A DNA stretch of 64,000 bases from Kiloniella laminariae (GTDB taxonomy: Bacteria; Pseudomonadota; Alphaproteobacteria; Kiloniellales; Kiloniellaceae). The translations under genes and the position numbers were made by a program. This document shows, in pieces, positions 1 through 64,000 of the stretch (position 1 is its first letter; each line of letters starts with the position of its first letter). The notes under the pieces are model-generated. The model had not been told where the DNA came from. It ran no database searches and worked only from the letters and a program-made list of their open reading frames with translations. The DNA is taken from the NCBI RefSeq assembly GCF_027214005.1, contig NZ_JAPWGY010000001.1, forward strand, positions 620,001 to 684,000, written 5' to 3'.

Positions 1-394
1 GCGGGGCGAGCACGACTTTTAACCCTGCCTTGTCTGCGCGATCCAGTGCCCCGCGTAATAGCGCAAGATCTGCGGCTGGAATCGCTTGATAGTCATCGGC
101 TGAGCCAAGCAGGAAATCGCGCTCTGTGGCTTTCCACTTGCTAAAGGTCAGGCGTACCCAAGTGGCACCCGTATCCGCCAGTGCATTGAAATAGGCCTGA
201 TCTGGCACAGCCTGGTTGAAGCTGTTGCCGCCGCGTTGCGGCTGATCCCAGAAAGTGATCAGGTCGGCTGCACTGGCAGGATGAATGCTGACCGGGGACA
301 CAAAGCCGAGGGTGAGGAGGAAAACAAAACCGCGGAAGGCTGAACGCAAGAAAGGTCTCCGGTAAAACAGGACAGACAATAAAGATACGGACAT
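1..394 (-). CDS. Glycoside hydrolase family 5-like (cellulase-type) protein, partial
   Basis: The reading frame is open from 394 to the window edge with no stop, so only the first ~131 residues are present. It has an N-terminal hydrophobic stretch (FVFLLTLGFVSP) followed by an A-S-A cleavage-like site, then a segment containing FWDQPQRGGNSFN, GATWVRLTFSKW and ALDRADKAGLKVVLAP. This is the typical start of a GH5 TIM barrel (first strands, with a W-x-R-L turn). I infer an exported glycosidase; the catalytic glutamates lie outside the window. ATG at 394 gives a long n-region. TTG at 349 follows a GGAG at about 7 nt and gives a textbook signal peptide, so it may be the true start. Confidence 0.7.
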   Translation of the reverse strand, partial: MSVSLLSVLFYRRPFLRSAFRGFVFLLTLGFVSPVSIHPASAADLITFWDQPQRGGNSFNQAVPDQAYFNALADTGATWVRLTFSKWKATERDFLLGSADDYQAIPAADLALLRGALDRADKAGLKVVLAP

Positions 395-785
395 CAGGAA
401 AGCTATCAGATGAAACCGGTCCATCAAGGGAAGGGTTCGCGCTGCTGCATTTTTTTGCGAACATGGCTGGAGACTCTTATGGGGGCGGCTGGTTCTGTTT
501 ATCGGTTGGGGGGCATCCCTTTGAAGACGCGGCGATGAGAGAAAGGTTTGGCGGGGAATATCAGCTATACAGCAGTAAAGTATGGTGCTGGATATAGGGG
601 CTGAGGTTTCCTGCGGGAATAACACTCTTGCTGATCTTGTCATACCATCGTCGTGGAACAGGGAATTTTTGGGGGGCGTAAAACCGGATCGTTATGTGTG
701 ATTTGCTATAACATTATTCACAATCACACCTTGCAAAAAAATCTGAAACCTTGCTCTATGAGGGGACCATTACAGGAGCAGGTGG
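395..785. other. Intergenic region between the divergent GH5-like and EamA genes
   Basis: About 390 bases without a credible gene. It must hold divergent promoters for the partial glycosidase and the first EamA transporter. The last ~80 bases are AT-rich. An AGGAGCAGG stretch precedes the EamA start at 786. I see no clear operator palindrome. Confidence 0.5.
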
Positions 786-1730
786 ATGTCGGCAGGATCA
801 GGAAGCAATACAGCGAATAATTTTCGCGGGGCGATGATGATGGTGATTTCGCAGGCGGCTTTTGTCTGCAATGACGCGATCATGAAGCTGGTTTCGGCTG
901 ACCTTTCCCTGTTCCAGACGATATTTCTGCGTGGACTTTTTACCACCCTGCTTTTGGGGATTCTGGTCTGGTATCAGGGGGTAAAGCTCTCGGCTGTGAC
1001 AAAGGGTGACCATCGCATTCTCAGCTTGCGGCTGGTGGGGGAGGTCGGGGCGACACTCTGTTATCTTACCGCCCTGTTCAACATGCCGATTGCCAATTCC
1101 ACAGCGATTTTACAGGCCTTGCCGCTGGCTGTAACCTTGGGCGCGGCGCTGTTTCTGGGCGAGGCCGTGGGCTGGCGCCGGTACAGTGCGATCCTGATCG
1201 GCTTTTGCGGGGTGCTGATTATCGTGCGTCCGGGGGCCGAGGGCTTTAATGCCTATTCTTTCTGGGCTCTGGCGTCGGTGGTCTTTATCGTCGCGCGGGA
1301 TCTGGCGACCAAACGGATTGCCAGTGGTATTCCTTCGTCGCTGGTTGCCTTGCTGACCTCCATTGGACTGACGATTACCACCGGGGTGCTGTTGCCGTTT
1401 TCGGGCTGGCGTCCGGTTGAACTGCAATCGGTAGCCTATCTGACAGGGGCCGGGGTGTTTCTGGTGCTGGGGTATCTGACGGTTATTTCGGCAATGCGTA
1501 CCGGGGAAATCTCGTTTGTCTCGCCCTTCCGCTATACCATTCTGATCTGGGCGATCCTGCTGGGACTGTTTGTTTTTGGCGATGTGCCGGACAGCTGGAC
1601 CCTGATCGGCAGCTTTATTGTTGTTGCGACGGGGATCTATACCTTCTACCGCGAACGCCGCCTGCAGAAACGCGATGCGCTGGAACTCAAACGTGATGTG
1701 GTTGCACCAGAAGTGCTGCGGCACAGATAG
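786..1730 (+). CDS. EamA/DMT-family transporter (first of a tandem pair)
   Basis: A 314-residue inner-membrane protein of the drug/metabolite transporter superfamily. It has about ten hydrophobic segments arranged as two EamA repeats. The first repeat is seen in SQAAFVCNDAIMKL and the glycine-rich segment GFCGVLIIVRPG; the second ends in FIVVATGIYTFYRERR. The substrate cannot be read from the sequence; family members export amino acids, metabolites or drugs. The ATG follows AGGAGCAGGTGG. The next gene is a close paralog, alignable along its whole length (for example ALFNMPIAN and GFCGVLIIVRPG occur in both), so this is a local duplication. Confidence 0.88.
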   Translation: MSAGSGSNTANNFRGAMMMVISQAAFVCNDAIMKLVSADLSLFQTIFLRGLFTTLLLGILVWYQGVKLSAVTKGDHRILSLRLVGEVGATLCYLTALFNMPIANSTAILQALPLAVTLGAALFLGEAVGWRRYSAILIGFCGVLIIVRPGAEGFNAYSFWALASVVFIVARDLATKRIASGIPSSLVALLTSIGLTITTGVLLPFSGWRPVELQSVAYLTGAGVFLVLGYLTVISAMRTGEISFVSPFRYTILIWAILLGLFVFGDVPDSWTLIGSFIVVATGIYTFYRERRLQKRDALELKRDVVAPEVLRHR

Positions 1731-1835
1731 GAACTGTTCGCGCTTCAGCTGTTATCGGGCCTATTCTCGGGTTTATAATCTCGGGCTTGTTTTGGGGCCA
1801 GTAGAACTTGAGCAGACCTTGATGCAGGAACAGAC

Positions 1836-2756
1836 ATGAGCCAGGATTACCGTATCAACACGAGCGAAACAGGCATGACGGTGCCTTTGTCAGCAGGTAA
1901 TCTTCGGGGTGCCGGTCTGATGGTGTTCGGACAAATCGCCTTTATCGGCAATGTGACCCTGATGAAGCTGGTATCCGAGGACCTGACCCTGTTCCAGGCG
2001 CTGTTTTTACGGGGCCTGTTTACTGTCGTGGTTCTGGGGGCACTGGCCTGGTATCGCCGAGAGCTGTTTCCCAAGGTCACGCGGTCCGACGGTCTGGTCT
2101 TGAGCTTGCGCGTGGCAGGGGAAGTCGGGGCAGCACTCTGTTATTTTATGGCGCTGTTCAACATGCCGATTGCCAATGTCACGGCAATTCTGCTGGCGGT
2201 GCCGCTGGTCCTGACGCTGGGGGCCGCATTGTTGTTTGGTGAAACCGTCGGATGGCGGCGATATGGTGCCATTGCCCTGGGATTTTGCGGGGTTCTGATC
2301 ATTGTCCGTCCGGGGGGAGAGGGGTTTGACGTCTATTCTCTCTGGGCGCTGGGATCCATGTTGTCTGTTGCGGCAAGGGATCTGGCGACACGCAGGCTCT
2401 CCAGCGGACTGCCGTCGGTTTTTGTGGCCTTCGTTACCGGAATAGTCGTGACGCTGGTCTGCGCGCTGCTGTTGCCGACCATGGAGTGGAAAGCCGTAAC
2501 CACCGGAACGGTGGGACTTCTGGCGGGGTCAGCCGCCTTTATCATGCTGGTGCATATCTCGATTATCATGGCGATGCGCTGTGGCGAAGTCGCCTTTGTT
2601 ACGCCTTTTCGCTATAGCCTGCTGGTCTGGGCCATTGCGCTGGGATATCTGGTGTTTGATGAAATACCCGATCGCTGGACCCTGACGGGAAGCGCTATTG
2701 TGGTGGCGACCGGGATCTATTCGCTTTGGCGGCAGCAACGGAAAATGCCCGTGTGA
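1836..2756 (+). CDS. EamA/DMT-family transporter (second of a tandem pair)
   Basis: A 306-residue paralog of the preceding gene with the same two-repeat, roughly ten-helix layout. Shared blocks include MKLVSEDLTLFQALFLRGLF, ALFNMPIAN, GFCGVLIIVRPGGEGFD and SAIVVATGIYSLWR. The 105-base gap between the two has no obvious terminator, so co-transcription is plausible. Divergence is spread along the protein, which suggests an old duplication and possibly different substrates. The start ATG at 1836 was chosen for the full-length match; the Shine-Dalgarno is weak (CAGGAACAGAC). Confidence 0.88.
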   Translation: MSQDYRINTSETGMTVPLSAGNLRGAGLMVFGQIAFIGNVTLMKLVSEDLTLFQALFLRGLFTVVVLGALAWYRRELFPKVTRSDGLVLSLRVAGEVGAALCYFMALFNMPIANVTAILLAVPLVLTLGAALLFGETVGWRRYGAIALGFCGVLIIVRPGGEGFDVYSLWALGSMLSVAARDLATRRLSSGLPSVFVAFVTGIVVTLVCALLLPTMEWKAVTTGTVGLLAGSAAFIMLVHISIIMAMRCGEVAFVTPFRYSLLVWAIALGYLVFDEIPDRWTLTGSAIVVATGIYSLWRQQRKMPV

Positions 2757-2796
2757 TGAAAGACCCGCGTGATAAAAGACCCGTGTGATAAAAGAA
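2748..2796. repeat. Short direct repeats after the EamA pair
   Basis: A 16-18 base unit built around GTGATAAAAGACCC or GTGATGAAAGACCC occurs about three times in tandem right at the stop codon of the second transporter. It looks like slippage-derived repetition; no function is evident. Confidence 0.5.
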
Positions 2797-2836
2797 CGGA
2801 ATCAGAGAGCGTAATCAATAAGGTGTTGTCACTGGG

Positions 2837-2866
2837 TGTCGTTCCGCATTACAGGCCGGAACGACA
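2837..2866. terminator. Hairpin between convergent genes
   Basis: TGTCGTTCCG (2837-2846) and CGGAACGACA (2857-2866) form a perfect 10-bp stem with a 10-base loop between the EamA gene (+) and the ABM gene (-). Neither side has a proper T tract, so it is a hairpin of terminator type only by position. Confidence 0.4.
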
Positions 2867-2897
2867 ACCCGTGTCATTCTTCTGAAGTCTGTAACTT

Positions 2898-3185
2898 TCA
2901 GACCAGCGTCATTTCATTGATAATCATATTTTCAATGGTGCCCTCGGTGGCCGCGATAAAGGCGGCGAGGTGGGGTGCCTGCATGTGATCCTGCCACAAG
3001 GCACGGCTGGTCCAGTTCTCGACAAAGACAAAGTGACAGGGGTCGTCATTGTCCTGATGCAGATCGTATTGAAGGCACCCTTTTTCTGCGCGGGTAATCG
3101 GGATCAGCTTTTGCAGCTCGGCCTTGACCAGATCAAGCTTGTCACGCTTGACCTGGATGTTGGCGATAATTGTAAGGTCGGACAT
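2898..3185 (-). CDS. ABM-domain (antibiotic biosynthesis monooxygenase-type) protein
   Basis: A 95-residue single-domain dimeric alpha/beta-barrel protein of the ABM family. Diagnostic parts are IIANIQVKRDKLDLVKAELQ, the central GCLQYDLHQDNDDP and FVFVENWTSRALWQDHMQAPH. Family members include quinol monooxygenase YgiN and small haem or aromatic oxygenases, but the fold alone does not fix the substrate. It lies ~46 bases downstream of the Bcr/CflA transporter on the same strand and may share its transcript. Confidence 0.85.
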   Translation of the reverse strand: MSDLTIIANIQVKRDKLDLVKAELQKLIPITRAEKGCLQYDLHQDNDDPCHFVFVENWTSRALWQDHMQAPHLAAFIAATEGTIENMIINEMTLV

Positions 3186-3231
3186 TCAGGTGACTTTCAA
3201 AAAACATGTTCCCGGGTGAGATAGTCAAGGA

Positions 3232-4548
3232 TCAAGCCGGTTGCAAGGTGTCGGTTTTACTGTGTTTGGCAATGATCACCAGCGCGAGCGAGAGCAGACC
3301 ACAGCCGCCCATGGCGATGACGATGTGCATGACCGTGCCGTCATAGAGCCGGCCTATGCCGATAGAGACGACCACGGCAACCAGGCTGGAAATCGACGCG
3401 ATGACCGAGGCTCCCAGCCCGGCCATTTTCCCCAGTGACTGCATGGCCATGGCGTTGATATTGCCAAAAAGAATCCCGACACAGAAAAACAGCAGGAAGC
3501 CAATGACCATGAAGGCGGCAAAGGGAGGAATGCCCTCATAGGGCTGGGCGACGGCAAACAGCAGTCCGGCAAACCCGGTCATGCCTGTCAGGGCGATCAC
3601 GACCAGTCTATGCATGCCATAGCGCATCACCATGGCACTGTTCAGCAGGGATGAAACGGCAATGCTGGAGGCAAGAATGGCAAAGTAAAAGGCAAAGGCA
3701 TCACCGGTATGATAGATGTCATGAAAAATCGCCTGTGAGGTACTGACGTAGACCAGCAAGGCCCCGAACATCAACCCGGCGGCAAGGGAATAGGCCATGA
3801 TGCTGCGGCTTTGGATGATACGCCCGGTCGAGCGAACCAGTTTGGCTGGCGAAAAAGCCAGGCGGGCCTGCTGCGGCAGTGTTTCGGGCTGACGCAGCCA
3901 CAGCCAGCCGCCAGCAATGCTGGCAAGCAACAGAAACGACAGGAAGATCTCGCGCCATTGACCAAAAGCCAGTACCAGCTGGCCAAAGGCCGGGGCAACC
4001 ATCGGCACGAGAATAAAGATCATCATGATCAGCGACATGACCCGGGCCATGGCAGCACCTTCGTACTGATCGCGGACCAGTGCACGCGAGGCGATCTTGG
4101 GTCCGCCAGTACCAATCCCCTGAATGACACGTCCCAGAAGCAGCAGTTCAAAACTCTGGGCCGTCATGGCAACCACGGTTCCAGCCAGATAAATGAAGAT
4201 ACCGAGCAGAATGGCGGGCTTCCTGCCGATGGCATCAGAAATCGGGCCGCCGAGCAGATCACCGAAGACCATGCCAAAAATGAAGAGGGTGATAATCAGC
4301 TGGTTGTTGCGCGGATCAACGACGCCGAGATCCCGCCCGATCTGGGGCAGGGCTGGCAACATGGCGTCAATACTCAGTGCCGTGAGCGAGGTGATCAGGG
4401 CGAAGAGGATAACAAACTCGGGCAGTCCCAGCGGAGTGAGGACCTTGCGGTGTTTATGGTTTGGCTGAGGTTGAAAGGACTCGGGTTTCGAGCTGTTAAT
4501 CGGGGCGGGACTTCCAGGAATCTCGGCCAGGGAGTGATCACTTTTCAT
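3232..4548 (-). CDS. Bcr/CflA-type multidrug MFS transporter
   Basis: A 438-residue inner-membrane protein with ~12 hydrophobic segments. It carries the MFS loop motif GPISDAIGRKPAI between helices 2 and 3, DAMLPALPQIGRDL in helix 1 and RVIQGIGTGGPKIASRALVRD in helix 4, all typical of the Bcr/CflA drug-resistance subfamily (bicyclomycin or chloramphenicol efflux). The soluble N-terminal ~35 residues are longer than usual and rich in Ser, Pro and Gln. The start ATG has a weak upstream site, so a later start close to helix 1 is possible. The GST gene lies just upstream on the same strand. Confidence 0.88.
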   Translation of the reverse strand: MKSDHSLAEIPGSPAPINSSKPESFQPQPNHKHRKVLTPLGLPEFVILFALITSLTALSIDAMLPALPQIGRDLGVVDPRNNQLIITLFIFGMVFGDLLGGPISDAIGRKPAILLGIFIYLAGTVVAMTAQSFELLLLGRVIQGIGTGGPKIASRALVRDQYEGAAMARVMSLIMMIFILVPMVAPAFGQLVLAFGQWREIFLSFLLLASIAGGWLWLRQPETLPQQARLAFSPAKLVRSTGRIIQSRSIMAYSLAAGLMFGALLVYVSTSQAIFHDIYHTGDAFAFYFAILASSIAVSSLLNSAMVMRYGMHRLVVIALTGMTGFAGLLFAVAQPYEGIPPFAAFMVIGFLLFFCVGILFGNINAMAMQSLGKMAGLGASVIASISSLVAVVVSIGIGRLYDGTVMHIVIAMGGCGLLSLALVIIAKHSKTDTLQPA

Positions 4549-4603
4549 TGTTTTAAATCTTTATCGTAACGGGGGCAGAATTTACCCGGATATGAAATTT
4601 CGG

Positions 4604-5224
4604 TTATAAATTTTCTGTGGCATTCAGGCGTTGCAGGGCAGGGCGTTGTTCCATCCGCCTTCTGTGATCGAGCAGCCTGGGAAAACGGGTGGGAGTGATC
4701 CCGTCTGATTCCATCCAGCCCGCGACCGTGTGCAGGTAGCCGTCGCAGATGCTGTAGTTTTCGCCGAGAACCCAGGGGCCCTTGAAGAGATTTTCCTCGA
4801 TCTGGGTAAAGGCAGCCGCAACGGTTTCCGGTACTTTGCGTTTCATGTCTTCCAATGAACCCGGATCATCGGCCCAGCGGTTGCCCCTGCGGCCATGGGC
4901 ATGGGCAACATGCAGGGTTGAACTGATGAAGCTGTTGAAAGACTGCGCCTGGGCCAGAGCAAAGATATCCTGCAATGGCGCCAGGGCTGCTTCGGGAAAA
5001 CGCTGCGCAATATAGAGCAGAATTGCCGGGGTTTCTGTCAGAATACCGTTTTCTGTTGCCAGGGCCGGAACCCGCCCCCTTGGGTTGATCGCAAGGTATT
5101 CTGCTTTGTGCTGATCCCCGGTCGCAAAAGAGACAAGCTGGACCTGATAGTCAGCACCTGCTTCCTCGAGGGCAATGCGTGAAGCCTGAGAACAGGCACC
5201 GGGAGTATGAAAAAGTGTCAGCAT
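4604..5224 (-). CDS. Glutathione S-transferase family protein
   Basis: A 206-residue cytosolic GST. The N-terminal thioredoxin-fold domain starts with MLTLFHTPGACSQASRIALEE. It contains the cis-Pro motif NPRGRVPAL and the glutathione gamma-Glu site TETPAIL; an all-helical C-terminal domain follows from about residue 85. The open frame extends 71 codons further upstream, but homology begins at the ATG at 5224, which fits the family's usual length, so that start was chosen. It conjugates or reduces substrates with glutathione; the target is unknown. It lies upstream of a drug-type MFS exporter on the same strand, hinting at a detoxification pair (inference). Confidence 0.9.
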   Translation of the reverse strand: MLTLFHTPGACSQASRIALEEAGADYQVQLVSFATGDQHKAEYLAINPRGRVPALATENGILTETPAILLYIAQRFPEAALAPLQDIFALAQAQSFNSFISSTLHVAHAHGRRGNRWADDPGSLEDMKRKVPETVAAAFTQIEENLFKGPWVLGENYSICDGYLHTVAGWMESDGITPTRFPRLLDHRRRMEQRPALQRLNATENL

Positions 5225-5845
5225 GGGAACCGGTCTTTCAAAGTATCTTGTCTGTTTTCGGGGTGCCTCTTGCAGCGCTGAAAGGCGTCGCGCTACAAAC
5301 GGACTGATTTGTCTAGTTCTATTCTGGTCTATTCTGGCTTCCTCAATCCGTTCCAGATCACGACTGACCGCTATATGGGATCCAGAGACAAAAAGGCCAA
5401 AGGCAAAAAAACCGGAAGGCAAAAATGCCAGAGCCAAAAGAAAAGCTCTTCGTCATTCAGACGCGGACCCCACAGCCTGATGTGACAGGAGATGGGCAGA
5501 TGAGTTAGGGGTTGGATATCAGAGCCACGGGAACAGTAATCCCTTGGCGAGCAATTTCGTGTCTTGTCAAAGCGTCGTCACCCCGGCTGTTATGAAACAG
5601 CAACCGGAAGCAGGGTCCAGGCTACGACATTGGAGCCTGACCATTCGCTTTCTGCCTTATAATAGAAAGGCCATTTGATTTCAGCATTTGACGTTGTTCT
5701 GGTCAAGAGATAAAAAACGAGGGGTTGTGTGTTTTTGTTTATCGGCTTCTTTTTTTTTCTTTGCCTTTTATCAACCTTTTCTAAACTGTTTTAGCGGATA
5801 TAGTCAGAGGAATGACAGGGTGAAAAACCCTATGTGGAGGCATGA
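5225..5845. other. Long intergenic region upstream of the first PAS_5 gene
   Basis: About 620 bases between the GST start (-) and the first PAS_5 gene (+). The GST side is A/G-rich with short repetitive AAAGGC-like patches near 5393-5440. The side next to the PAS_5 gene is T-rich around 5730-5770. No gene is supported: the plus-strand frames here lack family signals. Divergent promoters are expected. Confidence 0.5.
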
Positions 5846-6388
5846 TTGGTTGAGATCAAGGATTCAAAAAATCGACGATTTTTTGATTATTGGCAAAGTT
5901 TACCGCGGGATCAGGGGTGTCTTGTGCCGCGTAAAAGCAGCTTCCTGCCGGAAGAGGTTCCTCAGCTCTTGCCAAATATGCTGGTCTTCGAGGTCATTTC
6001 CCGGCACGAAATAAAAATCAGGCTTCAGGGAACCGCGATTGACGAGCAGTACGGGCAGAGCATGACCGGGGGTAATTACCTCGACTATGTTGAACCGCAC
6101 CGTCGCGATGTGGCAGCCTCGGCTTTCTGGCAAATGGCAGAGCATCCTTTTGGTATCGTCGCCGAACTTGACCAGGCTTTGTCCTCTGGCCGTTATGTGA
6201 CTGTCGAGGCAATTGGTTTCCCCCTGATTAACGACACAGGTAAAAACCCGATTATCATCTATCAGAGTAACGAGATCAAAAAAAGCAAGCGCCCGGATCA
6301 CGACGATGAAGGCAAGCTCAAGTGGATTTATGTCCTGAGCCGGCAGATCATTGATATCGGGAATGGTGCACCGGTTTTCGTTGATTAA
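5846..6388 (+). CDS. PAS_5-family single-domain protein (type A, copy 1)
   Basis: A 180-residue soluble protein consisting essentially of one PAS_5-type sensor domain. Key parts are RRFFDYWQSLPRDQG, PRKSSFLPEEVPQLLPN, IKIRLQGTAIDEQYGQSMTGGNYLDYV and the C-terminal tail IIDIGNGAPVFVD. PAS_5 proteins are small ligand-binding or protein-binding modules typical of alphaproteobacteria; no output domain is fused. The start is TTG at 5846, five bases after GGAGG; homologs begin at the same place. The next gene is a close paralog. The tail motif I-D-[IL]-G-x-G is shared by all seven type A copies in this window. Confidence 0.85.
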   Translation: MVEIKDSKNRRFFDYWQSLPRDQGCLVPRKSSFLPEEVPQLLPNMLVFEVISRHEIKIRLQGTAIDEQYGQSMTGGNYLDYVEPHRRDVAASAFWQMAEHPFGIVAELDQALSSGRYVTVEAIGFPLINDTGKNPIIIYQSNEIKKSKRPDHDDEGKLKWIYVLSRQIIDIGNGAPVFVD

Positions 6389-6599
6389 ATTTGCTTTTCC
6401 AGTGGATTTTTCCACCGGTGCTGTTTTAGTCGCAGGATTTTCCCGGCTGTATGGTCATTGCTTTGTTGAAGAAATGCTGCATTGCAGGGCAATGTTTTGC
6501 TGGAAATGATTAATTGTTTATAATCAAGCTTTTCTTGAGGGGCTTCTCCGCTGTAGTATAGCCAGTACGGGTAGAAAATCTTACATAAAGGGGGCGGTG

Positions 6600-7142
6600 T
6601 TGTTCGAGATCAGAAACCCGCGAAATCAGATTTTTTATGATTACTGGCGCAATTTACCAAGGGTTGAAGGTGAACTTCTGCCCCGGAAAAGCAGTTTCCT
6701 GCCCGAAGATATTCCTTCTATCCTGCCCAATATTATTGTCTATGAGCTGCAGGACAAGGACCAGATCATGATCCGCCTGCAGGGAACGGCAATCAACCAG
6801 CGTTTCGGGCACGATATGACCGGAGCCAATTATCTGGATTATGTTGAACCGGATCGCCGCGAGAAGGCCGCATCCGCTTTCTGGCTGATGGCTGAACAGC
6901 CCTGTGGTATCATCGCCATTCTTGATCACGCACTGTCATCGGGCCGGAGCATTACCGTTGAATCGATCGGCTTTCCGCTGATCAATGACTTTGGACCCAA
7001 TCCGATCATCATCTATCAAAGCAATGAAATCGAGCGGGAGGAGTGGCGTAACCGTCCGGAGAACGAGAAGCTCAAGCTGATCTTTGTCCAGGAACGCCAC
7101 CTGATTGATCTGGGAACCGGAACCCCCCAATTCGTTGACTGA
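6600..7142 (+). CDS. PAS_5-family single-domain protein (type A, copy 2)
   Basis: A 180-residue paralog of the preceding gene and of identical length. It shares FYDYWRNLPR, PRKSSFLPEDIPSILPN, IRLQGTAINQRFGHDMTGANYLDYVEPDRR, NPIIIYQSNEIE and the tail LIDLGTGTPQFVD. Alignment places the start at TTG 6600, five bases after AGGGGG, although GTG at 6597 is in frame directly before it. About 210 bases separate it from copy 1, including an AT-rich stretch that probably carries its own promoter. The function is inferred only as small-molecule or partner sensing. Confidence 0.85.
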   Translation: MFEIRNPRNQIFYDYWRNLPRVEGELLPRKSSFLPEDIPSILPNIIVYELQDKDQIMIRLQGTAINQRFGHDMTGANYLDYVEPDRREKAASAFWLMAEQPCGIIAILDHALSSGRSITVESIGFPLINDFGPNPIIIYQSNEIEREEWRNRPENEKLKLIFVQERHLIDLGTGTPQFVD

Positions 7143-7287
7143 GCCCTACTGCTGCCGCGCAGTCCGTGTAGTATTTTCCTGATTTTTTATAAGGCCGGGG
7201 GGCTGTACCCTCGCACGTGGAATATTTTGTTCCCGACAGAGATCCTGGATAGTACAGTGGCAGATGCCACAGTGGAGGAATTCCCGG

Positions 7288-8067
7288 ATGAAACGTTCCG
7301 CCAATTTACGCAGACCTAAAAGAGGCCTTGTCAGAGGGCTGTCCCTGTTTCTGGTTGCCCTGACGGGACTTGGTCTGACGGGCTGGTTCTTTGCCCCGCA
7401 TCTTGAACTGGCCCGGCAGTTTCACCCGCTGCATGGTATTGATGTCTCGCACCATCAGGGAGAGGTGGACTGGCAGCAGGTGGCAGGGGAAGGCACCAGT
7501 TTTGTCTATATCAAAAGTACAGAGGGCGGTGATTATGTCGATCCGCTGTTCAGCGCCAACTGGCAGGGAACCCGTGCCGCCAGCCTCCCCCGCGGGGCCT
7601 ATCATTTTTTCAATCTCTGTCATTCCGGCAAGGATCAGGCCGCAAACTTTATCGCGACGGTTCCGCTGGAGGCCGATATGCTGCCGCCTGTTGTCGATGC
7701 AGAAGTGATGGAGCCTTGTCAAAAACCGGAAGATGCCACAGCTGCAGATGATCATGTGGTCACAGATGTGGTGGCAGAGCTGACAGATTTTATCGAGGCA
7801 CTGCAACAGCACTATGGCCAGCGTCCGGTGATCTATACCATGCGCCACTTTGATGAACGTTATCTTAAGGGCAAATTCCTCTACGATCGTTTCTGGATTG
7901 CGAGTATGCCGCTGGAGCCGAACTTTCGCGAAGACCAGTGGGTGATCTGGCAGTATCAGGACAAGGGGAAAAGGGCAGGGATCACAGGCACGGTTGATCT
8001 CAACGTTCTGCGCAGCGGCGTGACAGACTTTCCCCTGCCGCAAAACCAGCGCGACCAGCCCCAATAG
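7288..8067 (+). CDS. GH25 family muramidase (lysozyme-like), membrane anchored or exported
   Basis: A 259-residue protein. After a basic start (KRSANLRRPKRG) there is one hydrophobic helix (LSLFLVALTGLGLTGWFF), then a GH25 domain. The domain has the opening HGIDVSHHQGEVDW, FVYIKSTEGGDYVDP, RGAYHFFNLCHSG, the acidic DxE centre PPVVDAEVMEP and the late IWQYQDKGKRAGITGTVDLN. GH25 enzymes cleave the MurNAc-GlcNAc bond of peptidoglycan, so a periplasmic wall-remodelling role fits. The ATG at 7288 has GGAGG nine bases upstream; an ATG at 7264 gives eight more residues but no better site. Confidence 0.9.
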   Translation: MKRSANLRRPKRGLVRGLSLFLVALTGLGLTGWFFAPHLELARQFHPLHGIDVSHHQGEVDWQQVAGEGTSFVYIKSTEGGDYVDPLFSANWQGTRAASLPRGAYHFFNLCHSGKDQAANFIATVPLEADMLPPVVDAEVMEPCQKPEDATAADDHVVTDVVAELTDFIEALQQHYGQRPVIYTMRHFDERYLKGKFLYDRFWIASMPLEPNFREDQWVIWQYQDKGKRAGITGTVDLNVLRSGVTDFPLPQNQRDQPQ

Positions 8068-8098
8068 ACCTAAATAGACGTGCCAATAAACGTGCCGC

Positions 8099-9376
8099 CT
8101 ATTTTACCAGTTGGGATCGTCTGGTCGCGGGCATAAAGGCAAAGAGAAACCCGGTGACGGTAAAGATACTGCCCCACAAAAGATAGATCTGGGCCGTTGA
8201 AAAAGCAGTCAGAAATGAGGGAGAGAGGTGGACAAAAATACCGATCAATCCCGTGATCGCCTGCACAAGGCTGCGGACGCGGCCAATCTTTGTTTCATCG
8301 CAGTGCTGGAGAAATTCCCCCTCTGCAATGGCTTTTGCCGTGCTTGCGGTGGCTCCCATGGCCAGTTGAAGGCCAATCAGGATGACGGGATTTATCTCGA
8401 ACCACATCATGATCATGGTGCCGCCGATCAGGGCCAGGCACCATGACTCTATCCTCTGTAATTGATAGCGGACGACCAGCAGGGCAACCGTCATGCTTGC
8501 GCCGACGGCTCCGATTGCCCAGGCAGCATCGGCAAAGCCATACAAGTCACTGCCTGACTGCATTTCTACAAAGACATAAGCAGGTAACAGCGTGTTCGTG
8601 ACCTGACCGGATGCAAAGGCAAGGCCGATTGTGATCGAGGTCACCACCAATATGGGATTTCCTGCCAGATACCCCAGACCTTCCCGAAGATCTGAAAGGT
8701 ACCGCCTGTTGTTTGCCGGGATATCAGTTGCGGGGGTGGCATCTGCCGGGTTGCCTGTTTCCGGAAGATCTGTCTCGGGTATGTCTGCTTCTGCAACGCT
8801 CAGTCCGCTTGTACGCGCAGGAGGCAAAGGCCTCAGGAGTAAGACGCTCAACCACATGATCAGGCCAGAGGCCGCTGAAAGCAGAAAAACAATGCCCGGG
8901 CCCTGATAATGCATGACCAGGCCCGCAACCCCAACGCCTGTAACCATAAAGACCTGTCGAAAACTGCCGAGCTGCGCCCCGACTTTACGACGGTGATCCC
9001 TTGGCACGACAGCCTGGACCAGGGCATCAAAAGGCCCGCCGACAAACAGCCCCCCGATTGACCATAAGGTGGCAGCAATAAACAGCTGTTCAATCGCCAG
9101 CTCTATCGCCAGTTCCCGGGCAAAGAGACTGACGAGACCAGGAAAGGCGATCGCCAGAACAATCAGCAGCTGCCCTGCAAGAACAGATTTTTTGTGATCC
9201 CGGCGCTCGATCACCGTCCCGACGAAGGGGCCGACAAACAGGGCGATCAGGCTCCAGATGACCAGTACCAGACCAACCATCGCCTTGTCGTTTGTCAAGA
9301 CCAGCGCCGTCCAGGCCACGGCAACAACAAAGGCACCGCGCGAAAAGGCCCCAGCTGCAGCAGCAAAAAAAATCAC
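8099..9376 (-). CDS. MFS transporter (EntS/MFS_3-like exporter)
   Basis: A 425-residue inner-membrane protein with ~12 hydrophobic segments. It contains the MFS loop GTVIERRDHKKSVLAGQ after helix 2 and a long, acidic, Pro/Asp-rich cytoplasmic loop near residues 195-225 (ADIPETDLPETGNPADATPA) between the two six-helix halves. It resembles exporters of siderophores or macrolides (MFS_3 type); the cargo is unknown. The GTG start at 9376 follows GAGGGAG at six bases and puts the first helix at the very N-terminus. It is transcribed away from the small peptide gene at 9805, with a palindrome between them. Confidence 0.85.
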   Translation of the reverse strand: MIFFAAAAGAFSRGAFVVAVAWTALVLTNDKAMVGLVLVIWSLIALFVGPFVGTVIERRDHKKSVLAGQLLIVLAIAFPGLVSLFARELAIELAIEQLFIAATLWSIGGLFVGGPFDALVQAVVPRDHRRKVGAQLGSFRQVFMVTGVGVAGLVMHYQGPGIVFLLSAASGLIMWLSVLLLRPLPPARTSGLSVAEADIPETDLPETGNPADATPATDIPANNRRYLSDLREGLGYLAGNPILVVTSITIGLAFASGQVTNTLLPAYVFVEMQSGSDLYGFADAAWAIGAVGASMTVALLVVRYQLQRIESWCLALIGGTMIMMWFEINPVILIGLQLAMGATASTAKAIAEGEFLQHCDETKIGRVRSLVQAITGLIGIFVHLSPSFLTAFSTAQIYLLWGSIFTVTGFLFAFMPATRRSQLVK

Positions 9377-9804
9377 CCTTTTCTCCCTCTTTTGTCCTGT
9401 TTTGTCCCGATTTTTAAATCAGGTTTTAGCTCTGGTTTTAAATGTGGAACCAGTACATCATGGGTTATGTGTAGTTATGATTGCGAATTTTAATTTTCAA
9501 ACAAGCATAAATAGAGTTTTTGATGTGTTCCGTCCATCGTGATATGGCGTTTTTGCAAGATGGCCCTGATGGTTTTCCCGAAAGATCTCCAGACCGGATT
9601 ATCGCGGTTGTGAAGCCAGAAAAAGTCAGTCAGGAAGCGGACTTAATCAAGCTGGCAACAGCACCGACAGTCAATTTGATAAGTAAGTATTGCTTACTTA
9701 TGATTGAAGTATGATTATTTTTTGTTGAAATTTTATTTCGTCAGATGTATGTCTGGTTGTGCGTGAGACAACATCACGTCATAGCAAATTGAGAGGATAT
9801 TTTG
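9377..9804. other. AT-rich intergenic region between MFS exporter and peptide gene
   Basis: About 430 bases, clearly richer in A+T than the genes around it. It holds the palindrome at 9680-9700. A 64-codon plus-strand frame around 9520-9714 has no convincing ribosome binding site and runs through the palindrome, so I do not call it. Confidence 0.5.
9680..9700. promoter_or_regulatory. Perfect 8-bp inverted repeat, candidate operator
   Basis: TAAGTAAG and CTTACTTA are separated by five bases (TATTG). Size and spacing are typical of TetR- or MarR-type operators. It sits ~105 bases upstream of the peptide gene and ~300 bases upstream of the divergent MFS exporter, so it could control either. No regulator gene of these families is adjacent. 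Confidence 0.5.
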
Positions 9805-9945
9805 ATGAATAAGCTAAGTTCAAAACAGGCAAAAAAATCACTCACAAAATCAATTGCTTCTACAGGGAAGCCAACACAGTTCAAAATCAAGCTAAGCACC
9901 AAAAAAGCCTTTTGTGGAAAACTCTGCATGCCGAACGTCAACTGA
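9805..9945 (+). CDS. Orphan 46-residue Lys-rich peptide with C-terminal C-x3-C
   Basis: A short gene with a good ribosome binding site: GAGAGGA about nine bases before ATG 9805, stop TGA at 9943-9945. The product begins MNKLSSKQAKKSLTKSIAST and ends in a compact segment AFCGKLCMPNVN with two cysteines. It has about ten lysines, few acidic residues and no signal peptide or membrane helix. The layout (polar Ser/Thr/Lys leader, short Cys-containing tail) is like a ribosomally made peptide precursor, but no maturase I can name with certainty is adjacent. I do not recognise the family. It lies between an MFS exporter and a GRDP-like gene. Confidence 0.5.
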   Translation: MNKLSSKQAKKSLTKSIASTGKPTQFKIKLSTKKAFCGKLCMPNVN

Positions 9946-10369
9946 CGGTAAGCATGTCTTCGCTCCCTGATCGTTTCTTGTTCCAGGCTTTCTGCTCTGG
10001 GCAGGAAGGACAAATGATTTCGAAGGCCTGAAAGACAGACACGGTTTTTCTATTTGTTATATCATATTGTTTTTTATGATGTAATAACCCTTTAAATCGT
10101 TTGGGGAGTTCTTGCCAGGCGGGTTCGGGTAATCCGTCTGGCAAGCCAGATCAATCATGAATACAGAGCTGTCGAACGATATTGTAAAGACTGCTTTAAA
10201 ATCAGCCCACCCTGTTCCTGTACTGAGTGCAAGATCTTTTCCGGTCCTTGTGATCAGAACTCCAGGTCTTTTTCGGGGATAATTCTGGCTCCTTGTCTAA
10301 ACGGCAAGACCGAAGCAACGGGCAGACTTTCTGCAGTGTAATTTCACCGGAAATGAGGGAGGGACAGAA
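9946..10369. other. Intergenic region downstream of the peptide gene
   Basis: About 420 bases without a supported gene. It must hold the promoter of the GRDP-like gene, whose start is preceded by GAGGGAGGGACAG. I see no clear terminator or conserved RNA. Confidence 0.4.
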
Positions 10370-10849
10370 ATGGAATTGGCGCGGGTCGAAAAGGATTTGA
10401 CGGGCAATCTATGGTTGCCTTTGAAAATTGAAGGTATCAGGCATCTGGAACAGCTTGAGGAGGTGAGGGACTATATCTTTACAATGGATATGTCGATGAT
10501 CTTCTTCAAGATGACCAATGAAGAGTCTGCCGGGGAACTGGGGCTGCTTTGGGAAGAAGAGGATGCAAAATTCGCGATCAATCAGTATCGGCAGTATCTG
10601 TACCTGATCCGGAAATACGAAGCCAACATTTCGCCGACACTGGCGATTGATGCGGTCTGGCATAACCATATCCTGGATACCCGGAAATACGTCAAAGACT
10701 GTCAGGTTATCTTCGGGCATTATCTGCACCACTTCCCCTATTTCGGGTCGCGAAGTACAGAAGATCGACGACAGCTTGAAATTGCCTTTGGCAACACGCA
10801 GAAGCTGTTTCTGGAAGAATTTGGCGTTGATATTACCCAGGGCACCTGA
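10370..10849 (+). CDS. GRDP-like (glycine-rich domain-containing-protein-like) protein
   Basis: A 159-residue soluble protein. The diagnostic block is AVWHNHILDTRKYVKDCQ followed by FGHYLHHFPYFGSR, matching the core H-x-H-x-x-D-T-x-x-Y and HHFPYFG motifs of the family named after plant glycine-rich domain-containing proteins. The histidines and aspartate could bind a metal, but the biochemical role of bacterial members is not established to my knowledge. The ATG is preceded by a strong GGAGGGACAGAA. It stands between the orphan peptide gene and a flavin amine oxidase. Confidence 0.75.
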   Translation: MELARVEKDLTGNLWLPLKIEGIRHLEQLEEVRDYIFTMDMSMIFFKMTNEESAGELGLLWEEEDAKFAINQYRQYLYLIRKYEANISPTLAIDAVWHNHILDTRKYVKDCQVIFGHYLHHFPYFGSRSTEDRRQLEIAFGNTQKLFLEEFGVDITQGT

Positions 10850-11103
10850 AGGTTTTCTTGCCCGTTCTGCCCTGTCCTCTTCAGGAGACAAAGGCGTATT
10901 TTGTTGACGAGGCGGGTTTCCCGTAAGAACCTCGGATAACATGATATCCTGATACAGGGCGGGGATAGCTTTTTTGCATGGGGAGCGGCTATCAAACTGC
11001 ATCACATGCTGTTACGCCAGAGTAATCACCAGAGCGAGTAATCACCAGAACGCAGGATAAACGATCCAGAATTTCCACGCATATTTTATGCCGGATATTT
11101 TCC

Positions 11104-12240
11104 ATGACACGAAAAGAGTTTCTGAAATATCTGATCAGGGTGAGCGCAGGGGCCGGGATAGCGGCAAGCTCTGGCAGGTTGTCACAAGCTTTGGCCGATA
11201 CCCGCGATCTGCCGGTTCTGGTGATCGGGGCCGGAGCTGCCGGGCTTATGGCGGGGTATGAATTGCAGCGCCGTGGCATAGATTTTCGTATTCTCGAGGC
11301 CTCCGCTGTTTTTGGCGGGCGGGTCAGGAAGACGACGGATTTTACCGACTTCCCGCTTGATCTGGGGGCTGAATGGATCCACAGCGATGAACCGCAGGAA
11401 CTCTTCCGGGAACTGCTGGACGATGAAGACATCAGGTTTGAGGCTGACTTGCTGGCCTACCAACCCGCAGAATTTATCTGGGAAGAGGGCAGGCTGGAGA
11501 AAGAACCCTCGCTTTACACGCTGGAGTACAAGTTTAAAAATACCACCTGGCATGATTTTCTCGATCTGTATCTTGCCCCCGCCAGCAGGGGGAAAATCCA
11601 TTACAACAGCCCGGTGACAAAGATCGATTACGCCGGGACGCGGACGCTTGTCACAACCGGGAAGGGCGAGGTCTTTACAGCGGATCAGTTGCTCGTGACG
11701 GTGCCTCTGGGCGTGTTGAAGGCTGGGATGATCGCCTTTTCACCACCACTGCCCCCGGAAAAAGTCAAAGCGATCAGGGATATTTCCTTCCCGCCGGGCC
11801 TGAAGGTCTTTTTCGAGTTTTCAGACAAGTTCTATCCCGATGCGGTCGAGACGCCAGAGCGCTATTATTACGATGCCGCCTTTGGCAAAGACACAGCGCG
11901 CCATATCCTCGGGCTGTTCTGCGTTGGCGAAGGGGCCGAAAGCCTGATTGCGCTGCCAGATGAACAGGCGGTTGTGGCCACTGTTCTGGGGGAGCTTGAC
12001 CGGATCTTTGCGGGCAAGGCTTCTGCGCTCTATCAAAAACACATTGTCCAGAACTGGTCTGCCGAACCCTATGTCCGCGGATCTTATAGCCATAACCGGA
12101 ACGACCCGCTGCGCCGGGCGCTTCTCGCGCCTTTGGGAGAGAAAGTGTATTTTGCGGGTGAGGCACTGGATGAATATTTTGACTCCACGGTCGATGGCGC
12201 GGCCTTTTCCGCGCTGTCGGTGCTGGAGGAAATGATCTGA
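11104..12240 (+). CDS. FAD-dependent amine oxidase-like protein, possibly Tat-exported
   Basis: A 378-residue flavoprotein. The Rossmann motif VIGAGAAGLMAGYELQRRG starts at about residue 39 and is followed by LEASAVFGGRV. Near the C-terminus is VYFAGEALDEYFDSTVDGAA, the second FAD-contact region of monoamine and polyamine oxidases. The N-terminus TRKEFLKYLIRVSAGAGIAASS resembles a twin-arginine signal with R-K in place of R-R, so export of the folded enzyme is possible. It is shorter than typical family members (~430 residues). The substrate is unknown. About 250 bases separate it from the GRDP-like gene. Confidence 0.85.
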   Translation: MTRKEFLKYLIRVSAGAGIAASSGRLSQALADTRDLPVLVIGAGAAGLMAGYELQRRGIDFRILEASAVFGGRVRKTTDFTDFPLDLGAEWIHSDEPQELFRELLDDEDIRFEADLLAYQPAEFIWEEGRLEKEPSLYTLEYKFKNTTWHDFLDLYLAPASRGKIHYNSPVTKIDYAGTRTLVTTGKGEVFTADQLLVTVPLGVLKAGMIAFSPPLPPEKVKAIRDISFPPGLKVFFEFSDKFYPDAVETPERYYYDAAFGKDTARHILGLFCVGEGAESLIALPDEQAVVATVLGELDRIFAGKASALYQKHIVQNWSAEPYVRGSYSHNRNDPLRRALLAPLGEKVYFAGEALDEYFDSTVDGAAFSALSVLEEMI

Positions 12241-12375
12241 CGGACGCCGCTGTCCTCGGATAAGAGAGTGCGCCAGGGGATGAGGATGCAAAAAATGTTG
12301 ACGGCAGGCTTTGGCTATAAGAGCCTGAGATCACAGGATAATAAGCAAGCATTATAAAAGCGGGGAAAAACAGGG

Positions 12376-13200
12376 ATGAGGCCATCAGTCAGTGATCTGA
12401 TTACATCTGCGGATATCGAAGCCTATCAGCGCGATGGCGCGGTGTGTATTCCCGGCCTCTTTGACGGCTGGGTCGATACGATCATTGAAGCGATCGAGCA
12501 GAACATGCGCGCGCCCGGCCCCTATGCGGCTGATAACCTCAAAGCGGGCGAGCAGGGGCGGTTTTTTGATGACTATTGCAACTGGCAACGCATTCCGGAA
12601 CTGGCAAAAATCATCCAGGAGTCGCCCGCTGCCGAAGCTGCGGCACGGTTGATGGGGTCAAAGCGGGTGCAGATTTTCCACGACCATGTGCTGGTCAAGG
12701 AACCGGGCACCGCCAAGCCGACACCCTGGCATCAGGATGCGCCCTATTATTTTGTCGAGGGCCGTCAGACCCTGAGTTTCTGGATCCCGGTTGATCCGGT
12801 GCGCGAGGCCTCGCTGCGGCTGGTTGCCGGATCGCACCGCTGGGACAAGATGGTGCTGCCGACCCGCTGGCTCAACGAGGACAGTTTTTATCCCGATCAG
12901 GAAGATTTCCTGCCCGTGCCGGACCCTGATGCCGAGCCGGAAAAGTACCCGGTGCTGGAATGGCCCATGGCCCCGGGCGATGCGGTGGCGTTTGACTATC
13001 GCACCCTGCACGGCGCGCGCGGCAATCTGGCAGGCAGCCGCCGCCAGGCGCTGTCACTGCGCTTTGTCGGCGATGATGCGCGCTATGTCACCCGTCCGGG
13101 CCGGACCTCGCCCCCTTTTCCGGGACACGATATGAAAGACGGGCAGATCCTGCGCGAAGACTGGTTCCCGGTGGTGTGGCCAGTGGTGCAGCAGGAGTAA
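12376..13200 (+). CDS. Phytanoyl-CoA dioxygenase (PhyH)-family Fe(II)/2-oxoglutarate oxygenase
   Basis: A 274-residue soluble enzyme. It starts with ITSADIEAYQRDGAVCIPGLF, typical of PhyH proteins. The metal ligands are visible as PTPWHQDAPYY (H-x-D) and RTLHGARGN (distal His), with a 2-oxoglutarate-binding Arg downstream in RQALSLRFVGDD. It hydroxylates an unidentified substrate. The spacing to the flavin oxidase is ~135 bases, with AT-rich sequence that may carry a promoter. The downstream gene is an unrelated channel. Confidence 0.88.
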   Translation: MRPSVSDLITSADIEAYQRDGAVCIPGLFDGWVDTIIEAIEQNMRAPGPYAADNLKAGEQGRFFDDYCNWQRIPELAKIIQESPAAEAAARLMGSKRVQIFHDHVLVKEPGTAKPTPWHQDAPYYFVEGRQTLSFWIPVDPVREASLRLVAGSHRWDKMVLPTRWLNEDSFYPDQEDFLPVPDPDAEPEKYPVLEWPMAPGDAVAFDYRTLHGARGNLAGSRRQALSLRFVGDDARYVTRPGRTSPPFPGHDMKDGQILREDWFPVVWPVVQQE

Positions 13201-13321
13201 GGCTTTTTATATTGCCTGTATTACGTCCTGAATTAAGACGACGGTAGCTTTTCCGGGGTATAGATCAGGATAGTGTTTTGGACAGGATGCCCGGATACCG
13301 GGCGTGCGGGGGAGAGAAGCT

Positions 13322-14032
13322 ATGGAAATCCTGAGCTGGGTGGATTACGCGGGGGTCGCGGTTTTTGCCGCCACGGGCGCGCTGGCGGCCTCGCGCAAAC
13401 AGCTGGATTTTATCGCCTTTGTCTTTCTGGCAGCGACCACCGGCATTGGCGGCGGCACCCTGCGCGATGCCATTCTCGGCCTGACCCCCGTGTTCTGGGT
13501 GCAGCAGGAAATCTATCTCTATATCTGCGTTGTTGTGGCGGCGGTGGTGTTCTTTACCGCGCACCGCTTTGAATCGCGCTATCGTCTGTTGCTGTGGCTC
13601 GATGCCATCGGCATGGCGATTTTCTGCGTCAAGGGTGCCCAGATCGGACTGGCGGCGACGGGATCGCCGACAGCCGCTGTGGTCACGGGGATTTTGTCTT
13701 CGACCTTTGGCGGGGTGCTGCGCGATATCCTTTCGGGTGAACAGTCGGTACTGATGCGCCGGGAAATCTATGTCACCGCCGCGCTCTTTGGCTCTGCCGT
13801 CTGGGTTTTGGGCGACTATATCGGCAGCCTGTTCGGCGAGCGGCTGGGCCAGTACCAGCACCTGAGCCAGGAAATCGCCTCGGTCGCCGGCTTTGCCGTG
13901 GCGCTGTTCATCCGTGGCGGCGCCCTGTACTGGGACTGGAAAATGCCCAACTACAAAAACGCCCCGGGCCGCACGATCGAAGAAGTCGAGGCCCTGATCG
14001 AAAGACGCCGCCAGGAAAAAACCGGGGGCTAA
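13322..14032 (+). CDS. TRIC-family (UPF0126) trimeric intracellular cation channel-like protein
   Basis: A 236-residue inner-membrane protein with about seven hydrophobic helices. It shows the two-fold repeated glycine motifs of the family: TTGIGGGTLRDAILG in the first half and SSTFGGVLRDILSGE in the second. Bacterial TRIC proteins form homotrimeric monovalent cation channels. The ATG at 13322 has GGGGGAG seven bases upstream; the frame extends six codons earlier but without a better site. Confidence 0.88.
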   Translation: MEILSWVDYAGVAVFAATGALAASRKQLDFIAFVFLAATTGIGGGTLRDAILGLTPVFWVQQEIYLYICVVVAAVVFFTAHRFESRYRLLLWLDAIGMAIFCVKGAQIGLAATGSPTAAVVTGILSSTFGGVLRDILSGEQSVLMRREIYVTAALFGSAVWVLGDYIGSLFGERLGQYQHLSQEIASVAGFAVALFIRGGALYWDWKMPNYKNAPGRTIEEVEALIERRRQEKTGG

Positions 14033-14915
14033 GCCCCTTTGGGACGATTTGTTGAAGGGATAAGGATTTTATAACAAGGGGAAATGGGGAGGTGTCTGCG
14101 ATAGGTGGTTGACCTTTATTGATGTTACCTTATCGATATTCCTTTGTATTTTTGAACCATTAGTGCGCCTGCGCCACCTGTCGATGTGGCGCCTTTGGGA
14201 ACCATTCGTATCCGGCCTTTATTGCTAAATTCATTTTTTTCGATGAACTCACGCAGTTCGCGTTCTGTTGCTGGTTTGAAAGTAGTATTGTCGCTAGAAA
14301 AAGTATAACTGTAGTAACCCTTTTTATCTCCTTTAAGGCCTTTAAAGGGGTGGCATACAATTCCATCCTTATTTATTCCGATAACATCTTCCAGTATCTC
14401 TAGCACTGATCAACTCCGAAAATATAACATGGTTGTAACCGTCGTTTACCGCCCGAAGTGTGGGAGCTCGTCATACACTTCGGATCTCTTCGTAACGAAT
14501 AGTCGTGTTAATAATCTAAGCTCCTTTGTAAAAGAAGTACACACATAGCGTGTATTTGTTCTTAAAGTATTATGTTGGTGTGAAGGGATAGTAGCTTTAC
14601 GCCGCATTTTCCGCGCCGATGTCCGAGTGTTTTCAAAAAAAATCCTCAGGATTTTCCTTGAAATATATAGGGGAACTCTTACGTGGGGTGTAAGCTGCTT
14701 TTCGCACTGCGGGGCAAAATCCTTGTTGGTCAGGTTATATCGACTTCATCTGATGATTGAGCCGACCTTTTGATTTGTCCTGGGTCTTCCTTGGTCTTCC
14801 CCTGTGTTGAGGCATGGGGAGACGGACAGACAGTTACCCGGCACTTGCTCTGACTATCAGTGGGTGTAAGCAGCTTAAGAAGGCATGTCGTCATAACCAT
14901 AGAGGAGAAATCTAC
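14033..14915. other. AT-rich region with one orphan ORF and small hairpins
   Basis: About 880 bases, noticeably more A+T-rich than its flanks. It holds the orphan minus-strand ORF at 14125-14406, a 9-bp hairpin CCGAAGTGT/ACACTTCGG (14453-14483) and a 7-bp hairpin AAAATCC/GGATTTT (14639-14655). The composition suggests acquired or decayed DNA. I recognise no RNA gene. Confidence 0.5.
14125..14406 (-). CDS. Hypothetical protein, AT-rich orphan
   Basis: A 93-residue frame with a GTG start at 14406 preceded by GGAG at seven bases, which is good initiation context. The product contains GDKKGYYSYTFSSDNTTFKPATER and a basic Gly-rich end (KGATSTGGAGALMVQKYKG). I do not recognise it. Codon use is AT-rich compared with neighbours, consistent with transfer. 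It may be a real small gene or a remnant. Confidence 0.45.
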   Translation of the reverse strand: MLEILEDVIGINKDGIVCHPFKGLKGDKKGYYSYTFSSDNTTFKPATERELREFIEKNEFSNKGRIRMVPKGATSTGGAGALMVQKYKGISIR

Positions 14916-15203
14916 ATGAGTATGAAAGAAGCCTACGAGAAAAAGTTCCAGGCCCAGCTGGCTGAATGGAATGCAGAAATTGACAAGTTCAAGGCCCAGG
15001 CCGACGCCGCCCAGGGCGAGGCAGAAATCCAGTATCGCAAAAAAGTTGACGAGCTTCGCGCCCTGCAGGAAGAGTCTGCCGGAAAGCTGCGCGCGTTTAA
15101 AAATGCCAGTGATGGCGCCTGGCAGGACATGAAAAAAGGCATGGATGCCGCCTGGGACAGCTTTGAAGACGCGATGAAATCGGCGACTTCCCGTTTTAAA
15201 TAA
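14916..15203 (+). CDS. Small cytoplasmic coiled-coil protein (sll1863-like)
   Basis: A 95-residue, highly charged, almost entirely helical protein with no signal peptide. It runs MSMKEAYEKKFQAQLAEWNA, then Ala/Gln/Glu-rich heptads, and ends AWQDMKKGMDAAWDSFEDAM. It resembles small stress-related coiled-coil proteins of the sll1863 type; the function is not known. The ATG at 14916 has GAGGAG eight bases upstream. The next gene encodes an exported coiled-coil protein sharing the W-x-[DE]-[MV]-K-K-G motif. Confidence 0.75.
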   Translation: MSMKEAYEKKFQAQLAEWNAEIDKFKAQADAAQGEAEIQYRKKVDELRALQEESAGKLRAFKNASDGAWQDMKKGMDAAWDSFEDAMKSATSRFK

Positions 15204-15330
15204 CGGATGGGGTGATCCGGCTGGCACCCGCTGAAAAAGGCTCTGGCAAGGGGCTATATGCTTTATGGTACGGCGGGCTGTATCAAAAGAGTACCTTGCC
15301 AAAATTCATCAACAGTTTCAGGAGACAAGA

Positions 15331-15807
15331 ATGAAGTTTAAGACGCTGGTTCCTCTATTGGGGTTCCTGACCATGTTTGGTGGCCTCTCCCCGGCGCAGG
15401 CACAGACTGCCGCAGACAAGGCGACAGAGGCCACAACGCTGGAGCAGGTTCAGCAGGACGCAGCAGAGTTGATGGAATCAATCAAGGGCTATAGCGCCGA
15501 ACAGCGCGACGAAGCCCTGGCCGATGCCCAGGAAGGACTGGACAGTCTGGATCGGGAAATTGACGCACTGGAAACCCGGATAGACAAAAACTGGGACGAA
15601 ATGGACCAGGCCGCGCGCGAACAGGCACGCGAAAGTCTTCGCGCCTTGCGCAAACAACGCACAGAGCTGGCCCAGTGGTACGGTGAGTGGAAAAACAGCT
15701 CGGCTGATGCCTGGGACGAGGTCAAAAAAGGTTTCTCTGAGGCCTATCAGTCCCTGAGTGACTCCTGGGGTGAAGCGGTCACGGAATTCGACGAAACAAC
15801 TGAATAA
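15331..15807 (+). CDS. Exported coiled-coil protein (sll1863-like)
   Basis: A 158-residue protein with a signal peptide (KFKTLVPLLGFLTMFGGLSP, cleavage after AQA). A long helical region with heptads follows, then the end AWDEVKKGFSEAYQSLSDSW, which matches the cytoplasmic neighbour's motif. It is probably periplasmic. The ATG at 15331 is preceded by AGGAGACAAGA. It follows the first coiled-coil gene by ~130 bases, so the pair may be one operon. A terminator-like hairpin lies downstream. Confidence 0.78.
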   Translation: MKFKTLVPLLGFLTMFGGLSPAQAQTAADKATEATTLEQVQQDAAELMESIKGYSAEQRDEALADAQEGLDSLDREIDALETRIDKNWDEMDQAAREQARESLRALRKQRTELAQWYGEWKNSSADAWDEVKKGFSEAYQSLSDSWGEAVTEFDETTE

Positions 15808-15828
15808 TCCCGGACACGTTGCGCTGCC

Positions 15829-15862
15829 GCCATTGTTACAGGGGGGCAACAGCGGCGTTTTT
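15829..15862 (+). terminator. Rho-independent terminator after the coiled-coil pair
   Basis: CGCCATTGTT (15829-15838) pairs with AACAGCGGCG (15848-15857) at 8 of 10 positions, and the stem is followed by a T run at 15858-15862. It lies ~20 bases after the stop codon of the exported coiled-coil gene. Confidence 0.6.
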
Positions 15863-16026
15863 CGATAGAAATTTTATCTGACAACGGGCCAGCAGGATGA
15901 TTTCCTGCCTGGCCCGTTCGCGGTTCCGTTTATGCACGAAAAATGCAGGCAGGCAAGAGCGGAAGCATGGACCACAGCCCCATTCGACGACGCCCCCGCT
16001 GTTGCGGTTTCTGGCTTGCGACAGTG

Positions 16027-16785
16027 TTATCCTTCGTTTTCGTTCTGGAAGCGTTGGGCCCAGGAACGGTTGATTTCATCGGACAGCCGGGCGGTGGGCA
16101 GGGGTATGATTCTGGCAATCGAGCCGTCCAGACCAAGTTCTTCGAGTATTCCCGAAAGGATTGCCGAGGGATCACGGGACAGATCGTCGTAGGTAATCCG
16201 CAGGGGCGTTATGCCCTCACGCTTGAACCAGGATGTCCAGTTCTCGTCATCCACTGTCATATCATTGATATGCCGGGCAATTGCCACTGCATCATAGGCA
16301 GGTTGCTGCGGAGCGGAAAGGCGCTCCAGCTCTGTCCCGTCTGCATTCCTGTGCCAAAGACCGGATTGCTCGGCCCTGAGGCGTGAAATCGCCTGTTCAA
16401 GTTTGTTGGGGCGCGTCAGGTGGATGAATAGAATTTGCCCGAAAGCCACGCGAAGGCGCTCAGCGTCGGAGGGAAGATCCGGATACAGAAAATCAAGTTT
16501 TTGCATGAAGAAGTCGAAGCTGTGCCGCTGGAGACGCAAGCCGAACAGATCGCTGTTGCCGGTCCCACAGGCCTGCGCGGCAGCAAAAACAGCGGTCAGT
16601 TGCTCTTTTTCGCTGGGATATTGGTCTGCCTGCAATCCGAAATCTTCCATCCAGGCCGAAACAGACGGTTCGTGGAAATGGGAGTCCGGCACACCGGCTT
16701 TGCCTGTCGCGGCCAAAAGCCTGCACAAAAGAGTGCTGCCGCTCCGTGGGCTTGTGCAGATAATACAGGATTGATATTGGGCCAG
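16027..16785 (-). CDS. Stf0-type sulfotransferase with a non-canonical start
   Basis: A ~252-residue cytoplasmic sulfotransferase of the Stf0 type (the trehalose 2-sulfotransferase fold). The PAPS 5'-phosphosulfate loop is TSPRSGSTLLCRLLAATG, followed by FHEPSVSAWMEDFG and HLTRPNKLEQAISRLRAEQSG. The first AUG/GUG/UUG is a TTG at 16728 inside this loop, which would destroy the cofactor site. In-frame sequence upstream reads CIICTSPRSGST back to a CTG at 16785, seven bases after the stop codon of the TPR gene and ten after GGGGAG. I infer initiation there by termination-reinitiation. The acceptor is unknown. Confidence 0.8.
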   Translation of the reverse strand: MAQYQSCIICTSPRSGSTLLCRLLAATGKAGVPDSHFHEPSVSAWMEDFGLQADQYPSEKEQLTAVFAAAQACGTGNSDLFGLRLQRHSFDFFMQKLDFLYPDLPSDAERLRVAFGQILFIHLTRPNKLEQAISRLRAEQSGLWHRNADGTELERLSAPQQPAYDAVAIARHINDMTVDDENWTSWFKREGITPLRITYDDLSRDPSAILSGILEELGLDGSIARIIPLPTARLSDEINRSWAQRFQNENEG

Positions 16786-16791
16786 CTTTTT

Positions 16792-18387
16792 CTAGCTCCC
16801 CAGTTTGCTCAGGATGGATTCAACTTCCATGAGGTTACTGCTCAGGTCATCGGCCCAGTCGCTGTTCATCAGGGCCAGCATCAGTGTCTGGCTTTGTTCC
16901 AGTTGGGCACGGGCGGCGGTTTTCTGGTCCTGATCTAGCAGGATCATGCCGCTGTAATAGGTGGCAAAGGCGATGTAGGCCCGGTGGGCGGGCTCTTCCG
17001 GTTCGTTTTGAACAAGGGGATCGGCGTTACTGACAACGGATTGGAAGTGGGACAGAGCCGCGGTGGTGTCGCCCAGGGCCTGCTGTTCTTCGCCAAGGTT
17101 CAGATGCACTGTATAGATTGCCATGGACCAGAGATGGTTTTCCGGAGCCAGTTCCCGGAGTTCCTGCAGAGCAGCCATGGCGGCCTCAAAGTGGGTCAGG
17201 GCTGTCTGGTGGTCGGTCTGATCTGACCTGATATTACCGATCCGGTGCTGCAGGGCAAAGAGCTGGTGCAGGTTGTTTTCCCGGCTTGCCTTGTCTGCAG
17301 CCGGGCTGTTGCCAAGCTCGGCGGTGTAGAAATCAATGGCGGCCTGAAAATTGCGGGCGGCGTCGTCGGGATGGTCCTGATCACGCTGAAGATCCCCGGT
17401 CATGGTATGGAGAAGAGAGAGGTTCGCCAGCAGCAGGCTTTTGAGCTGGGGGGCGCGCTCGATCATGACCCGGGCCGTCGCCAGGGCGTTCTCGTAACTG
17501 GTAATAGCGGCTTCCTTGTTATCCTGCTGTTCGTACAGATGACCGATCGTTGAATGAAGTTTGTACTGGGAATAAAGCAGTCGGGGTTCTTCGGGGAAAG
17601 TTGCAGCAAGAACAGTGCCCCCATCCAGCGCGGCCTGATAGCTGAGCAGAGCGGCAGCAAGATCGCCTTTGCTTTCGTGGACTTCCCCGGTCTTGTTATG
17701 CAGGGCGGTCAGAATGAAATGATTGCCGATTTTGTCCGGTTCCCGAGCCAAAATTTCTCCGGCGAGCTCTATTGCCGGACGGTAAAGCTCGAGGGCTTTG
17801 TCCCACTGGTCTGTCGCCTGATAGATCTCTCCCTTGCGGTGCAGGTTGTCGCGATGGTCGGCCTGCCAGTCAAGAGAGTCCGGGGTCCTGGCCAGTGCCC
17901 GCCGGATTATTTCCTGCTCGCTGGCGAGAGCGGCCAGAGCCAGAAGAGCATTGCCCCGCCGTTGCTCCAGATTCCCGATTTGAGAATAAACACGGGCAAG
18001 ATCCTGTTGCCACGCGTCGTTGTCGGGGTTTTTCTGGCTTAAAAGTTCAGCAAGGGTCAATGCTTTCTGAAGCTTGTCAAAGGCCTGATCCAGCTGGCCG
18101 CGGTCCCGGCTTTCCAGTGCCTGGCGGGTATAGTCCTTAAGCTGTCGGGCAGTTTCGATGTCAAGACGTGTTGGGGGGCAGTCAGAAAGGACGTAGGGTT
18201 TCCCAAGGTTGTCGGCGACAGTGCAGACCAGTGCAAGTCCCTGGTTGCCCGGAACAAAACCCCAGACCAGCAGGCCGGTTGCCAAAAGACCTGCCGTAAT
18301 CACTTTGCCCCGATTCCGGGTCCAGTGGGGGCGGGTCCAGTGTTGTCGGGTAAAACCGCTTGATCCTGTCTGCTCTGAATTTTCCAT
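16792..18387 (-). CDS. Membrane-anchored TPR-repeat protein
   Basis: A 531-residue protein. A short basic cytoplasmic N-terminus is followed by one membrane helix (VITAGLLATGLLVWGFVPG, residues ~29-47), then a large, probably periplasmic domain made of tetratricopeptide repeats. Repeats are recognisable as LARVYSQIGNLEQRRGNALLA, GEVHESKGDLAAALLSYQAAL and GHLYEQQDNKEAAITSYENAL. TPRs scaffold protein-protein contacts; the partner is unknown. Its stop overlaps the ribosome-binding region of the sulfotransferase, so the two are translationally linked. Confidence 0.85.
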   Translation of the reverse strand: MENSEQTGSSGFTRQHWTRPHWTRNRGKVITAGLLATGLLVWGFVPGNQGLALVCTVADNLGKPYVLSDCPPTRLDIETARQLKDYTRQALESRDRGQLDQAFDKLQKALTLAELLSQKNPDNDAWQQDLARVYSQIGNLEQRRGNALLALAALASEQEIIRRALARTPDSLDWQADHRDNLHRKGEIYQATDQWDKALELYRPAIELAGEILAREPDKIGNHFILTALHNKTGEVHESKGDLAAALLSYQAALDGGTVLAATFPEEPRLLYSQYKLHSTIGHLYEQQDNKEAAITSYENALATARVMIERAPQLKSLLLANLSLLHTMTGDLQRDQDHPDDAARNFQAAIDFYTAELGNSPAADKASRENNLHQLFALQHRIGNIRSDQTDHQTALTHFEAAMAALQELRELAPENHLWSMAIYTVHLNLGEEQQALGDTTAALSHFQSVVSNADPLVQNEPEEPAHRAYIAFATYYSGMILLDQDQKTAARAQLEQSQTLMLALMNSDWADDLSSNLMEVESILSKLGS

Positions 18388-18641
18388 GCCTGAAACCCCC
18401 GTTTGATACGCGTGGCCTGATTGTTTTTCGGCCTTTGCGTGTAAGAGGTGACGATATCACCCGCAAAAGAAATCGGGCAAGGGCAAAAACAGGACGGCAC
18501 CAGCGAGAATTTCCGCAGTAAAATACCTGAACAACACACTCGGGATTATTGACAGATCCTGTGAAGAGGCGTACCAATTACTTATATCTGTAGCTATGGC
18601 TACATTTCTGAGTTTGTGCATGATTGCGGGTGTGGTGTTCG
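18388..18641. promoter_or_regulatory. Divergent promoter region of TPR/sulfotransferase and multicopper oxidase
   Basis: About 250 bases between divergent start codons. No distinct operator is visible. The Shine-Dalgarno before the multicopper oxidase start is poor. Confidence 0.4.
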
Positions 18642-19817
18642 ATGAAGTTTTTTAAATCCCTGAAGACAAAAATAACCCAGATCAAGCCGGTCAATCCGGT
18701 CAGGCGGCGCTTGCTGGGTGGCGGCTTTCTGGCGGGGGGGCTGGTTGCCTTGACGGCTTCGGGTTCAGCGCGGGCGCAGAGCCACGACAATCACTCGACA
18801 CCCGAGGGCAGCGCTACAGCGCCAAAGGACCCGGCAGCGCAGGAAAAAATGCGCATGCAACATGGGGGCATGACCACAGTGGGCGAGGTTGATCATGCGC
18901 GCAACGGGTTCCATCCCGTGGAAATGCTGACCGACTGGGACCGGGGCGTGGCCTCGACCCTGCCGGATGGCCGGACCCTGCGCGAGTTCGAGATCACCGC
19001 CGAAGACAAGGAAATCGAGATTGCCCCGGGGATCTTCTTTCCGGCCTGGACCTATAATGGCCGGGTACCGGGGCCGACCCTGCGCGTGACCGAAGGCGAT
19101 GTGGTGCGTATCCGCTTTACCAATAACAGCTCCATGCCGCACACCATGCATTTCCACGGTATTCACGCCGCGCGAATGGACGGGGTGCCGGGGGCGGGTG
19201 AAGCCATGCCGGGCGAAGAGTTTACCTATGAATTCGATGCCAAGCCTTTTGGCTGTCACCTCTATCACTGTCATTCCTTTCCGCTGAAGCGCCACATGCA
19301 AAAGGGGCTGTACGGGGCCTTTATCGTCGATCCCGATCCGGAAAAACACCGCGACAACCCGGCCGATTATGCGGTGGCCCGTTCGCGCCTGCTCGGCACG
19401 CCAGAGAACGATCACTGGCAGGAATTCATCATGGTCATGAACGGCTTTGATACCAACTTTGACGAAGAAAACGAGATTTACGCGGTCAATTCCATCGCCC
19501 ATGCCTATAGCAACGAACCGATCCGCGTGGACAAGGCACGCCCGATCCGGGTCTATCTGGTCAATGTGACCGAGTTTGACCCGATCAACTCGTTCCATCT
19601 GCACGGCAACTTCTTTGACTATTACGACCACGGCACCACGCTGTCGCCGACACTCCGGATCGTTGATACCGTAATGCAGTGTCAGGCCCAGCGCGGCATT
19701 ATCGAGATTTCCTTCGCCGAACATGAAAACGGCAACTATATGTTCCACGCCCATCAGGCCGAATTTGCCGAACTGGGCTGGATGAGCCTCTTCCAGGTGG
19801 AAGGAGAAGACGCATGA
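18642..19817 (+). CDS. Tat-exported multicopper oxidase
   Basis: A 391-residue cupredoxin enzyme. The N-terminus has a twin-arginine-like signal (VRRRLLGGGFLAGGLVALTA, cleavage after ARA), then a His-rich linker. Copper ligands are visible as HTMHFHGIHAARM, GCHLYHCHSFPLKRHMQKG, SFHLHGNFF and MFHAHQAEFAELGWM. The size suits a short two- or three-domain laccase or nitrite-reductase-like oxidase. It acts in the periplasm, probably oxidising metal ions or phenolics. The stop overlaps the start of the ZIP gene by four bases (ATGA), so the two are coupled and a metal-related role is likely. Confidence 0.88.
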   Translation: MKFFKSLKTKITQIKPVNPVRRRLLGGGFLAGGLVALTASGSARAQSHDNHSTPEGSATAPKDPAAQEKMRMQHGGMTTVGEVDHARNGFHPVEMLTDWDRGVASTLPDGRTLREFEITAEDKEIEIAPGIFFPAWTYNGRVPGPTLRVTEGDVVRIRFTNNSSMPHTMHFHGIHAARMDGVPGAGEAMPGEEFTYEFDAKPFGCHLYHCHSFPLKRHMQKGLYGAFIVDPDPEKHRDNPADYAVARSRLLGTPENDHWQEFIMVMNGFDTNFDEENEIYAVNSIAHAYSNEPIRVDKARPIRVYLVNVTEFDPINSFHLHGNFFDYYDHGTTLSPTLRIVDTVMQCQAQRGIIEISFAEHENGNYMFHAHQAEFAELGWMSLFQVEGEDA

Positions 19818-21016
19818 GCACCCGGCCTTCCAAATCAGGTACTTCAGCCTCCGGTCCCGGTTCGTTACGCAGTCTTGCCTGGCTCTTGTTGCCGCTGATT
19901 GGTCTCGGCCTGTTTCTGGTCCTTCTGTTTCGCAGTGATCCGCTGGCGCTGTTGTCCGATATGGCACCACCGCTGGAAGAGCTGACGGTTGAGCAGACCC
20001 TGCTGGATGACAACGGGATTACACTCTGGGTCCGGGCCGACGGGTCTGAACCGATGCACATTGCCCAGATCCAGGTCGACGGTGCCTTCTGGCAGTTCAG
20101 CCAGACCCCGGCCGGGCCGATTGACCGGCTGGATCTGGTGCGGCTGGACCTGCCTTATCCCTGGGTTGCGGGCGAGCCGCATTTTATCACGCTGATTACC
20201 AACAGCGGCACGACCTTTGATCACGAAATCGCCGTGGCGCTCCCCAGCCCCAAGGCATCGGCTGAACAGTTTATCGGTCTGGCGGTGATCGGGATCTTTA
20301 TCGGGCTGGTGCCGGTGGCCTTGGGCATGCTGAGTTATCCGGCCTTGCGCCGATCCGGCAGTGGCAGCCTGCAGTTTTTACTGGCGTTGACGGTTGGTCT
20401 GCTGGTGTTCCTGCTGATTGATACACTGGGCGAGGCGCTGGAGCTGGCAGATGAAGCCGCGGGGGCCTTCAAGTCCCCGACCTTGGTCTGGGCCGCCGCC
20501 ATCGGAACCTTTTTGCTGCTGCTGGTGATCGGTCGCCGCAAAGGCGAAGCCCCCACAGGTACCGGGCTGGCAGGGTATCTGTCCCTGGGCATTGGTCTGC
20601 ACAATCTGGGCGAAGGTCTGGCGGTGGGTGCGGCCTTTGCCGTGGGGGAAACCGCGCTGGGGACCTTCCTGCTGGTCGGTTTTGTCCTGCATAACATTAC
20701 CGAGGGTATCGGCATCGTCGCGCCGCTGGTCAACAAACGCCCGGCGACCTGGGTTTTTGTCGCTCTCGCCCTGCTGGCCGGATTACCGGCTGTCTTCGGG
20801 GTCTGGGTCGGGGCCTTTGCCTTTGCCCCGCAGTGGGCTTCGCTGTTTTTCGCCATCGGTGCCGGGGCAATCCTGCAGGTGGTCTTTGAAGTCTCGGCCT
20901 ATCTGTCCCGCCGTTCTGCCGAAGCGGGAGGCAGCTGGCTGTCACTCACCAGTCTGTCCGGCTTTCTGGTCGGCCTGGCGGTGATGTACGGCACGGCATT
21001 GCTGGTGACGGCCTAG
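19814..21016 (+). CDS. ZIP-family metal transporter with N-terminal extracytoplasmic domain
   Basis: A 400-residue membrane protein. One N-terminal helix (SLAWLLLPLIGLGLFLVLL) anchors a ~110-residue beta-rich domain (EQTLLDDNGITLWVRADGSE). Then come about eight helices of the ZIP fold with the metal-site helix GIGLHNLGEGLAVGAAFAVGE (residues ~256-276) and VLHNITEGIGIVAPL in the next helix. ZIP proteins move Zn, Fe or Mn into the cytoplasm. The fused extracytoplasmic domain is unusual for the family and, with the coupled multicopper oxidase, suggests oxidation-linked metal handling (inference). Confidence 0.85.
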   Translation: MSTRPSKSGTSASGPGSLRSLAWLLLPLIGLGLFLVLLFRSDPLALLSDMAPPLEELTVEQTLLDDNGITLWVRADGSEPMHIAQIQVDGAFWQFSQTPAGPIDRLDLVRLDLPYPWVAGEPHFITLITNSGTTFDHEIAVALPSPKASAEQFIGLAVIGIFIGLVPVALGMLSYPALRRSGSGSLQFLLALTVGLLVFLLIDTLGEALELADEAAGAFKSPTLVWAAAIGTFLLLLVIGRRKGEAPTGTGLAGYLSLGIGLHNLGEGLAVGAAFAVGETALGTFLLVGFVLHNITEGIGIVAPLVNKRPATWVFVALALLAGLPAVFGVWVGAFAFAPQWASLFFAIGAGAILQVVFEVSAYLSRRSAEAGGSWLSLTSLSGFLVGLAVMYGTALLVTA

Positions 21017-21112
21017 GGGATGATGGTCGGGGTATTAATCCCTGGGGCATGAACGGCCCAAGAAAGTATCGGGCCACGTAATTAACAACCTGTCAGCTTT
21101 GGGTAAATCGTC

Positions 21113-21155
21113 AAGCAGGGTGCGCTTTCCAAACGAAAGCGCACCCTGCTTTTTG
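21113..21155 (+). terminator. Strong rho-independent terminator after the ZIP gene
   Basis: A perfect stem of about 17 bp, AAGCAGGGTGCGCTTTC with GAAAGCGCACCCTGCTT, has a five-base loop and runs into TTTTG. It ends the oxidase/ZIP transcript. Confidence 0.85.
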
Positions 21156-21383
21156 TGTCGGCTCTTTCATCCATATTCAGAAACCGTGGTGATGATGCCA
21201 GTCCCAACCCGGGTTCAGAATCCCCCTGTTACAAGACTTCTTTCAAGCGAGTGCAACGCGATGATAATCATTTTTTAACCATTTATTCTATATGATCAAA
21301 ATGTAACTTATAGTTGTGGCTAAATATATAAATTAACGGCGTATATTCTGTGCATATTTCGCACAAACAAAGGATGACGTGCC
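21156..21383. promoter_or_regulatory. AT-rich leader of the c-di-GMP/two-component operon
   Basis: The second half (about 21260-21350) is very A+T-rich and includes TATAT-like segments suitable for a promoter. AAAGGATG precedes the TTG start at 21384. No operator is recognised. Confidence 0.4.
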
Positions 21384-23084
21384 TTGAATTTATTGCTTAT
21401 TGATGACGATATGGTTGATCGTGCGAATACCGTTCGTACTTTGAACCGCTCTGGTTATAGGTTGAATATTACCGAGGCAGAGACAGCGGAAGATGGACTC
21501 GGTCAGTATAAAAAAGCAACCTATGATATCGTTCTTCTGGATTATCAGCTGCCGACGATGACCGGGCTGGATCTGCTTAAACTTTTCCATTCCAATTCCC
21601 AGGAATGCCATGCGGTTGTGATGATCAGCAATTATGATGACGAAGACCTGGCGATCTCCTGCATCGAGAATGGGGCGCAGGATTTTATCCCGAAAAGCGA
21701 GCTGTCTTCTTCGCGTCTGATCCGCGCAATCATGCATGCGAAAGAGCGTTACAAGATTGACCAGCAGCTGCGTCGCAGCCATGAACAACTGAAGGTCATG
21801 GCCGAGCGGGATGCGCTGACCGGGCTGTCAAACCGCTATGTTTTTGAAGAGGCAATGACCACGGCTATTCCCCGGGCAGAGCGGCAGGGGGTTCGTCTGG
21901 CTTTGCTGATGCTGGATCTGGACTGTTTTAAAGTCGTCAATGATACCCTTGGGCATGCGGCGGGTGATCGGTTGCTGGTTGAGGTGGCCAAGAGATTAAG
22001 TTCCCAGGTTCGCGGTGGAGATCTGCTCTGTCGTCTTGGTGGAGACGAGTTCGCCATTCTGGTTGATAATTTGGTCGATCCGATCATGATGCGTCAGTTC
22101 TCTCAGCGGATTTTCTCGGCCTTTTCGACCCCCTTTATTCTGGAAGAGATCGAGTTTTCCATTTCAGCCAGTATCGGGATTGCGATCTATCCTGATTGTG
22201 CCCAGGATGCGATGCAGCTGATGAAATGCGCCGATGTCGCGATGTACCGGTCCAAAGAGAAGGGGCGCAACAGGGCAAGCTATTATTCCCAGTCGCTGCA
22301 CGAAGAGGTTTCCCGGCGCATAGAGCTTGAACGCGAACTGCGTCGTGCAGCTGTTGAAAATGAATTCGTTCTCTATTACCAGCCCCAGGTCGACTGTATG
22401 TCCGAAAAGCTGGTTGGCGCAGAAGCCCTGATCCGGTGGCAGCACCCTGAAAAGGGATTGATCAGCCCGGTGGAGTTTATCCCCATCGCCGAAGAAATTG
22501 GCCTGATTCCCAAAATCGGAGACTGGGTCCTGGAGACGGCCTGTGCCCAGCTACAGCGCTGGAACAAAAACACGGCAGGTTATGGTGATAACTTTTCTAT
22601 CTCGGTCAACATCTCGGCGCTGGAGCTGAACCAGCAGGGTTTCTTTGCAAAAGTTGAAAGGGTGATTGAGCAGTACGAGATATCGCCCCAATTGCTTGAG
22701 CTGGAGATTACTGAAAGCACCCTGATCAATTCCACTCCCGAAACGGCCCAGATCCTCAAAGCGCTTTCCGACTATGGCATTACGCTGTCTCTTGATGATT
22801 TTGGCACGGGGTATTCTTCCCTGTCGCAATTACAGGTCTATCCTTTTGAGGTTTTGAAAGTTGACCGCTCGTTTGTGCAATCGATTGAAGATAATGACGA
22901 TGGTGCCCTGTTTCTGGAAGCCATCAATGCCCTGGCCCGGGTCTTGGGGATCAAGACTGTGGTAGAGGGCGTCGAGAGGGAAACACAGAAAATGTGGTGT
23001 CAAAAGCTCGGGTTTGACCGGATGCAGGGGTATTATTTTGCCAAACCTATGCCCACTGCCATGTTTGAAAAACAGTTCTTGTGA
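21384..23084 (+). CDS. REC-GGDEF-EAL response regulator (c-di-GMP turnover)
   Basis: A 566-residue cytoplasmic regulator. The receiver domain (1-125) has acidic D7-D9, phosphoacceptor D53 and K104. The GGDEF domain has intact catalytic GGDEF at 219-223 and an inhibitory I-site RGGD at 210-213. The EAL domain starts with EAL at 347-349 and has LDDFGTGYSSLSQL later. Both synthase and phosphodiesterase signatures are therefore intact. The start is TTG 21384 after AAAGGATG. It is followed by a CHASE kinase and a lone receiver on the same strand, most likely one signalling operon. Confidence 0.93.
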   Translation: MNLLLIDDDMVDRANTVRTLNRSGYRLNITEAETAEDGLGQYKKATYDIVLLDYQLPTMTGLDLLKLFHSNSQECHAVVMISNYDDEDLAISCIENGAQDFIPKSELSSSRLIRAIMHAKERYKIDQQLRRSHEQLKVMAERDALTGLSNRYVFEEAMTTAIPRAERQGVRLALLMLDLDCFKVVNDTLGHAAGDRLLVEVAKRLSSQVRGGDLLCRLGGDEFAILVDNLVDPIMMRQFSQRIFSAFSTPFILEEIEFSISASIGIAIYPDCAQDAMQLMKCADVAMYRSKEKGRNRASYYSQSLHEEVSRRIELERELRRAAVENEFVLYYQPQVDCMSEKLVGAEALIRWQHPEKGLISPVEFIPIAEEIGLIPKIGDWVLETACAQLQRWNKNTAGYGDNFSISVNISALELNQQGFFAKVERVIEQYEISPQLLELEITESTLINSTPETAQILKALSDYGITLSLDDFGTGYSSLSQLQVYPFEVLKVDRSFVQSIEDNDDGALFLEAINALARVLGIKTVVEGVERETQKMWCQKLGFDRMQGYYFAKPMPTAMFEKQFL

Positions 23085-23169
23085 CATCTCCTGTCAGAGA
23101 TAAAGCAAGAAAACCCAGAACCGAAAGCAAACCGGGGAAACTGTGATGATTGTATCAGGGGAATTATAG

Positions 23170-24948
23170 ATGGATGGGCTGAATGAAGCCCGCCTGTTCC
23201 ACCGGGAACAGCGGAGCAAGTATCTTCGGGGGACGCGATTGCACTGGGCGCACTGGTGTGTGGTTTTCCTCTCGATTATCCTGACCGTCAGCGCCTGGTA
23301 TATATCTGACCAGCAGGTTCTCCAGCGTAGTCAGGAGAAGTTTACCCGTGAGTCCAGCCAGGTGATCGAACTGGTCAAGGAACGGATGGGACTTTACGAA
23401 AATGCGCTTTGGGGCGGGGTGGCTTTTATCGACGCCAATGGGGGAGATGTCAGTTACGACGACTGGTTTTCCTATGCCAGCAGCCTGCGGATCGAACAGG
23501 TCTTTCCCGGTATAAACGGAATTGGTGTAATTTATAACATTGATCCGTCCCGGCTTGACTCTTTTCTGGAACAGCAGCGGGTGGCACGTCCGGATTTTGC
23601 CCTGCATCCTCAACACACCCAGCCGGAATACTGGCCCATTACCTATATTGAACCTGAAGGTCCAAACAAAAGGGCTGTGGGGCTGGATGTCGCTTTCGAA
23701 GCGAACCGCTATAGTGCGATTAACAAGGCCCGTGACAGCGGGAAGGCACAGATTACTGCGCCGATTGCCCTGGTCCAGGATGCGTCGAGTACTCCGGGAT
23801 TTCTGTTTTATACGCCCTTTTACCGCAACGGTACAAAGCCGGCCAGTCTTTCGGAACGGCATCGTGAAATTGTCGGGGTAACCTATGCCCCCTTTACCAT
23901 GTACAAATTGATGGAAGGGATACTGGATCGCCGGAAAAGGCAGCTGCTGGTCAAGATATCCGATCAGAGTGAGCAGCTTTTTGATGATATCGTCAATGCT
24001 CGGGAAGAAGAGATCAATCAGGATCCGGATCCCCTGTTTCGTCGCCAGGAAGAGGTGGCGATGTATGGTCGGGCCTGGACATTTGATATCGAATCAGACC
24101 TGTCCTTTCGGGAAAGTGTTGCCAACAGCCAGCCTGCTTTCATTCTGACCGGAGGGCTGATTATTGACAGTCTTCTGTTTGGTTTCTTTGTTTATCTGGC
24201 CCGTGGCAATCGCCGGGCTCTTTCCTATGCCGAAGAGTTGACGGTAGCTCTGGACAGTCTCAAGGAACAGTCTGTGCGGCTGGAGAAATCCAATGCCGAC
24301 CTGGAACAGTTTACCTATGTTGCCTCCCACGATCTCAAGGCCCCACTGAATTCGATCAAGCAGATCGTCGGCTGGCTGGAAGAAGACTGTCAGGATGTCT
24401 TGCCTGAGGAATCAAAAAAACATCTGGAGCTGCTCACTACCCGCTGTACCAGAATGATGAAGCTTTTGACCGATCTTCTGGAATATGCCCGGATAGATCG
24501 CCGGGAATACAGCGATGAGCCGATCATCCTCAAAGATCTGACGCGGGATATTCTGTTTTTGCTTGGGGTCGAAGACAGATTTATCTGTGAGGTGCCGGAA
24601 GATCCAATCCTGATCCCGCGATCGGTCTTTGATGTTGTCCTGCGCAACCTGATTTCCAATGCCATCAAACATCACCATGACGATCACGGAAAAATCGTTA
24701 TTCGCAGCGAGATCGGTGAAAACGGGCGGTTTTTCTATGTTGAGGATGACGGACCGGGAATACCCGATGACCTGCATTCAAAAGCGCTGGAAATGTTTCA
24801 GACTCTCAAGCCACGCGACCAGGTTGAAGGCAGTGGCATGGGACTGGCCCTGGTGAAGAAGCTGATTGAATATCACGGGGGCTATCTGTCCCTTGAAACC
24901 GGTCGCAAAGTCGGGACCTGCATTGTTATTTTTTGGCCACATGTCTAG
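23170..24948 (+). CDS. CHASE-domain sensor histidine kinase
   Basis: A 592-residue membrane kinase. One helix at ~27-47 is followed by a periplasmic CHASE domain (~75-275, with WGGVAFIDANGG, VFPGINGIGVIYNI and FLFYTPFYRNG) and a second helix at ~320-340. A coiled coil leads to the HisKA domain with YVASHDLKAPLNSIKQ (phosphoacceptor His387), the N-box RNLISNAIKHHHDD and ATP motifs VEDDGPGIP and GSGMGLALV. The last few residues follow G2 closely, so no receiver is fused. AGGGG precedes the ATG at eight bases. It probably phosphorylates one or both receivers encoded next to it. Confidence 0.92.
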   Translation: MDGLNEARLFHREQRSKYLRGTRLHWAHWCVVFLSIILTVSAWYISDQQVLQRSQEKFTRESSQVIELVKERMGLYENALWGGVAFIDANGGDVSYDDWFSYASSLRIEQVFPGINGIGVIYNIDPSRLDSFLEQQRVARPDFALHPQHTQPEYWPITYIEPEGPNKRAVGLDVAFEANRYSAINKARDSGKAQITAPIALVQDASSTPGFLFYTPFYRNGTKPASLSERHREIVGVTYAPFTMYKLMEGILDRRKRQLLVKISDQSEQLFDDIVNAREEEINQDPDPLFRRQEEVAMYGRAWTFDIESDLSFRESVANSQPAFILTGGLIIDSLLFGFFVYLARGNRRALSYAEELTVALDSLKEQSVRLEKSNADLEQFTYVASHDLKAPLNSIKQIVGWLEEDCQDVLPEESKKHLELLTTRCTRMMKLLTDLLEYARIDRREYSDEPIILKDLTRDILFLLGVEDRFICEVPEDPILIPRSVFDVVLRNLISNAIKHHHDDHGKIVIRSEIGENGRFFYVEDDGPGIPDDLHSKALEMFQTLKPRDQVEGSGMGLALVKKLIEYHGGYLSLETGRKVGTCIVIFWPHV

Positions 24949-25026
24949 CCGGAAACAAACATGGGTGCAGAGCTGAACGCCGGAACTGAACTGTCGATGA
25001 TTGCTAACAGAACAACGGGTTTTCTG

Positions 25027-25491
25027 ATGAATCGAATTACCAAAGAAGTCAGCCTGCTGCTGGTTGAAGACGATGATGTTGACGCGACCTCGGTCGAACG
25101 CAGCTTTTTGAAACAGCGGATTGGCAATTCTGTTCTGCGTGCCCATGACGGGCTCGAAGCCTATGAAATGCTCCGTCAGAAAAAAATCCTTAAACCCTTT
25201 ATCATCCTGCTTGATCTTCAGATGCCCCGGATGACCGGGCTGGAGTTTCTCTCTGTCATCAGAAAAGATCCAGAATTTACAGATTCCATTATCTTTGTCC
25301 TGACAACCTCCAAGGCTGATGAAGATCTGGTTGCTAGTTATAACCATCAGGTGGCAGGATATTTTGTGAAGCAGGAAGCAGGGAAAAACTTTATTGATGT
25401 GGTGACGATGCTCGACAGTTACTGGAAAATCATCCATTTTCCTGAGTGTGCCGAGAAAAATGCCTCTTCTTTAAATACGGATTTGAAATAG
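25027..25491 (+). CDS. Single-domain response regulator (Rcp1-like)
   Basis: A ~154-residue lone receiver. It has the acidic cluster VEDDDVDA, phosphoacceptor Asp63 in LLDLQMPRMTG, T in FVLTTSKADED and Lys in YFVKQEAGKNF. The DDxD insertion and overall length match Rcp1-type receivers that often pair with HK families of this class. The ATG at 25027 matches the family start; upstream ATGs at 24961 and 24997 are in frame and would add up to 22 residues. It lies ~80 bases after the CHASE kinase and is its likely partner. Confidence 0.88.
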   Translation: MNRITKEVSLLLVEDDDVDATSVERSFLKQRIGNSVLRAHDGLEAYEMLRQKKILKPFIILLDLQMPRMTGLEFLSVIRKDPEFTDSIIFVLTTSKADEDLVASYNHQVAGYFVKQEAGKNFIDVVTMLDSYWKIIHFPECAEKNASSLNTDLK

Positions 25492-25617
25492 GGGTCAGAA
25501 ACAGGAAGCCGGGCTTCTTTCCGTGATTTACCCCAGGATTTACCCCAGAGCAGGGAAAGCTTCCTGCAGCAGGGTGCGGTGTGATCTGTCTCTCCCCTTG
25601 CTCTACGAACCTCTCTT

Positions 25618-26340
25618 TTACCCCACGACCCCGCGCAAGAGATATCCGACACCATAAGATACCGCGGCGGCCAGACCGCCGATCAGCAGGGTTTCACTTC
25701 CCGAGCGCCACCAGGGGGCAAGAGACCAGCGGCTTTTGACCATACCGGTGAGGAAAAAGACTGCTGCCGTCAAAAGGGCTGACGTTGTAAAGGCGTTTTC
25801 AAGTCCGAGAATAAAGGGCGCCAGCGGGATTGCGCCGCAGAGAAAAAAAGCGCTGAAGGTCACAAGAGCCGAGCGCAGGGGATCACGGGATACCGGAGAA
25901 ATACCGTATTCCTCGGCCAGCATGGTGTTGATCCAGAGTTCCTCGTTAGAGGTGATTGCGTCGGTGGCTTCTTCCAGCGTGCTGCCTTGCAGACCTTTGG
26001 CAATCAGGATTTGCCGGATTTCCTCGCGCTCGCCTTCTGGTACCTGGCGGATATGTTTGCGTTCGATCTCACGCAACCTTTCGGCATCGTCCAGTTCTGA
26101 TTTGGTGGCGCTATAGTTCCCGGCTGCCATGGAAAAGCCGTCGGCCAGAAGGTTGGCAACCCCGAGGATCAGGATTACCCGCAAGGAAAGCTGGGCCCCG
26201 ACCACACCCGAGACCACGGCAAAGGTGGTGACAGCCCCGTCAATACTGCCGTAGACCCAATCACGCAGGTAGTTTACGGAAGTTTCTTCGGCCAGTCTGG
26301 CCTGAATGGCTGTTTGGGAATGCTCGTGTTCCAGTTTCAT
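25618..26340 (-). CDS. VIT/CCC1-family iron or manganese transporter
   Basis: A 240-residue membrane protein with five predicted helices. The family signature YLRDWVYGSIDGAVTTFAVVSGVVGA is at the N-terminus, followed by ANLLADGFSMAAGNY with the helix-2 residues typical of VIT1/CCC1. A cytoplasmic Glu-rich helical segment (ERLREIERKHIRQVPEGEREE) corresponds to the metal-binding domain. It moves Fe(II) or Mn(II) out of the cytoplasm. The ATG at 26340 follows GAGGG; the frame extends 24 codons upstream without homology. Confidence 0.9.
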   Translation of the reverse strand: MKLEHEHSQTAIQARLAEETSVNYLRDWVYGSIDGAVTTFAVVSGVVGAQLSLRVILILGVANLLADGFSMAAGNYSATKSELDDAERLREIERKHIRQVPEGEREEIRQILIAKGLQGSTLEEATDAITSNEELWINTMLAEEYGISPVSRDPLRSALVTFSAFFLCGAIPLAPFILGLENAFTTSALLTAAVFFLTGMVKSRWSLAPWWRSGSETLLIGGLAAAVSYGVGYLLRGVVG

Positions 26341-26453
26341 GACGCCCTCTTGTACCTGTTTGCCTGAAATTTTATGGGGAAGGATTTGTAAATAAAAGCA
26401 ACAAGTTGTCACAGGGTATAAATGACAGGGGGGTGACAGCGTGGTGAGAGAGG

Positions 26454-27254
26454 TTAATTGAAGTAGGCGTATCTTGCCTCGAGATTTTTTATAAAGCCTT
26501 CGTCGTGAAGTTCGAGGATGATCCTGTTGATGTCCTCAAGCAGGGCATGGCAGGGCGAGGCCTTGCTGATCATGAAATAAACATCGTTCGAAGCAATGTT
26601 CCAGGACAAGGGGGTTATGTTTTTTGTATTCTCGGTTTCGTGAACATCCGCAATGCCGTCGTAGCGGGCCAGGACGACATAGTCAGCCCTGCCGGCCGCC
26701 AGCATTTCAATCAGGTTTTCTGTCGGTACTTCAAGGATACTCAGATGCCGGGAGGCAAACTGATCAAAATCTTTCCCATAGGAGCCGCCCATCGGGCGCA
26801 GGCCCTTGCGACCAACCAGATCACCCAGCTCTTTATAGGACGCTTCATCTCCCTTTCGGACGAAGATTGCCACTTCGTCAGTCGTCACCGGTTTGGTATA
26901 GCTGTAGATCTGGGCGCGTTCCGGGGTCCAATAGGCGCCGAGCAGCATGTCGAGCTCACCTTTTTCCAGCTGGGAAAGTACCCGGTTCCAGGTAGACTTG
27001 GGTGTTATTTTCAGCGGGATGCCCAGACGCCGGGAGATTTCCCGGGTGATATCCGGGGCAAGCCCCTGTATTCCTTCCTGCGAGTTTCCATCCGTTTCTT
27101 TGCGCATGATAACCGGATACCAGTCTGCGGCACCGTTTATCTTGATCTCTGGGCAGTTTTCGGGGGTACTTTGAGCAGGAAAAGGGGCGGCCCAAAACAG
27201 GAGAGTTGAGGATAAGAAGCCGAAGACTAAGGTAAAGTTGGCTTTAGCTATCAT
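26454..27254 (-). CDS. Periplasmic amino-acid-type substrate-binding protein (SBP_bac_3)
   Basis: A ~266-residue protein with a signal peptide (ANFTLVFGFLSSTLLFWAAP, cleavage near A-Q-S). The bilobed family-3 solute-binding fold is seen in GLAPDITREISRRLGIPLKI, LEKGELDMLLGAYWTPERA and MLAAGRADYVVLARYDG. No permease or ATPase genes are adjacent, so it could be an orphan binding protein feeding a distant ABC system or a signalling sensor. The start at 27254 (ATG after GGGTGATC) is preferred to an ATG at 27272. Confidence 0.85.
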   Translation of the reverse strand: MIAKANFTLVFGFLSSTLLFWAAPFPAQSTPENCPEIKINGAADWYPVIMRKETDGNSQEGIQGLAPDITREISRRLGIPLKITPKSTWNRVLSQLEKGELDMLLGAYWTPERAQIYSYTKPVTTDEVAIFVRKGDEASYKELGDLVGRKGLRPMGGSYGKDFDQFASRHLSILEVPTENLIEMLAAGRADYVVLARYDGIADVHETENTKNITPLSWNIASNDVYFMISKASPCHALLEDINRIILELHDEGFIKNLEARYAYFN

Positions 27255-27531
27255 GATCACCCGAATGTGCAATCGCGGTTACCTGCAGAGTGATTGTAAT
27301 ACAGAGAGGGAGTTTTTAAAAGCAAGGTTATTTGTTTTGAAGACTTTATCGCTAGGGGGAAGTGGTCGTGCCAGCAGGGTTGAATAACATAGACCTTCTT
27401 TCATCAGTTGTTTACAAAGAGGCAGAGGGTATGACAGTATTTTTCTTGTCCTTCAGTTGTTTAACCTCTGGTTCGTAGACGGCTGGGCAAAAGGGACGAA
27501 ACAGATCCAGCTTTGAGAGAGTGATGTAGGC

Positions 27532-28089
27532 TTGGTTGATTTCAAACACCCCAGAAGTGACCAGTTCTTCCAGTTCTGGAAAACGATCCCTCGCGAAGGT
27601 TTGGTGCCGTACCGTCAGGACTATCATCCGGAAAAAGCTGCTGCATTGCTGCCAACGATGATGATGTATGAACTGATTTCAGCCGATCATATCAAAATCC
27701 GCCTGATGGGAACGGGGATCACCCAGGATTTTGGCACGGAACGGGAAGGCAAGAATTATCTTGATTTCATCGAGCCGCAACGTCGGGAAAAAGTTTCAAA
27801 AGCCCTGTGGGAAATTGCCCGTATTCCTTGTGGCATTCGAGTTGTGGCCGAGCATCTGCTGCAAAGCGGTTTGACGGTCAAGCTGGAATCAGTCGGTTTG
27901 CCCCTGCTTAATCGCGAAGGCAGGATCAGCTGGATCCTGTTCCAGCGGAACATTCTGGGGGAACAACGCGGTCTGCCGGAACAACCCTCGGACCGGGAAT
28001 TCGATCCACGCACCTATGTCCGGCTTTTCCTGCGCGACTATATCGACATCGGCGCCGGGGTGTCAGATTTCAGCGAAGAGACCCCCTGA
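27532..28089 (+). CDS. PAS_5-family single-domain protein (type A, copy 3)
   Basis: A 185-residue PAS_5 protein. It has VDFKHPRSDQFFQFWKTIPR, IKIRLMGTGITQDFGTEREGKNYLDFIEPQRR, then SWILFQRN and the tail YIDIGAGVSDFSEETP. The start is TTG 27532, aligned exactly with the TTG starts of copies 1 and 2; its upstream TAGG is weak. It stands alone here, 6 kb from the main cluster. The role is unknown beyond PAS-type sensing. Confidence 0.83.
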   Translation: MVDFKHPRSDQFFQFWKTIPREGLVPYRQDYHPEKAAALLPTMMMYELISADHIKIRLMGTGITQDFGTEREGKNYLDFIEPQRREKVSKALWEIARIPCGIRVVAEHLLQSGLTVKLESVGLPLLNREGRISWILFQRNILGEQRGLPEQPSDREFDPRTYVRLFLRDYIDIGAGVSDFSEETP

Positions 28090-28092
28090 AAG

Positions 28093-28749
28093 TCAGGTCG
28101 GGAAATCGCTGATGATCTTTTCCAGTTTCTGGAAGAAGCGGGCGATATGCAGGCCGTCGACCAGGGCGTGGTGGGCGGTGATGTTGACCGGAACCTGCCA
28201 GGACTGTTCTGCCGGGTGTGCGGGGTTATTTTCCGCAGAGGTGATCTTCCCCCAGGCGATGCGGGGTATACAGTCGTCCGGTCCGCAAAGGGGATGCTGC
28301 ATGGCCGTGAAAGCAAGCCAGGGCAGGCAGCTGCCATAGATCCAGTCATCCCGGTGGCTGGTGTTGTCTTTCAGTTCCGGCTGGGTCTTGGCAGCGGAGA
28401 CAGCAATCTGACAGCGCTGGTTGAAAAGGTCCCAGTCCTCGCAGTAGTCCACTTCACAAAAGGCAAAGCCGTCGTCTTCGATCGGGACGGTGACCGAGGG
28501 GTTGATGACTGCATGTTCGATAATATCCTCTTCGCGAAAACGGCAGCGCAGTTCCGGCACCGCATTTACAGCTTTCATCAGGCAATAGAGCAGGGCATTG
28601 AAGGGAGAAATATCAAGGCGCTGGCGTGCCAGCATAACAGGCGTGACATCAACTCTGCCTGTGATGCTGACATGGGGATTGGCGAAGCCCTTGAACAGCT
28701 GATACTGGCTGCGGCGGGACCAGCTGTTCAGATCGATCTTTTTTACCAC
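28093..28749 (-). CDS. Chloramphenicol acetyltransferase-like (CAT type A) enzyme
   Basis: A 218-residue trimeric acetyltransferase of the CAT family. The catalytic motif HHALVDGLHIARFF is at the C-terminus; FANPHVSITGRVDVT and FREEDIIEHAVINPSVTVPIED also match. GTG at 28749 follows GGGAG at eight bases and yields the normal family length. The open frame continues 56 codons upstream but without homology. Many chromosomal CAT homologs do not confer resistance, so the acceptor is uncertain. It is convergent with the PAS_5 gene, with only three bases between stops. Confidence 0.88.
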   Translation of the reverse strand: MVKKIDLNSWSRRSQYQLFKGFANPHVSITGRVDVTPVMLARQRLDISPFNALLYCLMKAVNAVPELRCRFREEDIIEHAVINPSVTVPIEDDGFAFCEVDYCEDWDLFNQRCQIAVSAAKTQPELKDNTSHRDDWIYGSCLPWLAFTAMQHPLCGPDDCIPRIAWGKITSAENNPAHPAEQSWQVPVNITAHHALVDGLHIARFFQKLEKIISDFPT

Positions 28750-28930
28750 TGGCTTGTCTCCCGCCTGTTTTGGTTCTCGGCTTAAGGTACGAAATAAGAT
28801 AGGTGATCTGTGATATTTTTTCCCGTGAGAGGTGCTGCTGTCAATTGGCCAAGAGGGTTTTTCAGCACTGGTTTCCTGAGTAGACCATAAAGATCCTAAA
28901 CCAGACCATTGCCCCATTCGTGTTTCTGTT

Positions 28931-28980
28931 ACAGCTTTATATCAGGTACAGCTTTATATCAGGTACAGCTTTATATCAGG
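28931..28980. repeat. Three tandem copies of a 17-base repeat between divergent genes
   Basis: ACAGCTTTATATCAGGT is repeated exactly at 28931, 28948 and 28965 (the last copy lacks the final base). It lies between the CAT-like (-) and GNAT (+) start codons, where a regulator-binding iteron array or a slippage product would be equally possible. Confidence 0.75.
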
Positions 28981-29009
28981 ACCTATCAGGGCAAGCCGGA
29001 GGGGGAAAT

Positions 29010-29561
29010 TTGAAAGAACTCTATAGCGAACGATTATATCTGAGGCCTTTCAGGGGAAGCGATCAGGAAGATCTTTTTCGGCTTTATGGCAATGCCGAGG
29101 TTATGGCCATTCGCAAGATCGGCACCCAGAGCCGGACCGGGAGTGATCGGCAACTGGAGATTATTCTTGACCACTGGCACCGTCGTGGCTTTGGACTCTG
29201 GGCCGTTTTTGACCGGAAGAACGGTGATTTTCTTGGCGAATGTGGGCTTCGCGAAGAGAACATGAAGGGCGCGGAAGCAAGCCGTGAGGTCGAGCTTTCC
29301 TATGGCCTGATTCCGGCTGGTTGGGGCAGGGGGCTGGCAACAGAGGCGGCAGATCTGATGATCTGCTGGGGATTTGAAGAGCTGGGGCTGCCCGCCATCC
29401 AGGCTTTTGCCCGCAGCGATAACGCCGCATCGCTCCATATCTTGCGCAAGCTCGGATTTATATACGAGAGCGACTTTCCGGAAGACGGCTATCGGATCAG
29501 CCGAACCTGTCTGAAACAGGTGGATTGGCTGAAAACAGCAGGGAAAGTACCGGTAAGGTAG
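29010..29561 (+). CDS. GNAT-family N-acetyltransferase (RimJ/RimL-like)
   Basis: A 183-residue acetyltransferase with SERLYLRPFRGSDQEDLF at the start, YGLIPAGWGRGLATEAADLM carrying the acetyl-CoA pyrophosphate loop (Gly-rich R-x-x-G-x-[GA]), and ARSDNAASLHILRKLGF near the end, which is the RimJ/L-type Asn-x-x-S core. The TTG at 29010 follows GGAGGGGG; the frame upstream runs through the tandem repeats and is not coding. The substrate may be a ribosomal protein, an antibiotic or a small amine. Confidence 0.87.
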   Translation: MKELYSERLYLRPFRGSDQEDLFRLYGNAEVMAIRKIGTQSRTGSDRQLEIILDHWHRRGFGLWAVFDRKNGDFLGECGLREENMKGAEASREVELSYGLIPAGWGRGLATEAADLMICWGFEELGLPAIQAFARSDNAASLHILRKLGFIYESDFPEDGYRISRTCLKQVDWLKTAGKVPVR

Positions 29562-29613
29562 TGCTGTATAAAAAAAATTTGGAAAAAAGCGCCTGGAATG
29601 CCACTGGAAAAGC

Positions 29614-29665
29614 CAATGCCCCCGGTATGATCGCTTGTGCGGTGATCGCCGGGGGCATTGTTTTT
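29614..29665. terminator. Bidirectional terminator between GNAT and peroxiredoxin-like genes
   Basis: CAATGCCCCCGG (29614-29625) and CCGGGGGCATTG (29649-29660) form a 12-bp stem with an inner GATCGC/GCGGTGATC pairing. TTTTTGG follows on the plus strand and a T-rich run follows on the minus strand. Confidence 0.75.
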
Positions 29666-29766
29666 GGCTTCCCTGATGTGCTCGCGAACAAGGGGAAGTC
29701 AAAAACTGAAATCAGGAACAGGCGGGAAAGCCTAAACAATTCCGGTTCAGATAAAGCCAGTATCCC

Positions 29767-30303
29767 CTAGACTGCGCCGGTATATTCGCCGCGGCCGGGA
29801 TAGTCATTGGCCAGGATAAAGTCGACGGCACCGACCATTTCACGGAAGGCGGGACGGACAAAGGGCATGGTCTGGACAGAGGCGTAATAAAGGGTCTGAT
29901 CCGGGCGAACCATAAAGACACCTGGTTCAGAAAAGAGTGCAGGTTCTTCAATGCCGATCGAGGTGGTGCCACGCGAGGTGGAAATAAACAGACCCCATTC
30001 CCGGGCAAGGTTGAGGGGCAAGTCGTAGGCAAAGCGCAGATTTTTGGCTTCGATCTTGTCGGCCATCGCCTGTGTCCGTTCTTTGCCGTCAGAACTGATC
30101 GCAATGGTCTTGACGCCGCGTTCGGCAAAGTCAGGGGTCAGGCGTTCCAGTTCCTTGAGGTAATTGGCGCAGAGCGGGCAATGAAGGCCGCGGTAAAAGG
30201 TAACAAGGGTAAAGTTTGTCGCTGCATCACTGCCCAGATCAAACTGACCGTGGGACAGGGTGGGCAGGGAGAGGTTCGGGGTCTTCTGACGGGGAATCAA
30301 CAC
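29767..30303 (-). CDS. Peroxiredoxin-like protein (AhpC/TSA, CPxC type)
   Basis: A 178-residue thioredoxin-fold protein with VTFYRGLHCPLCANYLKELE: the peroxidatic-type Cys lies in a C-P-L-C motif. FSEPGVFMVRPDQTLYYASV follows in the strand-rich half. C-P-x-C members are a distinct peroxiredoxin-like group, so peroxide reduction is likely but the electron donor is unknown. It is transcribed divergently from an AraC-type gene ~267 bases away, which is a natural candidate regulator. Confidence 0.88.
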   Translation of the reverse strand: MLIPRQKTPNLSLPTLSHGQFDLGSDAATNFTLVTFYRGLHCPLCANYLKELERLTPDFAERGVKTIAISSDGKERTQAMADKIEAKNLRFAYDLPLNLAREWGLFISTSRGTTSIGIEEPALFSEPGVFMVRPDQTLYYASVQTMPFVRPAFREMVGAVDFILANDYPGRGEYTGAV

Positions 30304-30570
30304 GTTTATAACTACCTTTCGCGCTTGTGGCTTTTACTTTGAAATAACCGGGCAGAGGTCCAGAAAGTGCTTTCTATCTGGCACAACCAGTTCTGGTGCC
30401 AGCACAGGTGTTTGCACCGGGAGTATCCTGGAGTATCCACTGGGTCCTGTTTTGGGTCTTGTACTGGACAATTCCCTCTTAACAATAATATAGTGAACTA
30501 TTGGTAACAATTTGTGCATATATGTTACCCCATAGTACCAAATTGATTTTGTTGAAACAGGAGACAGAAA

Positions 30571-31506
30571 TTGACCGAAGAACGACCGGACCGGCTGTCA
30601 GCACTGATCAAGCGCTTTCGGGTTCATGCCAGGGTCTTTCCGCTGGCCCGGTCAAGAGAAGGGCTTCTGTCAGCTGCGCACGCCTCTTTCAACCTTCCCG
30701 AGGGAACCCGGGATATATCGCGGGGGGCATTTCCGGCTGTAAATCGGGGTGATGAACCAGCGCATTCTTCCCGGGCCAATTTCTATATTGCCCGGCGGGG
30801 GCAAATGGCCCTGAGCGATCCCCGGCTGACAGATCTGGAGGACAAGGTGCCGCTGCTGGTGTATTTCCCGCGGGGCGTTCCGGCGGGGACAGACTGTTTA
30901 CAGCCAGCAGCAGAGCATGGCGCTGGAGGTCGCGATCATGTTTCAGCCCTGATCGATACCGGAGGTGAGGCCAACCCGATTGCCCTGGCTTTGCCGGATC
31001 TGGTCATTGTCCGGCTGGATCAGGCCAAAGCCCTGCAGGCCGTTACCGATATATTGCTGGAAGAGGCAACCGCGCCCCGCTGTGGTGGCTCGGCAGTGAT
31101 TGACCGTCTTTGCGAGATCGTGGTGATCCGCCTGTTGCGCCATCTGATCGAAGCGGGAGAAACCCAGGTCGGCCTGTTGGCCGGACTGGCGCATCCGAAC
31201 CTGTCGCTCGCGGTCATTGCGATCCATGAAAATCCCGATCACAGCTTTTGTCTGGAAGAACTGGCAGCCATTGCGGCGATGTCCCGCACGCACTTTGCCA
31301 ACTCCTTTCGCAATTGCCTTGGCGTCACGCCGGGCCAGTATATTTCGAGCTGGCGTCTGACCCTGGCGCGGATGGAGCTGGGCAAGGGAACGCCCCTGAA
31401 AGTTATTGCACAACGGGTTGGCTTTTCCAGCTCCGCCGCCCTGTCCCGGGCCTACTCCCGCCACTACGGTGTCTCGCCAAGACAAGAGCAGGTCCAAAGC
31501 GCGTGA
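30571..31506 (+). CDS. AraC-family transcriptional regulator
   Basis: A 311-residue regulator. An N-terminal ligand-binding domain of the AraC-type cupin group (LSDPRLTDLEDKVPLLVYFPRG) is followed by a C-terminal double helix-turn-helix: FCLEELAAIAAMSRTHFANSFRNCLGVTPGQYISSWR and VIAQRVGFSSSAALSRAYSRHYGVSPR (motif halves quoted in part). It starts at TTG 30571 after AGGAGAC. It is divergent from the peroxiredoxin-like gene, so it may sense oxidants or metabolites and control it (inference). Confidence 0.88.
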   Translation: MTEERPDRLSALIKRFRVHARVFPLARSREGLLSAAHASFNLPEGTRDISRGAFPAVNRGDEPAHSSRANFYIARRGQMALSDPRLTDLEDKVPLLVYFPRGVPAGTDCLQPAAEHGAGGRDHVSALIDTGGEANPIALALPDLVIVRLDQAKALQAVTDILLEEATAPRCGGSAVIDRLCEIVVIRLLRHLIEAGETQVGLLAGLAHPNLSLAVIAIHENPDHSFCLEELAAIAAMSRTHFANSFRNCLGVTPGQYISSWRLTLARMELGKGTPLKVIAQRVGFSSSAALSRAYSRHYGVSPRQEQVQSA

Positions 31507-31531
31507 TCAGATCTGTGATGTGAGGCAAAGC

Positions 31532-32191
31532 CTATCCGATGAAATCCGTGCTTCCGGCCCAGAGGAGCAGCAGGCCGAAGCCGACAAAAATGCAGGTGAT
31601 GGCCCGGTTCATGTTGCGGATCACGGCGGGGCGGCGGAGCAGGCCTGACAGGTGCACAGCGAGCAGGGCAAAGCTGCTGAGGGAAACAAAGGACAGGGTC
31701 ATAAAGGTTCCGGTCATCAGCAGAAACTGGGGAGCAATCGGTCGGGACTGGTCGAGAAAGAAGGGGAAGAGCGCCAGCAGGAAGGTCAGCATCTTGGGGT
31801 TGGTCAGACCGACCACCAAGGCCTGGCGAAACAGGACCAGGGGGGTGGGGAGGGCGTTGATCCCTGCGTCTGTGCTGTCCCGAGGAGACAGACCATCGAG
31901 TGAGACCATACCGCGGTTCCAGTTCTGGTGACCTAACCAAAGCAGATAAGTCCCGCCGGCAAGACGCAGGAAAGAGATGATTTCGGGTCTGGTTGTCACC
32001 AGTGCCCCGAGCCCCAGCGACACGGCAAGTCCGACGCAACCGATGGCGGTAATGTTGCCCAGACTGGAATAGAGCGCCTTGCGCATACCAAGAAACAACC
32101 CGTTCTTGATTGCCAGAACGATCGCCGGACCTGGGGTCAGGGTATTGGCGGCGGCGGCGAGGACAAAGGTCATCCATAGTTCCTGTGACAT
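31532..32191 (-). CDS. LysE/RhtB-family amino acid exporter
   Basis: A 219-residue membrane protein with about six helices. The diagnostic N-terminus AAANTLTPGPAIVLAIKNG carries the LysE/RhtB signature (N-x-x-x-P-G-P). VGLTNPKMLTFLLALFPFF is the second family block. It exports amino acids or homoserine lactone-like compounds. The ATG at 32191 was chosen as family start; the frame extends 16 codons upstream. It is convergent with the AraC gene. Confidence 0.9.
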   Translation of the reverse strand: MSQELWMTFVLAAAANTLTPGPAIVLAIKNGLFLGMRKALYSSLGNITAIGCVGLAVSLGLGALVTTRPEIISFLRLAGGTYLLWLGHQNWNRGMVSLDGLSPRDSTDAGINALPTPLVLFRQALVVGLTNPKMLTFLLALFPFFLDQSRPIAPQFLLMTGTFMTLSFVSLSSFALLAVHLSGLLRRPAVIRNMNRAITCIFVGFGLLLLWAGSTDFIG

Positions 32192-32240
32192 GATATTTTC
32201 TGCTTTGCTGTCTGCCGGTTTTCCCGGAAAATTCGCCAAA

Positions 32241-32284
32241 AAATTTTTCTGGAAATTTTCTGGAAATTTTCTGGAAATTTTCCG
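32241..32284. repeat. 11-base direct repeats upstream of LysE gene
   Basis: TTTTCTGGAAA-type units occur three to four times in tandem just upstream of the LysE-family start. The unit is nearly palindromic (TTTC..GAAA). It may be a slippage product or contain an operator. Confidence 0.55.
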
Positions 32285-32679
32285 GGGTTCTGTCCGGGGT
32301 ATCTGATCCGAAAGACCTTTGCCTTTACAGGGACAAGATCTTTGCTGTCCTGATCAAACAGAAAAACACGCATCAAGAATAATAGTTTGTTTTAATAAAT
32401 GCATAAAATATAATGATGTGAAGTTGTTCCCCTTTAAAATCAGAGGGGGTGAGTTGATGCGACAGCCGGAAATCTCAGCCTGAATCTCAACGTGAATCTC
32501 AGCCGGAAATCCCAGCCGCTACTCAAAGCTGGCACTCACCGGGGAGTTCACAGGGAGAGGGCAGACGCAAAAGAATATAGTGCGACAAATTATGGTTGGC
32601 CCTCGTGATTATAAACCTCTGGGGAGTGGTATCGGGGGCCTCATCCCGTTTTGATCACATATGAATAAAGGCAGTATTG
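32285..32679. other. Intergenic region between LysE-type and LysR-type genes
   Basis: About 400 bases. AT-rich around 32380-32420. Imperfect repeats of GAATCTCAGCC occur near 32470-32520. AAAGG precedes the LysR start at eight bases. No gene is seen. Confidence 0.45.
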
Positions 32680-33546
32680 ATGGATCTGCAATCCCTGCGC
32701 ACCTTTAAACTGGTTATGGATCTGGGCAGTATTACCGCTGCGGCAGAGCATCTGCATACGGTACAGCCAAATGTTACCGCGCGGATCCGCAAGCTGGAGC
32801 AGGATCTGGGAACGGCTCTGTTTCAACGAGCCCACCGCCGGTTGATTCCAACCCATGAAGCGCATGAACTTTTGGGCTATGCGAATGCCATGCTGTCACT
32901 GGAACAGGCGGCGATGAAGGCAATCAACCCGCGCGATCAGGGGCATATCCGTCTCGGGTTCATTGATAGTCAGGCCGGACATCTGCTGCCGGGTGTTATC
33001 AGGGCGTACCAGCAGAGCTATCCCGAGGCGGAGATCGTGGTCGATTCAGGGGTTTCCGGTTATCTGAACCGCGAGGTTGAGGATTGTCGGCTGGATGCTG
33101 CTGTGGTGGTGGATCGCCGGGTGCGCAGCCGGGACCAGGACAATCTGATTACGCACAAGCTCTTTACCGAACCTTTGGTTTATCTGGCCCCGCGAAATGT
33201 GGTGTCGCTGGAAGAGGCCTTGACCTTGCCGATTATGGTGCTGGTGCAGGAGGGGGGCGGATATCGCAACTTTGCGATCGACTGGTACAGATCCCAGGAT
33301 CTGGTCTCGCCAAAGGTCATGGAGATTTCAACGATTGATGGTATTGTGGCCTGTATCCGTGCAGGGATCTGTGCTTCGGTTTTGCCGCTTTCCATCGTTG
33401 AAAGCTTTGAGCTGCAGTCCCGGGTATCCCGGTTTGCATTGCCCGGAGAAGATGCGGAAATCAGTATTGTCCTGACCCACCGTCCAGAGCTGAAAGGGGA
33501 CAGGCGGATTGGCAAATTGCTTCAGGTTCTTCAGGGGAACTCTTGA
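32680..33546 (+). CDS. LysR-family transcriptional regulator
   Basis: A 288-residue regulator. The N-terminal winged helix-turn-helix reads FKLVMDLGSITAAAEHLHTVQPNVTARIRKLEQDLGTALFQR (positions ~8-50, quoted across its helices). The C-terminal effector domain starts near RLGFIDSQAGHLLPGVIRAY. ATG at 32680 follows AAAGG. LysR proteins usually control a divergent neighbour, here the LysE-family exporter ~490 bases away, which would fit export control (inference). Confidence 0.88.
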   Translation: MDLQSLRTFKLVMDLGSITAAAEHLHTVQPNVTARIRKLEQDLGTALFQRAHRRLIPTHEAHELLGYANAMLSLEQAAMKAINPRDQGHIRLGFIDSQAGHLLPGVIRAYQQSYPEAEIVVDSGVSGYLNREVEDCRLDAAVVVDRRVRSRDQDNLITHKLFTEPLVYLAPRNVVSLEEALTLPIMVLVQEGGGYRNFAIDWYRSQDLVSPKVMEISTIDGIVACIRAGICASVLPLSIVESFELQSRVSRFALPGEDAEISIVLTHRPELKGDRRIGKLLQVLQGNS

Positions 33547-33898
33547 AAACACAGTTAATGATAAGAAAAACGGATGAAGTTACAGATTAACTGTTCTGTA
33601 TTTCGAATAGAGGCGAGGGATGCCGAGAGGAGATGATGCGAGGGGGGCAGGGTGCCATATCTGCTTGCTCCTGCTTCTGTGCCTGATTTTATTATTTGTT
33701 TTCATGTATTGATCTGTTTTTTCTGGTTTGTTTTTCTGCAGGAACTTGTGTTTCTAGACCTCGTGGGGCTGGCGATGAGGCGGGAAAATATTAATTCCCG
33801 CCAAAGGAGAAAAACAAACGCTTTGTTAACCTTTCCTTTACCATATATACTAACTGTCTGTTGTCAGATGACCCGGTTCTAATCGGCGAGGAAACAAG
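33547..33898. other. AT-rich region upstream of the PAS_5 cluster
   Basis: About 350 bases. T-rich from 33680 to 33740 and again around 33820-33860, where a promoter for the first cluster gene is likely. GAGG lies seven bases before the TTG at 33899. A 76-codon frame at 33652 has no support. Confidence 0.45.
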
Positions 33899-34540
33899 TT
33901 GGGTGAGGCAGTATTGAAGGATTGTAGTCCTGTCGATTTCAGACACTCAAAAAGCCGGTCTCTCTTTGAGTATTGGCAAAGTTTGCCCCGTCAGGATCTG
34001 GTCCCTTTTCGGCACAGTTTTCTGCCGGAACAGGTCCCTTCCCTGTTGTCCACCATGTTGCTCTATGAGCTGGTTTCTCCCGATTTTATTAAAATTCGCC
34101 TGTTGGGCTCTTTGATTGCCGACCGCTTTGGGGCTTACCGGACCGGAACCAACTATCTGGACTTTGTCGAGCAAAGCCGTCGAAAAAACGCAGCTGGAGC
34201 CCTGTGGGCCCTGGCCAGACACCCTTGCGGCATGCGGGTCTTTCTTAAACAGGAGCTCTGGAGCGGGCGGAATGCCTTGTTGGAAACCGTTGGACTGCCC
34301 CTGTTGAACGATACTCCTGGTGGTAATCCTCTGGTCATTTTCCAAAGTAATGAGGTCTTTCAGGACCATGAAGGGGAGTTTGTCGAGAAGCGACAGATCA
34401 ACGAGGTCCCGCCAGAAGGGAACTCGCTGCTTGACCGCCCCGGGCAGCCAGGATCAAAAACCCAAATCCGTTACATTCATCTCAATCGTCGGGAGTATTT
34501 TGACCTCGGCGCAGGTGTAACGGATTTTGTTGATCGCTGA
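33899..34540 (+). CDS. PAS_5-family single-domain protein (type A, copy 4)
   Basis: A 213-residue PAS_5 protein, first gene of the cluster. It has FEYWQSLPRQDLVP, IKIRLLGSLIADRFG, TGTNYLDFVEQSRR and the tail YFDLGAGVTDFVDR. It is longer than copies 1-3 because of about 25 extra polar residues between NPLVIFQSNEV and the tail. The TTG at 33899 follows GAGG at seven bases; an in-frame TTG at 33914 also has a GAGG nearby. A separate promoter from the next gene is likely because the gap is ~290 bases. Confidence 0.83.
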   Translation: MGEAVLKDCSPVDFRHSKSRSLFEYWQSLPRQDLVPFRHSFLPEQVPSLLSTMLLYELVSPDFIKIRLLGSLIADRFGAYRTGTNYLDFVEQSRRKNAAGALWALARHPCGMRVFLKQELWSGRNALLETVGLPLLNDTPGGNPLVIFQSNEVFQDHEGEFVEKRQINEVPPEGNSLLDRPGQPGSKTQIRYIHLNRREYFDLGAGVTDFVDR

Positions 34541-34831
34541 CAGGTAACGACTTACTCCCTGCTTCCAGATTTCCTTTTCATACCATACCTGTTTTCTTCT
34601 AATATTTTTCTGGTTTTTCCCTGTTATGGATGATGTGCTGGTAAAGCTGGCAAGCATTGTATAGCCACAGTTTTGCTTGTCATGTTGTGTCTGCGAGGAT
34701 CGGTCAGATCCAGGGCTTTATGATGGAAATTTATTTAAGGCATTGGTTTTGCTTGTAATAATTTGATTTTCCGGCGAATATGGCTCCGTTTTTAAACCAT
34801 GGGAACAAGGCCGTACGAAAAAGGCGGGAGA

Positions 34832-35470
34832 ATGTTGGAGTTCAGGCATAAAAAAACCGGGATCTTTTTTGACTACTGGCGGGAATTGCCCCGGCAGGGA
34901 CTGTTGCCCAGCCGCAGTGATTTCCATCCGGAAGACCTGCCTTCGCTGTTGAGCAATTTCATGATCTATGAACTGGTTTCCAGGGACTATATCAAAGTGC
35001 GTCTGCGGGGCTCGGTTCTGGGTGACCGGCTGGGGTATCATGGCATTGGGGATAATTACCTGGATCTGGTTGAGAAATCCCGCCGTTCCAAGGCGTCGGA
35101 ATCTCTCTGGGCGATGGCAACCCAACCCTGCGGCATGTACGTCATCATCGAACAGGAACTCAAGAGCGGCCTGATGGTACAGATGGAATCTCTTGGACTG
35201 CCTTTTGCCAATAGCCAAGGCGAGACACCCCTGATTATTTTCCAGAAAAACGAAATTGACAGCGATCAGGCCCGGGAAGCGGAAATTGCCTCTCGAGAAG
35301 CTGCAGCTGCAGAAGACGTGTTGGAAAAAATCGGATCAGAAATGTCCAGAGGCAAAGAACCGGAAGCTGGAATACCATCGCCTGGCGATGGTGACTGCCC
35401 ACGGTTTATTCGGCCGCTGGAGCGAATTTTTATCGATATCGGTGCTGGAATTTCTACATTCCGGGATTAA
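34832..35470 (+). CDS. PAS_5-family single-domain protein (type A, copy 5)
   Basis: A 212-residue PAS_5 protein. LEFRHKKTGIFFDYWRELPR, IKVRLRGSVLGDRLG and IGDNYLDLVEKSRR precede a 55-residue polar, Ala/Glu-rich spacer and the tail FIDIGAGISTFRD. Alignment with the other copies puts the start at ATG 34832, the only AUG at this conserved position in the type A group; the AAGG site is seven bases upstream. An ATG at 34799 is also in frame. The spacer between the PAS core and the tail is the longest in the set. Confidence 0.82.
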   Translation: MLEFRHKKTGIFFDYWRELPRQGLLPSRSDFHPEDLPSLLSNFMIYELVSRDYIKVRLRGSVLGDRLGYHGIGDNYLDLVEKSRRSKASESLWAMATQPCGMYVIIEQELKSGLMVQMESLGLPFANSQGETPLIIFQKNEIDSDQAREAEIASREAAAAEDVLEKIGSEMSRGKEPEAGIPSPGDGDCPRFIRPLERIFIDIGAGISTFRD

Positions 35471-35688
35471 AAAAAGCGGAAGGTTCCTCGGCTGAAAAAG
35501 CTTAACAATATTTTATCCGGAAACAGCTAGAATTTGTATTCCTGCAGGAAAATATCCCGGACACAGATCCTGTCGTTGTAAGTTCGTCATGGCTAAAGTA
35601 GTGTTTTTACTAGAGGAAAACGCAAACGTTCAAGGTTTTTTGTTTGTCATCTGTTACTGATATTTAATGAAATGATGAGGGCAGAGAA

Positions 35689-36225
35689 ATAATAGACTTC
35701 AGGCATCCCAACAGCCAAAGTTTCTTTGAGTACTGGTCAAGTCTTCCGCGTGAAGGTGTCTTGCCGTTACGAAGTTCCTTTCTGCCAGAGAAAATCCCCC
35801 GGCTGTTGCCGACCCTGAGTATCTATGAGCTGGTTTCCGAGGATTTCATCAAGTTCCGTCTGGTCGGCTCGACAATACGCGAACGGGTTGTCGAGAACTA
35901 CACGGGAAAAAACTATCTGGATTATGTCGCACCGGAGAGACGGGCAAAAGCCAGTGCATCGCTTTGGGCCCCAATGAAACAGCCTTGTGGCATGCGGGTT
36001 TTTTCCAACTATAACCTGTCAACCGGCCGGACTATTTTCCTCGAGGTCGTGGTGTTGCCGGTATTGAATGATCTGGGCGAAAATCCGGTAATATTGCTTC
36101 AGAGCAACGAGATCAAACCACGGGATAACCGCTCGCCTGATGAAGAGGAAAACCTGAAGGTCATCACTGTGGCAGGGCGGGATTTTATTGATATTGGTGC
36201 AGGTCTGTCCGATTTCAAAGACTGA
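35689..36225 (+). CDS. PAS_5-family protein (type A, copy 6), candidate AUA start
   Basis: A 178-residue PAS_5 protein in the first duplicated cassette. From an AUA at 35689 it reads IDFRHPNSQSFFEYWSSLPR, matching copies 3 and 5 residue for residue in layout. LPLRSSFLPEKIPRLLPT, FIKFRLVGSTIRERV, YTGKNYLDYV and the tail FIDIGAGLSDFKD follow. The frame is closed by TGA at 35668-35670 and contains no AUG, GUG or UUG before TTG 35761, which would cut off the first PAS strand and helix. GAGGG lies seven bases before the AUA. Initiation at AUA is inferred; internal TTG or pseudogene status remain possible. Confidence 0.75.
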   Translation: MIDFRHPNSQSFFEYWSSLPREGVLPLRSSFLPEKIPRLLPTLSIYELVSEDFIKFRLVGSTIRERVVENYTGKNYLDYVAPERRAKASASLWAPMKQPCGMRVFSNYNLSTGRTIFLEVVVLPVLNDLGENPVILLQSNEIKPRDNRSPDEEENLKVITVAGRDFIDIGAGLSDFKD

Positions 36226-36331
36226 AATGCCAAAGAGTTCTGTCCGGATTTTGAATTTTGCCCAGGTTTTTCGCACGACCAGAACAGGACAAGCGCCTGA
36301 TCTGGTCTGATGAAGCCGCAAGATAAGGCGC

Positions 36332-36805
36332 TTATTTAAAGGCCATCAGGGTGAGAGTTTTGATGACCACGATGTCTTGTGTGTTTTTTGTCTGATCGTT
36401 GTCAGCCAGGGGCTGTGTGATCTGGTGCCAGTGCTGGTGTTCCTTGTCAAACCAGTCAAAAACACCACAGAGCCAGCTCGGGGTCAGGTTTGTCAGAACT
36501 TCCCGGTGTGTCGCCCGAAGGATTTCGCTGGTACCGGGGCCTGCTTCGCTGAGATAGTGACCGGTTGGCTCTTGCCCGCTTAACTCTACCAGACGGGTGC
36601 CCCAAAAGGTCGTCTGGAAATCCTGCTGTTCGGTGATCCAGCGATTGACAATCATGGACGGCCAATAGGGCAACATTGCCCTGTTGCTCTGAACCTGTTG
36701 TATGGTCAGGATGCGCCCCTCCCGGACATGATCACAAAGAGACTGGAATGCAACAAGTTCCGGGTGGCGGATACTGTCTTCACAATTGCGCTGGATCGAG
36801 GTGAT
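36332..36805 (-). CDS. PAS_5-like protein (type B, copy 1), candidate AUC start
   Basis: A 157-residue protein of a second, more divergent PAS_5-like group. It reads SIQRNCEDSIRHPELVAFQS at the N-terminus, then LPYWPSMIVNRWITEQQDFQTTFWGTRLVE (quoted in part) with the family G-T and TGHYL motifs. There is no IDIGAG tail. The first AUG is at 36676, inside the conserved WPSMIVNRW block's lead-in. Homology to the other two type B proteins continues without gaps up to an AUC at 36805, seven bases after GGGAG, and stops there. It is convergent with copy A6. Confidence 0.7.
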   Translation of the reverse strand: MTSIQRNCEDSIRHPELVAFQSLCDHVREGRILTIQQVQSNRAMLPYWPSMIVNRWITEQQDFQTTFWGTRLVELSGQEPTGHYLSEAGPGTSEILRATHREVLTNLTPSWLCGVFDWFDKEHQHWHQITQPLADNDQTKNTQDIVVIKTLTLMAFK

Positions 36806-37119
36806 TGACCTGCTCCCTGATCAAAATTTATGGTCAAAACATCTGCATTTTCTGAGGTATCTTCTGTGTAAGTGTAGCTTGAAGTAGTAAATTTTTCTAT
36901 CTGTGATTTTGAGAATTTCTTAAAATGTTTCCTATGGTAGTGGCCGATGTGACCACTCCTCTTTTCGCCAGAGTAAAATATACAAGAGGGCAGGAAGGGT
37001 GTTACTATCAAGGATCTGGAACACGGCAGGGGCTCTGAACCAGGGGGCATTCAGGGAGCCGCTATTGCCAGGAGCCGGGGTGTCAAGAGGTTGGTCCGGA
37101 TCAGACAGGGGCAAAGAAG
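36806..37119. promoter_or_regulatory. Divergent spacer between the two duplicated PAS_5 cassettes
   Basis: About 310 bases between the type B copy 1 start (-) and type A copy 7 start (+). AT-rich around 36830-36930, GC-rich afterwards. AGGGG precedes the candidate AUU start by eight bases. No gene is supported. Confidence 0.45.
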
Positions 37120-37656
37120 ATTATTAAATTTGAGCACCCGCACAGTGTCGCGTTTTTTGACCACTGGCAAAATCTCCCGCGAGAGGGATTGCTGCCTTTA
37201 CGCAGTTCTTTCCTGCCGGAGAAGGTTCCGAGACTTTTGCCCACATTGAGTATCTATGAGCTGGTTTCGCGGGACTATATAAAGTTCCGGCTGATCGGTA
37301 CGGCAATCAGAGAACGCATGGGGGCAGACATGACCGGGAAGAACTACCTGGATTTTGTCGATCCTGCCCGCCGGGAAAAGTCGGCCGGATCTTTCTGGGC
37401 CGTGGTTGAGCAACCTTGCGCCATGCGGGTTATTTCCAATCACGCCATGACCTCGGGACGGCATATGTTTCTTGAGGTGCTGATGGTGCCGGTGGAAAAC
37501 GACAGGGGGGAGAACCCGGTTGTGTTGTGTCAGACCAATGAAATAAACAAACCGGGAAAAGAGGAGTTTCATGACCCCGATGGCCTGAAGCTTGTCACCG
37601 TTTCAAATCGGGAATTCATTGATATCGGGGCTGGTCTTTCCAGCTTTCGCGACTGA
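37120..37656 (+). CDS. PAS_5-family protein (type A, copy 7), candidate AUU start
   Basis: A 178-residue PAS_5 protein, exactly the length of copy 6 when both are started at their AUH codons. It reads IKFEHPHSVAFFDHWQNLPR, LPLRSSFLPEKVPRLLPT, YIKFRLIGTAIRERMG, MTGKNYLDFVDPARR and FIDIGAGLSSFRD. Upstream of TTG 37189 the frame is open to 37039 with no AUG, GUG or UUG. Homology ends at AUU 37120, eight bases after AGGGG. The TTG would remove 23 conserved residues. I infer initiation at AUU, the rare start class known from infC. Confidence 0.75.
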   Translation: MIKFEHPHSVAFFDHWQNLPREGLLPLRSSFLPEKVPRLLPTLSIYELVSRDYIKFRLIGTAIRERMGADMTGKNYLDFVDPARREKSAGSFWAVVEQPCAMRVISNHAMTSGRHMFLEVLMVPVENDRGENPVVLCQTNEINKPGKEEFHDPDGLKLVTVSNREFIDIGAGLSSFRD

Positions 37657-37745
37657 AGCCCGGTTTTCAGACAGAAATGCTGTTGGTTGCCTCTGAAACT
37701 AAAAGGCTATTCCCGCTTTTTGTTGTACCGCCTGTTCCCGGCTTT

Positions 37746-38207
37746 TTATCCGGCAAAGACCAGAAAGGAAATTGTTGCGGACAATGTGTTTTCAACAGGA
37801 ACTTCGCGGGTCAGCGGCAAGGTAACCTGGTCCCAGCGGCGATGGGATTTGTTGAACCAGTCAAGCTGTCCCCCCAGGTATAGCGGCTGTCCGGTTTTAA
37901 TCACCTCGGCATGGGCATAGTGCAGCGTTTCTCCGGTCTCCCCTCCGGCTGAGCGGACATGCTGTCCTGTCTGTTCCAGACCGCAGGCCTCTACCAGCCT
38001 GGTGCCCCAAAAGGTAGTGAGAAAATCCTTGGCGTCACTGTCCCAGCGATTGACGATCATCGAAGGCCAAAAACCCAGAAACGGTCGGGTTTGCAACTGT
38101 TGAAGAGCCAGAGGCGCATCGTTTCTCAGCGGGTCGCAAAGCGCCATGAATTTCCTGATTTCCGGATGGGCCATGCTTTGGGGGTCGTTGCGGATAATGC
38201 TGCTTAT
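37746..38207 (-). CDS. PAS_5-like protein (type B, copy 2), candidate AUA start
   Basis: A 153-residue type B protein. It reads SSIIRNDPQSMAHPEIRKFM, LQTRPFLGFWPSMIVNRW, FLTTFWGTRLVEACGLEQTG and ends TISFLVFAG. The AUA at 38207 lies six bases after a very good GGGGAG, and alignment to type B copies 1 and 3 starts exactly there. An internal AUG (at MAHPE) would shorten the first helix, and a distant upstream AUG at 38330 adds 41 residues without homology. It is convergent with copy A7, repeating the arrangement of the first cassette. Confidence 0.75.
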   Translation of the reverse strand: MSSIIRNDPQSMAHPEIRKFMALCDPLRNDAPLALQQLQTRPFLGFWPSMIVNRWDSDAKDFLTTFWGTRLVEACGLEQTGQHVRSAGGETGETLHYAHAEVIKTGQPLYLGGQLDWFNKSHRRWDQVTLPLTREVPVENTLSATISFLVFAG

Positions 38208-38577
38208 GTCACTCTCCCCGGTTGCCGTGCCGATCAGGTGATCCGGGCGGGTATTCGGAATTTGATTCTGAAAATGAATCTGTTCAATTCGATGCTGCCG
38301 AAAGTATAGCATCATACAGGAGTATGTCACTTATTTATTCAGAAAAATTAGGCATTTAGTAAAAAATTCATATTTTACTTGCCGGGTTATTCGCCTGTGT
38401 GTTTTCAGTAAAATTTTGGTCCCTATTTTCGATTGTTGCCCTCAAGGAGGGCTTTGCGATCCGGGTCTTTTTCTGGGCCAGAGAAGAGGTATGAAAAAGG
38501 TTTCAGACAGGAAAGAGCAGGTTGGTTCCGGTGGGGAAAATCTGTTGTTCCCGGTACAGTTATCGGCCTGTCACCGG
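38208..38577. other. AT-rich spacer upstream of type B copy 2
   Basis: About 370 bases, clearly AT-rich from 38320 to 38410, presumably with the promoter of the type B gene at 37746-38207. A plus-strand frame at 38416 runs antisense into the next gene and is not supported. Confidence 0.45.
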
Positions 38578-39039
38578 TCAGGAACCCTTCTGGTCAAAGC
38601 TGACATAGGCCAGCGTCTCACTGACCGTTCCGTTGCGCTCAAGCGGGAGAATTACCGCGTTGAGTTGCTGGAAATCTTTGTTCAGCCAGTGGATGGAGGT
38701 TGCGAGATACACCGGTTTGAGCTGTGTCATGACATCGTGATGGGCCTGCCAGAAGATGTTTTCTGTTTGGGGGAATTCACCGCGTTTGATGTATTTCCAG
38801 CTCAGGTCCATACCATAGACGGCAGCAAGGCCTGATCCCCAGTAACTGTAAAAGAAATCCTGTTTTTCCGCGTCCCAGCGGTTGAGGATAAGTGTCGGCC
38901 AATAGGAGAGAAAAGGTCTGTTCTGAATCAGGGGAATGGTCATGTATCCCTGGCCACGGACCTGATCGCAGAGCCGGAGGAATTCGACAATGTCCGGGTG
39001 GTTTATCGTGGTTTCCTGATTGAGATAGATTTCCGGCAC
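38578..39039 (-). CDS. PAS_5-like protein (type B, copy 3)
   Basis: A 153-residue type B protein, the same length as copy 2. It reads VPEIYLNQETTINHPDIVEF, IQNRPFLSYWPTLILNRW, FYSYWGSGLAAVYGMDLSWK and ends AYVSFDQKGS. Alignment with the other type B proteins starts at GTG 39039, which corresponds to their AUA and AUC codons. The upstream site is poor (AGAAAG). A longer frame from 39108 adds 23 residues without homology. The G-T of the PAS_5 core is replaced by G-S here. It closes the cluster. Confidence 0.75.
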   Translation of the reverse strand: MPEIYLNQETTINHPDIVEFLRLCDQVRGQGYMTIPLIQNRPFLSYWPTLILNRWDAEKQDFFYSYWGSGLAAVYGMDLSWKYIKRGEFPQTENIFWQAHHDVMTQLKPVYLATSIHWLNKDFQQLNAVILPLERNGTVSETLAYVSFDQKGS

Positions 39040-39475
39040 GACGTGCTTTCTGAATAGAGTACAAACCAGTTGGCGAAGCGGTCTGAAGGGACAGCTCACG
39101 GATAACAATAAGGCGGGGAAAGGTCTTTGGGAAGGATTTTGGCAGCTGCTGCAAGGATTTATTTACTTCAAGTCCAGCTGACAAGGAGACCAGAAAACCA
39201 GCAGACAAGCCAGCAGGCAAGGGAGCAGAAAAGGCAAGAGGCAAGGCCGCGGGGAGAGGGACAGGGCGGGATCAAGTATGATATCCCGGTGACAACTCTC
39301 TCTGGAATTTTTAGATCCTTTTAATATTTTTGCGGCATAGTGACCCTGAGGCGAGCTCGCTGTGAACGTCGGTCCGAAACCGGACTTTCTGTTCTGTTGT
39401 ATTGCCTTCTGAAATAATATGTGGCGCGGATTTTCGACTATTGGAATTCTGGCCATTGGACAAGGGGAAGTCGGA
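39040..39475. other. Intergenic region with purine-rich low-complexity stretch
   Basis: About 435 bases. From ~39165 to 39260 the plus strand is strongly purine-rich, with degenerate CAG(G/A)CAAG units, so frames here give artificial repeats. AAGGGG precedes the DUF1737 start at eight bases. Confidence 0.5.
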
Positions 39476-39637
39476 ATGAGAGAATACAAGCTGGTTCTGG
39501 AACACAGTCAGGATGATCTGAACAAAAAGATCACTGACATGCTGAACAAGGGATGGGATGTCAGCGGGAATCTTGTCGTTGATCGGGACGATGAAGGCTT
39601 TCCCTATTTCTATCAGGCCATGATCAAACAGGGGTAA
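39476..39637 (+). CDS. DUF1737-domain small protein
   Basis: A 53-residue protein, MREYKLVLEHSQDDLNKKIT, then LNKGWDVSGNLVV and FPYFYQAMIKQ. This is the whole DUF1737 domain: a start Y-K-[LV], a helix with L-x-x-x-[IV], G-W-x-x-x-G and a final [YF]-x-Q-A-M-x-K. The function is unknown; members occur alone or fused to other small domains. The ATG at 39476 is preferred over a longer frame from 39419 because it matches the domain start and has AAGGGG eight bases upstream. Confidence 0.8.
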   Translation: MREYKLVLEHSQDDLNKKITDMLNKGWDVSGNLVVDRDDEGFPYFYQAMIKQG

Positions 39638-39721
39638 TTTCTGACACAGATTTTCCTTATCTCCGAAAGCTGTTGTTCTGGGTTGGTCTATACCGGACAG
39701 GACATGATCATATCTGTCAGT

Positions 39722-39754
39722 AAAAGAATACGGGGGCCTTGTCACAGGCCCCCG
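39722..39754 (-). terminator. Rho-independent terminator after the LysR gene
   Basis: CGGGGGCCT (39731-39739) and AGGCCCCCG (39746-39754) make a 9-bp stem with a six-base loop. On the minus strand it is followed by a T-rich run, so it ends the LysR transcript; it may also stop the plus strand weakly. Confidence 0.65.
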
Positions 39755-39879
39755 AAAACGTGTCATTTTACCCAGTCGTTCTGCAGACCGGCATTGTGAT
39801 GGTACTGGGTGATGGTACTGGTGTAAAAAATCCGGATAACAGGAACATCTGATCCGGTATTGCCTTTATATCCCCTTAA

Positions 39880-40848
39880 TTAATCCTCCTTAATTTCTGT
39901 GCGGGGAATTTCTCTGTCCGTTATTTCTCTGCTCGTTATTTCTCTGCGGGTTCTTTTCTGCGGAGGTTGCCCGCTCCGGGGCAGTTCCTGGGCCAGATAA
40001 TCAATCAACATCCTGACTTTCAGGCTTGATGCAGCCCCGGGTGGATAGACCGCAAAAAGATCCAGCGGAGCCAGTTGATAGTCTGGCAGCAGGATCTCTA
40101 GCGTGCCATCGGGCAGATCCCAGAGTTCGTGCTCTGGCAGCAGGCCGAGCCCGTGTCCCCCCAGAACAAACTGTAGCCTGGCCCCTGCGTTGTTGGTATG
40201 CACGGGGCCATTGACCCTGATCGTGTGACGTTGTCCCTCGCGGTTCAGATTGATCTGGTTTGTCTGGCGGCTGTAGACCACCCAGCCGTGCTGGGCGAGT
40301 TCTTCAGGGCTGGCTGGTCGACCAAAACGGTCCAGATAGTCCGGGGTGGCGCAGATAACCCGCTGCGCGGAACAGAGCTTGCGTGCCATCATGTTTGAAA
40401 TCTGAAGCGGTCCGGCGCGAATGGCCAGATCATACCCGCCTTCGATCAGGTTGGTGATCTGGTCGGTCAGTTCCACTTCCAGATCGACTTTGGGGTAGAG
40501 TTGGCGAAAGTGGCTGAGCAGGGGCACGATGCGTTTGAGGCCAAAGTTGGTCGAGCAGGTGATGGAAACCCGGCCGGCGGGTTCGCTGCTCAGGGCCTGA
40601 AGCCGGCGGCTGGCGGCTTCGGCCTCATCGGCAATGATCTTGCAGCTCTGGTAATAGTCCTGGCCCGCGTGGGTCAGGCTGAGGCTGCGGGTGCTGCGGT
40701 GGAGCAGCCGCACACCGAGCCGTTCTTCCAGCTGTTTGACCTGGTGGCTGATCGCGGCCCGGCCAACACCGGATTTTCTTGCCGCCTCGGCAAAGCTGCC
40801 ACTCTCGACCACGCGGGCAAAGGTGATCATGCCGCGGAGTTCGTCCAT
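39880..40848 (-). CDS. LysR-family regulator with repetitive C-terminal tail
   Basis: A 322-residue LysR protein. It has the HTH ESGSFAEAARKSGVGRAAIS, dimerising helix HQVKQLEERLGVRLLHRSTR and an effector domain starting VSITCSTNFGLKRIVPLLSH. The group is CrgA/DsdC-like LysR regulators acting on nearby divergent genes. It is divergent from a DJ-1/PfpI gene 126 bases away, the classic layout for control of that gene. The last ~20 residues are a tandem tail (REITSREITDREIPRTEIK) produced by an in-frame DNA repeat at 39895-39955, an unusual extension. Confidence 0.88.
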   Translation of the reverse strand: MDELRGMITFARVVESGSFAEAARKSGVGRAAISHQVKQLEERLGVRLLHRSTRSLSLTHAGQDYYQSCKIIADEAEAASRRLQALSSEPAGRVSITCSTNFGLKRIVPLLSHFRQLYPKVDLEVELTDQITNLIEGGYDLAIRAGPLQISNMMARKLCSAQRVICATPDYLDRFGRPASPEELAQHGWVVYSRQTNQINLNREGQRHTIRVNGPVHTNNAGARLQFVLGGHGLGLLPEHELWDLPDGTLEILLPDYQLAPLDLFAVYPPGAASSLKVRMLIDYLAQELPRSGQPPQKRTRREITSREITDREIPRTEIKED

Positions 40849-40974
40849 TTCAAGCCCTCTATTGTCAAATTATTTGATACATAATGTAAGATAAAAGGCA
40901 TATTCACTTCAAGTGACTAACGAATTATCTTTGCTTCAGACGTCGATTACAGCTTCTCAAACAAGGATAAGATT

Positions 40975-41661
40975 ATGAATATTCTGATGATTTTGACTTC
41001 CCACGAAGACTTTGGAAACAGCGGCCGCAAGACCGGTTTCTGGATGGAGGAGTTTGCCGCACCCTATTACCGTTTTCTTGATGCGGGCAGCAAGGTCACC
41101 CTGGCATCTCCACAGGGCGACCAGCCTCCGGTCGATGCAGCCAGTATGGGCGAAGACTTTCAGACAGCCGATACCCGTCGTTTTGCCGGGGATGTCAAGG
41201 CGCAGGCCCAGCTGGCCAGCACCCTGAAGCTGGCAGATATTTCTGCTGACGATTATGATGCGGTGTTCTATCCCGGCGGTCATGGTCCGCTGTTCGATCT
41301 GACCGATAATGCGGCTTCTCTGGCGCTTCTGACGGCCCTTCACAGTGCAGGCAAGCCTGTTGGTGCAGTCTGTCATGGTCTGGCGGCCCTGATCAAGGCG
41401 AAGACAGCCGACGGTACGCCCCTGGTCAAAGGTCACGAGGTGACAGGCTTTACCGACAGCGAGGAAGCTGCGGTCGGTGCCACAGACCTGGTGCCCTATT
41501 CGGTCGAGCAGGAACTGGCGAAGGCAGGCGGGAAATTCCGTAAGGCTGATGACTGGGCGAATTTTGCCATCCGGGATGGCTTGATCATCACCGGACAGAA
41601 CCCGGCCTCTTCTGCTTCGGTTGCCGATCATTTGCTGGCGGCACTGAAAGAGCGGGGCTAA
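40975..41661 (+). CDS. DJ-1/PfpI-type protein (Hsp31-like class I glutamine amidotransferase fold)
   Basis: A 228-residue protein. The nucleophile elbow is AVCHGLAAL with Cys133. YPGGHGPLFDL before it and the early N-terminal MNILMILTSHEDFG complete the Hsp31/YDR533C-type signature. Such proteins act as glyoxalase III-like or deglycase/chaperone enzymes against electrophilic stress. AAGGATAAG precedes the ATG. It is divergent from a LysR gene, its probable regulator. Confidence 0.9.
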   Translation: MNILMILTSHEDFGNSGRKTGFWMEEFAAPYYRFLDAGSKVTLASPQGDQPPVDAASMGEDFQTADTRRFAGDVKAQAQLASTLKLADISADDYDAVFYPGGHGPLFDLTDNAASLALLTALHSAGKPVGAVCHGLAALIKAKTADGTPLVKGHEVTGFTDSEEAAVGATDLVPYSVEQELAKAGGKFRKADDWANFAIRDGLIITGQNPASSASVADHLLAALKERG

Positions 41662-41691
41662 CAGCTAACCCCTGGGTATCAGGTAAAATAT

Positions 41692-41743
41692 CGGGCGCCT
41701 CAGAAGGGAAAGTCTCTTCTGAGGCGCCCGATTATCTTTTTTT
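41692..41743 (+). terminator. Rho-independent terminator after the DJ-1 gene
   Basis: A 15-bp perfect stem, CGGGCGCCTCAGAAG with CTTCTGAGGCGCCCG, and a nine-base loop, followed by ATTATCTTTTTTT. Confidence 0.85.
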
Positions 41744-41791
41744 CTGGCCGAGCTTCAGGTTGTTTCTGGTCTGCTTTAGGGAAAGTTTTTT

Positions 41792-42250
41792 TCAGGAAGT
41801 GCGGTCCGGCAAACCCCGGCCGTTGTTCCACCAGCGGTTCGGGTTGTTGCTCTGCGGGTTATAGGCCGCCCGGCTGGCCCAGTCTTCGCGCAGGAAAATC
41901 ACCGGTTCTTCGTAATGGTGGACATAAAGAATGGCATCCATGACCTTTTCCAGCACAGCCAGATCCCGTTCGATAGAGATCTTCAGCTCGACCATGGGAT
42001 AGGTTTCGGTGTTGCCGACAACAAAATCCTCGGCATGTGTTGCGGTTGTTGTGCCGGGTTCGGGGCGGGCGGTTTCCCGGCCGACGGCTGAAATGCTGGC
42101 GTTGCGTTGATAACGCCCGAAATTCAGGGGATGGACCGCCATAACCGCATCGAGGATTTTGTCGGTGTCTTCGGCTAGCGTCTGGATCTCCAGCGTCCAG
42201 ACAGGCGCAAAACTTCCCGACCTGGCAGCATAGTTGGAAAGGTCTGGCAT
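41792..42250 (-). CDS. NIF3/CutA-like domain protein
   Basis: A 152-residue soluble protein. The central block TYPMVELKISIERDLAVLEK then AILYVHHYEEPVIFLREDW matches the CutA-like insert found in NIF3-family proteins (H-x-Y-E-E-P-[VI]). It is sometimes labelled structural toxin-like in databases, without a known activity. The N-terminal half contains ALHPLNFGRYQRN-like basic stretches. The last residues are Asn/Arg-rich. Metal or nucleotide binding is possible from the CutA fold only. It is convergent with the DJ-1 gene. Confidence 0.65.
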   Translation of the reverse strand: MPDLSNYAARSGSFAPVWTLEIQTLAEDTDKILDAVMAVHPLNFGRYQRNASISAVGRETARPEPGTTTATHAEDFVVGNTETYPMVELKISIERDLAVLEKVMDAILYVHHYEEPVIFLREDWASRAAYNPQSNNPNRWWNNGRGLPDRTS

Positions 42251-42510
42251 GCTTTTCTCCAGGTATGTTCTTTTTATGATCCCTGTATGTTTATATATTG
42301 TTCTATTGCTGGTGGGTTGTCAACCAGAGCAAGGCAAGTAGGAAGAGGGGGAAACATACCGGGTTTCAGCTGGAGTAAGCTTTTACTGATTTTGTCTTAG
42401 GTTGCGGCTATTGCTATTTTAATCCTGCAGGTAATCGGGCTAGTCTGTTGGCCGTGAACAGGTAACAGTTTCTGGTAACGCAGGACGTCAAAGGTAATCA
42501 GGAGTTCCTT

Positions 42511-43527
42511 ATGATTATTCGGGCAGCACTGGTGGGGCTGGGCAGCGTCAACCGCCATCTCATGGCCATTCTGGCGGACAAAAAAGACCGTCTGCAACAG
42601 GACCATGGCGTCGAAATCCGTCTGGTGGCGCTGGTCGACAGCCGCGGGGTGGCCGTGGCAGCGGACACGCAGGGCTATGACCCGCGCGAAATCTGTACCG
42701 CCAAGGAAGCGGGGAAATCCACCGCTGACCTGCCGGGCTATCTGCCCGGGCGCAGCATGGTCGAGTTGATCGAGACGCTGGACTGTGATCTGGTTTTTGA
42801 AGCCTCGCCGGTGGATCTGGTCACGGGCGGGCCGGGGCTGGCGGTCGCGCGCAAGGCTTTGGGCCGCGGCATTGCCGTGGTGCTGGCGAACAAGGGGCCG
42901 CTGGTGCTGGCCTATCACGAGCTGCACGAACTTGCCGCCCGACATAACACCGGGCTGGGCTTCAGCGCCACGGTCTGCGGCGGCCTGCCGATCATCAACA
43001 TGGGCCGACGTGACATGATCGCCGCCGATATCAGCCGTCTGCGCGGCATCTTTAACAGCACCAGCAATTTTATCCTCGGGGAAATGGCAACAGGACGTTC
43101 CTATGACGACGCCCTGGCCGAAGCTCAGCGGCGCGGCATTGCCGAAACCGACCCGAGCCTGGATGTCGGCGGCTGGGACACGGCCAACAAGCTGGTGATC
43201 ATCGCCAATGCCATTTTGCGGATGAAGGTCGGATTAGGGGACGTCACGGTTGAAGGCATCACAGCGATCACGCCCGGGATGATTGCTGCCGCGGCGGCGG
43301 AGGGCAAGATCTATAAACTGGTCGCCTCTGCCGAAGGTGGCAAGCTCTCTGTCGCCCCGCTGGCCCTGCCCAAAGACGATTTCCTCGCCCATTGCGACGG
43401 CTGGGAAATGGGCGTCGAGATCCACAGTGATATCTATGGCATCATGTACCACAAACTCTGGGAACGCGAACCCACCCCCACCGCCGCCTCGATGCTGCGC
43501 GACGCGGTGAATATCTTTTGCGGGTGA
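42511..43527 (+). CDS. Homoserine dehydrogenase-like NAD(P)-dependent oxidoreductase
   Basis: A 338-residue enzyme without an ACT domain. The dinucleotide-binding fold begins AALVGLGSVNRHLMAIL. The catalytic domain contains GRGIAVVLANKGPLVLAYHE, IFNSTSNFILGEMATG and ETDPSLDVGGWDTANKLVI, matching homoserine dehydrogenase motifs including N-S-T-x-N-[FY] and D-P-x-x-D-x-x-G. It may act on homoserine or another 3-hydroxy acid. AGGAG precedes the ATG. An IS element follows 66 bases after its stop. Confidence 0.88.
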   Translation: MIIRAALVGLGSVNRHLMAILADKKDRLQQDHGVEIRLVALVDSRGVAVAADTQGYDPREICTAKEAGKSTADLPGYLPGRSMVELIETLDCDLVFEASPVDLVTGGPGLAVARKALGRGIAVVLANKGPLVLAYHELHELAARHNTGLGFSATVCGGLPIINMGRRDMIAADISRLRGIFNSTSNFILGEMATGRSYDDALAEAQRRGIAETDPSLDVGGWDTANKLVIIANAILRMKVGLGDVTVEGITAITPGMIAAAAAEGKIYKLVASAEGGKLSVAPLALPKDDFLAHCDGWEMGVEIHSDIYGIMYHKLWEREPTPTAASMLRDAVNIFCG

Positions 43528-43603
43528 GGGGGGTCGTATATGTCTCGGGTCCAGCTCATTAAAGGCACTATGTCACGGGCACAGCAATTCTTAGGGTGTG
43601 GAC

Positions 43604-43975
43604 TCAATTGATCCAACATTTTATGGAGAACAAGAATAGCATGTTTAGAAAATTTGCTCCCTTTTTCTCAAATCTTGTTGCCAGCCGCCTCATATCCTTA
43701 ATTTTACAAAAGAAACGCTCGACAATATTCCTCATTGCATAAAGGTTATTATCGTGAGGGATGGGCTTTTTGGCGTTACTTTTTGTGGGGATGACAGCCA
43801 ATGCGCCTTCATCAGCGATAGCTTTTCTGATTTTCTGACTGCTATAAGCCTTATCAGCCACAATGGCCAGAGGTGGTACTTCCCAATCAAGGAAATCAGG
43901 CATCAGCTTGCTGTCATGAACGTGACCACCACTAATCGCAAGACGGATCGGGCGGCCTTTCTGATCTACGGCCAC
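43604..43975 (-). CDS. IS5-family transposase, ORF B (C-terminal DDE part)
   Basis: The downstream frame of the transposase. It carries IVADKAYSSQKIRKAI (second Asp of the DDE triad) and NIVERFFCKIKDMRRLATRF (the Glu and the Y/R signature). Codons upstream of its first canonical start read IGRSRGGRTSKVHVAVDQKG, which is the normal IS5 core, so it is made as a fusion with ORF A by a -1 frameshift at the A6G run at 44031-44040. Confidence 0.85.
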   Translation of the reverse strand: MAVDQKGRPIRLAISGGHVHDSKLMPDFLDWEVPPLAIVADKAYSSQKIRKAIADEGALAVIPTKSNAKKPIPHDNNLYAMRNIVERFFCKIKDMRRLATRFEKKGANFLNMLFLFSIKCWIN

Positions 43976-44352
43976 GTGAACCTTACTTGTCCGACCTCCG
44001 CGTGAGCGGCCAATACTTTCCGCCAGTTCCCCTTTTTTGACCCAGCCGCTGCGCGGTGTGCCTTTACAATAGAACCATCAATAAAAATCAGGGCGTCTTC
44101 GCATTCTTCAGCCAAAGCATCAAATATACCCTTCCAGATACCGCGTTCTCCCCAACGGACATAACGGTTATAGACCGTTGTGTGAGGGCCGTAACGCTCA
44201 GGAAGATCGCGCCATGGCGCGCCTGTGCGCAATATATAAAAAATCCCGTTCAGAATAACCCGGTCATCCCGACGCTCCGGACCACGGCCTCTTTTCGGTA
44301 GTAAAGGCTTAATAACCAACCATTCTGCATCGCTTAAATCAAATCTTGCCAT
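43966..44352 (-). CDS. IS5-family transposase, ORF A
   Basis: A 128-residue upstream frame. It starts MARFDLSDAEWLVIKPLLPK and includes RTGAPWRDLPERYG and the first catalytic Asp in IFIDGSIVKAH. GGGAG precedes the ATG at six bases. The last ~25 codons after the A6G run are the out-of-frame version of ORF B's core. A -1 shift fuses A and B into the active transposase. Confidence 0.87.
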   Translation of the reverse strand: MARFDLSDAEWLVIKPLLPKRGRGPERRDDRVILNGIFYILRTGAPWRDLPERYGPHTTVYNRYVRWGERGIWKGIFDALAEECEDALIFIDGSIVKAHRAAAGSKKGNWRKVLAAHAEVGQVRFTWP

Positions 44353-44427
44353 ATAAAACTCCCTAAGTTGGGAGTTATGAATCATAAAAACTCATATACT
44401 GCAAGGTGTTGAATTGGGTTCACACCC

Positions 44428-44701
44428 TAAATAAATCATTTTGGGAAGCCTTTACTTATAGATCTAGCCCATAGCTGCGTAAGACCTGAAATTAATCAAA
44501 TAAGCATTCTACATATAGACGAAGGAACTTGGGTCTGCGGCCAAGAAATATTTCAAATGGCTAAATTGTTGCTATATGTATACACTTTTACAAATAAATT
44601 AAATTTATGAAAATTTTAATTCTCAAGGCTAAAAATTTGGTTTATTGACTTTATCATACAAGAGACTCAAAGATATAATATCTAGATTAATGGAGCACCC
44701 A
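44428..44701. other. AT-rich spacer between IS element and toxin-antitoxin pair
   Basis: About 270 bases, very AT-rich, with TATATG- and TATAAT-like hexamers between 44570 and 44690 that could serve as the promoter of the antitoxin-toxin pair. GGAG lies six bases before ATG 44702. Confidence 0.45.
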
Positions 44702-44872
44702 ATGACAGAAAACTTAAAACAAATGCTTGAAAGGGCAAGCCGAGTTAATTTAACCGGTGAACAAAAAGAAATACAGCGCCGTAGCTTTGCATATGGCAAC
44801 GCAAATATTGAAAATGAACGGGTTACCAGAGAGATCGTAAATCAAGAAGCTGAAAAATTAGTTTCAGCATGA
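44702..44872 (+). CDS. VbhA-like antitoxin
   Basis: A 56-residue protein, MTENLKQMLERASRVNLTGE, then QRRSFAYGNANIENERVTRE. The short helical layout and the RRSFAYGN-x-x-[IL]-E-N block match VbhA-type antitoxins, which insert an inhibitory helix with [S/T]-x-x-x-E-[G/N] into the Fic ATP site. Here the E-N is kept (IEN), but the position for Ser/Thr is Asn (NANIEN). The start at ATG 44702 was chosen for the GGAG site. It overlaps the Fic gene by four bases (ATGA). Confidence 0.75.
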   Translation: MTENLKQMLERASRVNLTGEQKEIQRRSFAYGNANIENERVTREIVNQEAEKLVSA

Positions 44873-45537
44873 GTGATCCAAATCGCAACAGGCATACCGT
44901 TGCGCAAGCTTTTGAATTGGTTGCCGATCCTGAGAAAAAAGCCCGTATTGAAGCTCGCAATGTTTTGCTTCAATACGATATGGCTAAAGAGATGGTCGAA
45001 AGTGGTTTTGGCGAAGGTGCTATACCTTTCGTTTTAAGATCATCTCATATTCTTCGGTTGCATCAGAGAGCACTAAAAAACGTTGAAACATTTGCTGGGA
45101 CTTATCGCAACACACCTGTTGAAATAAGCAAAAGTAAACACACGCCTCCAGAATCTTTCGAAGTAGCTTTACTCATTGAGGAGATGTGTAATTACATTAA
45201 AAGCAATGGAGATAAAACACCTGTTCATCTCTCCGCTTATGCAATGTGGAGACTTAACTGGATTCATCCATTTTCGGATGGGAACGGTAGAACATCTCGC
45301 ATAATATCTTATATGGTGCTTTGTAACGCTCTAGGCCATTGGGTGCCTGGAACACGTACTATACCTGACATGATAGCAGATAATAGAAAGCCATATTATG
45401 AAGCTTTAGAGAGTGCTGATTCAAGTCTTCGAGATACTGAGATTGTTGACCTTACAGAACTTGAAGAATTATTAGCTAATTTACTTTCAAGACAACTCGT
45501 GAATGTTTTGGGTGATGCTACGGGATCTTCACTTTAA
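44869..45537 (+). CDS. Fic-domain toxin (AMPylator-type)
   Basis: A 222-residue Fic protein. The catalytic motif HPFSDGNGRTSR spans residues ~133-144 with the active-site His133. TFAGTYRNTPVEI and the flap region precede it. It probably transfers AMP to a host protein and is held in check by the small upstream antitoxin, with which it is translationally coupled. Codon use is AT-rich relative to the window, and an IS element lies next to it, so horizontal acquisition is likely. Confidence 0.9.
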   Translation: MSDPNRNRHTVAQAFELVADPEKKARIEARNVLLQYDMAKEMVESGFGEGAIPFVLRSSHILRLHQRALKNVETFAGTYRNTPVEISKSKHTPPESFEVALLIEEMCNYIKSNGDKTPVHLSAYAMWRLNWIHPFSDGNGRTSRIISYMVLCNALGHWVPGTRTIPDMIADNRKPYYEALESADSSLRDTEIVDLTELEELLANLLSRQLVNVLGDATGSSL

Positions 45538-45580
45538 ATTTTTAATTTTCTGGGCCATAATGTTTTTGATTATGGCTTAT

Positions 45581-45607
45581 GCCTCCCCCCCTTCCAATCG
45601 GGAAAGT
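45581..45607 (+). repeat. Duplicated 5' leader block, copy 1
   Basis: GCCTCCCCCCCTTCCAATCG and the following GGAAAGTA closely match the block at 50249-50274, at the same distance upstream of the helicase-like gene copies. It marks how far upstream the duplication extends. Confidence 0.7.
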
Positions 45608-45674
45608 AAACGATATATGGGGTTCAATCATCGTTAACCCGATTGCTAGGGACTGGGCATCAGGAGGTTTTAAT

Positions 45675-45965
45675 ATAAAGTTGTCTGTACCGGTCTATTT
45701 TCTGAAACGTTGTGTCAAAGCTTTGTTGCGCGAAAAAAATCATTCCCTTTATAAGGCGCTTGATCAGCTTTCTGCCCGGGAATCTGGGGTGATTTACCTT
45801 ACTTGATTTACTGACCCAACTAAATCCGGGTGATCCTCGGTTCCATTTCCCAGATTGACCGACCCTACAACCTGGCGGAAAAAGCATGTCTGGATCTTGA
45901 GGATGTTCGTTTGCCTAACTTTCTGGATCTCGGCTTCTTTGACAAGGCTTGTTGCATAAACAAGA
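45675..45965 (+). pseudogene. Decayed second copy of the RecA-fold helicase-like gene
   Basis: Two separate pieces match the intact gene at 50369-51166. The N-terminal piece reads KLSVPVYFLKRCVKALLREK then ALDQLSARE and stops at TGA 45803-45805. The C-terminal piece (45835-45965) reads ILGSISQIDRPYNLAEK then LDLEDVRLPNFLDLGFFDKA. The Walker A half is missing, and the original ATG is ATA here. The AGGAGG site is kept. This is a clear relic of duplication followed by internal deletion. Confidence 0.8.
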
Positions 45966-46168
45966 GCAATATTCAGATTAAATGCTATTGAACTGGTGAT
46001 TTTCTTTTGAAAAATAAACAATCCCGGAACAGGCTCTGATGAGCATGGTAATTTTGGCCTTTTGTCAGAGTTAGGCGAGGATAGTTCTAACCCCTTCAGG
46101 CGCTGTTCCTGCCGGACAGTTCGCCGATTGTAACGAGTGTATCGGGGCAGGAACTTTGCTGTCGGGGT
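45966..46168. other. Spacer with an inverted repeat
   Basis: About 200 bases between the pseudogene and the two-repeat protein (-). GTTCCTGCC at 46106-46114 and GGCAGGAAC at 46145-46153 are inverted, but without T tracts. No gene is seen. Confidence 0.35.
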
Positions 46169-47002
46169 CTAAAACAATGGCAAGCTGAGGGAGGTTTTCC
46201 CTTCGCTTTTGTCTGTACTCAGGCTTCCGAAGGTCCATTTGGGAATATTGACCAGGGGTGTGAAAACCTGAACCCCGTCCAGATCGTCGTATCCAAAGAC
46301 AAAGAAGTTGTCTGGTTTCCAGGCGTCACTTCCGCTGATCGAAAGTGTCATACTTTCGATCTCGTGTTTAAAGAAGCGATTTGTCTCCTGGACTTCATAA
46401 AAGTTGGCCTGTGCAGTGCCATGATTGCTCTGTCCTTTGGCTTTGAGCACGCTGTCCAGATAAAGGGTGCCATTTTTCCCGACGACTTCAAGGCTGAGTT
46501 TGTTGTTCGTGCCGCTGTCGTGCGCACTTGCTGTCGTCATAAGCACAAGCAGATTGCTAAACAATAACGGGGTCGGCTGTTTAGCCCTTACCGCCGGGCT
46601 GTTCGGGCCATAAGCCCGGGGCAAGGCGGCAGAGAAGTTGCCTTCATTCGGATCGGTCGAGAGGGTAAATTTTATCTGTTTGTTATAGGCCAGGGGCTCG
46701 ACTGCACCCGAGGTTGTTTCTCCCCAAAGGAAGAAGGACTCTGGCCGCCATAAATCATCGCCGCGAATTGCAATGCGGATTGATGAGTCGGTCAAGCTGT
46801 CAGGATAAATGCCCCCGGCGACATCCAGTTTGTACAGATTGGCCTGTCCCGCAGACTGGTCCTTTTGCGCCGTATCTTTAAAGGTATGGAAAACCAGATC
46901 ATAACTATAGTCATTAACAATAAGTACAATGGGGCTATCGGTTGCGCTGTTTGCTACATCCCTTGTGATCATTGCCGTCCAAATAGATTTTAACATTTCC
47001 AT
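46169..47002 (-). CDS. Two-repeat beta-sandwich protein, PLAT-like, unknown function
   Basis: A 277-residue protein built of two related ~125-residue halves. Parallel blocks are SIRIAIRGDDLWRPESFFLW against SMTLSISGSDAWKPDNFFVF, and AGQANLYKLDVAGGIYPDSL against TAQANFYEVQETNRFFKHEI. The pattern (a basic G-x-D-x-W-x-P-[ED]-[SN]-F-F at the end of each half, Asp/Asn loops) resembles PLAT/LH2-type lipid- or protein-contact domains. I cannot prove the fold. No signal peptide is seen. GGCGGA precedes the ATG at seven bases. Confidence 0.6.
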   Translation of the reverse strand: MEMLKSIWTAMITRDVANSATDSPIVLIVNDYSYDLVFHTFKDTAQKDQSAGQANLYKLDVAGGIYPDSLTDSSIRIAIRGDDLWRPESFFLWGETTSGAVEPLAYNKQIKFTLSTDPNEGNFSAALPRAYGPNSPAVRAKQPTPLLFSNLLVLMTTASAHDSGTNNKLSLEVVGKNGTLYLDSVLKAKGQSNHGTAQANFYEVQETNRFFKHEIESMTLSISGSDAWKPDNFFVFGYDDLDGVQVFTPLVNIPKWTFGSLSTDKSEGKTSLSLPLF

Positions 47003-47506
47003 GAAAATATCCGCCTTTTCGTAATTGAATTTAAGGATTAAAATTAAAAAATATTACACAACCAAGCATTGCAGGTATTTTTTATTTAAGCAATTCAATA
47101 GTTGTATTTTGAATTTTCAGAAGAGGTGATAATCTGGTCGCGGATAAATTTGTAGAAAAAATTTGAACGTCGGGAATAATGAAAGAAATGCCCCTTTATT
47201 TAAGCCGTTACTACGATCTTCAATGACCTTTTGATGCTGCGCGACAGGTTAAAAATATTTTTCGGCTGAAGAGAGAGGGGAGCGCATTTTAGGATAGGAA
47301 ATTGGTAACAAAAGTCCGGGGCGGTATTCCGGAATAAATCAGAAGAAAGACCCCTGCCAATCTGCTGTGATCAATAGGGGGTCATTGTGATGCATTTTTA
47401 TGAATACAAAATGTATACATATCTGTAATCTCTCCTCCAGACCGACTTGTTCTGTGGTTCAGCGCTACAGAATCCTGGTTGATGTACCGGATTTACAGGA
47501 GGGTGT
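47003..47506. promoter_or_regulatory. 500-base regulatory region upstream of the DapA-like gene
   Basis: AT-rich in its first part. A perfect palindrome ATGTATACAT lies at 47411-47420, ~90 bases before the start at 47507, a position and form compatible with a GntR-type operator; no regulator gene is adjacent. AGGAGGGTGT precedes the ATG. Confidence 0.45.
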
Positions 47507-48442
47507 ATGACCCCGCATAAAACAACGTCCCCGATCATGACATTCGAGGGGATATATACGCCCCTTGTCACGCCTTTCCACGGGGATGGCAGCATCAATT
47601 TTGATGGTCTGTCGGCTGTGATTGAAAACCTGATCGACAAGGGCGTACATGGCCTGATCTCGGGTGGATCGACGGGTGAAAACTATGCCCAGAGCGTAGA
47701 GGAACGGCTGGAAATTGCCCGCTTTACCCGGGAGCAGATCAAGGGACGTCTGCCGCTGATGGTCGGCACCGGGGCCATGATGACGCCTGATTCAATCGCG
47801 CTGGCCCGCGGCGCGCGCGAGATGGGGGCCGATGCCCTGCTGGTGGCAACGCCGCCCTATTCGGTGCCAACAGAAGAGGAAAATGCCCACAACGCCCTGG
47901 TCATCGACCGGGCGGCTGATCTGCCGATCATGCTTTATAACTATCCCGGTCGTATGGGCGTCCCTATGTGCGAAAGCTTTCTCGACCGTGTCGGGCGCTC
48001 GCGCAATGTCTGTGCGATCAAGGAAAGTTCGGGCGATATCAACCGGGTGCATCTTCTGGCCCGGGATTATCCGCATATCCAGATGGCCTGTGGCATGGAT
48101 GATCAGGCGCTGGAATTTTTCGCCTGGGGGGCGCGCAGCTGGGTCTGTGCCGGGTCAAACTTCCTGCCCGAAGAACACATCGCGCTTTATCAGGCCTGTG
48201 CGGTTGAGGGAAACTTTGACAAGGGGCGGCGGATCATGTCGGCGATGATGCCGTTGATGCGGGTGCTGGAACAGGGCGGCAAGTTTATCCAGTGTGTCAA
48301 ACACGGCGTGACCCTGAACGGCATAGACACCGGGCCAATGCGCCCGCCGCTGCGCGGGTTGACCAAAGATGAGGAGTGTTCTCTGGAACAGATTGTACGG
48401 GAGTTGAAAACCACAATTGCAACAATCCAGACCGAGGGCTGA
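47507..48442 (+). CDS. Dihydrodipicolinate synthase/NAL-family aldolase (DapA-like)
   Basis: A 311-residue TIM-barrel class I aldolase. The Schiff-base Lys172 is in VCAIKESSGD, the proton-relay Tyr146 in LYNYPGR and the substrate loop in GGSTGENYAQ. The family includes 4-hydroxy-2-oxo-acid, N-acetylneuraminate and KDG aldolases as well as true DapA; GSTGE and the neighbouring amine-oxidising genes suggest a catabolic member, perhaps in hydroxyproline or related amino acid breakdown (inference). It starts a three-gene stretch. Confidence 0.88.
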   Translation: MTPHKTTSPIMTFEGIYTPLVTPFHGDGSINFDGLSAVIENLIDKGVHGLISGGSTGENYAQSVEERLEIARFTREQIKGRLPLMVGTGAMMTPDSIALARGAREMGADALLVATPPYSVPTEEENAHNALVIDRAADLPIMLYNYPGRMGVPMCESFLDRVGRSRNVCAIKESSGDINRVHLLARDYPHIQMACGMDDQALEFFAWGARSWVCAGSNFLPEEHIALYQACAVEGNFDKGRRIMSAMMPLMRVLEQGGKFIQCVKHGVTLNGIDTGPMRPPLRGLTKDEECSLEQIVRELKTTIATIQTEG

Positions 48443-48447
48443 TTATT

Positions 48448-48675
48448 TTGGCCTCGATCTTTACCAGCCACGCAAAACGAGCGATGCGCGGTGCGCGGGC
48501 GCTCAAGGCAGGCACCGTCACGGTAAACAGTTTTGGCGAAGGTGATATCACGACACCTTTTGGCGGGTATAAACAATCGGGCTTCGGCGGACGTGATAAT
48601 TCTGTTCATGCCCATGATCAATATACCCGGTTAAAAACCTTCTGGTTTGATCTGGCCGATGATAGTGCTCAATAA
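48448..48675 (+). pseudogene. C-terminal remnant of an aldehyde dehydrogenase
   Basis: Only the last ~75 residues of an ALDH remain: LASIFTSHAKRAMRGARALKAGTVTVNSFG, PFGGYKQSGFGGRD and DQYTRLKTFWFDL (quoted in part). The match is to PuuC-type 4-(gamma-glutamylamino)butanal dehydrogenases. The NAD-binding domain and catalytic Cys are absent. The fragment begins six bases after the aldolase stop, so a deletion probably fused the aldolase downstream region to the ALDH tail. The frame stays open only because of this junction. Confidence 0.8.
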
Positions 48676-48699
48676 TGTTGCAGCAGACGAGATAACTGA

Positions 48700-50073
48700 A
48701 TGACACAGCCCAGGGTTCACGGTAATCAGACGAAAACCTATACCGCAAAGCGGCTGCCCCGGCACAATGGCCTTGCTGCCTGGCGCGATATCCTGCCGCC
48801 GCTAAAGGCTGCTGCGCCACTGGAACAGGATATCACCGCCGATTTTGCTGTGGTCGGTGCGGGCTTTGCCGGACTGTCAGCGGCCCGCCGTCTGGGCCAG
48901 CTTAATCCGGGGGCAAAAATCGTGGTGCTGGAGGCCGGGGCGCTGGCCGAAGGAGCCGCCGGGCGCAATTCCGGTTTTATGATCGACCTGCCGCATGATC
49001 TGGCCTCGGATGACTATGCCGGACAGGGCGAGCAGGGCGATCGGGAAATGATCCGCCTGAACCGTCAGGCGATCGACTTTGCCCGCGAGGCCGTGGCTGA
49101 ATACGGCATCAATCCGGCCTATTTTGATCCCGTCGGCAAGGTCAATGGCGCGGCCAGCCCGGCAGGCGTGGCCCACAACGCGGCCTATGCCGGACATCTG
49201 GCCCGGCTGGGTGAACCTGCCGAAGTGCTTGACGCCCGGGACATGGCCGATATGACCGGAAGCAGCTATTACCTGTCCGGGCTCTATACCCCCGGCACGG
49301 TGATGCTCCAGCCTGCTGGCTATATTCAGCAACTGGCGCAAGGGGTCCGGCAAAAGGCCACAATCTATGAAAACAGCCCGGTCACCAGCTTTGCCCGGCT
49401 TGGTCCGGACTGGCAGATCAACTGTCCGCAGGGCAAGGTGACCACGCCGAAAATTGTTCTCAGCGTGAACGGCCATCTGGAAAGTTTCGGCTTTGTCCCC
49501 GGTCGCCTGATGCATATCTTTCTTTTTGCCGCCATGACGCCGGATCTGGATACGGCTGTGCTCAAGACACTGGGCGGACGGTCCCGTTGGGGCATCACCC
49601 CGGCAGACCCCATGGGCACAACCCTGCGCCGGATTGACAGCGCCCAGGGCGGCAACCGGATCATCACCCGCAGCTGTGCAATCTTTGCCCCGGATATGCA
49701 GACCTCGCCGCGGGAACTGGCCACGGCACAAAAGGTGCTGCACAGGAAATTCGCGGCCCGGTTCCCAAACCTTTCCGGCTTGAAAATGGACTACAGCTGG
49801 GCCGGGCACCTGTGCTTGAGCAAAAACAAGGTGTCGGTGATGCGCGAGCTGGAGGAAAACGTCTTCGCCGCCTGTTGCCAGAACGGACTGGGCACCACCC
49901 GCGGCACCCTGACCGGCATGGGCGCTGCCGAGCTTGCCAGCGGCCAGACCAGCGACATCACCCGCGCCTTTGCCACACAGGCCGTCCCGGAAAAGCTGCC
50001 CCCGCAGCCCTTTTCCAGTATCGGAGCCACCGCCTACCTGCGCTGGAAAGAATGGCGCGCGGGGAAAGAATAG
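48700..50073 (+). CDS. FAD-dependent amine oxidoreductase (PuuB/DAO-like)
   Basis: A 457-residue flavoenzyme. The FAD motif FAVVGAGFAGLSAARRLGQL is at ~48-67, followed by LEAGALAEGAAGRNSGFM with the D-amino-acid-oxidase-type R-N-S-G-F. It resembles gamma-glutamylputrescine oxidoreductase and related amine oxidases. With the PuuC-type ALDH remnant just upstream, it looks like part of a former polyamine- or amino-acid-degrading cluster. The upstream site is weak; the first ATG was chosen because homology runs close to it. Confidence 0.88.
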   Translation: MTQPRVHGNQTKTYTAKRLPRHNGLAAWRDILPPLKAAAPLEQDITADFAVVGAGFAGLSAARRLGQLNPGAKIVVLEAGALAEGAAGRNSGFMIDLPHDLASDDYAGQGEQGDREMIRLNRQAIDFAREAVAEYGINPAYFDPVGKVNGAASPAGVAHNAAYAGHLARLGEPAEVLDARDMADMTGSSYYLSGLYTPGTVMLQPAGYIQQLAQGVRQKATIYENSPVTSFARLGPDWQINCPQGKVTTPKIVLSVNGHLESFGFVPGRLMHIFLFAAMTPDLDTAVLKTLGGRSRWGITPADPMGTTLRRIDSAQGGNRIITRSCAIFAPDMQTSPRELATAQKVLHRKFAARFPNLSGLKMDYSWAGHLCLSKNKVSVMRELEENVFAACCQNGLGTTRGTLTGMGAAELASGQTSDITRAFATQAVPEKLPPQPFSSIGATAYLRWKEWRAGKE

Positions 50074-50368
50074 GGGGGCGAATAGCCCGCCTTGCTGGGG
50101 GTAATGAGGCGAGTTGGAGAGTGGGCAAGATTTTCGAACTTTACCCAATCTTGGACTTTCTGGTTTGGGTTGGGCGTGGATGAAGGCCGGTTTATGGGTA
50201 TTGTATTTTTCGTTTTAATGACGATAATACTTTCTGGCCGTGGCCCGTGCCTCCCCCCTCCAATCGGGAAAGTATATGACATGCGGGGCTTTATCACCAT
50301 CATTGAGCCGACTGTTGGCAGCACATAAGGAGGGATTGTGATCACTGCCCTGAACAGGAGGTTTTTAC
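50074..50368 (+). promoter_or_regulatory. Leader of the helicase-like gene, duplicated upstream element
   Basis: About 295 bases. It contains the duplicated leader block at 50249-50274 (pyrimidine-rich GCCTCCCCCC and CCAATCGGGAAAGTA) and ends with AGGAGG eight bases before ATG 50369. Conservation with the pseudogene's leader shows it is part of the duplicated unit. Confidence 0.55.
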
Positions 50369-51166
50369 ATGAAATTGTCCGCCCCTCTTTATCACCTGAA
50401 ACGTCGGGCCAAAGCCCTGTCGCGTGCGAAAGCCATTCCCCTTCATCAGGCGCTTGATCTGCTTGCCCGTGAAGAAGGAATCAACAGCTGGAGCCTTCTG
50501 GTCGCCCGGATATCTGGTCAGAAACCGGAAGGGATATCCGAAGAGACAGCTGGCGTGGCTTCGGCTCAGAACCTGTTATCAAGCCTGATTCCCGGAGATC
50601 TGCTGCTGCTTGGAGCCCGACCTGGCCATGGGAAGACACGTAAAGGACTGGAGCTTATTGTCGAAGCCTTGAAACAAGGCCGCCACGGTGTGTTCTTCAC
50701 GTTTGAATACAACAAAAAAGATATCGAGCATCACTTTGCAGCCATAGTAACGGCCAGCGTGGGGGAAGGGGGGAGCGAAGAGGTACTTTCCAGCCAGAAT
50801 TTTGTCTTTGAAAATTCGGATAACATCAGCGCGGCCTATATCATGAAGCGCCTGGCCTCTGCAGAAAAGGGAACAGTGGCCGTCATTGATTATCTACAGC
50901 TTCTGGACCAGAAGCGGGATAATCCGGAACTCTCGGTCCAGATAACTGCTCTGCGATCCTTTGCCCGGGAAAGGGGTGTAATCCTTGTTTTCCTCTCTCA
51001 GATCGACAGATCCTTTGAGCTGACAGGCAAGCCCTGCCCGGACCTTGAGGACGTTCGCCTGCCCAATCCGCTTGACCTGGGCCTTTTTGACAGGACCTGT
51101 TTCATGAACAGGGAACAGGTCCAGATCGGAACTATACCGACTTCAGCAACAGGCCGAGGCGTTTGA
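50369..51166 (+). CDS. RecA-fold, DnaB-helicase-like ATPase (small alphaproteobacterial type)
   Basis: A 265-residue protein. The N-terminal ~50 residues form a helical part (KLSAPLYHLKRRAKALSRAK). Then a RecA/DnaB-like ATPase core has Walker A GARPGHGKT (~85-93), a beta-strand Walker B-like TVAVIDYLQLLDQKR and the sensor VFLSQIDRSF. The conserved end LEDVRLPNPLDLGLFDRTCF is typical of this group, annotated as DNA helicase. It is too short for a replicative helicase, so its role is unclear. The end overlaps the aminotransferase 3' end (-). A dead copy lies at 45675. Confidence 0.8.
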   Translation: MKLSAPLYHLKRRAKALSRAKAIPLHQALDLLAREEGINSWSLLVARISGQKPEGISEETAGVASAQNLLSSLIPGDLLLLGARPGHGKTRKGLELIVEALKQGRHGVFFTFEYNKKDIEHHFAAIVTASVGEGGSEEVLSSQNFVFENSDNISAAYIMKRLASAEKGTVAVIDYLQLLDQKRDNPELSVQITALRSFARERGVILVFLSQIDRSFELTGKPCPDLEDVRLPNPLDLGLFDRTCFMNREQVQIGTIPTSATGRGV

Positions 51167-52340
51167 TGCCTTCGTTGATGGTGGCTTCGTTTGCCTGGGA
51201 GAAGCTCAGGCGCAGGGTGTTGCCGTTGGAACCGTCGGCGAAGAAGGCGCGGCCGGGGACAAAGGCGACCCGCTGGGTCTTGATTGATTCCGCCAGCAGT
51301 TCGGCCCCGTCGAGGTGTGCGGGCAGGGTCAGCCAGACAAACATGCCACCTTCGGGGCGGTTCCAGCTCACGCCCTCGGGCATGTGCTGTTCCAGTGCCG
51401 CCAGCATACAGTCGCGGCGGGCGGAATAGGCGGCAGAGATCTTGGCAACCTGTTTGTCAAAGCCCTTGGCCGCGACCTCGTGGATCGCGATCTGGTTGAC
51501 CGTCGAGGAATGCAGGTCGGCGGCCTGTTTCATCAGCACCAGCTTGGAGATCACAGGCTTGGCAGCGCAGACCCAGCCCACACGCAGGCCGGGGGCCAGG
51601 GTTTTGGAGAAGCTGCCGCAATAGAGTGTCCGTGTCTTGTCGATGTGACCGTTGCGTTCGATGTCCAGCGCCAGGATCGGCGGGATCGCCTCGCCGTCAT
51701 AGCGCAGGGACTGATAGGCGGCGTCCTCGATCACCGGAATGTCGAGATCGGCGGCAAGGTCAAGCAGGCGCTCGCGCCCCGCGCGGTCCAGGGTATCGCC
51801 CGTCGGGTTGGCAAAATCCACCGACATATAGGCGAACTTGATCCGGCTGTTCTTTTCCGCAGCTGTTTCACGGTATTCCTTGGCCGAGCGGTTGCTGTTG
51901 GCCACCAGGCGGTCGTACTGTGGCTCGTAGGCGTTAAAGGCCCCCAGCGCGCCCATATAGGTCGGCCAGCGCACCAACGCGGTATCGCCGGGCGACAGCA
52001 GCAGCTTGCCCAGATAGTCCAGCGCCTGTTGTGAACCTGATGTGATCAGGATGTTGTCGATGTCGCAGGGAATGCCCAGATCGGCCATCTGTCCGGCGAT
52101 CCACTGACGCAAGGGCGCATAGCCTTCGCTGACGGAATATTGCAGTGCCGTGGTGCAGAGCCTGCCGCCAAGGGTATCGGCAAAGGCCTGCTGGAATTCT
52201 TCAGCGGGGAAAAGCGCGGGGTCGGGAATGCCCCCGGCAAAGGAGATGATATCCGGCTGGTCCAGCAGCTTCAGCAGCTCGCGGATTTCCGATGCCTTCA
52301 TCCGCGAAGAACGCGTGGCAAATACCTTTTCCCAGTCCAT
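51132..52340 (-). CDS. PLP-dependent aminotransferase (class I/II, LysN/2-aminoadipate type)
   Basis: A 402-residue fold-type I aminotransferase without an HTH domain. FAGGIPDPALFP near the N-terminus, ITSGSQQALDYLGKLLL, and the PLP lysine K246 in YCGSFSKTLAPGLRVGW are diagnostic of the MocR-related/LysN group. The substrate is an alpha-amino acid, perhaps 2-aminoadipate or an aromatic one. GGGAG precedes the ATG. Its 3' end overlaps the helicase-like gene by ~35 bases on the opposite strand. Confidence 0.9.
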   Translation of the reverse strand: MDWEKVFATRSSRMKASEIRELLKLLDQPDIISFAGGIPDPALFPAEEFQQAFADTLGGRLCTTALQYSVSEGYAPLRQWIAGQMADLGIPCDIDNILITSGSQQALDYLGKLLLSPGDTALVRWPTYMGALGAFNAYEPQYDRLVANSNRSAKEYRETAAEKNSRIKFAYMSVDFANPTGDTLDRAGRERLLDLAADLDIPVIEDAAYQSLRYDGEAIPPILALDIERNGHIDKTRTLYCGSFSKTLAPGLRVGWVCAAKPVISKLVLMKQAADLHSSTVNQIAIHEVAAKGFDKQVAKISAAYSARRDCMLAALEQHMPEGVSWNRPEGGMFVWLTLPAHLDGAELLAESIKTQRVAFVPGRAFFADGSNGNTLRLSFSQANEATINEGIKRLGLLLKSV

Positions 52341-52517
52341 GACCCAACTCCCTTTAAATGAGAGCCTAGCAGTACTTCAGGAAGCGCGATTATGTCAATA
52401 ATACTGATCAACCCGAGGCGGGTTTATTGGCGGTTACATGAGAGGGCGGCAAGCTGTGGCTTGATTGCGACCTTATGGAGCTTGCGGGGGGCTTTGTCCG
52501 CTTGTTAGCTTTGTGCC

Positions 52518-53507
52518 ATGACAGATTTAAAGATGAAACAGCAGATCCCGGATTATTGCAAAACCAATACCCTGCTTATTCCTGATTCCCTGTTTGATAT
52601 GGCGGATGCCTTTCCGGTTATGACCAGTCGGGATGTGGCCAGAGGAATGACGGGAAAAATATCGGGGGATGTCGGCGGACATGCAGCGATTTTTTACAAA
52701 TGCATTGCCAGGGAAATGCGGGGGATCGAGTTTTATACCTCTGCCCCTTGTCTGGCTTTTGTCCTCAGCGGTGAGGAGACCTTTACCTCATTTGATGGTG
52801 AGGAGATCCTGCTGAAAGCAGGAGAGATGCTGATGATGCCGAAAAATCTCTATATGATTTCCGACTTTGTCAAAGGTGACGGGGCGTTGCAGGCCTTTCT
52901 GTTTTTCTTTGATCAGAAAACCATCGGGGAATTTATACAGCGTGCGCCTTATCTGCCCAAACGGGCCGGGGGCGAGGAGAGGCAGGGAGAAAAGCTTGCC
53001 TTGTCGCCCTATAAAATCTCTGCCAACAGCGCGATTTCCGGCTATATGGAAGCCTTGCATCTTGTCTATAGAAACTATAGTGGAACAGCGAATCTTTTGC
53101 GTCTGAAGTTGTTGGAGCTCTTGTCGCTGGTTGATGCGTTGGATGATCGCAAACGGCTTCGAGATTTTCTCGGTTCTGCGCATAAACATGCCGAAAAACG
53201 CAATATCCGGCATCTGATGAAAGAACACTGTTTCCACAATCTCTCGGTGCAGGATCTTGCGGTACTTTCAGGGCGATCCCAGGCCAGCTTTACCCGAGAA
53301 TTCAAACGTCAATACGGGGTTTCTCCGGTAAAGTGGTTGATCAATACTCGCTTGGAAAAGGCACGAGGACTCATCCGGGACAGTTCACACTCAGTCACCG
53401 AAATCGCGCTTCTGGTCGGCTATGACAATATTTCCTATTTCATCAAGGCTTTCAAAACACGTTATGGCATGACGCCGAAAAAGATGCGGGCGGAACTTCT
53501 CTGCTGA
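52518..53507 (+). CDS. AraC-family transcriptional regulator
   Basis: A 329-residue regulator. The N-terminal cupin-like sensing domain (SFDGEEILLKAGEMLMMPKN) is followed at ~225-329 by the AraC double HTH: LSVQDLAVLSGRSQASFTREF and VTEIALLVGYDNISYFIKAF with KTRYGMTPKKMR at the end. It lies ~130 bases before an ABM-domain gene in the same direction, which may be its target. The start codon lacks a good ribosome site; ATG 52533 is an alternative. Confidence 0.88.
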   Translation: MTDLKMKQQIPDYCKTNTLLIPDSLFDMADAFPVMTSRDVARGMTGKISGDVGGHAAIFYKCIAREMRGIEFYTSAPCLAFVLSGEETFTSFDGEEILLKAGEMLMMPKNLYMISDFVKGDGALQAFLFFFDQKTIGEFIQRAPYLPKRAGGEERQGEKLALSPYKISANSAISGYMEALHLVYRNYSGTANLLRLKLLELLSLVDALDDRKRLRDFLGSAHKHAEKRNIRHLMKEHCFHNLSVQDLAVLSGRSQASFTREFKRQYGVSPVKWLINTRLEKARGLIRDSSHSVTEIALLVGYDNISYFIKAFKTRYGMTPKKMRAELLC

Positions 53508-53635
53508 AAAAACGGTACTTTTGCCTTTTTGCGCATATTTCATCGAGTGGGTTTGTTCTATCTCTAAGGCTGTTTCAGGTCATGAAGCCGTTTTCCAGAG
53601 TGTACCTAACCAGAATGAACCTTAGGAGTGTTGCT

Positions 53636-53926
53636 ATGAGTGTATGGGCCTGTTTGTCATTGAAGGTCAAACAAGGGAAATTTGAAAAGCTGCTGCCTTT
53701 TCTTGAGGCCAATGTTCCGAATGTACGGAAATTTCCCGGCGCGTTAAACGTGTCGATCCTGCACGACGACGAGACAGACCAGTTTCTTGTTTTCGAGGAA
53801 TGGGCCTCGCGGGATGATCATCAAAAGTATATCGAGTTTATTTCGCAAAATGGTGTGATGACCCAATTGCTGGCCTTCATGGAAGGACCACCAGAAGTGA
53901 AATACTATGCAAAAGTGCCAGTGTAG
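53636..53926 (+). CDS. ABM-domain (YgiN-like) monooxygenase-type protein
   Basis: A 96-residue single ABM domain. It reads MSVWACLSLKVKQGKFEKLL, PNVRKFPGALNVSILHDDET, FLVFEEWASRDDHQKYI. It belongs to the same fold as the gene at 2898-3185 but is not closely similar. AGGAG precedes ATG 53636 at seven bases, and the upstream extension from 53582 is not homologous. It probably acts on a quinone or aromatic substrate. It follows an AraC gene. Confidence 0.87.
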   Translation: MSVWACLSLKVKQGKFEKLLPFLEANVPNVRKFPGALNVSILHDDETDQFLVFEEWASRDDHQKYIEFISQNGVMTQLLAFMEGPPEVKYYAKVPV

Positions 53927-53971
53927 TTTGCTGGAGTAATCTGATCGGAGTGATCGCCAGTGTGATAAACG

Positions 53972-54010
53972 CTGTTCGGGACACATACTACAGCTATGCG
54001 TCCCGAACAG
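53972..54010. terminator. Hairpin between convergent genes
   Basis: CTGTTCGGGAC (53972-53982) and GTCCCGAACAG (54000-54010) form a perfect 11-bp stem with a 17-base loop, located between the ABM gene (+) and the unknown operon (-). There is no strong T run, so termination efficiency is uncertain. Confidence 0.45.
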
Positions 54011-54055
54011 ACTGTCTCACGGGATTATCTTCACCGGAATAATATTCACCGGGAT

Positions 54056-55738
54056 TTACTCCTCCTCGATTTCCAGTTCTTCGATTTCCAGTTCTTCCGG
54101 GCAACAGCAGTCGCCGAAAACTTTTTGATAAAGGAGAGCCTTGTCTTTCGGGTCGCTCAGGCTTTCGATGATGGCCAGGGCCTGTTCCATCTTGTCGTTT
54201 TCCAGATGGGCCTGTTTGTTCGCGGCTTCCTGGAGCTGGATGTTGTAACAATCCAGCGCTTCGCCCTGACCCAGCAGCGCATCGACAATAACCGATGGTG
54301 TACGCAGGATGCGGTGTTTGACGCTGAGGATAATGCCCTCGACACTTTTGTCGCGGTAAACCTGTTTCAGATCGCCGCGTTTCTTGACGTACTCGTATTT
54401 GCTTTGTGAGGCCGAAGGGTTGATGCAGTTTTTGTTGGTGCCCTTGACAAGTTCGATAAAGCTTTCGCGGTTGCCCTGATAATCCGGGATATTGCACAGG
54501 TGCTCATAGATCCGGTTTTCTTCTTTTTTGGCTTCGGCCGGGCTGTCCATAACCTGTCTGAGCAGGTTGCCGATGGAGGAGAGATTGGCGGTGCGGCGGC
54601 GTTTGCCCATGCCGTTGTCATAGATAAAACTGACCCCGTCGAGATAGGTGAGGGTGAAATATTCCTGCAGCAGCTGGCGGAAGACAAAGTTCAGCACCCG
54701 GCTGCGGTTGATGTTTTCCAGCGTGCGGGTGATGGTTTCTTCGGTGCCGCTGCTGGTGCTGGAGCTGGTCTCGGTGTTGACCTCGACCTGGCGGGCGGTG
54801 TCTGCGGTCTGGACGTGGTGATCGACCGCGCTTTCCAGACTGGAAACCTGGCTTTCTACGGCTTCGGTCGCGGTGTTGACCGATGAGGCCCCGCCGCCCG
54901 CATCGCCGCCAAAACTGACAATGCCAAGATTGACCCCGACGTTGGTTCCGGCTTCGACCGACATACTGTCGACATCGGTTTCAGAGGAACTTTCGGTCTG
55001 CTGGGTGGTGTTTTCCACGGTGGTTTGCAGCTCTTCGGTAACGGACTCGCTATAGCTGTCGAGCACGCTTTCGGCTGATTTGCTGGTTTCCTCGTTATGG
55101 GTATAGCTTTTGAGCGAGATGGTGGTGGTTTCGCCCGGCAGCAGGCTGAAGGTCTTGAGGGTCTGGCCCGCGCCATAATCCCCGAGGTACGAGGCCATCT
55201 TCATCCGCATGATCATATAGACCGCGGGCCTGGCCTGTTTGGGGCGCGGGACAAATTTCAGGCCTTGCCGACCGCTGAGACGGGTATAGAGCTGCGGTTT
55301 GTAGCCATCGTTGATCCGGTTGGCGATATAGCTGGTGGAAAAGGGCAGCTCGCCCGTGGAAACCGGAATGTTGCCCGATTTCATCACCAGCCCCGAGTTG
55401 GTTTTGCGTTTAGCGGTGACCGTTGTGGCATTGAGATTGATACTGAGGCTCTGCAGCTCGGGCAGGGGGGAATACTGGTGTCCGGTCAGAATGCTTTCGA
55501 TGCTCTTGACCCCGAAGCTGTCATCTTTTTTCAGCTTGTCCAGCTCGCCCCAGAAATCGTCCCTGGTCAGTTTCTTCTCGACCGCCTTGAACTTTTTCGG
55601 CGGGATGTCGAGCTTGATAAAACTGACCACGTCATAGGTGGTCGATTGCGGCAGGTTGTAGTTGAGGATCGAGGCGGACCCCGCTTCATCCAGTTTGGTC
55701 AGGGGCTCTTTGGGGATGCATGATGTGCTGTCACTCAT
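54056..55738 (-). CDS. Large protein of unknown function, second gene of an unrecognised operon
   Basis: A 560-residue soluble protein, no signal peptide or membrane helix. Around residues 180-220 is YMIMRMKMASYLGDYGAGQT then FSLLPGETTTISLKSYTHNE; a long Ser/Thr/Glu-rich stretch (~225-330, ESVTEELQTTVENTTQQTES) follows, then FRQLLQEYFTLTYLDGVSFI and a helical C-terminus ending in repeated ELEIEE units. I do not recognise it. The pattern (LLPGETTTI followed by long low-complexity) suggests an assembled or surface-type structural protein, which is a guess. The ATG at 55738 follows AGGAG at ten bases. Confidence 0.6.
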   Translation of the reverse strand: MSDSTSCIPKEPLTKLDEAGSASILNYNLPQSTTYDVVSFIKLDIPPKKFKAVEKKLTRDDFWGELDKLKKDDSFGVKSIESILTGHQYSPLPELQSLSINLNATTVTAKRKTNSGLVMKSGNIPVSTGELPFSTSYIANRINDGYKPQLYTRLSGRQGLKFVPRPKQARPAVYMIMRMKMASYLGDYGAGQTLKTFSLLPGETTTISLKSYTHNEETSKSAESVLDSYSESVTEELQTTVENTTQQTESSSETDVDSMSVEAGTNVGVNLGIVSFGGDAGGGASSVNTATEAVESQVSSLESAVDHHVQTADTARQVEVNTETSSSTSSGTEETITRTLENINRSRVLNFVFRQLLQEYFTLTYLDGVSFIYDNGMGKRRRTANLSSIGNLLRQVMDSPAEAKKEENRIYEHLCNIPDYQGNRESFIELVKGTNKNCINPSASQSKYEYVKKRGDLKQVYRDKSVEGIILSVKHRILRTPSVIVDALLGQGEALDCYNIQLQEAANKQAHLENDKMEQALAIIESLSDPKDKALLYQKVFGDCCCPEELEIEELEIEEE

Positions 55739-55755
55739 GGTCGATGCTCTCCTGT

Positions 55756-56826
55756 TTAATTGCTGTATTCTGATTTGACCGGGCAACGGCCCGTCGCGGG
55801 ATCAAGGCTCCAGGCTTCGATATAGATTTCATAGGTCTGAGGGTGAAAAGCGGTGCCATCGGGCAGGGTGATGATCTTGTTTTCGATCTGGTGCATGTAC
55901 TTGTCCTTGATCTGGAAATTCTCCAGCAGGCCCTGCAGTTCGGGAAAGGTCTTGTTGATCTCCTTCATGAGGCGCTTCTTGCCGGGGACCCAGCCTGGCA
56001 ACAGTTCGTCGAAGGAAATACCGACGGTCTGGGTCTTTTTGTCATCCGGATCTTTTGAAAGTTCATTCCATTCAAAATCACCTTCGTCATAGCCCCAGTG
56101 TTCCCAGCTGTCGACGGTGACCTGCCAGCGGTTGAGCGGATCAGCCGGATCAGGAGGGGAGGGAGTACTGGTCACCGTGACCTTGGCGACAACTGTAATG
56201 GTCCCAAGCGCCTGTTTGATGGGCAGCTTTTCATCCGAAGGCAGCAGGATATTGAAATCGAAAAAGATAGTCTCACTTCCCCCGGAATGCAGCGGACTGA
56301 TGGCGGGGGTGATGGTTTCAATTCCGCCGTCCGGGCGGGTCAGGCTTGCGCCCTTGGCCGGGTGCAAAGCCGTGGGATTATCCAGTCTTTTCTGGATCGC
56401 GCCTTCCAGAATGACCGTCGCATTGGCACAGACCAGTCCGTCGAAATTGGGCAGATTTCTGATTGTGGTTTCTGAGATGATGGCACGCCGGGCCAGGGCA
56501 TCAAAGGTAAAACTGCCGGGCGCAGCAAGAGCAGGTTGGGTCTGATTGAGGTAGAGCCGCAATAACTCGGCAGCCATCTGGCTTTTCTGGTGATGTTCAA
56601 GATAGTAGGCGTACATCACGCCGATCTCGACAATATCCTTGTCGTCGACCTCGGCCAGGGTGCTGATGGCCGTCAGAAGTTCAATGGCCTTGTCAATGGA
56701 ATAGCTTCGACCAAAAAGCCGTTTGAACTGGCTGTTGATAATATCTCTGGCCCATTTGGGCAGCGAGCTGCTGGCCGGGCCGAGAACCGGGGTGTCGAGA
56801 ACCGGGGTGGCTGTGGGGTCTGCCAT
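55756..56826 (-). CDS. Protein of unknown function, first gene of the operon
   Basis: A 356-residue soluble protein just upstream (17-base gap) of the 560-residue gene. It begins MADPTATPVLDTPVLGPASS, has a helical part (FKRLFGRSYSIDKAIELLTA), then beta-rich sequence with GSETIFFDFNILLPSDEKLP, Pro/Asp-rich turns and DSWEHWGYDEGDFEWNELSK. The C-terminus has LPDGTAFHPQTYEIYIEAW. I do not recognise it. Tight spacing suggests it works with its neighbour. AAGGGGAC precedes the ATG at about nine bases. Confidence 0.6.
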   Translation of the reverse strand: MADPTATPVLDTPVLGPASSSLPKWARDIINSQFKRLFGRSYSIDKAIELLTAISTLAEVDDKDIVEIGVMYAYYLEHHQKSQMAAELLRLYLNQTQPALAAPGSFTFDALARRAIISETTIRNLPNFDGLVCANATVILEGAIQKRLDNPTALHPAKGASLTRPDGGIETITPAISPLHSGGSETIFFDFNILLPSDEKLPIKQALGTITVVAKVTVTSTPSPPDPADPLNRWQVTVDSWEHWGYDEGDFEWNELSKDPDDKKTQTVGISFDELLPGWVPGKKRLMKEINKTFPELQGLLENFQIKDKYMHQIENKIITLPDGTAFHPQTYEIYIEAWSLDPATGRCPVKSEYSN

Positions 56827-57477
56827 AGCGTTATGTCCCCTTCATGCCCTGACAGGAAAAGGGTCCTGATCACGGCAACCGACCTTTAGCCGGTGGTGTG
56901 TCGGGGATGCTCTCAGGTACTCTCCCGACATGGATAATGCGGATAGAACAAAGGCCTGGCAAAGCGAGCGGTATATAAAGTGAAACCCGGTTATCTGATC
57001 CCCTGCAACACATGGTTTCTTGTGGTGGCTTCTCGGGATTTCTTATCGCGATTGCTTTTCGCAATTACAGGGCCGGGAGGCTTTATTTTTGCCATAGAAG
57101 TAACAGCCATAAGTATTAAACCACAAAAACCTTGCAATAATGAAGTGAAAAAAATCCAATTTCCCGGGGAAAACGACGCTGGTTTAATATTCCCTTAAGA
57201 GCGGGCGACGCATAATTACAGCGTTTAAGCGTATGCGCTTCTGATTAAGAAAACAGGGAGTTTCATTTGGTTTTCCCATGATTTTCTTTTCAGGGGATGG
57301 ATGTTGCGTCACTCACCCCCCTATGTGCCTGACCCCAATTGTCACGCTTGAGGAGCCCCAATGATGATCAGTCCAGGCAGGACCAGAAAAGCGGAAACAG
57401 TTCACCATAAGAGCAGCCTGTGAACGCCTTGGTGCAGGTTGGCTGTTGCTCTACCGATGGAGACAGGAGGAGTTGAG
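56827..57477. promoter_or_regulatory. 650-base region between the unknown operon and the kinase operon
   Basis: Divergent spacer. AT-rich around 57100-57200, where promoters for one or both operons probably lie. Frames here have no homology. GGAGG lies seven bases before ATG 57478. No operator is recognised. Confidence 0.45.
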
Positions 57478-59640
57478 ATGCCGGTATGGTTGAAGCTGCT
57501 TCTTGGCTTCCTGGTCTTGAGCCTCTTTCCCCTTGGCATGATGTGGCATTCTGAAAACGAGTTGGCCAGGGTGGTTGACCGTATTGGTGACGTATCAGAC
57601 AGAACAGCAGGAATAACGACTGATGTTGCCTGGATGAGAAGAAATGTCGACGATACCTTTCACAGCATCAAGGAGCTGGAACAGGAGATTGAGAAAAGTA
57701 TCTCTCTGGCGCGGGATATCTACAGCAAGCCGATGCAGGCCATGAGTTTTGCAAGGGCAGCGCAGAACAATTTTATCACAATAGACTATGCACTCTATAA
57801 GGGGTATCGCGAAGAAAATCTGGCAGCCGAGAAAGTCAGGATAAATAAAAAATTCGAAATCTTCCTGCGCAATTTTGCCTATGCGGAAAAGCGTTCCATT
57901 GCGGTGGGTTCCGAGCGCTATTTCACACAGATCAAGGATCTGTTGATGGAGTGGGAAGCGCAGAAGGATATTCTGATTGGCGGACAAGGAAATTATGACA
58001 GGCTCGCGCCTGTTTCGGAAAAGTTGATCGAGGCCCTGTCAACCATTGTCGAGTTTGAATCTGCTGCCGGCTATGACATTGTACTGGCCTCGGAAGACAG
58101 GATTGAGCAGGCAACAAGGATACTTGAAAATATTCAGGGCGCTTCGGAGGAAGTCCTTGCCAGTTCCGGTACAGTCCATCGCTCGGCTCGCTCTGCCTTC
58201 AGGACGACCCGGACCAACATCGCCGAGGCGGAACAGGTCCTGAAGACTAACCGGATAATCTCCAGCATCGGCACGGTGAGCAGTATGCTTATTGCGCTGG
58301 CGCTGGCGCTTAATATCATTCCGCCCATCAGGCGGGCGGAAGCTATTGCGAGCAACATTGCTGCAGGCAATCTGGAAAATGAGATCCAGACCCGGCGCAA
58401 AGACGAATTTGGCAGACTGTTTCGCGCCCTGGATATCATGCAGGGCGACCTGAAACAGAAGATGACTGTTGAGGGCGCCCGTTTGCACGAGGCCCAGGCC
58501 CGTTTGGCGCTGGTTGCCCAGATCAACGCTGCCATAGAAAATCTTCCCATTGGTGTGCTGATGGTTTCAATTGATCTCACGGTGCTGCGCTATAACCAGA
58601 ATCTGTTGATGTTATACGGCCTGGAAGAGGGAGAAGTGTATACGGGCATGCCGGTGGCCGAGCTGGTCGAGACCGTTTCGATGAAGCCGATTGTCAAGGA
58701 ATCTGAAAGAGAGAAATTTATCCAGAACACTCTGGATTTCTACACCACGAAAAAACCTTTCCAGATCGAACGCAGGTTTCATAACGGGATCACTGTCGAT
58801 ATCAGAGGGAACATCGTGGAATCTGTTGGATATGTTATCACGGTGTCGGATATCACTCACCTGAAGGAATTGCAGGAGGAGATGGTCCAGGTTGAGAAAA
58901 TGGCGGCACTTGGCCAACTGGTGGCTGGCGTGGCTCATGAAATCAACACGCCAATCGGTTTGGGTGTCACGCTTTCCTCGCATCTGGAAGAGTCTGTCAA
59001 GACAGTCCAGCAGCAGTTCAAAGCCGGGTTGTTAAGGGCGAGCGGGTTTGAAAAATTTATCAGCGAAATTGCAGACGGCACCCGAATGATCTCGCAAAAT
59101 CTGGGGCAGGCCTCGCGGCTGGTTCAGAGTTTCAAACAGGTTTCTGTTGACCAGCATCTGGATGAACTGCGTCCGATCAGTGTCTATGACTATGCTGAAG
59201 ACGTGCTGCGCAGTATGCATGCCAAGTTCAAGCCGACACATATCAACATTCACCTGGCGGGAGAGAGAGACAAACCCATTCGGATCTATCCCGGTGCTGT
59301 CGCCCAGATCCTGACGAACTTTCTGACAAATTCCTACCTGCATGCTTTTGATGACGGCAACAGGGCAGGAAATATCATTATTACGGTGACCCAGCTCGGG
59401 GACAAGACCCGTGTGCGATACGAAGATGACGGAGAGGGGATATCGGAAGCTTACCTGAACAAAGTCTTCGACCCCTTCTTTACGACCAGACGCGGTGGGG
59501 GCGGGACTGGTCTGGGATTGCATATCGTGTACAATCTTGTCGTGCAAAAACTTAAAAGTGACATTCGCTGGGGTAGTTCCCCCGGTGTGAGTACCTGGTT
59601 TGAATTTGATCTGCAAAATATTGAGGCCAAGAGAATATGA
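57478..59640 (+). CDS. Membrane sensor histidine kinase with HAMP and PAS domains
   Basis: A 720-residue kinase. Helix 1 (VWLKLLLGFLVLSLFPLGMM, ~3-22), then a periplasmic helical sensor (~25-265), helix 2 (IGTVSSMLIALALALNII, ~266-283), HAMP (RRAEAIASNIAAGNLENEIQ), a PAS domain (~355-470) and HisKA with VAHEINTPIGLGVTLSSH (phosphoacceptor His487). The ATPase domain has NFLTNSYLHAFDDGN, EDDGEGIS and GGGGTGLGLHIVYN. The ATG at 57478 has GGAGG seven bases upstream. It overlaps the next gene by four bases (ATGA). Confidence 0.92.
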   Translation: MPVWLKLLLGFLVLSLFPLGMMWHSENELARVVDRIGDVSDRTAGITTDVAWMRRNVDDTFHSIKELEQEIEKSISLARDIYSKPMQAMSFARAAQNNFITIDYALYKGYREENLAAEKVRINKKFEIFLRNFAYAEKRSIAVGSERYFTQIKDLLMEWEAQKDILIGGQGNYDRLAPVSEKLIEALSTIVEFESAAGYDIVLASEDRIEQATRILENIQGASEEVLASSGTVHRSARSAFRTTRTNIAEAEQVLKTNRIISSIGTVSSMLIALALALNIIPPIRRAEAIASNIAAGNLENEIQTRRKDEFGRLFRALDIMQGDLKQKMTVEGARLHEAQARLALVAQINAAIENLPIGVLMVSIDLTVLRYNQNLLMLYGLEEGEVYTGMPVAELVETVSMKPIVKESEREKFIQNTLDFYTTKKPFQIERRFHNGITVDIRGNIVESVGYVITVSDITHLKELQEEMVQVEKMAALGQLVAGVAHEINTPIGLGVTLSSHLEESVKTVQQQFKAGLLRASGFEKFISEIADGTRMISQNLGQASRLVQSFKQVSVDQHLDELRPISVYDYAEDVLRSMHAKFKPTHINIHLAGERDKPIRIYPGAVAQILTNFLTNSYLHAFDDGNRAGNIIITVTQLGDKTRVRYEDDGEGISEAYLNKVFDPFFTTRRGGGGTGLGLHIVYNLVVQKLKSDIRWGSSPGVSTWFEFDLQNIEAKRI

Positions 59641-61106
59641 CGCAAGCTATTCATGATCCGGAGAAATCCCGCCGTGATAGGGAGGCAGCTGCTGATGAAG
59701 ACAGCAAGGCTGCGGACTCTCCTGATAGCCTGAGCAAAGAGCTGTCTGAAGAAACAGACCTGTTTGGCGAGAGTATTCCCTTTGAAGAAACAGGAGATTT
59801 CGAGGACGAAGAGACAGATGATTTTCTGATGTTTGCCGAGGCCGAGACAGATCCGCTCCCCGATCCTTCCTTTAAGGAATCCTGGAATATTCTGATCGTC
59901 GATGACGATCCGGAGGTTCACGATGCGACGGTCTTTGTCCTGCGCCATTTTGAATTCAAGGACAAGGGAGTTCGCTTTCATCACGCCCTTTCTGCACAAG
60001 AGGCAAAGGTGATCCTGGAAGCGCATCCCGAGATCGAGATCCTGCTTCTGGATGTGGTCATGGAAACGCAGGATGCCGGCTTGCAGCTGGTCAAGTGGAT
60101 CAGGGATGTACTCAAGAACAAGAAAATCAGAATTCTCTTGCGAACCGGACAGCCGGGGGATGCACCGGAAAAGCAGATTATCCGGGACTATGATATCAAT
60201 GATTACAAATCCAAGGCCGAACTTACCGCCTCGATGCTCTTTACCTCACTCTATGCCTCTTGCCGTGGATATCATGATCTGATTACGCTTGAAAACCAGA
60301 CCTTGCAGCTGGGTCTGGCGCTGGCCAACCAGCAGCAACAGAACAAGATGCAGAGCGATTTTATCTCGATGGCATCACACGAATTCAGAACCCCTGTCGC
60401 GATTATTGACAGCAGCGTTCAGCGTCTGGAGCGTCGGCTTGATGACCTGGAAAAGGATTTTGTTGATAAACGTCTCCGGCAGATCAAGGCGGCGACCCAG
60501 CGGATGTTGACGCTGATTGACAGTACCCTCAGCGCTTCGCGGATTGAAGCAGGGGAGATCGAGATCGAATTGGGATCTGTCGATCTGGCAGGGATGGTCG
60601 CCAAGCTTTGCAACAGCCAGCAGGATATTTCGGACCGGCACAAAATTACCTATGATGTAAGAGATCTGCCCCGCGACCTCCTGGCCGACCGTTCAAAGAT
60701 GGTCCAGGTTTTTACCAATCTGCTTTCGAATGCGGTAAAATATGCACCGAATGCACCCGAGGTGATTGTCAAAGGCTGGGTCAAAGAGGGGAATGCCTAT
60801 GTTTCGGTCCAGGATTTTGGCATCGGTATCGCCCCGGAGGACCACGACAAGATCTTCACCCGGTATTTCCGCTCGCGTAATACATCGGGCATATCGGGTA
60901 CCGGTATCGGTCTCTGTCTGGTCAGCTGGCTTTTGGAGGTCCAGGGCGGATCGATCACCTTTGTAAGCGAGCTCAATGTTGGCTCAACCTTCACCGTGAA
61001 AATGCCCGTCCAGGCGAAAGAGGGCGGACCTTCCGAGTATGCAGATGTTCCGCTCTGCTCGGAAGACTGCCACTGCTGGAAGCCCGGCCCCAAAAAGCCC
61101 AAGTGA
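59637..61106 (+). CDS. REC-histidine kinase hybrid (receiver followed by kinase)
   Basis: A 489-residue soluble protein. An acidic N-terminal leader (~75 residues, Glu/Asp/Ser-rich) precedes a receiver domain with LIVDDDPEVHDA, phosphoacceptor Asp139 in LLLDVVMET and K in DYKSKAELT. Then HisKA with MASHEFRTPVAIIDSSVQ (His248), N-box FTNLLSNAVKYAPN, QDFGIGIAPEDHD and GTGIGLCLV. The layout REC then kinase implies it receives phosphoryl from the coupled membrane kinase and passes it on. Translational coupling (ATGA) supports a two-kinase relay. Confidence 0.9.
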   Translation: MTQAIHDPEKSRRDREAAADEDSKAADSPDSLSKELSEETDLFGESIPFEETGDFEDEETDDFLMFAEAETDPLPDPSFKESWNILIVDDDPEVHDATVFVLRHFEFKDKGVRFHHALSAQEAKVILEAHPEIEILLLDVVMETQDAGLQLVKWIRDVLKNKKIRILLRTGQPGDAPEKQIIRDYDINDYKSKAELTASMLFTSLYASCRGYHDLITLENQTLQLGLALANQQQQNKMQSDFISMASHEFRTPVAIIDSSVQRLERRLDDLEKDFVDKRLRQIKAATQRMLTLIDSTLSASRIEAGEIEIELGSVDLAGMVAKLCNSQQDISDRHKITYDVRDLPRDLLADRSKMVQVFTNLLSNAVKYAPNAPEVIVKGWVKEGNAYVSVQDFGIGIAPEDHDKIFTRYFRSRNTSGISGTGIGLCLVSWLLEVQGGSITFVSELNVGSTFTVKMPVQAKEGGPSEYADVPLCSEDCHCWKPGPKKPK

Positions 61107-61140
61107 AGATATTCAGATAAATCGCCACTTTCCGGCTTTT

Positions 61141-63039
61141 CTACGTCGGGGAGTACCCCAGGCGCAGGTTGCCCCACTGTTTGCCGTGGACGGTGATCGG
61201 GGCGGAAAGATCCTTCATCAGGATAAAGTTGCCCCCGCCCATATCGCGCAGGTAGCTCTGGAGCAGGTAGGGGGCGGTGTTGGCCCCGGCGGCAGCCCCG
61301 GTGCGGTCGGTAAAGATCCGGCGGTTGCGGCAGTTTCCGGCATTCCAGACCGGGTCGTTCGGCCTTTGCGGATGGTTGTATTTCAGATTGTGAGTGGGCA
61401 GGTAACCGTTGACATCCACAGCGGCACAGAAGGCCACGCGGCTGTCAAAATCGAGCACCGTTTCCTGAAACTCGGGCAGCAGCTTGTCGGTGAGGGGCAG
61501 GTAACGGGTCAGATGCTGGAGGGGATTGCTGTCTTCCACGGCCTGATAATCCCGGTCAAACAGATCCTCAAGTGATATTTCTCCCTGGTCAACGGCCTGT
61601 TCAAAACGGGTGGAAATGCGCCGGGCGCTGCGGATACAGCGGGCGATAAAGGGCTGGTCGATAGCAATGTTACCGTCGAGCAGCGCCGTGATGGCAGACT
61701 GGGCCGGTGTGCTGAAATCAAAGCTGCAGCCCGTCGGAGAGACGGCGGTAATGCGGGCGGCAAAGTCACCCAGGGGCAGGAGGTTGAGGCTGACTTCCCT
61801 GTTCACCTCCGGGACGATGTTGTCAGCAGATGCGGCAGAGTTTTGGGGCGATCCATCAAAAAACAGCTGGCCGCCGGATGCTGTCATCTGGCGCAGACGG
61901 CTGTCGACAAAACCGGGAAGGCCGGGGATGGTCAATCTGCAGTCGAGATCGAAAGGCACAAACGCCGCGGCAACAGCGGCGGTTTTGTCACCGTTTTTGT
62001 CACCGTTTTTGTCATAGGTTTCGCTGTTCGTCTTCGCGGGTTCTGCTGCTGCAGGGGCATAGCTGCTGCGCACGGCGGTCTGCAGGCGCAGGTTCAGGGC
62101 TTCGACCAGTTCGTGCAGGCTGTGGGCGCTGTCCTGATGCCGGGTCGTGGTTTCTGTGACATGATTGACCTGTCCGACGACGTGCGCCATGGTCGCCGTG
62201 ACCTGGCGGGTGCTGACGGCGGCCTGTTGCGCATTGCGGCCGATTTCGTTGACGGCGGCGACCTGTTCCTGGACCCGGTCGGCGACTTCAGAAGAAAAAT
62301 CCTCAACCTCGCCAATGACTTTTGTGATACTGGAAATTGCCTCGACCGCCAGTCGGGTGACCTGCTGGATTTCCTCGATCTGTGCCGTGATATCCTGGGT
62401 GGCTTTGGCGGTCTGCTGTGCCAGGCTTTTGACCTCGCTGGCGACCACGGCAAAACCCTTGCCCGCATCCCCGGCCCGCGCGGCCTCGATGGTGGCATTG
62501 AGCGCGAGCAGGTTGGTCTGCCCGGCGATGCCTTCGATCAGGCGGACCACACTGCCGATACGTTCGGAGGCACTGGCCAGGGTCTGGATGGTCTCGGCAG
62601 CCTGGGTTGCTTCAGCAGAAGCGCCCTTCGCACCTTCTGCTGTCTTGGCCACATGGTCGCCGACCAGGGCGATGGAGGCGTTCATTTCCTCGGTTGCTGC
62701 TGCAACAGCATCGACATTCTGGGTCGCGGTTTCCGCATCCACTTCCAGCTGCCGCGAACGCTCGGCCACATCGTTCAGGGCCTGTCTGGTTTCCTCTGAG
62801 GCCGCGGTCATGGTTTCTCCGGCCTTCTGGGCCTGGCTCATGGTGCCTTCGAATTCTCCCTGAAGGGCATCGCCCAGGGTATGAAGATCCCGGCGGGCAT
62901 GACAGGCGGCGCGACAGGCAATCAGGTGGGCTTTGCTGTAGAGCGCAGGAGAAGCGTTTTCAGCTGCCATATCAGGATAGTTGTCAAGATTTGCATGCAC
63001 CATAGCTTTGCCGGGCTCAAGAATTCCTGAGCGGTTCAT
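61141..63039 (-). CDS. Soluble methyl-accepting chemotaxis protein with C-terminal sensor
   Basis: A 632-residue cytoplasmic chemoreceptor with an inverted layout. The signalling domain is N-terminal (~70-330), its hairpin tip at IEGIAGQTNLLALNATIEAA and then KGFAVVASEVKSLAQQT. A low-complexity linker (NGDKNGDKTAAVAAA) leads to a beta-rich PilZ-like part (VPFDLDCRLTIPGLPG) and a C-terminal domain, including CAAVDVNGYLPTHNLKYNHP and NRRIFTDRTGAAAG, similar to the cache-like regulatory end seen in some MCPs. No membrane helix is seen. ATG at 63039 follows AAAGG. Confidence 0.87.
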   Translation of the reverse strand: MNRSGILEPGKAMVHANLDNYPDMAAENASPALYSKAHLIACRAACHARRDLHTLGDALQGEFEGTMSQAQKAGETMTAASEETRQALNDVAERSRQLEVDAETATQNVDAVAAATEEMNASIALVGDHVAKTAEGAKGASAEATQAAETIQTLASASERIGSVVRLIEGIAGQTNLLALNATIEAARAGDAGKGFAVVASEVKSLAQQTAKATQDITAQIEEIQQVTRLAVEAISSITKVIGEVEDFSSEVADRVQEQVAAVNEIGRNAQQAAVSTRQVTATMAHVVGQVNHVTETTTRHQDSAHSLHELVEALNLRLQTAVRSSYAPAAAEPAKTNSETYDKNGDKNGDKTAAVAAAFVPFDLDCRLTIPGLPGFVDSRLRQMTASGGQLFFDGSPQNSAASADNIVPEVNREVSLNLLPLGDFAARITAVSPTGCSFDFSTPAQSAITALLDGNIAIDQPFIARCIRSARRISTRFEQAVDQGEISLEDLFDRDYQAVEDSNPLQHLTRYLPLTDKLLPEFQETVLDFDSRVAFCAAVDVNGYLPTHNLKYNHPQRPNDPVWNAGNCRNRRIFTDRTGAAAGANTAPYLLQSYLRDMGGGNFILMKDLSAPITVHGKQWGNLRLGYSPT

Positions 63040-63204
63040 TTGCTTTAGACCTTTCAAAGTCTCGCAGTACCGGTTTTTATTCTTATGATTATACGAGCGG
63101 AACTGTTTTTGTTGTTCTTAAGCTCTGGTGACCCGCTGAAGAGGATCTGCTATTAAAGTTAACAAATAGTTTTCTTTGGCGGGATGGCCCTGATTCCTGT
63201 CCAT

Positions 63205-63265
63205 CTGTGTATCCCAGGCCTGTGTATCCCAGGCCTGTGTATTCCGGGCCTGATTATTCTGGCCT
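63205..63265. repeat. 15-base tandem repeats (CTGTGTATCCCAGGC-type)
   Basis: Two exact 15-base copies (63205 and 63220), a third diverged copy (63235) and two shorter CTGATTATTC units follow. It lies between the 3' end of the hydrolase gene (-) and the MCP gene start region; both genes are on the minus strand. Confidence 0.7.
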
Positions 63266-63267
63266 GA

Positions 63268-64000
63268 TTATTCCGTGACCAGTAGGCGGGGAGACAAAAT
63301 GTCGATGATTGTGGTTGAAATCTCGGTATGCAGCGCGTCTCGGTCACGCCGACCAGGCTCCCTGCAGATGGCTTGGTCTTCGCCTTCCTCTGCCAGGATG
63401 GCAGCTCCGGCGGGTTTACAGATATTGAAAACACTGAATTGTGAGGCAGTCTCCATGATTGTGTAGCGGCTGTCCGGGATCAAGGTTGCCAGAACTGATG
63501 CGTCCAATCCAGGCGGGAGAGTGTCAGGCGCCCCCAAGTTCAGTATCGCAGTCGGGGATGTGATCGCGCTCAGGCTGTCGGGCGAAAAGACTGTCGAGAG
63601 TTCAGGATCAACCGCGATGGCGATCTTGATACGGGGATCCAGGTTGGAGCGGGCAATTCTGGTGGCATCGACCTGGTGCAGATCAACGTTGTTCTGGGCG
63701 AACCAGCGGCAGTCAAGACCCGTCCCGCCCTCATCACAGCTCTGGCTATAGCGATCAGGATCAAGTTGCGCGCCGACAAGTGAGAGAACAGAGCTGCCGC
63801 CCAGAAAGAACCCGAGAGCCCCAACCCTGTCCGGCTTGATATGTCTGGCCCAGGAGGTGTTGGTTTCAAGGTCGTCCAGCACTGCGGAAAGATCACCGGG
63901 GCGCAACCAGATTTCAGCCGGAGCAAGATGTGCATCGCTGGCGCGAAGCCGCGGCGGCTGGACAACAAGGGCGATAAAACCTTGTGCAGCAAGACGTGAA
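63268..64000 (-). CDS. Dienelactone-hydrolase-like alpha/beta hydrolase, partial, nucleophile Ser absent
   Basis: The frame is open to the window edge, so the 5' end is missing. The protein reads SRLAAQGFIALVVQPPRLRA, ARHIKPDRVGALGFFLGGSS, then FSPDSLSAITSPTAILNLGAP and ends ILSPRLLVTE. This is the predicted dienelactone hydrolase-like alpha/beta fold, where G-[HFY]-S-x-G-G is expected. Here it is G-F-F-L-G-G: Phe replaces the nucleophile Ser (TTT where TCT would be Ser). It may be inactive or use a non-catalytic binding role. Confidence 0.75.
   Translation of the reverse strand, partial: SRLAAQGFIALVVQPPRLRASDAHLAPAEIWLRPGDLSAVLDDLETNTSWARHIKPDRVGALGFFLGGSSVLSLVGAQLDPDRYSQSCDEGGTGLDCRWFAQNNVDLHQVDATRIARSNLDPRIKIAIAVDPELSTVFSPDSLSAITSPTAILNLGAPDTLPPGLDASVLATLIPDSRYTIMETASQFSVFNICKPAGAAILAEEGEDQAICREPGRRDRDALHTEISTTIIDILSPRLLVTE

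Follow-up and report, generated by a model that had tools for sequence, protein, structure and literature searches.

The stretch of Kiloniella laminariae DNA analysed here (the window, 64,000 nucleotides) contains, between positions 34832 and 39039, a row of small-protein genes in the order canonical PAS_5 gene, A1 (+), B1 (-), A2 (+), B2 (-) and B3 (-). In the following, AUH denotes AUA, AUU or AUC, a canonical start is ATG, GTG or TTG, and codon positions are counted from the proposed AUH start. The source genome is designated G000, the other genomes of the same genus used for comparison are G001 to G008, and G002 is the nearest relative. The A1-B1 / A2-B2 cassette is duplicated in both G000 and G002. 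The features of the locus are:

34832..35470, + strand, PAS_5 paralog 5' of A1, its ATG in the aligned start column
35677..35681, + strand, A1 Shine-Dalgarno-like GAGGG, 7 nt 5' of ATA, duplex dG -6.1
35689..36225, + strand, A1, PAS_5 protein of 178 codons with ATA as both its proposed start and its second codon
36332..36805, - strand, B1, PAS-like protein of 157 codons, proposed start ATC at 36805
36813..36817, - strand, B1 Shine-Dalgarno-like GGGAG, 7 nt 5' of ATC, duplex dG -6.9
37107..37111, + strand, A2 Shine-Dalgarno-like AGGGG, 8 nt 5' of ATT, duplex dG -5.7
37120..37656, + strand, A2, PAS_5 protein of 178 codons with ATT as both its proposed start and its second codon
37746..38207, - strand, B2, PAS-like protein of 153 codons, homologous to B1, with ATA at 38207 as proposed start
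38214..38219, - strand, B2 Shine-Dalgarno-like GGGGAG, 6 nt 5' of ATA, duplex dG -7.6
38578..39039, - strand, B3, third B copy and canonical reference with GTG at the aligned start column, without Shine-Dalgarno match (dG +0.2)

The initial annotation had placed the starts of the four genes at ATA 35689, ATT 37120, ATC 36805 (-) and ATA 38207 (-), with GAGGG, AGGGG, GGGAG and GGGGAG lying 7, 8, 7 and 6 bases before them, and had reported equal or near-equal lengths of the paired copies (178/178 for A and 157/153 for B) and a gap-free alignment of the type B AUH codons with the GTG of the third copy. All of these statements were reproduced. The homology of A1, A2, B1 and B2 extends upstream from the first downstream ATG, GTG or TTG, which is found at codon +24, +23, +43 and +11, respectively, as far as the AUH codon. 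In A1, A2 and B1 of the source genome the reading frame contains no canonical start from the preceding stop down to the AUH codon. Upstream canonical starts were considered as candidates and rejected, as they occur in only two of the 14 AUH genes, namely A2 of G002 (ATG at -18, GTG at -13 and ATG at -12) and B2 of G000 (GTG at -41 and ATG at -36/-35), and are absent from the partner ortholog of each; the B2 ortholog of G002 (90% identical) has no canonical start upstream in frame. The canonical reference B3 also has a TTG at -23 and a GTG at -20 in frame upstream of its GTG.

Pairing with what we take to be the Shine-Dalgarno core, ACCUCCUU, gave duplex dG values from -5.7 to -8.4 at all 14 AUH sites, as against -4.7 to +0.6 for 12 internal canonical starts, which were taken from the 10 AUH genes of genomes other than G002. 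When 3000 random window positions were scored in the same way, 19% reached a dG of -5 and 10% reached -6, so that a Shine-Dalgarno match cannot by itself settle where the start lies.

The four genes had initially been described as being of the PAS_5 type. This holds for the A genes, since A1 (E=3.4e-10, 40.4 bits) and A2 (E=9.8e-15, 55 bits) both match the Pfam family PAS_5 (PF07310) above its curated cut-off of 22 bits. It does not hold for B1 and B2, for which no Pfam family was matched at E<=1 and the PAS_5 cut-off was not reached, and a profile comparison between A and B returned a probability of 1.4%. The predicted model of B1 has a pLDDT of 81.8, and the best 50 Foldseek matches listed for it are nearly all PAS or LOV proteins by title. 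Against solved PAS/LOV domains the Foldseek scores were modest (best E 1.0e-3, TM 0.37-0.51), and from these modest scores the B proteins appear PAS-like, while not demonstrably PAS_5. The source genome contains 24 PAS_5 matches, and in 22 of them a canonical start lies no further in than profile position +1; A1 and A2 are the only two without.

Orthologs of the A gene were found in seven of the eight other genomes of the genus, the one miss being G005 (1.5 Mb, 77% complete), in which infC was not matched either. The alignment of orthologs proposed in the initial annotation showed AUH to be conserved in the A lineage: all 10 genes from the 8 Kiloniella genomes (two copies each in G000 and G002) carry AUH AUH at the identical column. 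These two codons are ATT ATT in seven genes, ATT ATC in G008 and ATA ATA in both A1 genes, the G002 copy of A1 being 97% identical to that of the source genome. Codon 1 is thus AUU in 8/8 genes outside the A1 branch, i.e. the orthologs in six further genomes and the two A2 genes. Either of the tandem codons may serve as the start. In G001, G003, G006 and G007 initiation further upstream is ruled out by a TGA lying in frame at codon -2, and the next canonical codon is located 11-16 codons inside the gene; in the G008 ortholog a TTG (dG -4.7) follows just 3 codons in. AUH is well supported as the putative start codon of the A lineage by these alignments.

The AUH starts are confined to this branch of the family in the loci examined. 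Non-A homologs in the fetched loci of the genus have an ATG, GTG or TTG at the start column or the next one in 31 of 35 cases, and the remaining four have canonical starts further upstream. In a tree of 45 Kiloniella homologs the 10 AUH genes form one clade (support 96/98), and the AUH label changes only once over the tree, a number as low as this being obtained in 0 of 500 shuffles. Outside the genus, the homolog from Aestuariispira insulae (47%) has a GTG one codon before the start column. In a set of 12 loci that includes seven Kiloniella-type orthologs, the four others likewise show a canonical start, either at +1 or further upstream, and an AUH start was thus not seen among these five loci.

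The retention of AUU was compared with the silent divergence of the gene. Among the pairs formed by the A genes of six species, dS is at least 2.5 or infinite in 13 of 15, the other two having values of 0.75 and 0.98. The eight AUU-type genes share 78 invariant residues for which synonymous codons exist, and only two of these keep a single codon throughout, namely codon 1 (ATT) and Asn132. A change from AUU to AUG is absent from all 10 A-lineage genes. The initiator inserts fMet whatever the start codon, so such a change would leave the protein unchanged; the function of the protein does therefore not account for the retention of AUU, while selection on the strength of initiation could.

For the B lineage the comparison of orthologs gave a divided answer. 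The ATC of B1 (88% identical) and the ATA of B2 (90% identical) are kept in G002, the only close relative with these copies, and the B orthologs of G001, G003, G004, G007 and G008 start with GUG, like B3. The B ortholog of G006 was not found by the motif search, which returned 8 loci (those of G000 and G002 being their B3 copy). AUH in B thus belongs to the duplicates of G000 and G002, a lineage distinct from A, and it is fairly supported as the start codon of B1 and B2 from the two genomes.

It is clear from the infC gene, encoding IF3, that these organisms use AUH starts. A match was found in 28 of the 30 genomes searched, including the source genome (misses in G005 and G030), and all 28 have an AUH start: AUA at the aligned position in 26, AUC in one (G023), and AUA one codon earlier in G029. 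In 25 of the 28 there is no canonical codon upstream in frame, and G008, G024 and G031 have one located 18-40 codons upstream. The eight Kiloniella infC genes all read GGGAG-CACGAC(A/G)-AUA. Three further candidates were looked for and rejected. A second IF3 is not indicated, there being only one infC match in the genome. An alternative initiator tRNA for AUH was not detected, as the 42 tRNA matches, with anticodons assigned by ARAGORN, include no initiator anticodon other than CAU; the initiator tRNA itself is cut at two contig ends and was not called by ARAGORN, and its CAU was read by eye. Finally, frameshifting into the genes from an upstream ORF was rejected, no shared slippery site being seen on inspection by eye.

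The frequency of such conserved starts was estimated from control samples of 384 kb from G000 and 400 kb each from G001 and G007, by asking which reciprocal ortholog pairs share an AUH codon with a Shine-Dalgarno match that is followed by at least 6 conserved codons before any canonical start in either gene. The numbers passing were 2 of 127 (G000-G001), 1 of 126 (G000-G007) and 2 of 282 (G001-G007), with the A gene among them in each comparison. The second passer is a transposase frame (663607) with homology already present 21 columns before its ATT, the two window frames of it having IS4/5-type and DDE matches in Pfam; the third is a frame for a Crp-like regulator (G001 C19:519948), which contains a run of A and shows homology reaching 23 columns upstream. 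The A gene was thus the only clean case among the 127, 126 and 282 pairs. The control is blind to AUH genes with an early canonical codon, such as infC, and to the B genes, for lack of a partner with AUH in these genomes, so the count of passers is a floor and not a genome-wide total. With looser criteria for the end of the homology, 16 candidates were obtained among 150 conserved ORFs, and 13/127, 8/126 and 103/282 among the pairs; these counts are noisy because BLAST runs into the 5' regions, and the stricter rules were adopted.

We consider weak, IF3-discriminated initiation at the AUH codons to be the best explanation for the four genes, with a probability of roughly 0.7. The ordinary initiator tRNA, carrying fMet, would start A1, A2, B1 and B2 at AUA, AUU or AUC, guided by the good Shine-Dalgarno match. 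IF3 discriminates against AUH starts, and the poor codon-anticodon fit would hold the synthesis of the small PAS sensor proteins low, an output that selection would maintain. The sequences themselves show the position of the start, its conservation, the Shine-Dalgarno match and, among the tRNA matches, no unusual initiator. That initiation actually takes place at these codons, that the output is low and IF3-dependent, and what its physiological role may be, is what we infer from the genomes; a weak start would make sense for a sensor that is needed at a low dose. As infC itself is AUA-started in this genome, the PAS genes should rise and fall with the availability of IF3 in the same way as infC. 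The initial annotation had called the initiation deliberately weak and IF3-sensitive. Weakness follows from established biochemistry, and together with the retention of AUU across mostly saturated silent sites it lends support to the first term, under which the weakness may serve as a regulated switch or just as a low set-point. The second term, a prediction, gains from the AUA start of infC in the same genome and from the AUH found in all 28 infC genes.

The closest competitor accepts the AUH codons as real starts and differs from IF3-discriminated initiation in the last step only: the weakness would merely fix a low set-point that is static, and IF3 levels would play no part in regulation. 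The paralogs too favour weak starts (TTG, GTG) at the start column, and the third base differs among the duplicates (AUA, AUU, AUC). The AUU found in 8/8 genes across mostly saturated silent divergence indicates, on the other hand, that membership in the class matters, although it does not distinguish a set-point from a switch, and we regard the static reading as a serious contender that falls somewhat short of even odds. Going a step further than IF3-discriminated initiation, one may imagine a small IF3 regulon in Kiloniella, in which infC (AUA) and the PAS sensor cassette in two lineages share AUH so that free IF3, or the ratio of IF3 to 30S, sets the sensor dose, and in which duplicated genes are free to exchange AUA, AUU and AUC for one another, but not for NUG. 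This extension is tentative, and we would rather bet against it.

Termination-reinitiation would require that a ribosome finishing a short leader ORF in another frame, with its end over the AUH codon, starts again at that codon. It is suggested by an overlapping ORF in seven of the eight AUU-type genes, with a stop that begins 5 nt downstream from the first base of AUU, and by the leader ORFs (MMRAEK and MARVEK) that end over the AUA in both A1 genes. However, the leader ORF is missing in G008, in B1 of both genomes and in B2 of one of the two, the starts of the leaders differ, and the common stop is a mere consequence of the codons with which the genes continue after the start, all of which makes reinitiation improbable. 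Still less credit is due to internal TTG or ATG starts giving a shorter protein and leaving the AUH stretch untranslated. Such codons are indeed what a listing of ATG, GTG and TTG frames returns, but in the A genes the first of them lie at +3 to +24, differing from gene to gene and with poorer Shine-Dalgarno matches, and most would remove invariant residues, among them W16, P20 and R21, as well as the beginning of the PAS_5 match, which lies at residue 5. That the genes are decaying copies that have lost their AUG, as the duplicated cassette in G000 and G002 might suggest, can practically be dismissed in view of the intact frames, the dN/dS of 0.02-0.13 in all four genes (G000 versus G002) and the AUU with which the orthologs from six other genomes begin.

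These same values indicate that A1, A2, B1 and B2 are under purifying selection, A1 having a dN of 0.016 and a dS of 0.716 between the two genomes. In the part before the first canonical start the synonymous/nonsynonymous changes number 6/2 in A1, 3/3 in A2, 5/10 in B1 and 2/1 in B2, so that the coding signal of this part appears supportive in A1, thin in A2 and B2, and weak in B1.

To our knowledge, few bacterial genes besides infC have AUH starts. The pcnB gene of E. coli reportedly has an AUU start that limits its expression, which is the likeness to the PAS genes, although it is an unrelated gene and a single case. The infC gene, which has an AUH start and is autoregulated (its autoregulation is mentioned in PMC13009471), shares AUH and a Shine-Dalgarno sequence with the PAS genes, and in Kiloniella its arrangement (GGGAG-7 nt-AUA) is the layout of B1 and nearly that of A1; unlike the PAS genes, which do not encode translation factors, it is controlled by its own product. 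In Staphylococcus aureus, initiation at cvfC1 (AUU) and ccpN (AUA) has been demonstrated by Ribo-Ret, and in poor medium the reporters gave about 10% of the output with AUG (PMC13009471). As there described, the two resemble the PAS genes in having a conserved AUH, a strong Shine-Dalgarno match and a small or regulatory product, but they are single Firmicutes genes established by experiment. The GTC start of sigR in Streptomyces is repressed by IF3, and control is lost once the start is made canonical (PMC5472188, as far as the accessible text goes). According to the same text, sigR is likewise a regulator whose non-canonical start is conserved within the genus and whose output is kept low by IF3; it differs in the codon, in the IF3 effect having been demonstrated with IF3* mutants, and in not being part of a gene family.

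The kind of non-canonical start described here is thus already known from infC, pcnB, sigR, cvfC1 and ccpN. A literature search, among the matches listed from open-licence papers, returned no AUH starts described for PAS_5 genes or for Kiloniella, and neither genus-wide retention of AUH nor its clustering in two PAS-like lineages was found described among these. With AUH kept throughout the genus in one lineage and present in a neighbouring PAS-like one, the canonical paralogs alongside serve as natural controls, and IF3 discrimination as a means of gene control becomes testable by simple reporter swaps. AUH-started genes are also missed by gene finders limited to AUG, GUG and UUG.

As to the A proteins themselves, a described relative is MopJ of Caulobacter, a polar cell-cycle modulator that is raised in stationary phase via transcription and (p)ppGpp (PMC4432633, in its available part). 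This route of induction sets it apart from the A genes, and an unusual start is not mentioned in that part of the paper. In its single PAS_5 domain, its small size (165 residues) and its alphaproteobacterial origin, MopJ as described there resembles the A genes.

In the order-wide comparison, the infC gene, which encodes IF3, was found to start at AUA or AUC in all 28 genomes with a match. The aligned start column holds AUA in 26 genomes and AUC in one, and in the remaining one AUA lies one codon earlier. A gene-calling pipeline restricted to ATG, GTG and TTG would be forced onto a later infC codon in most of these genomes.

Start codons of infC and of B3, the third copy of the PAS-like B genes.
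C33:680087 region of the source genome (L126), and 27 further genomes: infC, AUA/AUC start
Window 39039, minus strand: B3, GTG start, no Shine-Dalgarno match (duplex score dG +0.2)

B3 is the reverse of its paralogs with AUA or AUC starts, whose Shine-Dalgarno matches are strong. The PAS_5 genes of the source genome, among which TTG starts are frequent, are an expansion with 24 matches, seven of which lie inside the window.

PAS_5 matches, transposase and Crp-like frame.
Window 5849-7139, 27532-28077 and 33899-37656: PAS_5 genes
Window 43604-44385, minus strand: IS4/5-type transposase, two overlapping frames
G001:C19:519948-520580, minus strand: Crp-like regulator frame (cNMP_binding and HTH_Crp_2), ortholog in G007

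The frame overlap of the transposase resembles that of frameshifted insertion sequences, and a similar copy is carried by another Kiloniella genome, G001. The Crp-like frame of G001 and its ortholog in G007, also a Kiloniella genome, lack a canonical start near the beginning. Since an ATG-started frame in G001 passes across a run of ten A into the Crp-like frame, frameshifting, transcript slippage or a conserved pseudogene is suggested.
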